Origin: Liolophura sinensis
Lineage: Eukaryota; Mollusca; Polyplacophora; Chitonida; Chitonidae
Length of the DNA: 64,000 nucleotides
Direction of reading: 5' to 3'
NCBI RefSeq assembly: GCF_032854445.1
Contig: NC_088295.1
Coordinates: 74,366,028 to 74,430,027 of the forward strand
Shown one piece after another: positions 1 to 64,000 of this stretch. How positions within the stretch are numbered: position 1 is the first letter of the stretch; each line of letters opens with the position of its first letter. The position numbers and the translations under genes were made by a program. The notes under the pieces were generated by a model. It saw only the letters and a list, made by a program, of their open reading frames with translations, was not told the DNA's origin and made no database searches.

Positions 1-2951
1 GATGATCAAAACATTCGACGACACAGTGGCATCATGAATTCCAACACAAGACGACAATGAAGAGGTCAAAGTCCAGTATGATGACACTCTTTATTTCCAG
101 GTGTTTTTTTTTTTTTTGTTTGTTTTTTTTGTTTGTTTGTTGTTGGGATTTTTTGTTTTGTTTTTTGAATCCAAAATGCGGTCTACAGTGACGTCATTGA
201 TGGACACACATGTGTTATTATTACTTCTTAATGGATCGATTATAACCCGGGTTACTGTAACAAAGTTTAAAAGACAAGACAATCAGAGTGATACTGCATG
301 GAGCTTAACGGTCAGAAGTTGCTGAGTATCAGATTACTCCTAAAAGCTGGCTTGTGTGCAAACATCATGCTTCCCAATCCATATGCCGGCTAATCCTACA
401 ATTGTGCCATTTCAGGAGGGTTAAAGCGGAAAGCTGTGGCTTGCCATCGAGGGCTTTGTTCCAGAGAATGGCTACATCTGAGGACAGTAAGGCCTTCTGT
501 GGGCTGTCTCCCACTCGTCCAAAATTCCAGCGCGTCACGCTATTTGGATATCTATCATGCCGTTGTGACACCGGTAGAAACACAAGTCTTGGAGAGTGTG
601 AGGGGTCGTCTAAGATGGGAGGCGTAAAATTGATGACCACTGAGTCGGTGGCTGACACCAGCCGGCCAGACTATGCATGCGCATACGACTGCTTGGCTTT
701 TTTTCTCCCCTCACGTACAACTACTGTCTCATTAGGCCCAATTCCTGCCGACAGCTTCAGCCAAGAAGCCAAAGTCGTTTTTTTTCTTTTTTGAGAGGAA
801 GCCGAAAGTCAATACATCACTGATTTAATAAATTACTACAAGACAATGCCACTTAAACACACTCTCTTGCAGCGGAAACGTTTTATGTAGTTCCATACTT
901 AATCACGCCGCATTATGTCTGTCCAAACGGCACATTTAAATGGCATTTAGGTTGACATTGTAATACGTCAGATGCTCAGACTACATTTATAAAATTATAT
1001 TGCTTAATGTTGAGAGCATTTATGCACCAAAACGTTCTTTACTTTAAGTATACAACGCGCATTTCTATAACAACAAGAGAAAAGGCACCGCCTTGTCATC
1101 CTCCATCTTAAACCTTTCATGGGGACTTGATTTTAGAAAAGATATCGCACAAAATCGAGTTGGTAAGGATCATGAATGTTAACGTCTGCTTTCCATGTTT
1201 GTTGATTACTTTCTTTTTTTCTTTTATTATTTTTTTCATTTTGAAGAAACAGCGCAGTGAATTGTTAAGTTTGAAAAGTCAAGGCGTCATGCTAACAATA
1301 AATGTCAAGTATTAAATAAGATCGCCATATATTGTAATCACAGAAATCGTCGTAGAATTAAAGTTCCGTGTGTTCTTCTAGAAGGGCTATAAGGGGAATT
1401 CGACTTACAAAATTCATGTTGTTCACCTTCATTAATACATTCTTGATTGATGTGGAGTAGTAGCTATCATAGGTAAGGTGGTAAGAAATTGACAATGGTA
1501 TACGACGTTCGTATAGGCCAAGCCTATTATGTAAGACGTTGCTACATGATGACCAATCGACTTCCGCAGTGGCGATGATTATGAAGAAGGGAAATATTCC
1601 AGAATTTCCATAACGGAGGAGAAGAGTTAGACCGTCATCGATCGAACTGGAATTAAAATATTCACTCGGGGAGAGGGGAGTCAAAGAGCACCTGCTAGTG
1701 AGCGGGCAAGTCTCGGGGCGAGGGAAGCGGCTCCTCAAGATCTGCAACATGCATATGGCATCAGGCAATTTATTCTATTTCTGAACTTATGGCATTGAGG
1801 AGTCGTTTGCACCCAGTTCTGTGAGGCGTCACGTCTCTGCTAACTCACCACCATACACATCTCTAACGCTTGATTTACGACTTGCTTTTTTCTCACGTCT
1901 TTACGAGCGGTTTTTCTGTCATTTCGCTCGGCTCTGCTCCTGCGAGACACCATTTGGGGCTAACTCAATTGCAAACGTACCCCCGTGTCCCATAAAGCTC
2001 AATAAAAGTGAAGTGATGTCTAACAAGGGTGATATAAAAGTGAAAGGGATCTGTTTTCTGGCAATAAATCCTTGTCCAGGCTGAGGATGCTTCAGAAACC
2101 CCGCATGGCTTCTGATTTGTCCTTTTAATTCGGTCATGTTCATAAGGAATATCTTCTGACCGTGTGTTAGTTTTCAGCTCAGTACATCTAGCTATTAACC
2201 ATGAAGGAATGGTTGAGGAGCTAACAATTCTCAAAATATATAGCAACATGGCGGAGAGCTACCAGCTCCACATTTTATGTGCATAACACAGTGTACATCC
2301 AAATACACGACTGATGGCAAAATTCAATGTTTTGCGATGAAAGCGCATAATTAAAGTGCGTTGACACTTAAAAGTAAATATATAGACGAAGACGCTAACG
2401 ATTAACAGATCGGCTCAAGCCAATCATGCTGCGAACTCATAGGCATATAAGTGGCAATTATTGATCTTAAAATACAGATGCGCTAACAACTGGTTAATCG
2501 ATGAATCTGTCATATTATAAATGAAATAAAACCATTTTAAATATTTATCGATATTTCATGGAATGTTCTCTGGGTCTACAAAAATAGACTACAGAAAGTT
2601 TGATTGGTTAAAAACGGTCCTGTATTACTACAGGAGCATTGTACAGAAGATATCCCCATGTACAGAGTTTAGCCTCTTATTATTCCCTTGGGGATAGCGT
2701 GAGGATGTAACCATATACTAACAACTTGTTCAGATATGGCGCCAGTACTAGTTATTCCTCACGGTCCCGTGATAGTCATTTCTGGAAACTGGACAGACTC
2801 ACAGCAACACCAAACCAGGCGACACCAAGTCTTAGTATAAAGAAACAGACACGGCATATTCTAGTCAAAAGAAACTTTGTTTTCTGAAATAAAATTAAGA
2901 TTAGTGTGTTGTCCTTGAAATTATTGACCCAAAGCACACATTTAACAACAC

Positions 2952-3160
2952 CGGTCCACAAGATTATGCAAATGTTAATTGTTTACTAAGCGTGTATTTG
3001 AGATTGTCGTATATAGTCGAATACTGACCAACAGTTTAGTAATAAACATTGTCTAAGACAGGTTACTTTACTGTTCACGTAGTCTTACATTCGTTCACTT
3101 TACTGTTCACGTAGTCTTACACTCGCCCAAGATCATTTGTCTTCCACCAACCTGAACAGT
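2952..3160 (+). repeat. Unclassified interspersed repeat, copy 1 (two 32-bp units)
   Basis: This segment is repeated with few differences at 4980-5262. Shared text begins with a CCACA-GATTATGCA stretch, continues through a TTGTCGTATATAGTCGAATACTG stretch, and ends in tandem 32-bp units built on CTTTACTGTTCACGTAGTC. Copy 1 has two such units and copy 2 has four. The right end runs into text like SINE family D (ATCATTTGTCTTCCACCAAC). No coding potential was seen. Confidence 0.75.
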
Positions 3161-3237
3161 CAGCACGTGGTAAAGTAACTTGCCGAAGGTCTGTGGTTTA
3201 ACCTTGACACTCCGGCTTCCTCCAGGCACGAAATGCC
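3124..3237 (+). repeat. SINE-like fragment (family D)
   Basis: Matches the body of a repeat also seen at 20861-21013, 27017-27110 and 31268-31452: a TTGTCTTCCACCAACCTG box, a GGTAAAGTAACTTGCC box and a CCTTGACACTCCGGCTTCC box. The 3' tail (GTATAAGTGAAATATTC...AATAAAT) is missing here. Confidence 0.5.
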
Positions 3238-4809
3238 TTGGTACATGTAGCTGAACTTGCGCGGAACACTTGGTAAGTTCTGAGCTCTGCTGACTTTTTG
3301 GCAGGATAATTGATGACTTTCAGTGACGCGGTAAGATTCTATCGTTGTCTTTCGTAGTGCAAGAAGTACATTTCTTAAATTATTCGACTGTTATTGTATT
3401 TCTCACTCGTTCAAAAAGATAACACTGACATGGCGACAATCAGACTTGTAGGCGTAGAGCCCTCGCTTCTCGATCGATACCTAATTAAAACAGGTAAAAC
3501 CGCAACTAATCAAGCGATACCTCATTTGACAAACCATAGTCAACAGAGAACGATGCCATAGACCACTGTGCGCCGGCGAGGGTTGGTATGACTATCACGC
3601 GTTCAAAGTTAGGAATGAACTGAAACTGTGAGAGGTACGGCAGAACCACCTATAGCTAATTAATCAATCCATTCCTTGATTGTTTTAATTAGTAGCAGAA
3701 TGACTGGTTAAATCTATAAGTGACTGACTTTTGGATTTGTCGAAAGCCCAATGATTAGTTAGCTATGAACAGTTATTGTGGTTGATTGATCCATTGGTTA
3801 ATGACTGTTAGCTATGATTAATGGACTTACACCAACTATTTGATCTACTGATTGATGATTAGTTAGCCAAAGATGACTGATAGAAAACCAGAGGTAACAT
3901 TAACTAACCACCAATCTCTTTTTCTTCCATTTTGACCTGCGTGCGTTATATGCTGTGACTTTAAATTTCCTTGTCAACTCAATGACAGAGTCAGCAAAGG
4001 TTTATTTCACCTTTAAATGTCAATGGGTATTTTTTGTAATTCTGCACAGTTTAACTACTATTATAAAGACTTTCTTTAAAACACGTCACAACCTTCCCGG
4101 CACATTGCTCGTGTCAAAGCGTAAAGTAACCTGCAATTTCCATGATGTATTTTTCACTTGTAACAGCATTAAGAGGCACTCTAGCAGGATGCGCTGGATA
4201 ATGAATGAACCCCCAATGTGGTTAACTATTATCTTCTAACACACTCTAATCCAGTCATTCCCAGGTCAAAGAGAGCTTAAAAAACGGCTCTAATGTTAAT
4301 TTATAGCGTGCACGTGTGGTTCAAGAGAAAGCGAAAACAACGACTTCAGAATTCTTCTGACACTGTTCCGGCTCTCTCACTATAAGTAGGCAGCAATTCG
4401 AATAAGCTGTTTTGCGAGGGTTTGTCATTAATTACGAGCAGCTGCCCCGTTGAAGACGCCCCTGAAAACATTTATATGATACTTTCTTGTGTAATATTAC
4501 TGTAATGCGGTATTATGTATACTGTGTATTATGCTTTATCCATCAATGCTAAATGAAACAAAAACAAGAAAACATTATTTCCTTCCTGATTTTCCCCTTT
4601 TCATTATTAAGTAGAATAGCAACATAGTTCAACAAGTAGCAATTCTTTACCAATATCAGGGGGTAAAGTTTAAATTCGTGTACCGTTCAACATTTTTTCC
4701 AATAAGGAAGGGGAGCGGGGTTCAGTACGATGTTGATAAGGATGGACTGGGAATATACTGATTGCTGATTGAAAAGACACCCATATATATGACAGACAAA
4801 GAGTTTGTC

Positions 4810-4850
4810 GGGGTGGGGGTGGGGGGTGGGGGGGGGGGGTGGGGGGGCGG
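4810..4850 (+). repeat. G-rich low-complexity tract
   Basis: About 40 bases almost entirely G with scattered T and C (GGGGTGGGGG type). It could form G-quadruplex DNA on this strand, and it is a likely place for assembly or sequencing error. Confidence 0.85.
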
Positions 4851-4979
4851 CGTTAATGTGACAAGAGAAAGACTTGCTTCAAAGTGTTGTAAATTTAAGA
4901 CATGTAACGATGATTAGAAGATATTCCATTGTAACATTATCATATGTCAAATTAAATTAATTATAAAAATGTTATAACT

Positions 4980-5262
4980 CCAGTCCACAGGATTATGCAG
5001 ATGTTAATTGTTTACTAAGCGTATATTTGGGATTGTCGTATATAGTCGAATACTGGCCAAAAGTTTAGTAATAAACATTGTCTAAGACAGATTACTTTAC
5101 TGTTCACGTAGTCTTACATTCCTCCACTTTACTGTTCACGTAGTCTTACATTCGTCCAGTTTAGTGTTCACGTAGTCTTACATTCCTCCACTTTACTGTT
5201 TACGTACAACGTTCACGTTACACTCGTCCAAGATCATTTGTCTTCCACCAACCTGGACATGG
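4980..5262 (+). repeat. Unclassified interspersed repeat, copy 2 (four 32-bp units)
   Basis: Second copy of the element at 2952-3160. The unique 5' part is nearly identical. The tandem part is expanded to four units, the last of them degraded (TGTTTACGTACAACGTTCACG). Confidence 0.75.
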
Positions 5263-5500
5263 TTAAAATGAATGTTGGCTAAGAATTATGAAAATGTTAC
5301 AAATGTTGTAATCAAATTTTATTTTATAAACTGCAAATAACCATTACTTTGTATAGCATTCTAAGAAGCTTGCACGCAATATTTAACATGTATCATTTTA
5401 ACACTTAGAATGAATGATTGTGGTTTAAAGTTACTTAGGTGATAATGTAGCCATGTTGTCACCACTTTACATAAAATTTTACACCTTTTAACATTTGTGT

Positions 5501-5640
5501 TTTATTTATTTGATTGGTGTTTTACATCGTACTCAAGAGTATTTCACTTATGCATTGGCGCCCAGCATTATGGTGGGAGGAATGTACGGCAGGCTACTGG
5601 GTCAATCCTCTGGCGTGCTAACCACTCGGCCACAGTGGTT
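5501..5640 (-). repeat. SINE family A copy, internally deleted
   Basis: Reverse-oriented copy that starts at its (AAAT)n tail (TTTATTTATTTGATTGG). It reads through the conserved tail, the CCAGCATTATGGTGGGAGG block, and then jumps to the tRNA-like head (GCGTGCTAACCACTCGGCCAC). The middle of the element is missing. Confidence 0.75.
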
Positions 5641-6896
5641 TGTGTTCAGATATAAACGAACTGCCTTTCCACTCCCCAAGCAATTTGGTATTGCCCTGCA
5701 GAGATAGGAAAGCTTGTTCATGAGGTGTGAAAACTGGTGAACGTTTGGCTTACAGATATTATCTCGCGGTCACACTGAGCTTCCAGTACACAAAACCACA
5801 CCAGGCCTTTGAACCACAAAAGAGATCTGATCAGACTCTTGAGGTGTTACCGATACCTGAAAGCAACTTCCATGTAATTACAGGTGAGCAAAGTACCTGT
5901 CAGGTACACGAAGCATGTTTTTTTTTCTTTTTCAAAACATCACAGCGTACCTTGGTGCGATCCCGCGTAAGGACGGCCGAGATTAAAGGGGTTCTTACAG
6001 GTGTAAACTTAATCTGCGTTTGAAGGGCTGCACCTTCACCGGCATTGTGCACATCTTGTGTAGCATTATAAGCTTCTCTGCCAGGATTGATCTTGCACGA
6101 GTTCTTTGTTCGGTTACCTGCATTATCAGTCGGATCAATTAATACGCCTTCAATAATGTAACTCCGCAACGTTCTGCCTAAAGTTCCGGCGATAACTCTG
6201 GTTAAGTAGCCCAAGACAGAACATTGCATGCGCATATAGCCTATGCATGTAGTTATAACGCCAGTCCAAGGGCGATCATCGAGTAAGCCTCCATATGCAT
6301 TATTGTTTTAGCCAAAACATTTACATACACCTCAAGATAGTAATAGCTGCATTGACCATACAAGCGCCCTGTCACCCAAGTTCTCTATGCTAAGTGTAGG
6401 CCTTCTCATATATTTGTATATTGTTAATACAAACAATATTACACTGACAATACAGACACATTGCTGAACGAATTAACCCAGTCGAGCTAGTATTAAAATT
6501 GTTTTTTCTTTCTATGGTACGTGTATGCACTGAAAATATAACTTTCCTATCAATAACTTCCAATCATAAAAACTTCATCACATAGCTTTTCACAGTGAAT
6601 TCTGAATTTGCTTTAAAAGCTGTATAGCGAAGACAGTATAAATTAAAATACGTATACTGCAAACTTCATTTCGAACATTTTTAAATGTGGTTTTCTGTAT
6701 GGGCTGACAATCCGAATAAGGGAATAGAGGCCTACATTTATTTTACCAAAATTAAAAGTTATTAAGAGTATCTCCAATTTGCCGTGATTAAAAAGGTGTA
6801 TAAGACCATCCACGCAGCAAGACAAACTGTCCTATCCCCAACCCCACCAGATTATACTTGTATCATTGTGAGAAACTTGGTGCTATATAACTTGCC

Positions 6897-6955
6897 TGGT
6901 AGGGGTGGAGAGCGATGTGCAGGGTCCACGGTTCGAAGTCCTGCTAGAAGGGCCA
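6897..6955 (+). other. tRNA-like B-box fragment
   Basis: Contains GGTTCGAAGTCC, a near-consensus Pol III B box, after a weak A-box-like GGTGGAGAGCGATG stretch. No cloverleaf can be drawn, so this is probably the head of a decayed SINE rather than a tRNA gene. Confidence 0.25.
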
Positions 6956-8017
6956 ACATAAATACAAAGTTAAATCCCAAGCCATAAGACGCAGATCATT
7001 TATTATAGTTATATATAGAAGTAGCCTTTAATTTCTACAAAGAGGTAAATGAATAGGCCTATGCCTGTAACATATAGCTTATAATCGTCCCTCATCTGCA
7101 TTATTTTGCATTCGGTATTCGTTTACAAGAGCAGTGTCTCGTTTCTTCGGAACAGCAAATTTTTGCAAAATGGACACAAGTGAAAGGTCGAAAGGTCACG
7201 TGCAGCCTCCTTCCAGATAAGATGCGGGTGACACGTGTTTCTCTGACAACAACCTTGAATCCACTTAGCTTCCATCTGATTGGTCGCTGTGATGAGCGCG
7301 TGCCACGGCGGGCACGATCGACAGTCGACATGAGGCGACAGGTGTGCTTCAATGACCTGCGCACACACATTATATAACTATCTGATTGAAAATGTAACTT
7401 TACCGGCAGATCTGGTTTAGCCAAATGATGGTGCAACTAGGTCAGTTGCATTGTTTCTTCGTTCTTTGTGAAATATCACGACATAAGCCAGGTTTACACT
7501 TCTATGTTACCATTTCATAACAGTATTCTATTGTTACAAAAAATACAAAGACAGCTACCTTCGTAGCAAGAAGCTTAAAACTGCAGTTAATGAAAAAAGG
7601 GGCTGGTGTGTAACAAATAGTTTTTCTTGCAAGTCCAGGTAACTTCTTTTGAACTGTTTTAGATTGCAGCAGAAAAGCTATTATGGTTATACTACATATA
7701 GGTATGAAAAGAAACTATTTGTTTTAATTATTTAATTAATTATTTTTTTGAATGGCGTTTTACGCCTCACCGATCGATGGTTTATGAGAATAGGATCAAA
7801 AGGGGTTTAAGTTCTCAGAACACAACGCTTTATTTTCACCATGTTAAAGTTTAAACACCAAAGGTCCAAAAATAAGCTTGAAATCAAATAAAAACCCGCT
7901 CTGTGCGATCGGTGTGGAATGTGACATTGTTTCTTCCAGGTAACGCCTAGAAAACCCTGTTTGGGCGTGATGCCTGATGGTACATGTCTGATGGTACATG
8001 TACAGGTTTAATGGTGT

Positions 8018-8050
8018 CTATACATGTACATGTACATGTACATGTGTGTC
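8018..8050 (+). repeat. (TACATG)n microsatellite
   Basis: Short run of ACATGT/TACATG hexamers. The palindrome TACATGTA recurs singly in many other places in the window. Confidence 0.85.
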
Positions 8051-9454
8051 TTCGCCATCGATGCCGTTCAAGTGAACAACACCATACACGTAGGGCCTAC
8101 AACATCTACATACAAGTAGGCCTACGTAGACGAACATGTACATTCATGTCGGCACGGGAAGGTCCCTATACCGCATGTCTGTCACAATCTGAATAAATGT
8201 AGGTGGAAGAAGATGGCACTGGAGGCTATGGGTGGCATATGGGGTGGGAACATGTATATAGCCATGAATCTTGTGGGGGTGGAGAGGGGAGTTGGACAAA
8301 TGGACGTTGGTGGTGAAGTTGGCTGGGCGGCCGACTGCACTCCGGCTTCCATTTGACCATAATTTACTATCTGATTGGAAAAACTGCACAAAAGAAACAA
8401 ATAATTGCTCTTCCGTGTACCTTATGTACAGGGCAGGTCTGCTTTCACATAGGGACTACCATACCTTAAGCAAGCCAAATATATATACCAAAACGTTTCT
8501 AATGTGTGATTACACTGGGAAAGACTTAGATGAGGCTTTGAAAGCATTTGAAAGTGCCTGTACCCTCGGGTTGGATACATAACAGACGTCACTCTGATTG
8601 AAATTATTCATTTGTTGCCAAACTCAAGTCATCTCTAAACGCATACATCACGGATTTCCTTTTCATTTTGATAGATTTAGTCCTCAGTTAGCCTCATTCT
8701 AGCACTGAATTTTATTTTTAAAAAGAGAATTATTTTATTGACATAGGCGGATCTTGCTTTTAGCAGCAGACTTTTACGGTTTCTGTGAATTAATCTACAT
8801 ACTGAATATGTGCCTTGTAAAATAATGAATATGTCTTCATCAAATTTCACTTTGTTAAATATGATTTGCATCAAAATACATGTCCTTACGTTTTACTAGC
8901 TGAAACCAGTGACTTAGTAATCACTGCGTGTGTTGAAAGTGGGGTGGCCATCTTGACCACACATTGTGGCTGAAGTTGCCCAGCACTATAATTCACCATA
9001 TATTCATAATTTAATAGGGAAAAATACATTTTCTTACCTAAGGTAGGTCTAGTGCGTCCGGATAAACTACTTTTGACACTGGTTTAAGTATGGCGATTGA
9101 ATATGTCAAATGATGATCATGGTAACACTAACGTGTGAAAATCGACCCACTTTACGGTACCGTATAGGCTACATGTAAATGTACACAACAATTGACCTCC
9201 GAATTTACGACCTTTCCATATAGCTGGATAAACCGATGCCAAGGACATCGTCGTTTCATCTGAGTGCCATGCATCGCTCTGTAGCCTTCTTTCATGCCGA
9301 CTAGTCGTCGCTCATGTCAAGATGTTACGTGTAAGCCTATGACGTCAATTCAGCTGTATAGTTACCGGGTCCCTAATTCTTGCATTGGCCGCGGTAGCCC
9401 TACCTGTACTGCAAAACTAATGGGCCCATATTCTCCACGTAATTTAGTCTGACT

Positions 9455-9695
9455 CACAGCGCTATATAGGGGTCTAGGCCTATAGCCACCCGGAAAGTAG
9501 GCCTGCAGGCCTATATTTAGGCCTATATCATTGTCGCTCGGTCGATTTGAGTTTTTTTCTTTTGGTACCAACAGGCCGATTGGCACATAGGTCTAGCTAC
9601 ATGTATATAGGCCTAGGCTTAGACTTAGGCCTACGCTTAGGCCTATGTAGGTAACATAGGCCTACATGTAGGCCTAAATCGTGAATAAAGGCCTA
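9455..9695. repeat. AGGCCTA-rich low-complexity block
   Basis: Dense, irregular repetition of TAGGCCTA and TAGGCTTAGG variants, mixed with TACATGTA. The motif is self-complementary. The block ends about 220 bp before the HIBADH start codon. Confidence 0.75.
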
Positions 9696-9915
9696 CGCTA
9701 AGGTTACATGTTGGGGGTCAACACAACCAAATGAATACGGTCTAAATATTTCTTGAGACTGTACCGATACAGTGCATTTCCTTCTGTGTCGATTTTCCAG
9801 TATAGGTAGGCTTACCTTATTACTGTAAGCCTAATCGAACTACTCGTGGCTTAAGGATGAGAAATACGTCAATGCGGCTAAGAATACATCAACCGGCTTT
9901 AGAGGAGAGCAAAAG

Positions 9916-9997
9916 ATGGCAGCGCTGAAAAGAACAACCGCTTTGCTCCTTGGTTCAAGATGTCAGAAGATACTTTCTGCTTCGAGAAGTTTCTCTT
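9916..9997 (+). CDS. HIBADH: HIBADH exon 1 (start codon, mitochondrial presequence)
   Basis: The ATG follows GCAAAAG. The frame encodes [13 protein letters not shown] and continues to RSFS, rich in basic and hydroxylated residues and without acids. A stop would follow at 10000-10002, so splicing at the donor TT|GTTAGT (exon end 9997, phase 1) is required. Confidence 0.8.
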
Positions 9998-12900
9998 GTT
10001 AGTACCTACATTGTGCGCTTTTTGTCACTGGAAAACCATAGTACATTTGATAAGCCCCTGCGTTGCTACGCGGTAGTGTCGAATACTGGACCCGCAATGG
10101 TGTCAGCGTCAGGGTTCTGCTTTTTTTATTCAGTGTAGTTTTACATACACAAAAAGGCATTGTGCGGTCGCTGTGAGTTCAAGTCCAGCTCATGCTGGCC
10201 GCCGTCGTATAAGTGAAATATTCTTGAGTACGGCGTAAAACACCAATCAAATAAATAAATCAAAAAGGCATTGGCTTTAGTCCGAAGACTTTTGAAATAG
10301 GCCTATGCTATGTTACGTTATGTATTCTAGGTTGTATGTTAAACCTAAATATGCCCCTTGCAGCACCGATTACATGTACAACAACATGGAATCAATGCGA
10401 CAAAACCCCAAAAGACACGGAATACAGATCATAAAAGGAATCAGATGGACAGCTTTCTGAAAGCTTCAATGTTTCAGAAGTAACACCTGTTCAAATAAGT
10501 AAAATTTCGTGAACAAATGTTTGAGTCTTTTCACTGAGTCGAACAACGAATAAAGGACATGCAGTTGATATGCCGTGAGATATTTGTTGACTTGTATCAC
10601 TCTCACTACACACTAGTGAAACGGACTGCAGATTGCCAGGGAGGCAAACGTTTGTCAGTAAACAAAGGAATAAATTTCAGGCAGTAAGGAGAGGTAGATA
10701 GGTAGTTACATATATGTTTGTGGAAAAGGGTAGCTGTGTTATGGACGCTCGTATTTCAGGACATCTCACTAGATAGCCTTTAAGGGTCATGGTGGCATGT
10801 AATCATGAATTAATCTTGATACATGCACATAATGACATTTGTTGTAGATGCACCTAAACCACATTGCTGTCTATTCTTTCAGTTTGTTTTCAACGGCCAG
10901 ACAATTTATGAGTTTTGTTTTGTTTGTTTCAGCTTCTCCGCCATCACAAGTAAGTATGAACCCAAGAATGACACATAATTTAGACACAAAAATTCGCCTC
11001 CTTGATTTTTGAGATGTTTGTCAGGATTTGGAAAAGATGAAGAAATTTTAGTTACAAAATTTTGAAAAATGCTATTAATTGGTAACAAGCAGTAGCAAAT
11101 GTAAAGGTTTGATTCTCAAAACTTTCTAACATCGTTGAAAATTATGTAAAAAAGTAAAGGTTTATATCCCTATATTTTCAGTCCAATCAGCCCCCAGTGG
11201 GTTTCATCGGCCTGGGGAACATGGGTAACCATATGGCTCGCAATCTGATGAAGAATGGTTATCCTTTGGTGGTGTTTGATGTGGTGGATGAAGTCCTCAA
11301 TACGCTCAAATCTGTGGGTAGGTCACAAACAAAATGTCTGCTCAGCAGTTTAGCGGGACCTGTTAGAGGACAAGCAGTTGCATAGACCAGCTGCCCTCTG
11401 AAGAATGAGTTCTAATGGAAGAATATGTTATGGTACATGTATCGTATATTTATTTAATTGACTGCTGTTTAACACATAATCAGGAATTTTCCAGTTATAC
11501 CATGGCAGTCAGTATTAGGAGTGAAAGAAACTGGAGTGCACAAGGAAACACCACCAGCCATTGGCAGCTTACTGACAAACATTTCCACATGTAACATACA
11601 GATGTGTACTTAACATTAGTGAAAGATAAGTGGTCTTCAGTGCCCGTTGGAAGTGTTTAAAGGGTCACACAAGCGCTGTTTTCTGTCATTATGACTCCAT
11701 GCTGGTAAATTTGTTTGGTATCTGTACACAAGGCTGTATTTCTTCCTCTCAAATCTCAGACCACCTTCGGCCCAAACAGCAATCACATTACTTTAGATGT
11801 GCTTATACTTTAACTGCAGAATGACAAAAAAATCCAATGTTTGATAAAGTATTCTTTATTTATTGCCTGTGTGTATATTGAAGGAAGTAATAGTCTTTTC
11901 TTGTAAGTGTGTGGTTGTGAACATCCGCTAGTCTTAACCAAGGGAGATAACTATGCATTCATTAATGCCTGTATTGGATGAATTGCTGTTCATATATAGA
12001 AGCTCCATGAAATTTTTGTAGACTACACTTTCCAGCGCTATGTATTCCTCCTCTTGTCCTTGTGAAGTGCATGATTACGGGTTCTATTCAGAAAATAAAT
12101 AAGTACTGGTTAGAAAACCTGTGTTTATGAATAGTGGCATGATCGAGGGCTTCAAGTTTGTTACCATTATGCTCATATGTAGATTTGTTGCACATTCCAG
12201 GTGCAACAGTGGCTGGATCTCCAGCAGATGTGGCCGCTCAGGCTACGACGATAGTAACCATGTTGCCGTCCAGTCCTCATGTGAAGGAAGTGTACACAGG
12301 TGACAGTGGAATCCTGAAGTAAGGCTGGATGGACTCAAGCTGAAGTTTTGAGTTTGAAAAGAGAAAAAATTTACTGTAATGATAATGTTTTCTGCTTCAG
12401 AATGAATGGTGTTTCTGTTCTTACTGGACATAGCTTTAGTATAAGTAGCCTGTAAAGTAGAAGTTGTGTGGATCATATTTTCTTAAAAAAGAATGAAAAG
12501 GTGACTGAAAGCAAAAAAAAATGATTTAGTTAATACATGTAGTTGAGAGTAGTATGAAAAGAATAGGTAATCTGATTAGTTAAATCACAGTATCTCAGGG
12601 AAAGTATTTTTCCAAAGAATCTGTCTGACAAAGGAATCTGTCAACGGAAACATCATTATTAAAGTTGTTTAATGAGCTTAACAATTATGCACTTGTTAAT
12701 TTAACTGTGGGATAATTTATATGGAGTTCCCAAATAGGATTGCAGTAAGTTCAAGGCCAGGTCGTGCTGGCTTCCACTGTGACCATACGTCGGAAGGTCT
12801 GCCAGATACATACGGATTGTTGTGGGTGTCCCCCAATATAATGCTGGCAGCTATCATATAAGTGAAATATTCTTGAGTATGACATAAAACAATAATCATA

Positions 12901-15900
12901 TAAATAAAATAAATGGATACAAGTAGTTGTAAATGCACAAAGTTAGAGAGATAACTTTGAGATAAATTCCTCACATGTTCACACTGTAATATGATTTGAT
13001 TACAGTCCAAGTCTCGCTTTGTAATAGTATAGGACTATTGAGGTGATTGCCTCACAGTATGTGAAGCCACATGTATAAGCATTAAGCAAGAGTGGAACTC
13101 AAAGATAATACAGAATGTCATGACTGCAGTCCTGTCCTATGGTAAGTCTTGTGTCCTGGCTCTAATCCTATCCGGTTACAAAATGTAAACGTGTTGTCAC
13201 ATTTTTAGTCCAGTGTGCCATAACTGTCGGCCTGTTGTACAGAATAAGTCTCACAGCCGCAGTTCTGCCCAGTTACAAAATGTACATGAAACTTTTGTGT
13301 AACAGTATTTTTTTGCTGTGTTACGTAGGGTAAGTCTTGTGTCATAACTGTAGCCCTATTACATGGAATAAATCTTGTGTCATAACTGTGGCCCCTTTAC
13401 AGAGGGTAAGTCTTGTGTCATAACTGTGGCCCCTTTACAGAGGGTAAGTCTTGTCATAACTATGGCTCTATTACATAGGATAAGTCTTGTCTTAACTGTG
13501 GCCCTTTTACATAGGGTAAGTCTTGTGTCATAACTGTGGCCCTATTACATAGAGTAAGTCTTGTGTCATACAAGTAACTGTAGCCCTTTTACATAGAGTA
13601 AGTCTTCTGTCATTGCCGTGGTCTTATTACACAGGGTAAGTCTTATGTCATAACTGTGGCCCTATTAAATAGGGTAAGTCTTGAGTCAGACCTGTATTTG
13701 TGGTCCCATCATATTACATATACATCAGGTAAGTCCTTTAGTCTTGCCATCTTACGTAGGTTAAGTTCTGATCATGTTACATAGGATAAATCTTTATGTG
13801 GTAGCTGTAGTTCTGTCCTGTTACATAGGTAACCATTTTTAGTAGGATTAATCATTACATGATACTGTAGCTGTAATCCTGTGGTGTTGCATAAAGTACG
13901 GCTGGCTGTAACCCCTGTCCATGCCTACAGACTGGTCTGGTGACCTCAGGAGTTCAGGTATGGAGAACTGACTGGATCAGCTGGGGTGCCGGATTAAAGG
14001 AATTGATATGGTTGAAGTTCAGACGAGGTCAAACACTTGGAGTGCTGTAGGAATGGGCTCTGTCCACAAGCCTCCCAATAGCTTCCCATTCAAGCTGACA
14101 GCATTAGTGCCTAGTCAAACACTGAACCCTCGCCTTCGCAAACATTTTAAACTCGACTCCATTGCGGCCTGACTGTTTATCCTACCATTGATGAGCGGCC
14201 TTGTTTCGCCTGACAGATGCCTTGTTTGGAAAGGCGTCACTGTCACTAGCCTCAGTCTGATCAATAGTCTGGGCAAAATTGCTTCAGAAATGTGCAGCAT
14301 TTTTTAATTGTTCACCTAGACAAAGAGTCATTGACCCAACGTCCTGTAACATGAAATCTACATATCTCCATCTCGCCTGTAATTGTGTCTCGGGCTTTCA
14401 CACCTCCCAGTGAATTTTCCGTCGCCCGTGTGCCAAGAGTGCATTGTTTTCAGCGCAGCCTTGGTGTATGGCCCACTTGATTGAAATTCTACCTGGCTGA
14501 AAGAAACTTTTTATATGGCTGCTGTCACCTGGTCGTGTGTTGAGGAGTGGTGAATCGGGGGTGCCAGTCAGCCAAGCGTAGCTTTATGCAGCTATCAATG
14601 GCTGTCTGGGTATATTTTCTGATTAGGCTGTCAATCTGGCAGGGGGAGCCAAGGCTCTGGGGGCCTAGCAGACCTACCTCACTCCCAGCACACCTCATGG
14701 CTCCCCTCAGCTATCCTACCCACCTGTCAGACGTATTGACTTGAAGGGCTGTTCAGTGAAGTCTCTCTCCTGGTTTCAATACTCCTAGAAGCGGCTTATG
14801 GTGCTATAATTACATGTGAAGCTCTTGAGGTGTCAGTGATAGCCTTGAACCACCCGTCAGGACCCCGGCCACAAAGTCACCGCCTCCTCTCAGCATTATT
14901 AGCAAAACTAATTTTCCATTCAAGTCCTCTCACCACACCAAAACTCCACCAGCCTCAAGTGACTTCTTTAGAAAAAGGTGAAACATTGTTAGCTTTTTTA
15001 GCTAGCAAAGAACTAAAGCCTTTCTCCGTAGTGAAGTGATGAATGTGAAAATCATAGCATGATTGATTAGCTGCATAACAGCAGAGTTGTGACCGAGGAC
15101 AAGGAATTCTTCCCTAATTGGAGACTACTTGATACTTGGTTAATATTTGAACCTAACTTGAAGTCTGGTTTTTTTTCATTGCTTGTATTTTTTTTTTTTT
15201 TTTAGCTAAGCTGAAGTATTTATGCTCAGCAATTTCCTGATGCAAGGCTTTCTAGATTATTGCTAACTTTTGCAGTTCTTTAATTAGTTCATGGAAATTT
15301 TGATTCTCAATCCCAGAATCTTTCTCAACCTATTCTAGCCTCTACCCCCCCCCCCCCCCCCCCCCCAACCACATGCCTTACACTATGTCCTGGTCCTTTT
15401 TACCAGCACTGCTCATGTAATTATTATATCTTCAGGGTAGAACACGTATGCGAGTGTTTCCCCCGGGCTCTGTCCGGTTTCCTTCCACAATAATGCTGAT
15501 GCTGTCGTAAAAGCGAAATATTCTTGAGTACGGCGGCATAAAACACCATTGAAAATAAATAAATAAATAGTACACGTGGGTATGATGTGATACATGTAAA
15601 TAGATTTGGCTGCATGTGTCTTGTTATGGATACATGTATGTATATATATATATGTATGTGCACATGTGCATGTGTCTTGTTATGGATACATGTATGTGTA
15701 TATATATGTATATACATGATGTACTTTCACAGCTTCATTAATCTGTACGGTAGATTCAGGGTCAATCCTGGGTCAGGTCACACCTAAGACCTTGAAAGAG
15801 GAAGTTGTAACTTCCTCGCTTGGCGCTCAGCAGGAAGGGGATGGTGCAATGACTGGTTTTCCCGTATCAGTGTAATGGCTCGGGCAGGGCGGCTTACTTG

Positions 15901-18900
15901 TCTTTGGCGAGTCGACTCGGTGAAGCAGCACTAGATAAGAGGGTGGTTCTGCCACAAGGAGGCACATTACATGCACTTTAAGGACTCCTTCGTCGTCATA
16001 AGACTGAAAAATTGTTAGGTACGATGTTAAACCCGAAGCACTCACTCACTCATTAATCTGTAATGATATGTTTAGCCATTATAGCATGTTTAACATTTGA
16101 TTAACTTGTTGGCAGCCTTAGTCATATATCATTTTACAGATTGTGGCCATGGTACATGTATATAAAAGCTGTATTGTAAATGTATTACTATGTGGGAAAA
16201 CTTCCATTCCCTCTGTCCATGACACTGAGGGCCTTCGTAAAATTTATTTATTTATTTTTATTTTTGTTTAATGGCATTTTCATATTATTGAAAATTTCCG
16301 AGTTAAGAAACTATAAATAAAAAAAATAGCTGCACTCTGAATATGTCCTGCCAGCAGGCCTACATTGATATTTTTTTTTTTTTTTTTTGATTGGTGCTTT
16401 ACGCCGTACTCAAGAATATTTCACTTATACGACGGCGGCCAGCATTATGGTGGGTGGAAACCGGGCACAGCCCGGTGGAAACCCACGACCATCCGCAGGT
16501 TGCTGGCAGACCTTCCCACGTACGGCCGGAGAGGAAGCCAGCATGAGCTGGTCTTGAACTCACAGCGACCGCATTGGTGAGAGGCTTCTGGGTCACTACG
16601 CTGCGCTAGCGCGCTAACCGACTGAGCGGCCTACATTGAAAGTGGTGATGTCTCACCAGTACACTAAATTTGATGATGTCCTGCCAGGACAGTGATGCTA
16701 ATGATGTACTACTCATCATACTGAAATTAATGATAGATTTTGAAACCAGTTGTATCAAGTGCTTACAATAATTCCTAATTCTCAATCTTTTCACATGCTG
16801 CAATGAAGCAGCTTTCGTTGTGGTTTATGCACCGTTTTTGGTTTGAATTTGGATGCAGGTCATATATTGGTTGGATTGGCCAATTTCTGGGCTTCACAAA
16901 AAGTATAATGTTGTCAGTCTACACAAAATAATATCTTCAGTATATGTATGTTATGTATAAAACATTTATATCCATTAATTCCCCTACCGTAAGTGGGAAG
17001 GTCTGGCAGCAACCTGCGGATGGTCGTGGGTTTCCCCCGGGCTCTGCCCGGCTTCCTCCCACCATAATGCTGGCCACCGTTGTATAAGTAAAATATTCTG
17101 AGTATGGCGTAAAACACAAATCAAATAAATAAATATATAACTCCCCTAACTTTTCGCATATGAAAGAGCAACTTCAGTGCAGTTTATGCACATTTTTAAC
17201 CTGATTATTGAGACAAAACTACATTGGTTGGATTAGCCACAAAAGTATAATTTTATTAGTCTACACTGATAATTTCCTTCAGAATATGCTTGAATAAATG
17301 CATATTAATCGTGTGAAAAGGTTGAAGAATTACATATATTATATATTAGTGTGTTTGTTGTTCTGTGAACAGCTCCATACAGATTGGCACCCTTCTCCTG
17401 GACAGCAGCACAATTGACCCTCAGGCTTCCAAAGATGTGGCCGATTTGGCAAAGTCCAAGGGAGCAGTCTATATGGATGCTCCCGTCTCTGGAGGTTTGT
17501 ATTGACCAAATTCGCTGTGAACACGTCTGCATCATGGCAAATATGTATCAGATCTGCGATTGTTTGCATGGACTCTAGTTTGCCAAGCCTTCATATAAGT
17601 ATGTGGCAAGTGTTCATTCTACAAGAGGGCTTAGTAACATAAAGATAAGACTTACTGGTGAAATTAAAAAAGTTACAGTGTACAGTGATTTCCATCTACT
17701 TTTCATGTGATGTTTACTTCAATACTCGGTTTGCTGCTCTCAAACTTTTGGATTGGTGTAAACTGTAAAGCATGTATTTCATATGTGTTCTGTTTGAAAA
17801 GTTTCAAACCCTTCGTCTCTTTGAAAAGGATGTAAGTGCACTTACAATATAGTCACTGAATTTTGCATACAATAGTGACATGTCGTAATGAAATGATTGA
17901 ACACCTTGGAAGTGATACATTATTCTTGTGTAAATGAAGCACTCTGGAGCTGAGACATCGACTCCGCCAATGTTCAGTGGTTTGTTCTGTGGTGCTTGCA
18001 AGGCTCCTATCTTTCCATTAATAGTAATGTCTGTTTATGATTTTGTTGCCGCAGATTCTTGCCCAAGGATATTAAAGCTACCTGCAATTATTACGATGAT
18101 GTTCCTAACTGTTAAATAAACTATAGATGATTCATTGGGCCTTAAGCCACAGTCCCATTCACTGGATTCACCCCTTCATTGTAGCATCATATTACTACTC
18201 ACTCATGGCCCTTTGTGATATGGATACTCCCTAATTATTTTTCAATGCATTATCCGGCCAAGCTGAGCGACAGAGAGAGTAACAAATGTTGACAGAGTTT
18301 GAGCAGTTGAGGTGGCCTGGCCTGCCTAGCATATGCTCTCATTAAACGGCCCAAGTCAATCCGGGTGTGGGTATTCTTTTCACGGTGTGCAGGACACAGT
18401 TCCGGAAGGACGAAGTTGACAAACAAAGGGTGAACGAAGACCCACAGATGTACCTCTGTCACAATCGGCTCCGAATCAAAGAAAAAACCTTTGCCATTGA
18501 GCCTGATTAAACTTGTGTAATGAAGTTGGAAATCCCTTTTTCCATTTCGTTCAGTATAACTCAGCGAAGTAGAGGTTAAGTTTTGTTTAGATGAAAGATA
18601 ATGTAAAACTTGACCTGTCAGCATCAAGAGCCTTGGAAGCCATGTCCTGGATATCTGTAGACAGAAAATCAGTATGCTCTTATATAAGGGCAGAGCACAC
18701 ATCATATGAGTTTGTTGTTAAACATTAATAAAGGAAAAAAATACAACATATGCTGCTAATTCTCATGGTTTCCGTTTGTTTATGTTACCTGTGTTAACAT
18801 GCCCCACGTCATTAAGATTATTATGTTTGTTACTGAAAACACATGTATTATCAAAATCAACACCAAATTTCATTTAATTCTGGTTAATGAAAAAAATGGG

Positions 18901-21900
18901 TACAGAAAGGTTCTTACACCTTTTTGTGCCACTTAAATTTGTTCATATGTCGTATTATAGGTGTGAATGCTGCACGTGATGCTGGGTTAACATTTATGGT
19001 GGGCGGACCACAGCCAAGCTTTGATGACGCTAAGAAGATACTGAGTCTCTTGGGGAAAAACATTGTCTATTGTGGAGAAGTTGGCACTGGTCAGGTATGT
19101 AGATCTATGAAAGGACTGTCTAGTCTGTGTAGCAATATACAGCAGTTTGTAACTATTGGTTTGAACTGGTGGTTTGAAACACATGCACTTTTGTGTCTGT
19201 CTGTTGGCACACCCAGTTAAATTTATTTTTTAAATTTTCTGCAGTACATCTAGGACAGGGTTAACATTTTAACAGCTTCAGGAAGTTGCCATTAGTTGGT
19301 TTAATGTGCCATTAGTTGGTTTTCAAGTAGTGATCTATGAGGTCCATTATTAAGATGTACATGTGTGGATAGTATAGATTCATGTAGGAATTCCTCCTTG
19401 TTTAAGTCATTATCAAAGCCAATCTGTTTGTGCATGAATGGCTACATTATAAGCACTGGTCTTACACCTTTGATGTAAATATGTGTACAGGAGGCTGTCT
19501 TCGGAGTGTATTGATTTACCATTAGGGTTTTCTCACATATTGCTCGGACTTGCTGCTCCGTGGACATGTTTTTCCCTCCACTTAGTTTGTTGAAATCACA
19601 AAGCTGATAAGGCACGGCAAAGCTCCAAGTACGGTTTTGATTCTGATTACGGCAAAGACCCATTCATCATATGTGTCAAAACCCAACCAGTATTTGATGG
19701 AGCATTCTTTACACATATTTCGCTTGGCCAACTTCTGTTGGACTGATGCAAGGAGATAAAGACGAGCTTTTTACCATCATGTCTTCTCTGAGGAATGTTT
19801 TGACGTTGTACAGATTAAAATTCGTCTAACCAGCTGTGGATTGATTAGAAAATAAATTCCAAAGATAACGGCTTATAATTTGTGAAATAGCATTACACAT
19901 TTGATCATCCCAATCCAATAAGAGGTTGATTCAGGCTGACCCTTGCTCCCGAAGGGCACATGGGTGTTTGGTCAGCCTAACACGGCAGTGTGACAACCTT
20001 ATAACAGTGCCATATCAGTCCTAAGCCAAATGGAGGTCTCTCCATCCATCATCTTTTCTGGCCCTGTCTCTGTGATGATGAGGCTTCTCCACAGTTATCT
20101 ACCAGATATAAGGGCCAGTTTGTCTTGTGACAGGGCGCAGGGCCGACAGCCACCGTGTGGTCAGAGCAGAAGTAATAACATTAACTCTGTGTGAAGTTTT
20201 GGCCGAGTTGCCCTATACATCAGTGTCAACTGAGCAGAGGGTTCTCAGCTCGTGACTCCTCAGCCAGAGCATTGTTGTGAGCTGGGGGCTTGTGCCAGGA
20301 ACGTGTTGAAGACATTTGATCAAATCCTGTCCAGGAATTCAAACTGTTCCACCCTAGAAGTTCTGTGGTACCAACTTTATGAGATTGTTCTGAGGGCATT
20401 TTTTAAAGTAATTTGGTTATATGGAGTGCGGTTACTTGGTGGAGTGCTGCTTTAAGAGCAGTTCAGTGGTTTATCCCATGCACACAGCTGACCAACGTCG
20501 CACATTGTTTAACATTAGTCAGACCATGCCATTCTTTAATATAGCTGCATGCTGGAGAATTTTGAATTTTGTATTGTCACATGTACTTGCTGGTTGTACA
20601 GGATTTCCTCGCGAATAACTGTATTACATCCAGGCACATGGTACTTGGTAAAACAAGAATTCCTCCAGTTTACAAATGTATTACACTCTCTTCGTATACA
20701 CATCCCTGCATGTTGTCTCTAGCTGACAACTCCATTACATCTTCTAAAGGAATTTTTGTAAATTACCTGATTTTCATTGCCTTTACTTGTATTTATCGGG
20801 GCAATGAGTGACCAACAATGCTCTCTTGTGTGGTCTTGCATGAAGTTTATGGGAATTCACTTGCCTTCCACCAATCTGACATGAAGTATATCTCAGCTGG
20901 GAAAGCTCTCCAGAAACTCTGCCAGGGTTGGTGTTTCTCTAGGCAATCTGGTTTTCCCCATCCATAAAATGGGTTGATATCTTATTGAGTATGGCATTAA
21001 ACACCAGTTAAGTAAAGACATAAACAGTAATGTGCTAGTGCCTTTTGTCGACAGGCTGCCAAGATCTGTAACAACATGTTGCTGGCTATCTCAATGATTG
21101 GTACTGCTGAGGCCATGAACCTGGGAATGAGGTAAGTGTGTGTTAATACATAGGTGTATAAAGTAGATATAATACAGTGTAATGCAATGGAGCTGTAAAC
21201 CTGGGAATGAGATGAAGTACATGTATAATGTACATATACACAAGAACAGAAGCCATGAACCTGGGAATGAGGTGAAGTACATGTATAATGTACATATACA
21301 CAAGAACAGAAGCCATAAACCTGGGAATGAGGTGAAGTACATATATAATGTACATATACAAAAGAACAGAAGCCATAAACCTGGGAATGAGGTGAAGTAC
21401 ATGTATAATGTACATATACACAAGAACAGAAGCCATGAACCTGGGAATGAGGTGAAGTACAGGTATAATGTACATGTACACACACGAACAGAAACCATGA
21501 ACCTGGGAATGAGGTGAAGTACAGGTATAATGTACATGTACACAAGAACAGAAGCCATAAACCTGGGAATGAGGTGAAGTACATGTATAATGTACATATA
21601 CACAAGAACAGAAGCCATGAACCTGGGAATGGGTGTAATGTACATACACAAACAAACATATGCCATGAACCTGGGAATGATGTAAGTGCATATGAGTACA
21701 TACATGTATAAAGTAGATATACATACAAAAGAAGCAGGTAGACACATTTACAACTATGTGAAGCCATGGAACACCAATATACAAGCACAGAAATCTGATT
21801 TGGTTACCTTGACTTTGTGCATCTAAAAACATTGCTTGTTTTTCCTAATTGATGTAAATTCCCAAAATAATGTCTGGTTTCATATCTCTAAAATTCATAA

Positions 21901-24011
21901 AGTTAAACGTGTTTGTGAGCTGTGCATTGAAGTCTATTGGTCTCTCTCCACTTCAACCAATGGCTGAATTCCAGTGTTGACCAGGCTGTCTTTATGATGA
22001 AGTCTCTGTCAGCTTCTCCAGATAAATGGTGGTAACTTTTGGACTCTTTCCAAGTTTTCCCACAAATAGATCTAACTGCTGTCATCAACATCCAGATATC
22101 CAGGTAGTGATGTGTATGAAGATTCAAAAACAAATTGAAAGTAATTCTGTAATACTAGTAATCCATGAGATTTTTTGTTTTACACAAGACAAACAATAGA
22201 GGATCTTGTGGTACATGCCATGCTTTATTTGGATATCATGTTGATTGCATCATCCACATGCTTGTCATTTTATACAGTAATAATATTTATGTCACAATTT
22301 TTTGTGTTTTATGGATGAGCTGACATTCAATATCCAAATTGTAATAAAAATAAAATTGTAAATCTACTTTTATTTTGTCTGATCCCAATGGTTTATGTGA
22401 TTTTTTTTCTTTCAATGCTTTTAGATCACAATAGTAGGAACAATAACTGGGACAGTCCACAATTGGATGATTTTTCTTTTTCGATTTTATTCCCTCTGGC
22501 ATTGAAAAAAGATTCATTCTGTCCGGAAAACAAAAATTTAAATTGGTGTGGTCTTACAACGAGCTTTGTGTACAGTTGTTTACTGGAACAAAGGCAGAAG
22601 TCTCCATATATTTTAGGGCCTTTAGGAGCTGTATATTTCTATTTTATTTACTCTGGCATACTGAATGTTTCTCTCTGTGTACAGATTGGGCCTCGACCCG
22701 AAGTTGCTGGCTGGGATACTGAACACAAGCTCTGGCCGATGCTGGTCCAGTGAGGTCTATAACCCTGTGCCCGGGGTCCTGCCTGGGGTCCCCTCCAGTA
22801 ATGGCTATGAGGGTGGCTTTGGGACAGCGCTCATGACAAAGGTTAGTTTACATACATGATGAAGATAGACTATTCCGAAGGGTTACATATAAGGCCTGAT
22901 CTGTAATACAAGGTTTAAATCTTCAAATTGTTGTTCATACATACACCTCTCCCTCATAATGCACTGTAGCATTGTTAATTACACACACTTTGTCACAAAT
23001 GTGTCCCCCAAATTTTTCACTTAGTTGTTATTGCAGACAGGTGTACATACAAAAGTTTCAGGGAAGAAAACATCTGTACTGTGTAGTTCTTTGCACTCAG
23101 AAGTTACGTTATGATGGAATTATTCAATGAAAACCATGATATTGTGTTGATTATGCTTAATCAGCACAATACTAATAACACTTTATAAGTTCCAGTACCA
23201 TACTGTTGTTGTTTGTTTTTTCTGGATCATAAATGTACACAGCCTGTTAGTAACTTAACAAAATTCCCCTGTAACACGATAGGCAAATTTCCCCCCACCC
23301 ACCCACCCCCCCCCCCCCCGTAACAGCGTCATAATGGGGAAGAGGTGTATGCGTTCAGTAGAACAGTGACACGTTCTCAACAGTTATTTGCTTGAATCTG
23401 TCGTCAAGGACGGACAAGTGAGAATCTTTTGATATAATTGCTTAATTAATTTTGCCTCTCGCCTTTAACACGTACACATCACATTTGTAACACACAGTCA
23501 TCAGTAATGTCCAGTGTGGCAGGCTATTTGTAAGAACCAGATCATATAAGAAATAAAGGCACAAAAGTGTGAAAATGGTTTTGAGAATGGAGTTACAGTC
23601 ATGATTAATGATAGATGGCCTGTCCATGCGTTCTGGTGTGGTCAAAGGGGAGATAACTCTCTACAGTTTGTTAACAGATGTCTTGGCCAGCAAAACGCAC
23701 ATGTAGTTTGCTGATTTGAATATGACAGTGTTAGGAGTTTCAGGGAGTAGATAATCATATCAGTTTTTTGCTAGCCCAAACCACATTTGTTGTTTTTATG
23801 TTCTACAGTTAGAACATTTAATTACACTACATGTATTTTTAATTTGTTACAGGACCTTGGGTTAGCTCAGAGTGCTGCCCTCAATACCCAATCCCTGAAC
23901 CCGCTAGGCTCCATGGCGCTCCAGTTGTACAGGTTGATGTGCAGCTCAGGTTATGCAGAGAAGGATTTCTCTGTGGCCTTTCAGTTTCTGCAGCAAAAGA
24001 ACAAATCATGA
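9916..24011 (+). CDS. HIBADH: 3-hydroxyisobutyrate dehydrogenase, mitochondrial (nine exons)
   Basis: Oxidises (S)-3-hydroxyisobutyrate to methylmalonate semialdehyde with NAD+ in the mitochondrial matrix, in valine breakdown. Exons: 9916-9997, 10933-10949, 11182-11317, 12201-12318, 17373-17494, 18961-19094, 21055-21131, 22685-22841 and 23853-24011. They join in frame into 333 residues, close to the usual ~336. Residues 1-33 are Arg/Ser-rich, like a matrix-targeting peptide. The Rossmann motif GFIGLGNMG is at 40-48, the substrate motif DAPVSGG at 153-159, and the catalytic Lys206 lies in [11 protein letters not shown], with Asn210 nearby. The C-terminal domain has SSGRCWS and KDLGLAQ. All introns are GT-AG. 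The introns carry SINEs (I1, I4, I6) and two minisatellites (I4, I7). No disabling change was seen. Family assignment is very secure; the first two exons are inferred from frame and splice sites. Confidence 0.95.
10157..10262 (+). repeat. SINE family A copy with internal deletion
   Basis: In HIBADH intron 1. The tRNA-like part (GCTGTGAGTTCAAGTCCAGC) reads directly from CATGCTGG into CCGCCGTCGTATAAG, dropping about 100 bp of the body. The tail ends ACACCAATCAAATAAATAAAT. Confidence 0.9.
10933..10949 (+). CDS. HIBADH: HIBADH exon 2, a 17-nt microexon
   Basis: Seventeen bases between TTTGTTTGTTTCAG and GTAAGT. Adding 17 to the 82 nt of exon 1 gives 99 nt, an exact codon boundary. This matches the phase-0 start of exon 3 and encodes SSPPSQ across the joins. 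No other exon 1 to exon 3 join I tested keeps frame. Confidence 0.7.
11182..11317 (+). CDS. HIBADH: HIBADH exon 3 (NAD-binding motif)
   Basis: Begins after TATTTTCAG and encodes [15 protein letters not shown], then a [11 protein letters not shown] strand. Ends at TCTGTGG|GTAGGT, phase 1. Confidence 0.93.
12201..12318 (+). CDS. HIBADH: HIBADH exon 4
   Basis: Acceptor CACATTCCAG. Encodes [14 protein letters not shown] and [16 protein letters not shown], the usual Rossmann-domain continuation. Donor CTGAA|GTAAGG, phase 2. Confidence 0.93.
12730..12915 (+). repeat. SINE family A copy, diverged
   Basis: In HIBADH intron 4. Recognisable TAAGTTCAAGGCCAGGTCGTGC head, the TACGTCGGAAGGTCTGCCAG body and the ATATAAGTGAAATATTCTTG tail with an AATAAA end. 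It has many substitutions, so it is an older copy. Confidence 0.85.
13139..13830 (+). repeat. ~40-bp minisatellite with GGTAAGTCTTG core
   Basis: Imperfect tandem units, about 12-16 of them, of the form GGTAAGTCTTGTGTCATAAC, then TGTGGCCC and a TTTTACATA or TTACATAGG end. It lies in the 5.05 kb HIBADH intron 4. Each unit carries a good match to a 5' splice site (G|GTAAGT). Confidence 0.85.
15345..15366 (+). repeat. Poly-C tract
   Basis: Uninterrupted run of about 20 C in HIBADH intron 4. Its length is likely to vary or be misassembled. Confidence 0.9.
15433..15570 (+). repeat. SINE family A, 3' half
   Basis: Starts inside the element near GTTTCCCCCGGGCTCTGTCC and runs through GAAATATTCTTGAGTACGGC to the AATAAATAAATAAAT tail. 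It is truncated at the 5' end. Confidence 0.88.
15587..15720 (+). repeat. (TATG)/(ACATGT) microsatellite with duplicated segment
   Basis: GTGTCTTGTTATGGATACAT is followed by alternating TA/TG repeats. The block occurs twice in tandem, about 54 bp apart, in HIBADH intron 4. Confidence 0.75.
15773..16050 (+). repeat. SINE family B copy
   Basis: Same element as at 62205-62655, opposite orientation. Shared blocks: GAAGTTGTAACTTCCTCGC, TGTAATGGCTCGGGCAGG, the AAGCAGCACTAGAT block, and a tail with ATAAGACTGAAAAATTGTTA and GATGTTAAACCCGAAGCACT, ending in CACTCACTCACTCATT. Lies in HIBADH intron 4. Confidence 0.85.
16388..16632 (-). repeat. SINE family A, near full length
   Basis: The most complete copy on this strand, preceded by a T-run at 16371-16388. 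Read in its own direction it has a tRNA-like head (GGCCGCTCAGTCGGTTAGCG), a B-box-like GTGAGTTCAAGACC, the central CGTACGTGGGAAGGTCTGCC and the conserved tail. Lies in HIBADH intron 4. Confidence 0.93.
16984..17134 (+). repeat. SINE family A, 3' two-thirds
   Basis: Begins at GTAAGTGGGAAGGTCTGGC and ends at CAAATCAAATAAATAAAT, in HIBADH intron 4 about 240 bp before exon 5. The 5' head is absent. Confidence 0.9.
17373..17494 (+). CDS. HIBADH: HIBADH exon 5
   Basis: Acceptor TTCTGTGAACAG. Encodes [17 protein letters not shown] and the substrate-binding motif DAPVSGG at its end. Donor GGAG|GTTTGT, phase 1. Confidence 0.93.
18961..19094 (+). CDS. HIBADH: HIBADH exon 6
   Basis: Acceptor CGTATTATAG. 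Encodes [16 protein letters not shown] and the YCGEVGTGQ loop. Donor CAG|GTATGT, phase 0. Confidence 0.93.
20861..21013 (+). repeat. SINE-like copy (family D)
   Basis: In HIBADH intron 6, ending about 40 bp before exon 7. Shows CTTGCCTTCCACCAATCTGA, the AAACTCTGCCAGGG block and a tail (TTGAGTATGGCATTAAACACC) shared with family A. Confidence 0.65.
21055..21131 (+). CDS. HIBADH: HIBADH exon 7 (catalytic lysine)
   Basis: Acceptor CTTTTGTCGACAG. Encodes [20 protein letters not shown] and NLGM. The Lys in AAKICNN is the family's catalytic residue. Donor ATGAG|GTAAGT, phase 2. The last 20 or so exon bases and the donor are the parent of the minisatellite that follows. Confidence 0.95.
21184..21695 (+). 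repeat. 60-bp minisatellite derived from HIBADH exon 7 / splice donor
   Basis: Nine extra copies of CTGGGAATGA start at 21201, 21261, 21321, 21381, 21441, 21502, 21562, 21622 and 21671; the exonic original is at 21121. A typical unit reads GAAGCCATGAACCTGGGAAT followed by GAGGTGAAGTACATGTATAA and a TGTACATATACACAAGAACA end. The array is open in several frames on both strands, but this is a by-product of a 60-bp (multiple of three) period. Confidence 0.93.
22685..22841 (+). CDS. HIBADH: HIBADH exon 8
   Basis: Acceptor TCTGTGTACAG. Encodes [20 protein letters not shown], then the NPVPGV and [10 protein letters not shown] blocks of the helical C-terminal domain. Donor AAG|GTTAGT, phase 0. Confidence 0.95.
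23284..23320 (+). repeat. C-rich tract
   Basis: TTTCCCCCCACCCACCCACC followed by a run of C, in HIBADH intron 8. Confidence 0.9.
23853..24011 (+). CDS. HIBADH: HIBADH exon 9 (terminal, TGA stop)
   Basis: Acceptor TTTGTTACAG. Encodes [20 protein letters not shown], then the [15 protein letters not shown] helix and [10 protein letters not shown] before TGA. Confidence 0.95.
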   Translation, partial: DLGLAQSAALNTQSLNPLGSMALQLYRLMCSSGYAEKDFSVAFQFLQQKNKS

Positions 24012-25680
24012 TAATTAAATGTATATTGGGTTGAATGAACAGAAGTATAAGGCATTGCAGTAATATCTAATTTTGAATCTCTCCTCCATTTTATACCCAC
24101 TTATGGTTACCCTCTACAAGTAGTAAGCAAATTTATTAAGTCTATCAAGTTATGTTAAGATAAATCAAATAATTTTCTGAGGAATGAGACTATTTTACAT
24201 GTAGCATAGTCTCTTGTGAATCAGCATTTATTTAAACAATGACACACATTTACCTTCCTCTATCTTCCTCTTCTGCATACACAATATAACTGTTAAAAGT
24301 GCTATAGATATCTCTTCTTTCAAGTGTTACCACATGGATACTGACTGAAATCATTACAAGTACATTTTTTCTGATTTTTTTTTTTTTTTTTTTTTGTTGT
24401 TTGGAGGGGGTGGGGGGGATATAAACAGGTCTTAGGTACAGATGTACCCTCCAGTGATTGTACAAATACTGATGACAAAAGAGAACAGTATTACAGGTGA
24501 AATAAGGTGCGGAGTCCTTTTTAAATTAATTTTTATCTCCGGTGAAAAAGGAGACCCATGATTCTGTTTTTTGTTAATTTCTGTGGTGTTTTGAATGAAA
24601 AATATCATGTATTGTCTCTTTTAGTATTACATTTCCGAGAAGTTGATTTGACCATGGAATCACAAGCAATCTTAGACTTAAGTTAAGGACTGACCTCAGG
24701 TTGCCAAACACACTTGACCAATAATCACTCCATCAGCAGATTTGATTTTTGTCTTGCACATTAAAAAACATCACCAATTTCTTTACTGTGTGAAAGTGTA
24801 AAATTCTAATTTTTAATGTAGAAGATTTTGTTGAAATATAGTGAATTGTTTTTGGAATTTTTTATTTTGTCTTTCATAGGGTTAGACGTGTTTTAGTGTC
24901 TGAATGATTACCTCCCCCTCCCCTTTTGTTTGAAAAAGGAAAAGAACGATGGGAGGTTTGAAATGACAAGGTGTTGTTGTTGTACATTTTCAGGGAGAAA
25001 TGTCGGGTGTTATGTTATCATTTCACTGAAATACTCATTTTTGAACCAAACTGGTGTCTGTATTTATATATATGCAGTGATCTTGTAAATGATTATTTCA
25101 CGTGGACCCAAATGACTGAAATTAGATGTAATTGATTTTCTCTATTGGGATTATACAGGTAAAACTACTTGTTTAAACCAAGCACATTTAATTATTGTTA
25201 GACTGACAGCAAAATAACCATTGCCAAACTCAGAGTTGATGAATGTCTGTTTTCAAGGATTTTTTTCAGCATAACTCGCTCATGTTTTCTGATGCTGTAT
25301 CAGTAATTGTGAAAACCATATGAATGATGGTAATGGTAAGAAGTCAGTAGTGATTGTTTTAAAACCATGATTTATTTTGCTGTGTTGACCACAAAAAGTG
25401 ATGTTATAATATTTAGGAATTATTTGTAGAATTGTATTCTAGACGTAGTCTTCAATGTCAGAGATGTTATTTTTTTTATATTGACCACTTCAAATAACAT
25501 ATCAAAAATGTCAAAGGTATGGATAAGGAATGTATGCATGTATTCATTGTTTTTGTTTCTTTTGCTTTGGTGTAAAGAGTGCTACATCGACTTTTTTAAC
25601 TGATTATTATGTAGACTTGAGACACACTATCCCAGAAGTCATAATCATATTTGGCGTTTTTGACGTTTTGATAAAATAAA
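24012..25680 (+). other. HIBADH: Probable HIBADH 3' UTR with AATAAA at its end
   Basis: AT-rich DNA without ORFs or SINE copies follows the stop. A canonical AATAAA at 25675-25680 is the best polyadenylation signal before a SINE begins at 25741. A poly-T run with a G-rich end sits at 24368-24418. The UTR extent is an inference and earlier cleavage is possible. Confidence 0.4.
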
Positions 25681-25740
25681 CTTACCACAGAAATGGCGAA
25701 TTCATTCATCGCTCTAGTATTACATCTCCGTAATGTTTAC

Positions 25741-26092
25741 GACCGCTTCGGTGGCCAGATGGTTAGAGCGTCCTTCTCAAAGTTGTGAGGACCGGAATCA
25801 CACCCCCGCCGGGTCATTCTGAAAACTTTCAAAATTGTACTTGGCGCTGAACAATGAGAGGTTATAGCAAGGAAACAGGACTGGTTGGTCTGGTGTCCGT
25901 ATAATGTGATTGGGTGGGCTGTCATGCCTGGTGTCTTCGGCGTGATACTTCAGTGGCGGCAGCACATTGGTGGCATGAACTCAATCAGCCACAAGAAGAC
26001 ACAACATATGTACACACACCTCACGACTCCTCGTCGTGGTACGACTGAGGAATTGTTAAGTAAGGACCGGGAGTCCATGACGTAAAACCCGA
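25741..26092 (+). repeat. SINE family C, near full length
   Basis: tRNA-like head: CTTCGGTGGCCAGATGGTTA with A-box character, then a B-box-like GGACCGGAATCAC. The body has CATGCCTGGTGTCTTCGGCG and GGCGGCAGCACATTGG. The tail has GAGGAATTGTTAAGTA and a CATTCATTTTCATTCATTT end. Copies recur reversed at 37450-37740 and 38218-38570. Confidence 0.85.
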
Positions 26093-28168
26093 GCATTCAT
26101 TTTCATTCATTTAATGTATGTTTATGTACACGTAGCGATTTAGTTTTTTCCAAGCCGTCTTAGCAGACAATACACTGACGTCTGTTATCTTTAGCACCCA
26201 TACTTCCCTCAAGTTTGTGTGGTAGACAGACAAAAGAAAAAATGGTCAGAGAAGAAAGTTATTTTTATTTCAATTTATGAAAATACCTGTAACTGGCCAA
26301 GTTTCTGGTGGAGACAAATTGTTCTTTGGGAGCTGGATGCAAACGGAGAATTTGTGACAGGTTTTCAACTACTGACATTCGTCTTGCAAAAATGTGCAAA
26401 TCGTTCAGTTATCCGCAAGGGTTATTCCCCTTGATCCATTCGTTATCCGGCACGTAAACTTACATGTACAAGCGGAATATAGAATATTACTATTACTGTA
26501 TTACTTAATATCGGTAGAAATAATACCTCAATCTGGCGTTGTTTACACATGGAACACAAGAGCATTAACAGCTGAGCTGCCAGAAATGTATTTAAAAACA
26601 AGAGAAATCCACGCATAGACGTCCAGGAATTGGTGAAATCTGAAGATTTACGTTGCTGAGCGAACGTACAAACGTTTAAACAATTTAAGCGCCATAGAAA
26701 TGTGGGACATAAAACTTTGTACACTTAGACGTTTGCGGGTAATATTCTGCACGTGGAAAGTAGTGTGCACATTTATTCTGAACGGCTAGCGGAAGGTGGG
26801 TTGGTCAGGAAAGCGATTAACCCAGTGCTAACAGGTGCACAGGCCTATAGTTGCAGGACCAGTCCCAAATATGGACAGATGATGTGTAGATTCTCCCGGT
26901 TTCATTGTTCCCATATAGTCCACGGCACTCGTGGAACCCTGTACGCAGTCTTACGTACACTGCAGATTACACGTCTTCCAATTACATTTATAGGCTGGAA
27001 TACATGTACATTACACTAGGCACTCCGGTTTCCTCCACCGAAAAAGCTGACAGCGGTCATATAAGTGAAACATTCTGGAAAGCGGTGTTAAACAGTCAGT
27101 TAATTGAAAGAACGAAACATTTCGGTTATTCGACATGTAAATGCAAATGATCTGGAAGGGAGCAGTGATGAGATCCAGTGGCTCATTTCAGAGTGGCCAA
27201 GTTGCAATCGCTACAGCTTTGTTCAGACGATGTGATTGTACACCAGTGGAATGAAAATGCCGACAAATGCTATTTCAGCGCGGCTTAACGGGAGAGGATC
27301 GTGGTGTAGTAAAAGCTCTTGCCTTTCAACCTCAATGACGCGAGCATTGGACAGTTTTTTTTGTAGTCCATCTGCTGCTAGTTGCACTGCCTGTGGAGCT
27401 TGGTTACAACAAGCAGTCGACGACGCTTGTGTAGCCGTTTGTGCAGTCTGACGTTTGTTGAAGACCACTTTTCTTCCACAAATATGGTGCATGTTCATCT
27501 CTGCGCATCACAGAAAGTTACAAACTTTCTGTGGTTTAAACCGGGCACTCCAGTTTACTCCATCCATGAAACTGCAATGGCAGTGCACGCCATTGTGCGG
27601 TCTTGCATAGAGTCCACTGGGGGCTACTTACGTTCTACCAATATGTCACACGTGGGATAACTCCTAGTAAGTCGGAAGTTTATACTGCGGAAGCTCTACC
27701 GAAACAACTGACAGCCATCCTGGAAGTGAAAATTTGTTGATTATGGTCATAATCAACAATCAACCTTAAGCCTAAACATCATTACGCCACCAGAAAGGGC
27801 TTTTTTGTCTCGTGATCGAAAACTCCGAGTAAAAAGTTATAAATGAGGTCACTTGTATGGCTAGTTGAACCATTTCTCCAGTAAAACTACATATGAAAAA
27901 CAGCCCGCTGAATCTGTGCAATAATGAGGCCATCGAGGTAGGCCTGTGTAGATACCAGTGAATTTGATCAAATAGGTTAGATTTTGATCTTTGTCAATTT
28001 GCCAGTAGGCCACTGTGTCAACGTTAAAGTAGGTGGACGGCGTCAATGTTAAGTTCAATGTCGTTATACGCATCTGTTAAAACTAGTTAATTTGCTGTCA
28101 AAACAATCTAACATTCGTTATATTACACAACGCAGGTATTCTCATTTCGTTTAAATTAAGGTTGAGCT
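26093..28168. other. Intergenic region between HIBADH and the membrane-protein gene
   Basis: No gene recognised. Contains decayed family-D SINE text (27017-27110, and weaker pieces near 27536-27745). Short frames here lack signal peptides, motifs or plausible splice partners. Confidence 0.45.
27017..27110 (+). repeat. SINE-like fragment (family D), 3' part
   Basis: CACTCCGGTTTCCTCCACCG, GCGGTCATATAAGTGAAACA and GGTGTTAAACAGTCAGTTAA match the 3' half of the family-D repeat. Confidence 0.6.
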
Positions 28169-28562
28169 ATGATCCAGGTAGATGTGTTCTGGTCATTTGC
28201 CATTGGGGCTTGTTTCGCCGCCAGCGCAGCTGAAGGTTTGAAGAGATCCCGCTCTGCATTTGTTAACAAGTACTTTGTATACACGCTTGTATTTCTGGGG
28301 ACCATATTTGGACCGTCCGGAGTGTACCTGTTGTGGCAGCACACTGGCTGGGAAACCATGTTTATGTTCGATAGATCCCTACACGGAATATGGACAGCTT
28401 TGTTCGCCTCCACGAACGTCACTCAAGGAATCCTGGGCTTCTACTTGGCGTACCGTCGGATCAAGGCTGGTCGAGAGTTGTCTGCCCATACCATGTGGGT
28501 TGTCAGCTACTGCTGCATGTTTGCAATTCTGCTGTTTGGTTATGATCGCTTCGTTTACGCAG
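28169..28562 (+). CDS. Membrane protein exon 1
   Basis: ATG in GAGCTATGATCC context. Encodes roughly the first four hydrophobic segments. Donor TACGCAG|GTAATC, phase 1; the genomic frame stops a few codons into the intron. Confidence 0.85.
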
Positions 28563-30415
28563 GTAATCTGTAATCTGTCAGTCTCACCTGATAACGAGTT
28601 TCGAATCACTTGGCAAATATGATCTAGTGTGTTAAAGTTTAAAAAGGAACTGATGTGCTAATGTATTATACACGAAGCTTCAATCGATAACAGCATCAAA
28701 GATGTCATGTCCTTTCTGATTTTGTAAGAAACAAAATTTTTTGCCAAGTATGTCAACAAGTCATTTCTCATGAAGTTGAAATAGATTAAAATAGTAGCAG
28801 GATATATAGGAGTCAATTTTGTTGTCTACTGAATGACTTGTATTTTGATAGAACTTTTCGCTTGCAGGAACGTCTGGTGATTGGAAGAAAGGTGTCAGAT
28901 ATGACATAAGAGACTTCTTTACCTCACAGGTAATATGATATGTAGGCAACACTTGCACATAATTACATACTGGCAAAATAGCTAAATTCACGAAGGTGGA
29001 CAGTGTAAATCAGATTGTTCATTGGGACTCTGGGTCCATGTTAAGACATTAGGACATCCTCTTCTTGACGGACCTTAGTTCATGGTAAAAAGTTTAAGAT
29101 GGCATACAACTAAACTTGTTTTGTCAAGAGTGAAAATTTAACTTGTAGGCCTATAATTTATGATCCTCATAATGTTAAAATGAATGAATAAAATAAAAAA
29201 TCAAATCTGGTTTTGTGGAATATTCCCTTTTTTTCGAAAGGAAAAATTGCGAGGATAAGACTGTCGAACTGTTTTTCTTATTCACATTGAGTTAACAACG
29301 GTCCTTTTGCAATAGTAACCAAGAAACTTTTCCACGTGTGACTTACAGACGTATATCATACTAAAGTTGTTCCCAACGCACTTTATGTGAAGCCACTTAT
29401 AAACAGTGGAGATTCCCTGCATTTGCTTTATGGGATTGTGCGATTAAACCAGCATCTCGGGCTAGTTCAGACAGTAGAACCCATGGACAGGAGATGTTAG
29501 AATAGGGGAGGTAACAAAGGGATCAGGTATTGGGTCCAGTTGTTCAAAACTGTCTAAAGATTTAACACCAGATTTAACGTTAAGCCAAGTCTTCAGTTTT
29601 GTACCTTGCCCAGAAATAATTGTGTAACAGTATATTAAGTATATGAACTAAATCTGCTATTGTAACCGTAAATATGTTACCTGAATTAATACTGGTATTA
29701 GCTAATACCATTTTGAACAACCGGGGCCAGGACTACGCCTCGAGCGGCTCGATCCGCGGATATATACATTGTCTGCATGGTTTTTAACACTCAGTTAAAA
29801 AGACTTTCACTTATATGAGGGTGTTTAGGTTTGTCAGTTGGGTGAAACCGATGTGCCTGATATAAACGCCCGTTCTTCGCCCGGTAGGACTACAAGGTGC
29901 CTGGCCAACCTTCTGTACATATGAACGAATAAGTGGATATATGAAATATATGTATATATGATCATACGATCAATATACCAGTTTATACCCCATGCTCTCG
30001 CCCTTTCTTTAACTTTTTGGCCACGATATTGCTGGAAAGTTGTAAGTGTGGCGTTAAATCTTCACCACTCACCCTTGACTTGTTTCGGTTTCAGATCTTC
30101 GCCACTTTGTGTTGCATGGCCAGTTTTGTTCTACCTCCAATATACTACGCAATGATCGTGTGGCCATCTGAGTTCGGTATTTCACAAGACAAAAAGACCG
30201 CAATGTTGAACCATGTCATCAAGACTTACGCGAAATGTAGTAGTGTGATGTCTGTGTTGTACCTTGTGCTCCACGTTTTCACGGGTGGTAAGCTCTGGCA
30301 CTTCGACTTAGGAAGACACCGATTAGTTGCATATATCATTGGACAGTTGATTTTCAGCGTTGCTATTTTCCCACCATTAATGTGCATCGGGACTGTGAAC
30401 AAAAAACGACCCTAG
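28169..30415 (+). CDS. Unrecognised multi-pass (about seven TM) membrane protein, three exons
   Basis: Exons 28169-28562, 28868-28929 and 30095-30415 join in frame (phases 1 and 0, all GT-AG) into 258 residues ending in TAG. I do not recognise the family. Hydrophobic stretches lie at about 5-22, 35-56, 71-95, 109-126, 153-175, 200-216 and 228-250, so six or seven membrane spans are likely, with a basic C-terminus (NKKRP). Distinctive motifs are FGPSGVYLLWQHTGWETMF (48-65) and FDRSLHGIW (67-75). A soluble loop (about 131-151) contains DWKKGVRYDIRDFF. There is no cleavable signal peptide beyond the first span. The ATG at 28169 is the first one in frame. Reading frames are intact and composition is codon-like, so it looks functional. 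It could be a channel, transporter or scramblase-like protein, but nothing in the sequence decides this. Confidence 0.85.
28868..28929 (+). CDS. Membrane protein exon 2 (62 nt)
   Basis: Acceptor TTTCGCTTGCAG. Encodes GTSGDWKKGVRYDIRDFF and TSQ. Donor CAG|GTAATA, phase 0. A short exon supported by splice sites and frame on both sides. Confidence 0.8.
30095..30415 (+). CDS. Membrane protein exon 3 (terminal)
   Basis: Acceptor TGTTTCGGTTTCAG. Encodes three hydrophobic segments (FATLCCMASFVLPPIYYA, SVMSVLYLVLHVF, AYIIGQLIFSVAIFPPL) and ends NKKRP-stop. Confidence 0.87.
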   Translation: MFATLCCMASFVLPPIYYAMIVWPSEFGISQDKKTAMLNHVIKTYAKCSSVMSVLYLVLHVFTGGKLWHFDLGRHRLVAYIIGQLIFSVAIFPPLMCIGTVNKKRP

Positions 30416-30727
30416 ATAACATTTACATTCATGCGAACGATTTGTTACCTGGCGTCGCACGTTAACTGGCGTCTGGCTTTCCCCTGGCGTCTCAAGTTAT
30501 CTGGACTCTCCTCTTACATTGCATCTAGGAGACATCAGGTTGGTAGACCTCATACAAGAGTACATGATTCAAAATTATGATATTAGCAAATTTCGTTTGG
30601 CTTTTGGTCTTTCACTTGGGATTGTTGAAAACGTACGAAGACAGCTCGACAGCAAAGAACAACTCAGGATTAGAAATTATGTGAACTTTGGTGATATACC
30701 TGGGCGTTTTAACTGACAACGGGCATC

Positions 30728-30988
30728 CGTATCCGAGTTGGTTAACACGCCAGCGCGGCGCAATGAACCAGGAACCTCTTCCCAATGCGGTTGCTCTGAG
30801 TTCAAGTCCAGTCCATGCTGGTTTCATCCCTGGCCGTACGTGGGAAGGTCTGCCTGCGACCTGTGGATGACCGTGAGTTTCCCCCTGGCTCTGTCCGGTT
30901 TCCTCCCACCATAATGCTGGCCGCCGTCGTATAAGTGGAACATTCTTGAGTATGGCGTTAAACACCAATCAAATAAATAAATAAATGT
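30728..30988 (+). repeat. SINE family A, near full length
   Basis: Complete head-to-tail copy: GTATCCGAGTTGGTTAACAC head, TCTGAGTTCAAGTCCAGTCC B-box region, TACGTGGGAAGGTCTGCCTG body, GTATAAGTGGAACATTCTTG tail and AATAAATAAATAAAT end. Confidence 0.93.
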
Positions 30989-31267
30989 AACCGATTATGG
31001 ACGCCAATTAACTTTATCTTATGAAAACAAGACGTTTTGCACGACCATATATATGCTACCAATACAGTAATACTCAACATTTCCCTCCGAGCTTGCCATT
31101 GCTAAAACACATTATATAGCAACCAATATATGTATGGCAAAATTTAAACATCAATGACACACGAGATACTGTCTCAAACCCCGGCGCCAATTTCTCCCAC
31201 TCTCACTGTTCGTGAGACTTAAGTGAAAATTAGTAATCTGTCAACGGCACTTCCAGGTGTGTAGTTT

Positions 31268-31452
31268 ATTGAAGATCACCTGTCTTCCACTAGAAGGGTA
31301 TGATCACACGTGGAGAAGTATACCAGTAATTTACCAAAGGTCAGTGGATAACCTCTGGCCCTCCGGTTCCTCCGACCAATAAAACTGACCACCATCGTAT
31401 AAGTGAGAACATATTGACTGTGATATTTAACAGCGATCAAATAAATAAATAA
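31268..31452 (+). repeat. SINE-like copy (family D), long
   Basis: TTGAAGATCACCTGTCTTCC, ACCAGTAATTTACCAAAGGT, CCTCCGGTTCCTCCGACC and the tail CATCGTATAAGTGAG, ending CAAATAAATAAATAAA. The best full version of family D in the window. Confidence 0.75.
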
Positions 31453-31500
31453 ACGTCCGTGCAGTGTGTCAAGCGATCCATCGGTTTTCTTATCATTCTT

Positions 31501-31645
31501 TATTTATTTACTTGATTGATTTTTTTACACCGTATTCAAGAATATTTCACTTATATGACGGCGGCTAATTCCCACGACCATCAGCAGGTTGCTGGCAGAT
31601 CTTCCCATGTGCTGCCGTAGAGGAAGCCAGCATGATTTCTGACCA
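31501..31645 (-). repeat. SINE family A copy, internally deleted
   Basis: Reverse copy from TTATTTATTTACTTGATTG. ATATGACGGCGGC then jumps to TTCCCACGACCATCAGCAGG, losing the CAGCATTATGGTGGG block, and ends near GAGGAAGCCAGCATGA. Confidence 0.85.
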
Positions 31646-32062
31646 TTAAAGCCTTATTCCAATACATTCGGTATTGCCATTTAGGCCTAATCTTTGGACA
31701 ATATGGATAATTTCCTTCCTCTGATGAATATTTTTATGCGTGCAGCAGAGTCAACGCATAATAGTTTTGAAATAAAACACACAGTACTCTTTAAGTACAT
31801 ATAACTGATATTAGGAATTTTTTGGCACAAAACTGCCAGACAATTTACAACGAATTTATACAGATAAATTGGATGTTGGTTACCACGCCCTTGACACTAT
31901 CTGGTTTGAGGTCAAAAAGAGACATGCAAGGCCTGTTTGTAGGAAGGTTTATATAGCTTTTTCTCTAGGCCGATGACGTGTGCAAAACAAAAACATGTTC
32001 GTACTTGAATCATGATGAAAATCGAAATCATATACGTGTATTTAAGAGGTTAAATGTGCTTG

Positions 32063-32068
32063 TTTATT
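32063..32068 (-). terminator. Poly(A) signal of the achatin-like gene
   Basis: AATAAA on the minus strand, about 35 bp after the TAA stop at 32103. This fits a short 3' UTR. Confidence 0.5.
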
Positions 32069-32102
32069 TATCACCAAAGCATCACTTGTCGCGAAATTCA
32101 CG

Positions 32103-32702
32103 TTAGTTGAAGAACAAGCGTTTGTCATCGTACTCTCTCTTCTCTAAAAAGCCTCGCTTATTACCCATTCCTCGCTTATCGCCAAATCCCCTCTTATCGC
32201 CAAATCCCCGTTTGTCACCGAATCCCCGTTTGTCTCCATAACCTCTTCGATTGAAAAATGCTCTTTTGTCTCCGAAGCCTCTTTTGTCGCCGAATCCCCG
32301 TTTGTCACCGAAACCTCTCTTGTCACCAAATCCACGCTTGTTGAAAAACAGTCGTTTTTCACCGAATTCTCTTTTGTTTCCAAAACCACGAACGTTCAGG
32401 TCTAGTAAACCTTCTTCTCCCAACGCTTCTAACACTCTTTCTCTTTTATCTCCATGTCCTCGTTTGTCACCAAAACCTCGCTTTGGATAAAAGTCTAAGT
32501 GTCCTTCTTCTTCACTTTCTTTAATTCCCTCTGCTAAAAGTTCTTCAACTTTTTCCGACAACTCGTCCAGTTTTATCTCGTTTGGCTCGCTGTCTTTCAA
32601 AGTGGACTCGCTGTTTGCGCCACAGAGAACGGCGGGGACCAGGAAGACAGCTGATTGGATGAGCAGATAGTGGGCGGAGAGAGCCATCATGGCGGCTTTC
32701 AT
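32103..32702 (-). CDS. Achatin-type (GFGD) neuropeptide precursor
   Basis: A 199-residue secreted prepropeptide in one exon. The ATG at 32702 follows an in-frame TAG in genomic DNA. Residues 1-32 look like a signal peptide (MMALSAHYLLIQSAVFLVP core), 33-73 are an acidic spacer, and from 76 on come tetrapeptides separated by KR or RR. There are eight GFGD (76, 124, 130, 136, 142, 160, 166, 172) plus GHGD, GYGD, GFGN, GMGN, EFGE, GFLE, EYDD, AFFN and two LFFN, the last forming the C-terminus. An 18-residue linker (88-105) separates the first two peptides from the rest. No amidation glycines precede the dibasic sites. Achatin peptides (GFAD in the snail Achatina, GFGD in others) act on a GPCR and are active with D-Phe at position 2. 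D-isomerisation cannot be seen here. Family identity is strong; processing is inferred. Confidence 0.92.
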   Translation of the reverse strand: MKAAMMALSAHYLLIQSAVFLVPAVLCGANSESTLKDSEPNEIKLDELSEKVEELLAEGIKESEEEGHLDFYPKRGFGDKRGHGDKRERVLEALGEEGLLDLNVRGFGNKREFGEKRLFFNKRGFGDKRGFGDKRGFGDKRGFGDKRAFFNRRGYGDKRGFGDKRGFGDKRGFGDKRGMGNKRGFLEKREYDDKRLFFN

Positions 32703-33214
32703 GACAGCGGCACAGGTGGCTTCCAATCCTCGTCTCTAGGGCAACTTCCGCTGGATGCGGTCTGTTTTACGTCACTCTAAAACATAGGTTCAATATACAT
32801 TTGATTACTGCATTACCTATCTCCTATCCACCACCTCTACCTGGCTAAATAATGGTAAAGATTCCCCATGCATGAGCAGATTCATGTTCCTCTGAATGTG
32901 CTTGAGCACGATGGGTTTTGCGTTAATGGGAACCAAACTGTCGCAATAAACCATCACACTTCCCGAAGTACCTGATAAACCTCCTAACAAAGCCACAACC
33001 AGAGCTAGATTCGAGCCAGCGACCTCAGAAACGATGATTAGGAATGGTTCGACTGACGCGTGCATTGTTCTTGTGTTCAAAGTGCAAACAAATGCCCTGC
33101 AGGGAATTCTACAAGTACAAGAATTAAGTTACCATTTTGCTGAGGGGTAGAAATGTTAACTTTTTGTGAAATTAAAGACATATTAGTATATAGAAAAGGT
33201 GGAGAACCTCCAAA

Positions 33215-33428
33215 GACGAGGGGGTTAGCACGACAGAGCAGCGCAATGACCCAGGAGCCTCTCACCAATACAGTCGCTGTGAGGTCTGTCAGCAATCTGC
33301 GGATGGTCGCGGGTTTCCCCTGGACTATGCCTGGTTTCCTCCCACCATACTGCTGGCCGCCGTCGTATAAGTGGAATATTCTTAAGTACGGCGTAAAACA
33401 CCAATCAAATAAATAAATAAATAAATAG
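33215..33428 (+). repeat. SINE family A copy, small internal deletion
   Basis: Head AGCAGCGCAATGACCCAGGA, then GTCGCTGTGAG joined straight to GTCTGTCAGCAATCTGCGG (part of the head-body junction lost). Conserved tail with an AATAAATAAATAAATAAAT end. Confidence 0.9.
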
Positions 33429-36400
33429 AAAAGACACACTTGACAAACTTGGTCAAAACTCAGTCTAGATGTTCGACAATGGTGTAATAATTACACTCCT
33501 TTGAGTTTTTTAAGATCTAAACTGAGCATAATTCTCTTCTAAGTGAATATGGACAGTGTCCAGAATCCCTGGCACTTTCCTACATAACTGTGTCTAATCT
33601 GATTAAACCGGGACAGGGGGCATTATATATATATATATAATCGTCGTGTTTAATTAGATCGCCAAGCTGGATATGGGAAGAGCTGAGATACATACATGCA
33701 TTTTGATTATCGACAACTTATAAGCTAACATGATATGCTATGCGATTAGGCTACCTACTTCATTCATTCGCCTAAAACATTCCTTGCCACCTTCCAACAT
33801 CATTGAAAACTTTGCATGAGTCCGTCCTAATTTTATACTTTCTTTGGTCTTTGGTGGTTTGTGTTGAACTTCCTTTTTGGAAATTGGCATTGCGATTATT
33901 GACTTGGAACGTCCTAGAACCTAACTCGAATAGTCCACGCCATTTGGCATTTTGTCCGACTGTTCGTGGCAAGGCTTTGTAACTAATGTGTAGTTCTGAG
34001 CGCATCTCTTCCAATCTCTTTCAAGGATTTAAAGAAATAAAATGAAACATGATGACCTATATGCCTACTTATCACAAACGATATCTACTTTTATACTTAT
34101 TCTGTATCTAAGGATATGCATTTGATAGACACATGCAGGATGAAAGCACACGATGGCACTTGTATATGTTTTCTGTATACTCAAAAAGTCATTCTTGTCT
34201 GTGGACAACGGAGCAAGCCGCCATGCAGAAATAAAGTACATGTAACAGGTCCTTTTGAAAAATAACAATCCTCATGATTACAACAATGCACGGAAAATTT
34301 ATCTTACTTACACCATGAATGCAGATTGGGCAAATGTTCAGTCCTGCGTATTACTCGATGATACGTCACACAAAGACAACCGAATGACTTGATGATAACA
34401 CAGCATGTTGAGCAATTCTAGACTAGTGACCTCTAATTAATCTAAGTTAACATCACTTTTCATGGTGCTGGGGGGCGTGTAATTTACCATTTACCAACTA
34501 TCACACTGTCGTCGCTGCTCTGGATTTTCTCTCTATGCTGTACGTCTTTCATACTTTTAGGTAATTGTTCCCTGTTTGGACCATCTGCATTAGATTCTAT
34601 GCTTTTGATTATGCCATGCATTTGAAAAATTTTACCCAGTGACGAATAACTGTCAGTATGGCTGCCTTTTATAGCTGGTCATATTGTTGATATGTTTATA
34701 TGCTTGAGATGGCAAAACATGTTTTTTTAATTAATTACAAGGAGGCTTTGACAAACATAGACCCTAAATGTCATTTTGTTCTCTTCCACGTAAACATGTG
34801 GAAATGTGAACATTCGCTAAACATAAAATTATTTCAAAACGCCTTGGTCGCGAAGTAAACATTCAAAATCAGCAAGATTAAGCCTAGGTATGAATAGATT
34901 GGGACTTACTATAAGTTCGTAATTATTTCACGTGATAACATGCCGAATTTTTTGATGAGTTACAAATGAAAATTGTAAGAAAATATTTTCTGATGCATAT
35001 AGGCTTAGTGCTTGGCATTTGATTCTAGACATATTGTTGTATCATCGTTTCTGGGTATAGCACAGATTCCATGCGACAGTTGGTTTGGACCACTCCAGGT
35101 TTCCAAGTAACGAGCTAATCGCCAGCCAAACATTCATGATGTGTACTGTATAAACCATTCCACCAACACAAAAAAAAATTTGCGGAGAAGTGATAATACC
35201 CATCTGAGGATCAGAAGCGATATCCAGAAAATGAACGTGTAGTCCTAATAACGATACTGGCGTTACCTAGAAAAGCTTTCTTAACCACATCTACCATTCT
35301 GCTATGTTCAGCTAATTGGACTGTGCCCTCTCTGATCATCAGAGGGACATTGCCTGTTCCCGGTAAAAGCTATACCGGTCATCTACCTCTTTTTCTAAAT
35401 GACATCAACATGTACCAATCTGATATACCACAGATGAAGGAGAACAGGTTAAATTGAATAACAGGAATACATGAAGTGTATCAGTATATCGGACAAAATT
35501 CTGTAAACGGTTTTTGTATCAGGATATAAGGATTAAAATAAACATTGCACCTGATGAAGTTAATTTACGTGAAGTCATATACATGTATGTACATTAAGGC
35601 ATTATTATATTACGTATGGACCTATATACATGTATATATACACGCTTAACACATGTTCCAAATAAAAAAAGTATCTTTTACAAACGAAAATGTCTTACTT
35701 TTTATGTGAAGTCCTTATAGCAGCATTTCATCGGCGTCCCGCCTATGGGGTCCTGTCTCACTAACAGGATGATCCTTGCTGTTCTGTATCGCCTCGGCAG
35801 CTCCTTGCAGTACTCTCAGAGACAGAGCTTATATTCGCGAAGACATTACAATTTGTCCGCCCGCGAGAAGCCCACTCCTTCTTATAACCGGGAATAAACT
35901 ACTGGATTAAGTTCCCGGGAACGAATGACGCGGCCTCTAGAGGGATTCGACCACTACAGTTTGTTGCAGATTTGCTTGATTAAATTATCTTGGTCTCCCG
36001 TCCCATCTTGTATTGATTAGTGATGATAAATACTCACCTCTTAACAGCTACTGCAATCGTGAGGGAAGGAGGACCAGTTAGAGCTCTTTCCTTATGAGTA
36101 CTTCATTTCTTTCCAGACTTAATGAGGTGTAGAATGAAAGTTTGAGTGTGTGGCACGATTTCTGATGTGAATTCTAAATAGAAACAACGCTTACATGCTA
36201 AGGGTTTTATCTTTCGAGGATGTGCATGCATTCACCGTTCCGATTTAGACAACCAAAGACTTTTGTTTCAAGCTGCGTATCATTGAGAAGTATAAGTTCT
36301 ATACCGGTATTTGTATACTTTTCATATCTTTTTATAATACTTTTTATATTCAAACAAATGCAGCAACGAGAACCCCCTGTAAGAATAATAAGAGATTAAT

Positions 36401-37449
36401 AAAGACACACTTATAAATCTGAAACAGGCTGTGGCGAATTATGGCGAGTGGGAAGAAATCCTCATATTGTCTTGATTTATTGCTTTGATATAATAGAAAT
36501 ACCTGACGGATTTACAAAGCAGTGAGCTAGGCATCTGGATTTATGCAACTGATTGACAATATAATGCAATATGGCGCCTATGATGTACACGTATATATAT
36601 CTGACCGAGATGTATAAATTACGGGATTTGAAGATGTATGTACAAGGGGAAGAACTGCCACCACAAAGAGAACAGTAGACACAGGTGTCACTGCAATATG
36701 CAGTTTACTGATTTTGTTTGCCCCCAGCAATAGTGGCTCGGATCCAAGTTGAAAGCATCTTGTAAGCATTACCATTACCAATTTACCCACAGAAGACATC
36801 GCATAGGCAGGGATGAACAAAGGAGAAAACAGCAGATAACAGGATTACTTTAAGCCGGGAATGTTTTTCATTGCCGTGTAAGATTGAATTTTTCGAAAAA
36901 GCGGCCGGTCAAATGCACTATAACATTAATCTCACAACGTACTACTGTCATGAGATCTGTTTTAATTCTTTCATTCGTTTATGAACGTAATGAAGTCCAT
37001 AATCGTCCATATTAGGACTGTTACCCTCACGTTTGACAAAGATTAGACAGTTCAAAAAGGATTGCGAAGCTAGACATTTTCTGAGTTCTTTTTAACACTT
37101 GTTTCCTTTCCTTTCTTGGTAAATCTTCTAGGAAGTATTCGTGGTTTAATTGCGGTAGCGAAGATGAACAAAACTAATGATTGTCATCCTCTAAAGGCAA
37201 CGCGTGGACACTGGGCAAGCTGTAAGTTTACAGCATGAAAGTCCGATCACAACCAAAGCTGAGTATCGATGTAGACCTATATCGACATTAATCCACTCTA
37301 CTGTTTAGCTAAGAACAAAGAATACCTCAACGAAAAGCCTTCCATAACTTTGGTCTTAAAAGTGATCATTTAGGGGGCCTACATTTAGTACGGGTTTCAG
37401 GTGTACAGTTTAAATAATGTATAGGCTTGTTTGTATACGTGTTCAGAAT

Positions 37450-37740
37450 GTATGTATGTTTGGGGTTTTACGTCGTACTTAACAATTTTGCAGTCATACA
37501 TGTATGACGTCGAGGATTCATTTGGTATGTGTACATGTTATGTGCATTCTTGTGGCAGGACAAACTCCATGCTGCCAACAGAGTGCTGCCGCCAATGAAG
37601 CACCATGCCCAAGACACAAAACATGACACTCCACCCAGCCATAATATACTGACACCAGGTAACATGTACTACTTTTGTATGACCCAATCCGGATTTGATC
37701 CTGGGTCTCCCTACTTCGAGGCGGGCAATCATACATTTAG
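37450..37740 (-). repeat. SINE family C copy
   Basis: Reverse copy with GGGGTTTTACGTCGTACTTA, TGCATTCTTGTGGCAGGAC, GAAGCACCATGCCCAAGACA and CCGGATTTGATCCTGGGTCT. It carries a TACATGTATGAC insertion in the tail and ends at the tRNA-like head (TACTTCGAGGCGGGC). Confidence 0.82.
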
Positions 37741-38217
37741 AGGTCGAGTTACATATTCATTGTATATATAACCGTACTAAAATCTACGTATACATAAGAT
37801 GCATTTGCAACATAGCAGGCAAATTTATCATGCCGATCGAATACTCTCGGCGGGGTTAACACAGTTAGCAACCACTTTCCTGGACGCTAATCCTGGAAGA
37901 TAATCATCCGGTGGAAAGGAGAAGAATATTGATTCCCAAACCCTTAAATTCATTTGTAGCCCTTGTTTGCTCCTGAAGTTGGGCCAATGTAAAGCTTCAT
38001 CACTGAACGTGTGCAAATATCAATGTACCACTCTCCCCGGTACATGTATATATAAGTGCAAAAATGCAACGCTGCAAGTTTTTAAAACATACATGTAGTT
38101 AACTATTTTAAAGCATTTACCTTATGGTTGAACAACCCATTGTTGAGCATTAGTCACAGGTAGTTGTACTGTGTCTTCAAAACATCAGTCACTGTATAAA
38201 TAAATAAGCAATACATG

Positions 38218-38570
38218 TATGTATGCTTGGGGTTCAACGTCGTACTTAACAATCTTTCAGTCAAATGTCGACGAGGAGCCATTAAATATGTGTACATATA
38301 TTGTGTCTTCTTGTGGTAGGGTGAGTCCATGCCGCCAAAATGTTGCCGCCGCTGAAGTATCATGCCGAAGACACCAGACATGACACCCAACCACTCGCAT
38401 TATACTGACATCGGGCCAACCAGTTATGTTTCCTTACTCTAACCTCTGAGTGCTGAGCCCCAAGTGAGGCAGCAGCAAGTACCATTTTTAAAGTCTTTGG
38501 CATGACCCGACCCGGTTTTGATCTTGAGGTCTCCCGACTTTGAGGCGGAATCTCTAACCATTAAAAGCGA
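38218..38570 (-). repeat. SINE family C copy, near full length
   Basis: Reverse copy with GGGTTCAACGTCGTACTTAA, TTGTGTCTTCTTGTGGTAGG, GAAGTATCATGCCGAAGACA, GACCCGGTTTTGATC and the head GACTTTGAGGCGGAATCTCT. It lies 0.5 kb from another copy in the same orientation. Confidence 0.83.
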
Positions 38571-41500
38571 TAATAAATAAATAAACAAACAGAGATCGTA
38601 TACTCTATATTTTGCACGTGCTTGAAAATGGTGAACAAGATTAACCAGACTGTATTTGTTTGTTATTTCAGTGTTTATTCGTAACGCCTAACTGTAACTA
38701 TACGTTGATCATGTCTGGTGATTATTACTATTGACGTTCCAGACGATGTGTAGATATCATTACAGCGCAATAAGCTGGACCTATCAATGATGGAAATGTG
38801 GCACAGTGAAAAGATTGCATTCAATCTAGATTGTTTAGGAAATACCTGCGTATGTATAATCAAAATGAACTCTCAAAAGAGCTGCAGGAATGAAACTGGA
38901 TAAAATTTACGTCCAGGGTAAAATACTACCAGGAATGTCAGTTTTGATTTTTGACTTCATTCCAACTTTGAAATGTGTTTTAAACGCTTATTTTTAGACC
39001 TGATAAGTTAAGATAAATGAGTATTATCTTAAAAGGTTTCTGTCATGAGTAAATAGTGGAAATAAAATTCAGAATATGGCGGTTAGAAATTGGTCTGAGA
39101 GTATAATTCACTTTATAATCAAAACTGTATAAGCACTGGGCGACCAAACTACATTCTTGTGTATTCTTTCATATATGATTAACTTTATATGGCATCAGAT
39201 CCTCGGTCAAAAGTGACCAAACGGCAAACTAAGTACCGTAAGCAGTAATGATGAATAGAGCCAGTGTCACGTGACCGAGGTATCACGTGAACTTGGTTTC
39301 ATGCAACCAGGGTAAAACCAGCAGAGTGACCAAAGTGACCGAGGGCGGGTTGTACCCTCGGTGTAGTATACTGATTCAGTGAGGCAGCACTGTAATACTA
39401 AAAATGCTGTTCTTCTTCAAGAAAAAGTCTTCATGATACGGCCGATATAATATTCAAACCAACGCTGAACATTACCAAACGAAGGAAAACCAATCAAAGT
39501 AAATTTCCATAGCATAGAGCATTAGCAAAATTGTTTACAACCATAATTGTTTTATGGTCGGTCTAATAGTGAAAATATATCATGCCAGAATTTCATGCAT
39601 AAAAGGTTTAAAAGAAAACACAATAGATAATAGTTATTTAAGAAGAGGGTTGAAAACAGATCCAAAAGACATTTCTATTCTCATATCCTTGGTAACTTTA
39701 TACAAAGCCAAGGAGGCGCCGTGCTGGGGAAAACCGAAAATACGACGTCGCGTCGCCCGTACCCATGGGCCACGTTCATATGCGTAAAAGGTATATAAAC
39801 AGGGTTCGGGTGACGTCAGCGAAAACAGGTACTTTCTCAGGCTACAGGAAAAAAAACTGGATAACATGGTGGCGCTTTCGATTCATTCAACGTATGCCTG
39901 TTTCCTCACTTTGGAGCTTAATGCGGAGTACTTTCTCGATGCATATCTAAATTTTGTCCAGTGTTGTCCATTCTTTTAAGACAAATCCATATTTATGACA
40001 TACAAATTCACCAGTGGTAAGGGAATCATGGGGCGTTTATGGCCCACGCAAATGGCACAATGTATACGTTTACTGGGCAGTTGTGAGGGTTTGGGGCAGA
40101 AGGTACGTTGCGGAATTACTGCACGTTTTGAATGTGTCTGGCCATTACGAGGGGATATTCGGGACCACATCAAGGTGCGCTCTTGTTCCTAGAGAGGATT
40201 AGATGGCGATCTGCTGTTATACCATCTGTCATCCAAACCTCCTGTCCAAGATTACCATGGGATCCACCGGATCTGCCTCTCTAGTTCGTCCATTCCGAAA
40301 CGCATTTACAGTCCGTCGCGGAGTTAGAACAGGCGTAATCAGGTCGTCAGCTCAAATTACGTGTGCTGTTTGTAAACTAGTCACCAAGCAGGAGTAATGT
40401 GGTCAACCGAATTGCCGGGGCCATAATTAATTCTCTGCAATTGATTTGCAGCAGTTGATAGCCTATCTCGGTTAGGAGCTGTGCGTGGGATACTATATGT
40501 AGGCCTATACATGTAGAAGGGCGAGAAGCTTCTTGAGATCGTCTGATGAAATACCACGCATGAGGATTGCAGTGAGCCCTTTCCTTTCCTGCTGCGCAAC
40601 ATCTTGGATTAACAACACTCGGAAATGCCATATTTCTCGCAGGCAATTTCCTTTATTACTTGCAAAAGACCAGTGGTTCACACCGGTTTCCTCTGCCCAT
40701 TGATCATACTGACCGTTGGTTTTCAAATATGTACAGATGAAACATGTTCTTATGTACGTCAAACCCAAATCAACTGGAAATAAATAACTATTGTAAAAGC
40801 TAGAATATAAATGAATAGCTATTGTAAACGTTAGAATATGAACAGCATTTAATCAGACAATTGCTGGCTTTTCGAATTCCAAGAACACTTGTAAAAAGAT
40901 TATAGTGATACGGATGAAGTGGTTGAAATAATATTAGGACTAATTCGCAGAAATATCTTGATCCAGTCTCGTCATTATTTGAGCCAATGACGCTTGGAAG
41001 AAAAACTTTTCTATTACATATTGTCGAATACATCTCCTAGAATGTCGTCTCTAGGATGGCGTACACTATATATGCCATGAACATGTCCGCCACCACCCCA
41101 GCCTTATACCAAGAGAACACCGGATCTCCATGAAACTCCACCCATTCTGGATACCAATACACTACACGTAGATGGCCAATTGGTATACCCTATTTCTTCT
41201 AATTTTGGGGACACCTGGTCTGCTCATTTCAGCCAATATAAACGTAATTGTATCGAGAATATTGAGTTTCTTTTTTCTCACATGGTTAAATCATCTAATG
41301 AACAACATACTCATATCAAGGCTGGTAAAGAAATGTAATACTCTACTTTCAACACTACTACTATCTGTCCCAAAATTTGGAAGAGTTAGGGAATACTTTC
41401 CTTATTAAAGCCTAGCTACCATTATTTTTCTTAGCGCCTGCTGCGTGGTTCCGACAGGCTTCGAACTCTGAACTCATTGTTAGCATAACCGTTGGCGCAA

Positions 41501-41606
41501 GGCTCATAACTCTAATACCACATTCCTACAACTTATCCATTCCAACTTATCAACTTCACAAAGCAGAGCTGGTACTGTTGGTACATAAATTCGTGATCAC
41601 ACCTTG

Positions 41607-41790
41607 ATGTGGTTCATACAGTGTATGTAACACTCCAATACAGTGTACAGCTCATACAGTGTATGTAACACTCCAATATAGTGTACAGTTAATACAGTGT
41701 AGTGTACAGTTCATACAGTGTATGCAACCACTCCAATAGTGTACAGTTCATACAGTGTATGCAACACTCATGCAAAATATAATACATACA
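41607..41790 (+). repeat. ~38-bp minisatellite
   Basis: Four to five imperfect units of CATACAGTGTATG(T/C)AACACTCCAATA followed by GTGTACAGTT. Confidence 0.85.
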
Positions 41791-42806
41791 AAGCTGGACC
41801 ACTGACCTTAGAAGTGTGACGACAACATCTATGTATATCAGAACAAATACACAAAACCACTGAATTATTGGAATATCGACTTTAATGCGTTTGCTAATCA
41901 TGTTGGAAGATGTTTGGAAATACAGCAGAAGTTCAAATCCAGGAATGGTCTCATCTTCACATCAGTGGGATAATATATGTACAAAGTGAAAGTGTTGAAC
42001 AAATGAGAATGTGCCCTCAAATGACAAGAAATACTTTCACACCAAACTGTGTATTTCACACTTACCAATCTTAACGTTTAACCTTAGAATGCTTCACAAA
42101 TGAGGAAAAAAGGGTGATAAAAAGTGATACAGAACTCATGATTAAACTCACAATTCAGTGAGAATTAAATCTCCCATCGTTCCTGAAAAATCAATTCACT
42201 AAATCAATAAAAGACAAACATAATTTTACATACCTGCGTGTACATGTATAATATTGAACATCATAAATGATATGTATAACTTATATCAACAAAAAGCTAA
42301 AAACAAGCATACAGGGACATGTACCTCTTTCACAATCATTAAATGAGTGGACACTCCACAGAACGTTACTTTTATCACACTTATATTGCATACTTGTAAA
42401 AAATAGTCATTTAAAAGATGTGAATATTGTTGGTTTTACAGTACAGTACAGGAGCTGACACACACATAGATTAAGAAATGATCACTAGCGAATGTAGAAG
42501 ATAAAACCATAAAATTATATCATCACAAACCAGAGTCCAGTGTTAGGCAGGCCATACAACTTGAAATTAAAAAATGGAGTAGAGATGCTGGGGAAATAAA
42601 AATGCAGGTGTTTGATACTGGTTCAAGAGGTCAGATAGGTTTTGTAACAGACATACAATGGGTAGGGTTGTAAAAGGCCCCCAGACATTATAAGTTAAAA
42701 TGAATCAATTACAACATACATAGGTGCCATCCACCTTAGCAATAAACATGGAAAGATATAAATAACACTTTAGGGTGAGATGTGAAAACTTTCTGAGTTC
42801 TGTGTG

Positions 42807-42890
42807 TCACGACTGTGTTCTAGACTGCAGGTATTTGTCATAGCCTCGACATGCCGTCTGCATGGTGCCCAGGAACTGGGGGACACCGGT
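42807..42890 (-). CDS. PCTP: PCTP exon 6 (terminal, TGA stop)
   Basis: Acceptor TTTCTGTTTCAG. Encodes TGVPQFLGTMQTACRGYDKY and LQSRTQS, the C-terminal START helix. Confidence 0.93.
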   Translation of the reverse strand, partial: TGVPQFLGTMQTACRGYDKYLQSRTQS

Positions 42891-45800
42891 CTGAAACAGA
42901 AATAATGAGGTCAGGCACTTATAAAATCCTTATATATTTAATGATACTTTATTTGTAACAACATAGATTTTATGGGAATAAGTTTGTGGCCTAAGTAGAA
43001 TTTTATATACATTTTATATAGTATGAGACCGAAGTACTGTTGATCTATAGCAGTAAGTCTAAGGTCAAAGTAGCACAATGTATTTTACAGACATCAGCTG
43101 ATATAGAATAGAACATTATAGATATAATTTTGAGAACAAATAGAATTTTATAGGCATAAGTCTGAGGACAAAGCAGTAATTTTGAAATTTGTAAGCCTAA
43201 ATTTAGGCCATAGTATACTTACTTTAGCCGCCCAGTTTATCAGCCAGGTTGGAATCATTCCTTTGGGATTATCATAATATCTCATGTAGGCTGTAAAACA
43301 GAGGAGATTTAGCCATACAGAAATCACTTTGTTTCAAATCAAACACCCACACAGGGTTGTTCTGGATATGTTAGCGTAAAACGGCATATCCTTCATAAAC
43401 TATAAAGGTACATCGGCTTCTGCCATCACAAACGAACAAAACTAATTTTAGCACCGTCTTGTCCTGTTCCACGTTCAGTTAGCATTCCATTACAGTTTTC
43501 ACCATTTCAAAATATAATTAGAACAGCCCGCAGTTTTACGGCTTCCAAAATATCTTCACAAACTGTTTGCAGCTTCTGCCTCAGTACAGGAATGTCCTTG
43601 CACATTGCAGTCTATGTAATATCCATTAAAAAGCAGTCTGGTACTCACATGGAATGTTAATAGTGAATGTTAATAGCATTACACTGTACATGTCATATAC
43701 ATATGTGGAATATGGGCTTTTTTCAATTATTTGAAACATGACAATTCTTTTGTTGATCTACACAGCTCAAAATATTTTAGCCCACAGATAGCATATATGT
43801 AATCCTATCAACTCAATAATTTTCAGCTTTTTAACTGTAAGAAACTGCAATTTTTCGTGCTTTAATCGTCATTTCCGGCAAAACGATTTAAGATAAGTAA
43901 AAAATAACAGATCATAATCAGCAGGTCAAACTGCAGCAGTCAGTTTTTAATGTTGAATTTTAAAAGTTTGTGGTCACATGACTTTCGTGATATGACCATA
44001 GTTTCTTCAAACATTTTTTGCCTTTCGAAGTCCTTTCGGCTAATTAAACTCCAGCTAACTGGGACAAATGTGTTTCAAGAAAAATGTTTTTCCGACCAAA
44101 CTTCGAGCTGTTGTAGTGCTGGTAGTATAAGTCACAGTATAATTTGCAAAGTACCACATTGTAGAGCAAAGATGAAGTTAATGTACATGTAAGTTCCGTT
44201 TCTTGAACACCAGTGGTATTCTGTCTGCACGGTGACAAATATATGCAATTTTGAACAGTTTTGCTTAAAATCGTATATTTTCCGTATAGGAAAAAAAGAT
44301 AGAAAAAAACTTTTGACAGATTGGGGCGTTTTAGCTCAAACTACACCACTTAGCATGCTTTTGAAGTTTAAATTCAAAAATGACACGTTACATGACTACA
44401 TATGCAAATAGACAAACTTTTAGTTTTTTAGATATATATATATATGAGTAAGTTTAGCAAACTTTATTCGGCGAATCCTGTTCTATGTGCTCATAAAATT
44501 TAGCTCACCAAAAATTGGTCGTTTTGAATAAGACGGCATTTAAATGATTTCTGCACGTGACAATATGGCGGCAAAAGTAGGCCGTGCAGAAGTTAAATCT
44601 TGTGTAGAAAAGTTTTCCCATGTATTTTTCATACAGAAACAAAAACTGAGGAGTAAGGAAAGGAATAATAATAATTCATACGATAGCAACAGGTTTTCCA
44701 AGCTTTTAGCATGGAAACCTAATAATTTAAAAGTATTCTGACACCAATCTCACTACATTTATAACCATAGTCTGCTGAATGTCAAGCTGCATACCTTTTG
44801 TACCTCCCTTCCCATCACTCTTCAGTGCTGCACTTTGGTGGTAATCATCTACTCGCACTACTCCACTCTTCTCAGGAATTTTGTCTGTGGCTACACTTTT
44901 GGCCAAAACTACATACACTTTTGACCCATTGAAGTCTAACTCCCTTAGTTCACGTTTGTAGATGTACTGAATTAAATCAGTTCAGGAGAATCATTTCAAA
45001 ATATAAAAGTCAATTAAGATTAAGACAAAAACATTCCAGTTTTTTCAGTACTGGCCATAAAAGAACATTGCCTTTGACAAGCAACAAACAAAATGCTATT
45101 TGGAATTTCTTAATTATAAATTTATGTTAATTGAGCTTTCCTTTAAAGCTGTCCCAGGCACCTGTTCCTTTTCGAACAGCATTAGTCTACCACTGAATAG
45201 GAGTTAAAAAAACAAGATTCCAGAATGAATTCACATCAGATGTTTTCAAAAAAGGATACATCTCTGTTGGACATAGGCCATGGAAAGTTAATATTCCAAT
45301 ATACCGCAGTCTCACCATCAATTTCAACTTCCTTTAGCACTACAATGAGAAAGAATACATGATAAAGATGATAATTTGATTTCAAAAACAAAAGACAATG
45401 CATTATTTAAGCACTTCTATATTACTTTCTTCTGAATTATAAGATAAGTTGAATCAGGTAAGAAAAAAAAGCGTAAATTTGCTTCAAGAGTCATGCAGCT
45501 GAAGGATGAAGTTTTGAAAGCAAACTACATGTACTTACCATTGACATAACTATCCCACTGCCTTCTGTAGTCTATATCCATGTAGACTTTGGCACAAGTG
45601 TCTGGATCCACATCTATGGAGCCATATATTTTATACTGATACAGTCCAGATTCCTGCATAAAAAAAGAACACTGTGATATACTGAAAATGCACCTGTTAG
45701 CTTAGACTATTTTCACCCCCACAAAAGACATGCACTAGTCTACCAATACTGTTTTTCTTCTTTTTATGATAACAGAAAAGGGATATAATTGATATAATTA

Positions 45801-47106
45801 AAGAAATTAGAATTTAAAGGATACATGAAATGCTTTCTTTTTTATTTTTTAATATGCTGATTATTATGTGTAATAACATATAACAGTACAAACAAATTTT
45901 CAACTTTCACTTTTGGGGGGCGGGGGGTGGGGGTGTCTTTAAAGTACAGTTTTCTTAAGGCTCCAGCAGTCTGTCCAGAAATTAAGTAACTTGCAGTGGT
46001 GACGTCAAGGATGATCCCTGTTTAAACAGAAATCTGTGGGGGAAAGACTGAATGGGTCTGGCCAAATGTGAGCGGAGGTGTGGGAAACAGACTGAAGTGG
46101 GGCAGGTATAGTGGCGGGAGGGGGCGCTAAGCTTGCCTGCAGAAGCCATGCAGTATCTGTGAACACGTCACTTAGCCCACACTGTAGCGAGACAGTTCAC
46201 CAGGCTAGGGGCACTTAGGGGCATGTTCCCTGATTTCTGAGCAAGATTAACAATGATGTAATTTCTGAAAAAATATGACGGCGGCCAGCATTATAGTGGG
46301 AGGAAAACTGGGCAGAGCCCAGGGGGAACCCACGCCAACCACTGAAGGAAAATATGCATAATATAGAGGCGTAATTAACAGGTATAACAATACCCCCCAA
46401 AAAGAATTTTTTTTAACCAAAATTCCAGGGCATAATTTTCTTCATCTGGCATAGAAACATAATCCTTATTTTATAGATCCTTTTCATATATCTATTAATG
46501 GAATTTTCTATGCTGATTTGCTAAGAATGGACAACACAAGTATGATTTTCGACAACCGTAGTCACTATAGGTTTGACAATTATCCTACTTCACTCCAGAA
46601 ACATATTCTTCATTTATTAATTGATTACACCTCATTCTGATTAATGAATTTCTGCTTTAATTAAAAGCTCTTCATATATATATATATCTGCATGATGTGT
46701 ATGTACCAAGTCACAGATTTGGAACAGCTTTGTTTACACCTCTGCCATGGGTTACTATATACCTACACACTGATCAATTTACAATTAGGCAAGAAAATCA
46801 ACCTAATGGAGAAATACGCCATCAACTCGACCTGATTATCAGAAGCTAGGCCATTAGTATAATGTACTATATCCCAGCCAACACACAGGGGCAATAACAG
46901 ACTGTACCGAATCTAGTTACAATAACAATCTACACTGCCATCAGACGGTGTTACTATGTGTCAGACAAACTTACTATGTGCAAGCTTACCTCATTGTACA
47001 GTCGATAGATGGTGACATCGTGGGACTCGGTAAAAAATTCCCAGCCTTCCACCTGTGGTCCTTCTAGCTCTCTACAGGCTGATGTAAACTCTTCGTCCTG
47101 AAACAT
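42807..47106 (-). CDS. PCTP: Phosphatidylcholine transfer protein, START domain (STARD2-like), six exons
   Basis: Cytosolic lipid-transfer protein that holds one phosphatidylcholine in a START-domain pocket and moves it between membranes. Exons on this strand: 47106-46990, 45653-45539, 45339-45260, 44966-44795, 43290-43223 and 42890-42807. They join in frame into 211 residues (vertebrate PCTP about 214), and the START domain fills almost the whole protein. Diagnostic blocks are SGLYQYKIYG (41-50), MDIDYRRQWDSY (64-75), where Arg69 and Asp73 match the choline-headgroup contacts known in human PCTP, FPWPMSNRD (96-104), SGVVRVDDY, and IPTWLINWAAK (174-184). It ends like PCTP, without the C-terminal extensions of STARD10 or the N-terminal targeting region of STARD7. 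The start MFQDEEF is the first in-frame ATG of exon 1; an extra upstream exon cannot be excluded. Confidence 0.95.
43223..43290 (-). CDS. PCTP: PCTP exon 5
   Basis: Acceptor GTTTTACAG. Encodes YMRYYDNPKGMIPTWLINW and AAK. Donor AAA|GTAAGT, phase 0. Confidence 0.95.
44795..44966 (-). CDS. PCTP: PCTP exon 4
   Basis: Acceptor TTTAATTCAG. Encodes YIYKRELRELDFNGSKVYVV, then SGVVRVDDYHQS and SDGKGGTK. Donor AAAAG|GTATGC, phase 1. The genomic frame runs on 20 codons into the intron before a stop. Confidence 0.95.
45260..45339 (-). CDS. PCTP: PCTP exon 3 (80 nt)
   Basis: Acceptor CTCATTGTAG. Encodes LKEVEIDGETAVYWN and FPWPMSNRD. Donor AGAGAT|GTATCC, phase 0, a weaker donor than its neighbours. Confidence 0.92.
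45539..45653 (-). CDS. PCTP: PCTP exon 2
   Basis: Encodes ESGLYQYKIYGSIDVDPDT and KVYMDIDYRRQWDSYVN. Donor AATG|GTAAGT, phase 1. Confidence 0.94.
46272..46342 (-). repeat. SINE family A fragment in PCTP intron 1
   Basis: ATGACGGCGGCCAGCATTAT through GGGAGGAAAACTGGGCAGAG to AGGGGGAACCCACGCC. Both ends of the element are missing. Confidence 0.88.
46990..47106 (-). CDS. PCTP: PCTP exon 1 (start codon)
   Basis: Encodes MFQDEEFTSACRELEG and VEGWEFFTESHDVTIYRLYN. The 39 codons end at a phase-0 donor GAG|GTAAGC. A TTTCAG lies just inside the exon, but without a pyrimidine tract the ATG is favoured as the true start. Confidence 0.85.
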
Positions 47107-47675
47107 TCTGCTGCTTACTGTTGAAATAAAAAATCTGAATTCAGCAGTTCTCAGCTGCGAACTGTCAAAACTGTTGTTGTTGTTGCAAACGTGCCAGTTG
47201 CTAAGGCGAAGAGATTGTTTACACCACCCTACAACACACTCAGCTGGGTCTTCGAAGTGGACTCATTTGAAAATACAAAATGTAGTAATATCGGTATCTC
47301 GCAATTAGCATGTCACCACAAAACTCCACATGAACTTTCAAATTGACTCAGACATGTTAGGACAAACATGCAGGCACCTGTCACTGTTTACTTCCGGCCT
47401 TCTAAAAACCGCTCAGTAAAATAAGGGGAGATAACTTCAATAGTCAGTGCGGATCTCGGCCTTGAGTGTCCCCAATGCCACCGGGAAGGGCACGGCCTAC
47501 ATGTACATAACGTGTGGCATAGAAAATAAATGTCCAGTAGTAGGCCAAGTTAACAAAAAAAATTACAGGACATGTCGAAACATAGGCCTAGGCCTACAAT
47601 GCGTTTTCACTTGCTAATAAATCTTTAAAACGGGGTGACAAAGAACAGACGGCAATGTGCACTCAGCGAGTATCG

Positions 47676-47840
47676 TTTGGCACACGTCATATAGGGCGTA
47701 TGAGAGATACGAGTTCTTGGGAGTTCGGAGTGGGGAGCTCGCGCACATACGGAAGGTGGAGTTAGAAAACGCTCCATTCCTTCAACGCTCATGCGCGAAG
47801 GCCCTGTATAGCCTGGATTCTGGCTACAGACCCCCATTAA
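47676..47840 (+). repeat. Unclassified repeat, arm 1 of inverted pair
   Basis: Contains TTGGGAGTTCGGAGTGGGGA, CTCGCGCACATACGGAAGGT, GGAGTTAGAAAACGC and CAGACCCCCATTA. The reverse complement of 48243-48385 has the same blocks in the same order with substitutions. Confidence 0.6.
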
Positions 47841-48242
47841 TTTTCCATAAGCGGACAGTGTTAACGTTTAGCACTGTAGCTCAGCCCCAAACATTCCGTG
47901 GACAATAAGCTTTGGCGCATACCTGGCCAGCCTGTGAGAAAGAAGCGATAAAAATCTTGACATAGGTTGACCATCAAAATCTGGACCTTTCTATGCCGGC
48001 AGCCGGGAGGAGTGCCTAGCAACGTCAAGGGACGTCACTCGCAGCCTCATCACCACCTGTCTCCTTGTATCCTCTCGTCCAGAATTGCAAACTTTCATCA
48101 TTAGAACTCATACCTGCCCAAAGCTTAGACAATTTCCATCATTTTGATACCAAGCATACACCTGTACACCAAAAGCGGCAGGCTGGCAAACAAAAAAGGA
48201 CTTTAATTACACCCTAAAATACATAGAATTACATTCGTCTTC

Positions 48243-48385
48243 CCAAGAAACGGAAGTTGTAATGGGGGTCTGTGTCCTTCTAACCCCAACTTCCCATATA
48301 TGCGCGAGCACCCTACGCGGAACTCCCGAGAACTCATAGGCCCGTATATGAGGACTTGCTGATAACGGTGCCGTATTATACCAAA
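48243..48385 (-). repeat. Unclassified repeat, arm 2 of inverted pair
   Basis: Read on the minus strand: TATGAGTTCTCGGGAGTTCC, GGGTGCTCGCGCATATATGG, GAAGTTGGGGTTAGAAGGAC and CAGACCCCCATTA, matching arm 1. Confidence 0.6.
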
Positions 48386-50822
48386 ACATCTGAACTCAGA
48401 ATCGAGCCTGGTCCTCCTTATCCTACCAGGTGCAATCGAACTTTAAATGCCTTTAAATAGACGTTCTAGGCCCCTATTGCTATTTTGTTTGAGCTGTTAC
48501 AAAAAAGGCAAACAAAATATAAGAAACAGATATTAATTACGATCGGTTGAACGACATGCATAAGAATTCATGTGCTGCAGTTTTCAAAAGATGTGCCTAA
48601 ACCTACTGGTTTAATTTAGAACAACTTCAAACCTTCCAGAATTTTCATTCAACTTTTATGTCATTGTTTAGGCAATATAGAGCCGCTCTTATTCGAACTC
48701 AGTGAGTTTTTATCACAGTATCCGTTCACATTAGCTAATAACACTAACCCTACTATACCTACACTCAAAAAATTAATGTGTTAATTTTAACAGAAAATCT
48801 GTTGTCTGAGTGATGCTAGAATGTATTTTGCCATTGCAGCAGACTGTTTTGTTACCGGTATATATAACACACATGTTCTGTTAATTCAACGTAAAGATTC
48901 TATCAGACTTTCAGGATATTGTGTTGAATATGACTGAAAATTGCACAGTGTTATAATAACAGGATACATTCTAGCATCATTCAGACAGCTAGGTACATGT
49001 ACATGTATGCTCCCTGGTAATTCCCCAGCCCTTTTCTTATATGCTCGCAGGTTCAAATCCTGCGAGAAAGTACTAAATATGCTCTTCGGTTCAAAGGGGT
49101 GGGTATGCCGCAAATGCTCATACTTTCTTACTTCATAAACAGTATACTGCCTGAGCTCAAGTGGAAATATTCAACTATGCATGCACGCGTTCTCCGCGGT
49201 GATCGATACGCTAAAGATGGTTTGAAATGGTAGCCATCTTTGAGGTAAGTTTGTGTATTGTCCACTGAGTGTCTATTGTTAGAGGTGTCATAAGCTGGGC
49301 AGAGGTGCGTGGCTGGTAAGGGCATAAAATGGGCAATAGGCCTACGCACAAACGTACGCCAAAGATGGCTGCCATTGCAAACCATCTATATGCACCAACA
49401 TGCGCAATTCCTTTCAGTTTATCGTCTGACCTTTATGTACGGTCGAGATCGCAATAACTCACAACTTGGCAATGAACCTGATGTCTGCTTTAGTACTTGT
49501 GATTAATAAGGGTATAGTTAGGGTTATCAATCTCTCTGTAGGGGAGACACTTGAAAACCCGTGCCTCAGTTGAGATAATTGACAAAACCATCGTTGACCT
49601 GCGTGCACGGATAACAGTATAACAGTTCTAACAGCACCATAGACTTTACCCGCTGGTAAGGTGGACTGGACAGAGCATCATAACGGATACACAGTAACGT
49701 TATTATCCACAGCGTTGGCGCCTGAAGTCGGTACACATTGCAAATAATGTTCAGCAATACAGATCAGAACAGAATCTATATTCAATCTATTTTCAGTGTT
49801 ACTGAAACAATTATCTATCGAATAACCAGCAAACAAAAACGATACTTCAAACAATATATCGGCTTATGAAGAAAAGCCAAAGATTATATTCCAATGATAC
49901 ATGATGGTCAATTTGCGGATTTGATTGTGTACAAACTTTATATAAATACAGGTTTTGACATATTCTATATTGTCATTGTTTTTGAATTGATAATTATTGG
50001 GTTCTCTGAGGGTTCTTTCGGGGTTCTCATATGAACTACTAGTATATTGGTGCACAATTGTCGTGTGTGTTCTTAATCAGTCTTGACAAGAGGCTGTATT
50101 TCACCGTTTACGAGTGACCGTTTATCAGCTATCACAAAGCTGTAGTCTTTTATACTGCCTTCCTGCATATACAGGATTCTGCTGGTTGTACAAGCATCCG
50201 CGAGCATTGTTTAATGTGTTTGTGTCTTAAATGTGATGACAATTCAGCATTTTCAGTAATTGTAGACGCCTAAAACATTGCAGTTAACATCAGTGCATAG
50301 TTTTCTTTAGCTGTCTCTGCTTATCAGTTATGGTGTGAGAGGACATCTAAAGCATCTGTTGTTATTTAAGCAATTATTTGAACAGCTCTAATGAAAGCCT
50401 GAATTAAATGGGCAAGAGACTGGTTACGTGTGACCGACTGTCACACTGTCACAGCTGCTCGAGTTTTGTTCTCTGTGTTGTTGTCTTTTATATTCGTACT
50501 ATATCAGACATTTTGCTCAGATAAGATTTTTTCGGCCCAGTCAGAGCGATCAGGGTCTGTAAGATCATGAAGGAAAGATGAACCTATGTATACGTGTGGT
50601 TATTCTGCTCTCTCATAAAACGCCCTCATAAATAGTCGATAAACTCCAAAGCTATTCTCTTATCACAAAGCCATCCACTCTGTCTGAATTCCCATATCAC
50701 CCCGGCCTTGTAGATCGTAACCATTGTAAACAGCGAGCCATCCGAAATTTGACGATCTGGTCGTCTCAACAGATCGCCGCCTGTTAATACAGGTGTAACT
50801 GAAAGGTGAAACAGACTACAGT

Positions 50823-50837
50823 ATGAAGGTGCTACAG
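50823..50837 (+). CDS. Candidate exon 1 of secreted peptide gene (15 nt coding)
   Basis: ATGAAGGTGCTACAG|GTAAGA: five codons and a strong donor, phase 0, as exon 2 needs. Short coding first exons that split the signal peptide are common in neuropeptide genes. Other ATG-donor pairs in the upstream region are possible. Confidence 0.45.
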
Positions 50838-53800
50838 GTAAGACAAAATTTTTACATCTACAATGTATATGTAGACCTATATACATACATGGGTATAGGA
50901 ACTGGCAGGAAGAAGCAAGATACAAGACTATCAAGTAAAAAGAAGACTTTAGGAGTAGCAGTTATTCAGTTACTGGCGTTAATCCTGGAACTGCTCGTTC
51001 ATACTCATACCAGACGACACAAAAGCCTTTGCTATTCCTTGGTAATTCTTCTCTATTTGTCAGGGAAATAGCTTATTTGTAACAATTTTTTTAATACATG
51101 TAGTGGCATTTGCGCTAGTCGAGCTTGAGCTGATTCTTGGCAAGTCAGTTCAATTTATGTCTATCGAAACATCTTTCAAAAGCTTTGTGTTATTTATGTA
51201 AATTTTCTTTTTGGTACTAAGTTAATAGTTAAATTACATGAAACTGTCGCCTTGAATGCAAGATTAGAAAGCACATGAGACTGCTGTTAATACTCAGGGT
51301 TGTGTGTAAACGTTTAATACTACATGTACATTAAGCTTTAGGTTCTAGAATTAATTCTGGCAGACGTTTCGTTTATGGGATATCGTCCTTGGGAAAGGGG
51401 TCTTTTATATAGGCTCATAATCACGAAGACGTTCGGCATAAACATGGGGAAGAGTAAAAAGAGAACTTGAATAGCCTGATTTGATTTGATTTGTTTATTC
51501 ACCAGTGTATTAAAGACCCACTATAGACACTGACATCACATATTCATAAATATTATATACACGAAGGAGTTAAGTACACTGGCGAGATTAAATCTCAAGA
51601 GAGCTTGTTCTATCCCGATTTATTTATTTATTTGATTTATTTGATTGATGTTTTACGCCGTACTCAAAAATATTTCACTTATACGACGGCGGCCACATTA
51701 CGGTGGGAGGAAACCGGGCAGAGCCCGGGGGAAGCCCACGAACATGCGTAGGAAGCCAGCATGAGCTGGACTTCAACTCACAGTGACCGCATTCGTGAGA
51801 AGCTCCTGGGTCATTGCGCCGCGCTGGCGTGCCCTGATTGAGAAACATTAAAATTATGCAATGGCCGATTTTAACAAAGGCTTTTTGGAAGGCGATGGTG
51901 TAAATAAAAAAAATATATACATAGCGTGGAAGCACAAACAAGATATGAAGAGAAGAAATAGCAAAAAATCGTGTGCTATGAATAGTGTCTCAGTACATCA
52001 ATGAACATCACTGGCTATTATTCGATTGTTGACAAAGTATGATTTAAGCTTAGATTTCAAAAGAGATTTTGAGGATATAGAACGTATGCAGATGGGCAGT
52101 TTGTTCCATTCCTGGGAACCCGTACACTTCATAGAATAATGAGAGATTAGATTTATGGACAGACTTATTAAGATCGAAAGTATATGATCTTGTTACATAA
52201 TTGTGGACTGTAGAGTGTTTAGACATATAATTAGTGAAACTTATGGGATTTGTTCTGGATGGTAGAAGTAACTGTGGACCAGTAATAAGACAGAAAATAT
52301 ATTTAGATCTAAAAAGAGGGAGGATTGGCATATCACGAAACAAAGGAAAGGTGTGATCAGGGCGATTAGAAAGTGAGACGGCACGAATAGCCTGGGCAAG
52401 TTGTAGGGATTTCAAATGGGTGGGAAATGTATTACTCCAGATAGTGACTCCATCAGAAGGATAAGCATAAATTATAGAATAACAAACGATGAATAACTAG
52501 TGTTTTTGTTTTTTTGTTTTTTTTTTTTGTTTACACAATACTTTGTATGGTATAGTACACCTATGTTCCTTGACACTTTGGAACAGACATAGTTAATACG
52601 GTCTATTCAGTTCAGTTTTTCATTAAAAATTATTCCGAGAAATTAAAATTTAGAAACTCCTTCAACCGTTGCACAAAGAATGGTAAGTTGAAGAAGGAAA
52701 GTTTGCCTTAGCTTTGTTGCCGGTCGAATTAACATCAATTTGGTTTTGCTTATATTCAAGGACAAACGGTATAAATAGAACCAAGTGCGGAGTTTATCTC
52801 ATTCTCTTGGCATCGTATTGATAGCTGCAGCGGCACCGTTAGAAAAACATATAGTATTAGTGTCATTTGCAAATAACATAAAATGGAGAATACTACTAAC
52901 GTTAGAGATGTCATTAATATACAGAAGGAAAAGAATGGGACCGAGAATAGAGCCTTGAGGAGCATCATGTACGACAGGTTCAGTTTGAGAGAGAGTGTCA
53001 TTGAAAGATACTACTTGACTACTGTTGCATAAAGGGCTCCTAAAGCATTCATTGAACACGCTTCGAAATCCATGATGTTCGAGTTCATTTAAGAGTATAG
53101 TGTGACTTGCCCTGTCAAAGGCCATGGACAGGTAAAGGAAGGTGAAAATTGTTGATTTTCTCTTACATTACTTAGTTTATCGTATAGAAAACCTGCTGCA
53201 AAAAAGGTAGAGTGGTTGGATCTGAAGCCATACTGCTTCGTGTATAAATATTATTACTCTTCATATACGTAAGAATCATATTTGTAATTAACCTTTTTTT
53301 ACTTAAAATTAATAGACAGGCATAACTTAAGCAGTTTTAAAGCAGTCAGGGAAAGGACCTGTAGAGAATGAAAGATTAGCAATATAGGCTGAAGGGGCAG
53401 AGATGTAATTGGATACAAGCTTGAGAATAGACATCCGAATGCCATCAAGTCCAGGTGCAGCGGATGGTTTAAGAATGTGGATGACATGCTGAACATCTGT
53501 CTGTGTTACAGGAGCGAAATTAAAATCACTTTCTAAAGGACCACCAAGGTAATCTGAAAAACTGTCGTCGGTGGTTGCTACAGAGCTAGCGCCAATAATA
53601 CTGAAGGAAAAGGGCAATTTATAGTTGACCCAGTAGCCTCTCACCAATGCGGTCGTAGTGAGTTCAAGTACAGCTCATGCTGGCTTCCTCTACGGCCGTA
53701 CGTGGGAGAGTCTCCCAGTCAACCTGTGAGTCGTCGTGGGTTTCCCCCGGCAGTCTGCCGTCTTCCATCTCTGTTTAAAGAGATCAGAAATCTGACGACA

Positions 53801-56516
53801 GACAATACAATGTTCACGACGAGATAGAAGGTTGTGTAGCTCTCTGCCTGAGGAGAGTACATGTATCTTTGATGTGCTCTCCTCACGACAGACCATACAA
53901 GGTCTACAGTTTGACGAGATGGAAGGGTATATAGCTCTGAGGAGAGTACATGTAGCTTTGATGTGCTCTCCTCACGACACACCATACTTGGTCTATAGTT
54001 TGACGAGATGGAAGGCTAGTTAGCTCTCTGCCTGAGGAGACTACATTTAGCTTTGATGTGCTCTCCCTAAAACAGACCATACAAAGTCTATAGTTTGACG
54101 AGATGGAAGGCTATATAGCTCTCCTCACGACAGACCATACAAGGACTGTAGTTTGACGAGATGAAAGGCTAGTTAGTTCTCTGCCTGAGGAGAGTACATG
54201 TAGCTTTGATGTGCTCTCCACACGACACACCGTACAAGGCCTATAGTTTCATAGATGGAAGGGTATATAGCTCTCTGCCTGAGGAGAGTACATGTAGATT
54301 TGATGTGCTCTCCTCACGACAGACCATACAAAGTCTATAGTTTGACGAGATGGAAGGCTATATAACTCTCTGCCTGAGGAGAGTAAATGTAGCTTTGATG
54401 TGCTATCGAGATGGAATGTTCGATGTGCTCGCAAGCTTTGATGTGCTCTCGTCTCGACAGACCATACACGGTCAAAATATTCACAACGAGATGATGGCTA
54501 TATAGTCTTCTATCAGAACAGAGTAGCTTGAATGTACACGATCTCTCGTCACGTTAAATCATAAACTCCTGTCTGTTCACAGGTAAATTCAAGGTTGTTG
54601 TTCTCTAAGTGTTGAGAGTGGCTTTGATGTAGATACATCGCTGTTTGTAGTTTACGTGTACCAAAGTACATCCAGGACAGTGTCGCAACAATGACATTTG
54701 AAGTTTTTTTTATCACTGATACACATATATGTTACCGACCGCCACTATACCTGTTATCAGAATGGGTTCAAGTTTAATAGTACACTTCATATTCTTTATT
54801 ACTTTGACCTGATTTGAACACCGGAAACAAACCTGGCTATCTGTGTCATCTTTGAGGTTTGCTAGTTCAGTTTGTTCTGCTTATCCAACAGAGCCACCCA
54901 GTTTAGAGGTGTTCTTCTTTTGGGAATGATGTAGATTTACTGTTTTTACTAGGTGCATTTTTGATATACGCATGTGACCGAACATCAGCCAATTGCTTTC
55001 TTGTAACTAAGGAATCGAGCTTTTATATTGCCCTTTGTCAGATTTCAACGTTTGTGAGTTAAGGTTTTAGTGCCCAGTGTTTCACATGTTTCACGTGTAG
55101 TTAGGATTTTTTAAGAAAATTCTTCCCACACCAACTCTCTTATGTTTTAACTTCTCGGTTTTTACGTTCTGACTTTTGCTTAAAAGTCTCCCGGACGGTT
55201 CTCAATAAATCAAACAACTAAACAAGACATGTAAGCATTCTCTTTAGATTTAGTTTTGTCCCCAACTCTGCGCAAATGCCAACGAAAAAACGCCTGTGGA
55301 TGTGTAGTCTGATATATTCTTAATCTTGATACGCAATTGTTTAAAGTTAAGGAGAAAATGATTTCCCATGTTATACCTGTAAAATATATCTGAACTCAAC
55401 TCCAAGTCTTTGAGAAAAGACTGAGAAAATTCTTCCGAATCTGATATTATACACTGTAACAGCCTGCTTTGCAAGGAAATCATCGTGGCAACCATTGTTG
55501 AAGTGTTAACATTTGTATAATCCATCAAGTGATAATACCGAGTCTTCCCCTTCCATGCTTAGTTCATTGAATACAGTGTAAGATGTCACGTCATGTGACA
55601 TAATTTCTAACGCTGTTTCATTTGAATTTCATTTTATTTTCAATTATATATGCGTTTTATAAATGAAACTTTCCAGACTCAATTCAGGACAACCCATGAG
55701 TAAAGATTTACATTATAGGATGTCTTTCTTTCACCGATCTTACGGAAAAGTAGAGATGTGAAGGAAGTGTTGCTAACAGGTTGGTCTTGGGCTAAGTATC
55801 AATCAATTAAATTTTGGTGGTGATCAGAATCAATATACGGCTCAAGGCATGTTCAATTCTTCACCACTGGCAAAAGGAGAGAAATGCAGAGTATTGTCCT
55901 TTTGATATGGATGGATTAACAGATATAGCCCGGAGTAGTTTTGGCGTCATCAACTGTTGGCGATGAAGTGACGAACGTCTGGCACTTAAACGTTTACTCG
56001 CAATCAATATTTATGGAAGACAGGCGAGCGATGTCAAACAAATTTCACATTTGATCATCTAAACAAACATGCGTCAGTTACTGACGGTTTATACGCGTAA
56101 TTTAAATTGCCACCAATGACTCGGGAACAGTGCGTGCGTGAAAGTCATGGAATAACATTTTGGCAAGATGAATGTAAAAATTTAGGTTCACTATGTTATT
56201 ACTTGATTATTTTCTGTTTTAGGGCCGAAAATGGACATTGTTGTTGTCCATAATTGTGACGTGTGTGCATGCCAAAGCGGTGGACTCCGATGATTTGTCA
56301 TGGAAGATAGACGGAATCAAATATTCCGACATCCCTGTGGAGTTTCGACTAGCCGCTTACATGCTCGAGGTACGCTCTAACCTCTTGGCATGTCGACACA
56401 GATCTAGGGATTTACCAGCCACTTGTCCAAATCAAGAATGTGTGGATGTTTTGAAGAAATATGAAGACTGGCGAGAAGCAAATGGTTATGGTATTGCCAG
56501 CGGACGATGGGGCTAA
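50823..56516 (+). CDS. Small secreted peptide precursor with C-terminal amidation signal, two exons (inferred join)
   Basis: Exon 2 (56223-56516) is open from its acceptor and lacks a sensible start of its own, but begins with a hydrophobic signal core, TLLLSIIVTCVHAKA. Exon 1 (50823-50837) supplies MKVLQ before a GTAAGA donor at phase 0, which completes an ordinary signal peptide (1-24). The result is 102 residues. The mature region (25-102) has three cysteines (62, 73, 78), a dibasic KK at 83-84, and ends ASGRWG-stop. After carboxypeptidase and amidating enzymes this would give a 17-residue peptide from Tyr85 to Trp101-amide. AATAAA lies at 56676-56681. I do not recognise the family. A neuropeptide or peptide-hormone role is inferred from architecture only. 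The exon 1 choice, 5.4 kb upstream, is the weakest part. Confidence 0.55.
51479..53645 (-). mobile_element. Decayed non-LTR retrotransposon (LINE), 5'-truncated
   Basis: Minus-strand frames show reverse-transcriptase blocks in order with frameshifts: SAAPGLDGIRMSILK (about 53450), MAFDRASHTILLNELEHHGF (53125 on), APQGSILGPILFLLYINDI (about 52960) and FANDT (about 52870), where the family has the catalytic F/YADD. A C-terminal part (about 52415-52050) has ILPLFRSKYI. The 3' end has ATCAAATCAAATCA-type repeats near 51480. A SINE is inserted in the 3' region (51617-51832) and a SINE fragment abuts the 5' break. Jockey/CR1-like by general appearance. It is dead: reading frames are broken and the catalytic motif altered. 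It lies in the intron of the secreted-peptide gene. Confidence 0.82.
51617..51832 (-). repeat. SINE family A, near full length, inserted in the LINE
   Basis: Starts with TTTATTTATTTATTTGATTT. Contains the tail, ACGACGGCGGCCACATTACG, GGCAGAGCCCGGGGG, GAGCTGGACTTCAACTCACA and the head (GGTCATTGCGCCGCGCTGGC). A short stretch around the CGTACGTGGGAAGG body is deleted. Confidence 0.9.
53628..53754 (+). repeat. SINE family A, 5' part
   Basis: GACCCAGTAGCCTCTCACCA, GTGAGTTCAAGTACAGCTCA, CTACGGCCGTACGTGGGAG and GTCGTGGGTTTCCCCCGG, then broken at the start of the minisatellite region. No tail. Confidence 0.88.
53795..54500 (+). repeat. ~95-bp satellite-like tandem array
   Basis: About eight imperfect units of GAGATGGAAGGCTATATAGC, TCTCTGCCTGAGGAGAGTAC, ATGTAGCTTTGATGTGCTCT, CCTCACGACAGACCATACAA and GGTCTATAGTTTGAC. 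Some units are shortened (one is about 57 bp). Open frames on both strands are a result of the repetition. Confidence 0.9.
54501..56222. other. Unannotated 3' part of the secreted-peptide gene intron
   Basis: AT-rich DNA with no recognisable exon or repeat copy. The minus frame at 55250-55528 has no motif. Alternative first exons for the 56223 exon could lie here; I did not find a convincing ATG plus donor. Confidence 0.35.
56223..56516 (+). CDS. Secreted peptide gene exon 2 (terminal)
   Basis: Acceptor ATTATTTTCTGTTTTAG. The frame reads GRKWTLLLSIIVTCVHAKA, then the mature region with LLACRHRSRDLPATCPNQEC (three Cys) and finishes YGIASGRWG-TAA. The intact frame, signal core and Gly at the very end argue for a real exon. 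Confidence 0.72.
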   Translation, partial: GRKWTLLLSIIVTCVHAKAVDSDDLSWKIDGIKYSDIPVEFRLAAYMLEVRSNLLACRHRSRDLPATCPNQECVDVLKKYEDWREANGYGIASGRWG

Positions 56517-57497
56517 GTCCCAAGCTGAAGGAATGGAATGCAATGTGCTCTAAGACAATTTAATGTTCGTTGTGTTGCTGATGTGGTATCGCCAGTTTAT
56601 AGCATTTTCTTTTTGACTAGTACGCAATCTTTCCCTTTTATAAACTGCAAACAGCAAAAGGAACAATAAGAGGTTAATAAATGTGCTAAGTTTTTAGGTT
56701 TTGTCTTCGTTACAACAATGATAAAATTTGATTAAAATAATTCAGTTACAAAATCTTAAGCAGTGTTTTTAAGCACGTCGATTTTAAAGAACCGATAGGA
56801 CAGTTTACAATTTCCTTGCAATGTAGAGTTGTTAACAAAGACAACATCATACGAAATGACATTATGGCACTGTTTTATGTCATATTTTCTTTCAATGTTC
56901 TTGATGTGAAACTGGCGAAATCCAAAAGTTTACTGCCTACTAAACAACTTTTAATACAAATCACATGGTGTTATTCTATACAGGACATGACGGGGGCAGA
57001 ATTAGTGGGAGCTTTCTTCATTAAGCCACACGTCATATAGCATTTGACAGATGCGTTATTTTGATAGTGGGGTTTCTTTGTTACGTGTAAGTCTGTACTT
57101 GAAGCAGTCTGTTTGCCATCTGGTATTCCAAAAGATAAAGGTAAATGACTTAAATATTTCCTTGTTCACCAGTTGATGAAGTTATTATATCTCAGCATTG
57201 CGCGCTTATGAAGTTGTCACTTCTTATCATGTACGTATTAACGATGTTAAAAGAAAAATGTTAACAATGTATAACACATTCTTACTTCCCCTCCCCCACC
57301 TCCACCACTTCCCACGACTGAAAAATACTGATGCCAGTTGTCTAACTCCGAGCATTAAAAGTCATGCTTTAGAATTGGCTTTAATACGGACTACGGCACA
57401 TCTTCACTGCATCACGATAAAACAGGCGTGAAACTTTTATATTATATGCAGTCATGGAAAACTGTAACAGTCTTTAAATTTTTATCTACCTTCTTTG

Positions 57498-57622
57498 GAT
57501 TATTTATTTCTACATTATTTGATTCTTGTTTTACCTCATGCTCAAGACTTTATTCCTTATATTCGATGGCGGTCATCTTATGGATGAAAGAAACCGGACC
57601 GCTATGGGATAATCCACGAAAC
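57498..57622 (-). repeat. SINE family A copy, strongly decayed
   Basis: ATTATTTGATTCTTGTTTTA, CTCAAGACTTTATTCCTTAT and GGATGAAAGAAACCGGACCG follow the family-A tail and body with many changes. One of the oldest copies here. Confidence 0.65.
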
Positions 57623-58383
57623 TTTAGTAAGATTTCCTACCTGCGATATACAGACGTGCACACCATACTAGTCAATAAGAACAACGTGTATTCAATGAAC
57701 GGTAAGACTGCGCAAGCTTCTCCTCGAGCGTTTTCCCACCTCTTATTGCACCTCTTATCGTGTGTTTATTTAAAACCCATTTGCTCTGTACTTTATCTGT
57801 GCTGATATTGGGATTTACGTCTGACTTAACCTTTAATCCATTTATTCACTAGTAACCGTCCCAGGAGAATAGTATTCATGCCGCTGCCGGGTGAAATGAG
57901 TGAAGCACTACTATAACTCTTCAGCGATAAGGTGTCATCCTCAAACTCAGAACGTAAATAACTCCCTTAAGTCATTTGTTTGATCGATTTTGTGATTAAG
58001 AGCTGTCTAAATCAGACGTGTTTGCCTTCGTGTTAATCTTCAGCTTTAACCCTTGTTGTCCTGTTGGTATTTTCAGACCTTACAAAATGACATGCACAAC
58101 AACTACTTTTTGAGTACCTTATGGAAGCTTATGAGGTTATCATATATGATGCTAAATTTAGCCAATAGAGCGAAGATAACTGTCATGTTTATTAAGCAAT
58201 GGAATGGTTGTGACACAGATGTCTGTTTTTAGCTAGATTAGGGCTGCTACCACATGTCACTTCAACACTGACCTTGAGTTTGAGGTGATAACTCAATTAG
58301 TTTTGCTGTTGGCCTGCTTTAATTGTACACCTTGTTAGACTACTGTTACCTACGCAAAGAAATTATGCTTTAATTTGTTTTCT

Positions 58384-58440
58384 GTCCGTATGTCTGCCTG
58401 TCTGCATGTCTGTCTGTCTGTCTGTCCGCCTGCCTGACTG
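58384..58440 (+). repeat. (GTCT)n microsatellite
   Basis: GTCTGTCTGTCTGTCTGTCC with flanking GCCT/GCAT variants. Confidence 0.9.
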
Positions 58441-58555
58441 TCAGCAGCCCCAAGGAAATGTCATGAAAGGATTTGGATGAGGGCTTGGAAGCAAACATGA
58501 ATCCACTGAGGTCACCATTATAAGATAGTACGCAGTACAATAGTATTGCCTCTTT

Positions 58556-59090
58556 GTAATGGGGGAATTTGTCCCTTTGTCTGTAAAATGGGAGAATTTG
58601 TTCCTTTGTCTGTAGTGGGCGAATTTGTTAATTGATCTATAATAGGGGAACTTGTTCCGTTGTCTGTAACAGGGGAATTTGTTCCTTTATCTGTAGTGGG
58701 GAGGATTTGTTCGTTTGTCTGTAGAGCGGAAATTTGTTCCTTTGTCTGTAATGTGGGAATTTGTTCCTTTGTCTGTAGTGGGCGAATTTATACCTTTGTC
58801 TGTAGTGGGGGGGGGGGGGGGTCCCTTGTCTATAGTGGGGAAATTTGTCCCTTTGTCTGTAGTGGGCGATTTTGTTCCTTTGTAGTATGGGAATTTGTTG
58901 CTTTGTCTGTAGTGGGCTATTTGTCCCTTTGTCTGTAGCAGGAGAATTTGTTCCCTTTGTAATGGGAGATTTTGTTCCTTTGACTATAGTATGGGAATTT
59001 GCTCCTTTGTCCGCAGTCTGGGAATTTGTTGCTTTGTCTGTAGTGGGTTATTTGTACCTTCGTTTGTAGTGGGGGGGATTTGTCTTTTTA
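58556..59090 (+). repeat. ~27-bp minisatellite, about 20 units
   Basis: Units of GGGAATTTGTTCCTTTGTCT followed by GTAGT, with a run of G at about 58808-58820. Open frames across it are repeat artefacts. Confidence 0.93.
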
Positions 59091-59719
59091 GCTGTGGCAG
59101 ACGTTTGTGTTCTTAGACTGCCCTCTCAGGCTGCTTTTTCATTTCACAAAACACAACATACAGGCTGCAATTCGCACGTAAGTACGTGTTTATGCACCTG
59201 TATATATAAGCATGTACCGGTGAAAGAATTTTTGGACAGATATCTGAGGGTTACATCACAATTTGATTTCTACAGAGACACAAGTCACTTGATAATGGAA
59301 CAGATGAACTGTGGCATTGGCATTCCATTTTTGGCTACGAAGTTACGAAGTTTAAGCATTGAGCTAAATAATGGAACTACATATACACATTAACATTTAG
59401 CATGTAAGGGTTTCCTTGTAATAAGAAATTCGATGGACTAAAATATCTTGCGCTATTTGAGGGGCAATATGGAATCCAACATCCAACAACTCTTTCATCT
59501 GTCACCTCCATTTACAATTCCCACGATAATGAATATGGCGGCCCTTATCCTCACTGATCACCCACTGATCAGACACCAGAGCATGCACGGGGTTATGATT
59601 CTGATTGCATTATACTTGAAGGCTAGATGACCGAAATAATTTGAAGTCGACACCTTTAGATATAGACTCTATACAGATTTAGAGATTAATTTATATCTGA
59701 CGAAAATGGTGATCACTTT

Positions 59720-59725
59720 TTTATT
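59720..59725 (-). terminator. Poly(A) signal of the defensin-like gene
   Basis: AATAAA on the minus strand about 155 bp beyond the TAG stop at 59880. Confidence 0.45.
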
Positions 59726-59879
59726 ATTTACTCGACATTTCCAGACCCATGGCAGGAAAGCCGATTACAATATATTCCCGGATGTCCCTTGGTTTCCGCG
59801 GTATTGGTTGTACAGTACAATGGTTGACGATACAGTTTTCTAAAGTGACTTTAGTTGAGGATTTGTGCATTGGTTGTGA

Positions 59880-60004
59880 CTAAGCCGGAAGACAGCAGAC
59901 GGAACCACTGCCGTTCCCGTCACAGCTGTAGCTCGTGTCTTCCACAGTATATGTTCCCAATGGACAGGATGCTGCACAGATTCCGCCGCCATCACTGATG
60001 CATC
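59880..60004 (-). CDS. Defensin-like gene exon 2 (six-cysteine domain)
   Basis: Acceptor CCATATGTTACAG. After completing Arg72, the exon encodes CISDGGGICAASC, PLGTYTVEDTSYSC and DGNGSGSVCCLPA-stop. The whole domain sits in this exon. Confidence 0.8.
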
Positions 60005-61401
60005 CTGTAACATATGGCACCAACAGTGACATGTACAACATGTACGGTAGCAAATTTGCTCAACCTTGGAAAAATACGAAATTATAAAATAAATGTTTAG
60101 AAGACATCTGAATCTAAGCGTCAAGTCCGACATTCATGAATCACTCGTAGTGCATCAAGACGGGTCCGAGGTCGATAATCGCAAGACCCACTTCCAAATG
60201 TTCAGTAATTTTTACTTTCGTTCTTTTGCTGCTTTTGTAAAACGTTGTTTTGAAAAATGGTCTTGGGATTATTGGCTTGGAATCTCTGTTATGGTTGACA
60301 ACGGGTATAAGATTGTATCTTACGATATCTAAATTTACTCCCACTCCATCCATATTAACAATGATGGTTAAATGTGTGATTTGTTTTACGGTATACAACT
60401 GCAAGTGCACACATTCTTACATTGTGAACACGGAACACACGATGAATATTTTTACGTGAAATGAATAACGACAAATGCTCTGTGAATTTTCTCCCTACAT
60501 GCATGGGACATGGAGGCACTTATATGCTCTGTTTATTTGTTTATTTATTTATTTGATTGGTGTTTTTCTCTTATACGGCGGCGACCAGCATTATGGTGAG
60601 AGGAAACCGGGCAGAGCCCGGGGTAAACCCACGACCATCTGCAGGTTCTTACAATACTTTACATTTCATCAATGCGATACACATGTATTTCCCACAAAAT
60701 GCTTTAACGTTTTCTTTTCCGAATTTTGACGAATTCACAGATTTAATTTCGTACCAAAGTCTTTTTCACACGGTTAGCGGCAATTAGCTGGGAAATATTC
60801 CCCACAAGTGAATTGCAGATGGTGGAAAATAAAGTAAGGCTAATGAACGTCATGTTAGACCACTTTAACTGCCATTAGAGAGCTTTTTAACGCCAGTTGC
60901 CACCTAGGGCTCGTGGACATAGGGACGTGGGGTAAAATTTCATGCATTTTTAAATGAAGCCATTTACTGTATTCCCGCTAACGTTTAATTGACACTTTTC
61001 AAATGCCACAAGCTGCTTGATGTTGATTGATTCATTTACCTTATTGTGCCACATAAAGTTCAGTTAATTTCTTGTTACAAAAACTTAAGCATTAGCATCA
61101 AAAGTGTTATTTTAAGGCCTTTATGTGCTTCTAAATGTGGATTTTTACATACCTAGCTATAGGTTAAGTACAGTAAGATTAACTTACGTTCCGCGGGAGC
61201 AGGAGTAGGCGCTGGTACCGCGGCCGCGGCGGGTGTCGTCACAGGCGCGGGTGTTGGGGCTGCGGCGTAGTTATCACCACCTCCATTATAGCCACCTTTG
61301 TAACCGCCTTTGTAGCCACCTCCTTTGTAACCACCGGTGCCGGCTGAGGCCAGACACACGCACACGGTCATAACGGCCAACGTTACCAGCAAAGCATTCA
61401 T
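59880..61401 (-). CDS. Glycine-rich secreted protein with C-terminal six-cysteine beta-defensin-like domain, two exons
   Basis: Exons 61401-61188 and 60004-59880 join at phase 1 (GT-AG) into 112 residues. Residues 1-20 are a clear signal peptide (MNALLVTLAVMTVCVCLASA). Residues 21-44 are Gly/Tyr/Lys repeats (GGYKGGGYKGGYKGG type), and 46-70 are almost only Ala, Pro, Thr and Val. Residues 73-112 hold all mature cysteines, at 73, 81, 85, 99, 108 and 109. The spacing is C-x7-C-x3-C-x13-C-x8-C-C, close to that of invertebrate big defensins (x6, x3, x13-14, x4-7, CC) and vertebrate beta-defensins. The separate terminal exon for the cysteine domain also resembles big-defensin genes. Big defensins have a hydrophobic N-terminal domain instead of this Gly- and Ala/Pro-rich stretch, so it is either a divergent member or a new chimera. 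The domain is not strongly cationic. Antimicrobial function is inferred; a shell-matrix or mucus role is an alternative. Confidence 0.8.
60535..60648 (-). repeat. SINE family A fragment in the defensin-like gene intron
   Basis: TTTATTTATTTATTTGATTG, CTTATACGGCGGCGACCAGC, GAGGAAACCGGGCAGAGCCC and CCATCTGCAGGTTC. A short deletion removes the CGTACTCAAGAATATTTCA part, and the head is absent. Confidence 0.9.
61188..61401 (-). CDS. Defensin-like gene exon 1 (signal peptide, Gly-rich and Ala/Pro-rich part)
   Basis: ATG at 61401 follows TTCTGTTTAGA. A TTTAG two bases before it could be the acceptor of an intron in the 5' UTR. The exon ends GCGGAAC|GTAAGT, phase 1. Confidence 0.82.
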
Positions 61402-61758
61402 TCTAAACAGAACGGTATTCCGCCAATGATACAAAAAAGTGAAAGACAAAATCTGAAAATAGGGAGTTTATAAATTGGCAGAAGGTAGGTATTGACAGAT
61501 TGTTTTAATTAACTCTATACCTGCGTCATGTATAACGATTTCTGTTCTACCTGTTTGCATTGCCTTACCTGTTTTTCTAACTATACAACCAATCCCTTTC
61601 TCATTTAAACCTAACTGGTGACAAAACAGATCATTCAGTACACAGCACCAGAGCACAGGGATCGTTGTAGGAATGTGGGGGCGTTTTGACATCACTCTCC
61701 TGGATACCCAGAGAAACGCTATTGACCATCTTTAGGCAATGCTACGAATAACGGTAAA

Positions 61759-61827
61759 CTTATTTATTTATTTCATTGGTGTTTTACGCCGTACTCAAGA
61801 ATATTTCACTTATACGACGGTGGCCAG
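61759..61827 (-). repeat. SINE family A tail, left arm of inverted pair
   Basis: TTATTTATTTATTTCATTGG through GCCGTACTCAAGAATATTTC to ATACGACGGTGGCCAG. Pairs with 61958-62051 in inverted orientation. Confidence 0.9.
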
Positions 61828-61957
61828 TGTGCGTATGCCTGTCCTCACAAAAGAATAACAGTAAACACACACAACTTGTACGACTATTTAGTAATGCAAT
61901 GATTAGGATACATGCTAGAATTCTATCAGATTTTATTGAGGAGACTATTGCTCAAGA

Positions 61958-62051
61958 CCCGGTTTCCTCCCACCATAATGCTGGCCGCCGTCGTATAAGT
62001 GAAATATTCTTGAGTACGGCGTAAAACACCAATCAAATAAATAAATAAATA
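61958..62051 (+). repeat. SINE family A tail, right arm of inverted pair
   Basis: ACCCGGTTTCCTCCCACCAT, GCTGGCCGCCGTCGTATAAG, GAAATATTCTTGAGTACGGC and an AATAAATAAATAAAT end. Its last ~65 bp are the near-perfect complement of 61759-61827. Confidence 0.9.
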
Positions 62052-62204
62052 TTGCTCAAGACCAAATCTGAGAGAGGGGGCAAACAAAACAACCCCAGAC
62101 TAGCCATTGTGCGTGTGCGTGTGCGTTGCTGTGTGTGTGCAGCGGGTCGGGGGATGGGTGGTGGAGGGTGGGGCATCTTCCGTCCCTTCCGCCTTCCCCA
62201 TTTT

Positions 62205-62328
62205 ACTTATGATTGAGTGCTTGGCGTTTAACGTCGTGCTTATCAATTTTTCTGTCATATCACGACGAAGGAATCCTGAGAGTGCACGTAATGTGCCTCC
62301 TTGTTGCAGGACGGATTTCCACCGTTCT
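62205..62328 (-). repeat. SINE family B tail, partial tandem duplicate
   Basis: GAGTGCTTGGCGTTTAACGT, TCATATCACGACGAAGGAAT and CTCCTTGTTGCAGGACGGAT, then interrupted by the start of the next copy at 62331. Confidence 0.85.
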
Positions 62329-62330
62329 TA

Positions 62331-62655
62331 GAGTCAGTGCTTGGGGTTTAACGTCATGTTCAACAATTTTTCAGTCATATGACGACGAAGGAATCCCTAG
62401 TGTGTATGTAATGTACCTCCTTGTTGCAGGACTGATTTCCACCGCTCTTAGATCTAGTGCTGCTTCACTGAGACGCCTTACGGAATGCAAGTAAGTCGCC
62501 CGAGCCATTATACTGATACGAATCAACCAGTCGTTCATGCTGAACGCCAAGCGAGGAAGTTACAACTTTCTCTTTAAAGGTCTTAGGTGTGATTCGATCT
62601 AAGATTGAGCCTGCATCTACCGCTCCGGAAGCGGACGCTCTACCAACTATTGGTC
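62331..62655 (-). repeat. SINE family B, near full length
   Basis: AGTGCTTGGGGTTTAACGTC, TTTTTCAGTCATATGACGAC, the CTAGTGCTGCTTCACTGAGA block, AGCGAGGAAGTTACAACTTT and a tRNA-like head (CGCTCCGGAAGCGGACGCTC). Confidence 0.88.
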
Positions 62656-64000
62656 ATTTCGCTTAAGAATTGTCGTAATTATATTCATTTTCAAATGAAG
62701 AACTATCTATAGTGATCTAGTAGACTTATGGTGTTTCATTAACTAAAGATAGCCATAGTTACTCAATGCAGAAGCAGTTTATTTAGGTGTTCTTTGTTAT
62801 GTAGGCTTATATGTCAATTTACCAGTAATTAAAATTAATATACATTTCTTCCGAACAAACGCACGAACATGCAAAGAAACAATGGAAATGGCCAAGAGAG
62901 TTTATACAGCAGCCTACGACATTATGCTATTAACAGCAGGTTGACATGATGAAAAGCATACGCGCAAAGACAAAGGCGAAAGAAAAGATAAAAAATGAAT
63001 AAAATAGACCTTTTGAATAGGCAATAACCTTGTCCGATACATGGTTAATATATCTGGGCATCGTATCAGATCTTTGTGTACCAATCTTCAAACGTCCAGT
63101 CATACGTTTTCATTCATTCAATCGTCCAGAATGAAGATTAAATGTCAATAATCGCATTGTCAAATTTCCAAAACAAGAAAAACCACCAAAGAAATATAAC
63201 GCATATCAATTTATAAATTAATACGGAGCCATGTAAAGAGAAACAGTGTCTGTATCAAACACTATGATAGTTTATAAGTTGTCTTTAATCGAAATACATT
63301 TATCTATCTCACATATGCCACATACCCAACGTAGCGATTGTGTTCAATGCGATGCATAGATGCAGCCCTCAAAACCTCGTTTTCAGTGTATTTAGGCACA
63401 GCTTTGAAGCGGCAAAATATCTGGACGGAAGAAGGAATTGTTCTCATTGTAAAAGTTAAGAAACTCTCAAGGAAGGCGTTTGATAGAAAATCCAATATTT
63501 TACAATTAAACACATGTTTTATTCACACACAGGCATGTATCTAGACATTTGCATCGTTCCATAAAATGTACACCAAAACAACAATCCTCCTTGTCATAAT
63601 TCATTGGAATACAATCCAATGACCCAACAAAAGTATGTTGTTTTCTACAGTCAAGGTCGCCTAAAATTCGACTTGTACTATGCACCTAATTTACATTATA
63701 ATTATTTCATTATAGGTATTTATAGTCAGTCAGTATTAACTGATCGAATTCGTAACTTCACTTTTCGATCCCTGTGTGTGTGAAAACATCTGTGCAGATA
63801 GGTGCATGGGTCTGTGAAGGTGTGTCCTGGCGATTTTCGTCTGGCCAGACTACTCCGCCCAATTGTATCACCAGTATCACACGCCGTCACATATCTGTCT
63901 TCAGATGTCCTTGCCAGTTCCTCTTTTAAGTTAAATCCAGATTTATACCCACTTGATACATTTGAAAATATCAACGGCGATACACATAGCAATTCTAGGC

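Follow-up and report, generated by a model that had tools for sequence, protein, structure and literature searches.

A tandem array of two-exon genes in the chiton Liolophura sinensis: a conserved six-cysteine exon behind diverse low-complexity exons

The two-exon gene and the array around it

The stretch of DNA analyzed here (the window) comprises 64,000 nucleotides of scaffold 1 (C1, 74.37–74.43 Mb) of the chiton Liolophura sinensis and contains, on the minus strand, a two-exon gene (G1) with a predicted product of 112 aa. Coding exon 1 (61188–61401, minus strand, 214 nt, donor GTAAGT, phase 1) encodes a hydrophobic, signal-like start, Gly/Tyr/Lys-rich repeats and an Ala/Pro/Thr-rich linker. 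The signal peptide-like stretch MNALLVTLAVMTVCVCLASA (aa 1–20, 61342–61401, minus strand) reaches a 10-residue hydropathy of 2.82; this call comes from a hydropathy scan without a dedicated predictor, and the cleavage site was set by eye. In the translation it is followed by the repeats GTGGYKGGGYKGGYKGGYNGGGDNY (aa 21–45, 61267–61341, minus strand), with YKGG units, and by the linker (aa 46–71, 61189–61266, minus strand), which ends in PAPTPAPAE. A predicted GT-AG intron of 1183 bp (60005–61187, minus strand, phase 1, GTAAGT...TTACAG) leads to exon 2, whose coding part with the stop codon (59880–60004, minus strand, acceptor TTACAG) encodes the terminal six-cysteine domain CISDGGGICAASCPLGTYTVEDTSYSCDGNGSGSVCCLPA with a short tail, LPA. 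The core of this domain, delimited by a pattern scan and by comparison of its spacing with paralogs, is C-x7-C-x3-C-x13-C-x8-CC (59892–60002, minus strand). A TATA-like element, TATAAA (61467–61472, minus strand), precedes the ATG by 71 nt. The start of an AATAAA polyadenylation-like signal (59720–59725, minus strand) is 157 nt away from the stop codon, counted from its first base.

The earlier note on this DNA had described two exons with GT-AG sites, a phase-1 join, the same intron, a hydrophobic start, YKGG repeats, an Ala/Pro stretch and a terminal domain with cysteine spacing 7-3-13-8-0; all of these are present in the sequence, and the exon order recurs in the paralogs described below. 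G1 thus has the looks of a real two-exon gene for a secreted protein. As a DNA query, its exon 1 matches only itself in the genome, in a search that skips simple repeats. Rfam searches of window positions 54000–64000 revealed no RNA element with an E-value of 1 or below, and at loci L007–L014 and L016 nothing, iron-responsive elements included, exceeded the gathering score.

Elsewhere in the window (32103–32735, minus strand) there is an open frame with a hydrophobic start and many short repeats flanked by dibasic sites (GFGDKR, AFFNRR, LFFNKR). It resembles a neuropeptide precursor and has no Pfam match over the cut-off.

G1 is one of ten loci, nine open and one broken, that lie within 89 kb (C1:74,425,907–74,514,676); the open genes are G1 in the window, G2–G5 and G7–G10, and the broken copy is G6. 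Searched against the genome, the six-cysteine domain of G1 gave six matches, all at C1 74.426–74.504 Mb, and with four divergent members as queries three further exons came to light, all of them within this stretch; these protein-search counts of array exons are lower bounds. A six-cysteine pattern identified eight exons in 143,973 bp (the window and 80 kb beyond it), one of which, that of G3, had come up in no protein search. This pattern matched only twice in total across 20 block-shuffles of 173,973 bp, so its eight occurrences in the real sequence are more than expected by chance. A looser pattern, carried 30 kb further, gave 11 matches, i.e. the nine array exons and two cysteine-rich frames antisense to the G7 repeats, which were dropped. 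In a crude scan for frames that combine a hydrophobic start with low complexity and a phase-1 donor, none of three candidates passed at window positions 1–58,000, and six of 11 did at 58,000–150,000 (the same numbering carried beyond the window), all six being array members; the same scan missed G5, G9 and G10. Judged from sequence, G1 is therefore a member of a local, tandemly duplicated family. The combination of a low-complexity front with a six-cysteine exon, described in the earlier note, is thus no one-off fusion in G1 but recurs across a ten-locus array.

The broken copy G6 (L005; C1:74475607–74476376) has frame breaks in both exons and is a pseudogene, which points to birth and death of copies within the array. 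We found no description of the array by title or abstract opening in the literature searched, which covers few subscription journals, so the array may have been described elsewhere.

A conserved exon 2 and a variable exon 1

In all nine open genes the six-cysteine exon begins, behind an AG, 2 nt before the codon of the first cysteine, and a low-complexity exon 1 with an ATG start lies upstream on the same strand; the start of exon 1 was found to be hydrophobic by the scan in eight of them and by eye in G5. With the exception of G3, exon 1 can be joined in sequence to the cysteine exon via a phase-1 donor (8/9 open genes), G9 offering two candidate donors. G3 is a doubtful member of the array: a strong phase-1 donor is missing towards the end of its 880-aa repeat ORF, and its cysteine exon stands furthest from the others, having 4–7 of 25–26 non-cysteine positions in common with any other member. 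In comparison with the rest of the array, the score of the G3 cysteine exon was reached in 0/1000 loop shuffles.

Among the six-cysteine exons of seven genes (G3, G10 and the broken G6 were left out), pS exceeds pN in 21 of 21 pairs (pS 0.56–0.98, pN 0.16–0.41), and synonymous sites are near saturation. The module is thus old and constrained, and these comparisons indicate that it is under purifying selection. For exon 1 of G1 and G2 (45–50% identity) the corresponding values are pS 0.65 and pN 0.23 over 57 codons.

The fronts encoded by exon 1 are of very different composition, which extends from Gly/Ala/Pro to Thr/Glu and Ser/Asp. Those of G1 and G2 combine Gly/Tyr/Lys-rich sequence (GYKGG) with PAPTPAP, those of G4 and G10 have TPAP repeats, and that of G5 is rich in Ser/Thr/Pro; G7 has Thr/Glu repeats (TTTEEM, net charge -77), G8 and G9 are GPQ-rich, and G3 has Ser/Asp/Glu repeats with RRKR sites (net charge -143). 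PAPTPAP or TPAP stretches are common to G1, G2, G4 and G10, which is weak evidence of kinship, because the comparison was made with the low-complexity filter off. The array fronts suggest to us that an ancestral linker diversified in situ, and speak less for unrelated exons having been captured.

Some members have further features of their own. The G3 frame (L009; C1:74450858–74453497, minus strand) has a hydrophobic start and many repeats of ~60 residues with poly-Ser, SESDEED and DSGSDS blocks, most of which end in RRKR, a furin-like site; it is strongly acidic and resembles phosphoprotein matrix proteins. In G4 (L010) the six-cysteine domain is followed by a C-terminal Arg/Asn repeat tail (RRNG/RRNS; C1:74466228–74466407), and G7 has a basic tail, too.

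Exon shuffling, which the earlier note had put forward as the origin of G1, is not shown by the array, whose members have the architecture in common. The kinships of the two exons do look different: exon 1 of G1 is nearest to that of G2, whereas exon 2 is nearest to that of G5 (22/31 non-cysteine positions, vs 13/25 with G2). The AU test on exon 2, made on a tree without G3 (a separate tree was built with G3), nevertheless does not reject the grouping of G1 with G2 (p 0.39). As trees of the 40-residue module are also poorly resolved in their branching, shuffling inside the array is neither demonstrated nor excluded.

Comparison with big defensins

Big defensins (horseshoe crab, 2rng; oyster, 6qbl and 8bgk) resemble the array in having a C-terminal six-cysteine domain of close spacing. 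It is 6-3-13-4-0 in these three proteins, compared with 7-3-13-8-0 in G1; the closest paralogs are G2 (6-3-12-4-0) and G9 (7-3-13-4-0). Phase-1 introns often flank secreted modules. Such an intron directly precedes the cysteine exon in the array, as it does in big defensins and beta-defensins, and the six-cysteine domain of big defensins is described as lying in the last coding exon behind it (PMC7203481). The earlier note had pointed out both the near-match in spacing and the cysteine domain set apart in a last exon of its own, joined in phase 1, and both are borne out. G1 differs from big defensins in its longer C4–C5 loop and in the absence of their hydrophobic N-terminal domain, in place of which exon 1 encodes low-complexity sequence.

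In the residues between the cysteines, neither loop shuffles nor hhalign showed the array to be clearly similar to four big defensins: the observed scores were reached in 768, 1751, 1678 and 1779 of 2000 within-loop shuffles, and the profile comparison gave a probability of 1.6% (E 0.032). When all loops were shuffled together, the scores were reached in 134, 120, 172 and 343 of 2000 cases, a weak tendency; in the positive controls, in which each family was compared with itself, loop shuffles reached the score in 0/1000 each. The core net charge is -6 to 0 in the array, and negative in 7/9 members, vs +1, +3, 0 and 0 in the four big-defensin cores.

A whole-genome search with the horseshoe-crab (2rng) domain did not find the array and matched two other places. 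One of them (C1:48155979, E 8.4e-5, pattern CAERNGWC...CGKFYCC) lies in what looks like a canonical chiton big defensin gene (L019; C1:48151001–48157500) with the cysteine exon CAERNGWCREECRQTEVIAWKYKDICGKFYCC. By eye, a frame ~1 kb upstream of this exon has the motif ATVGPxVW, as in the hydrophobic domain of 2rng, and the acceptor lies 17 nt before the first cysteine, vs 2 nt in the array. In a second chiton species, Chiton olivaceus, a transcript of a big defensin has been reported (PMC7203481). The other match (C8:31991982, E 0.03) was rejected: it ends without the final CC, and the frames around it presumably encode a membrane transporter. Likewise, the single whole-genome match of Defensin_big, on C7 and below the cut-off (17.8 bits, E 2.44), was judged to be due to chance.

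Pfam gave nothing over the cut-off in G1, G2, G4, G5, G8, G9 and G10, scanned whole, or in the cysteine exon of G3, which alone represented that gene; G7 was not part of the scan. The sub-threshold rows were Chorion_3 (E 0.094), DEC-1_N (E 1.2) and MUCL1 (E 4.8), which may reflect composition only. Pfam is a weak test here, because it missed the chiton's own big-defensin-like gene too (neither half gave Defensin_big). A PDB sequence search with array members found no match of weight. Six cysteines ending in CC also characterize the clip domains of arthropod proteases; among the array members scanned there is no clip row in Pfam at E up to 10, and there is no protease domain.

The AlphaFold2 model of the six-cysteine domain, predicted from a single sequence, is too weak (pLDDT 66) for its four strands to weigh for or against the 1-5, 2-4, 3-6 pairing and three-stranded sheet of big defensins and beta-defensins. 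Its structure neighbors are not convincing (the best Foldseek hit has E 1.1, and the VIA Z-score does not exceed 2.6), and no defensin occurs for this weak model in the best 50 of 73 Foldseek rows or in the 22 VIA rows listed; Foldseek rows for Pacifastin, with E of 1.9 or worse, were put down to chance. Descent of the array from a big or beta-defensin, as envisaged in the earlier note, thus receives no support from the loop shuffles, the profile comparison or the genome searches, and what speaks for the name "defensin" is only the cysteine spacing and the phase-1 intron.

Possible roles of the array proteins

G1 has more the looks of a structural material protein than of a proven antimicrobial defensin. 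We consider it somewhat probable that the G1 product is small, secreted and mostly disordered and belongs to a chiton extracellular material, its family having expanded locally in tandem; the shell plate, girdle sclerite or cuticle, radula and mucus are candidate sites. We infer that array transcripts are spliced and their products secreted and disulfide-bonded. Exon 1 of each member would then contribute the signal peptide, followed by a quickly changing low-complexity region on which the physical chemistry of the chain depends: Gly/Tyr/Lys in G1 and Thr/Pro/Ala mucin-like or acidic Ser/Asp/Glu in other members. From exon 2 would come a conserved six-cysteine module, locked by disulfides and placed at the C-terminus or close to it. 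This module could fold the end of the chain, resist proteolysis, and anchor or cross-link the chain, with either a partner or the chain itself as its target.

G1 has a signal-like start (according to the hydropathy scan) followed by a repetitive low-complexity region, as do the repetitive low-complexity secreted proteins of molluscs. Such proteins of mollusc secretomes, shematrins among them, combine a secretion-like start with Gly/Tyr-rich or acidic repeats, as array members do; the conserved six-cysteine module in a separate exon sets the array apart from them. Chiton radular teeth matrix protein 1 (RTMP1) is, like G1, secreted and predicted to be disordered, with Gly-rich repeats, but differs in its length (539 aa) and its Gly/Ser-rich, Trp/Phe-rich and His-rich regions, and the portion of the source at hand describes no six-cysteine module in it (PMC6351634). 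Mollusc mantle secretomes are reported to be rich in repetitive low-complexity secreted proteins that are lineage-restricted and fast-evolving, in which acidic repeats are said to bind calcium (PMC4897951), and a chiton genome is reported to have silk-like genes, several of them highly expressed in the girdle (PMC7850002). One point against a matrix role is that low-complexity secreted proteins occur outside mineralized material, too.

An antimicrobial role of the array proteins is possible. In this reading, which we regard as unlikely, the six-cysteine module would be a highly diverged trans-defensin of the big-defensin or beta-defensin type (pairs 1-5, 2-4 and 3-6), low-complexity sequence would have taken the place of a lost hydrophobic N-terminal domain, and the proteins would act on microbes in mucus or haemolymph. 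Tandem arrays with pseudogenes, such as this one, occur in many immune families. The cysteine spacing, with its best near-matches in G2 and G9, and the weak tendency in the all-loop shuffles are also consistent with defence, as is the phase-1 intron before the cysteine exon, described for big defensins and beta-defensins in a paper that proposes the combination of this exon with diverse upstream leaders (PMC7203481). The within-loop shuffles and the hhalign probability argue against it, and so do the 2rng query, which finds an RNGWC-type gene elsewhere on the scaffold, and the different acceptor position. The negative charge of most array cores is a weaker contrast: the charge of big defensins is reported to range from anionic to cationic (PMC7203481), so an acidic domain is compatible with defence.

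It is also conceivable, though improbable in our estimate, that the array encodes proteins of a mucus or adhesive, whose members of opposite charge would condense together with the Gly/Tyr/Lys-rich ones and be cross-linked by the six-cysteine module. The Gly/Tyr/Lys-rich G1 and G2 do adjoin the polyacidic 880-aa ORF and the Arg/Asn-repeat tail of G4, and sandcastle-worm cement is described as a combination of basic DOPA-bearing proteins with the phosphoserine-dominated Pc-3 (PMC9783952). This likeness to tube-worm cement is, however, an analogy of composition, and we found no papers on chiton mucus or adhesive in the literature searched. That the two exons are never joined, or that G1 is a non-functional copy in decay, is very improbable: G6 is indeed broken in both exons, but G1 has good splice sites and TATA-like and AATAAA signals, its paralogs keep the identical two-exon order, and both exons bear signs of purifying selection.

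The odd single fusion thus gives way to a compact family that holds a disulfide module constant while the repeat region diversifies. We would also raise, as a speculation of low probability, that a trans-defensin-like module became the fixed C-terminal anchor of a chiton extracellular-material toolkit, leaving the neighboring exon free to diversify. If this were true, one array with a single constant module could yield chemically complementary matrix or adhesive polymers, as the neighboring exon could turn Gly/Tyr/Lys-rich, mucin-like, polyacidic or Arg-rich. The array is a good place to watch composition change in material proteins or defence peptides, and it offers about ten candidates for studies of chiton shell, radula and mucus.
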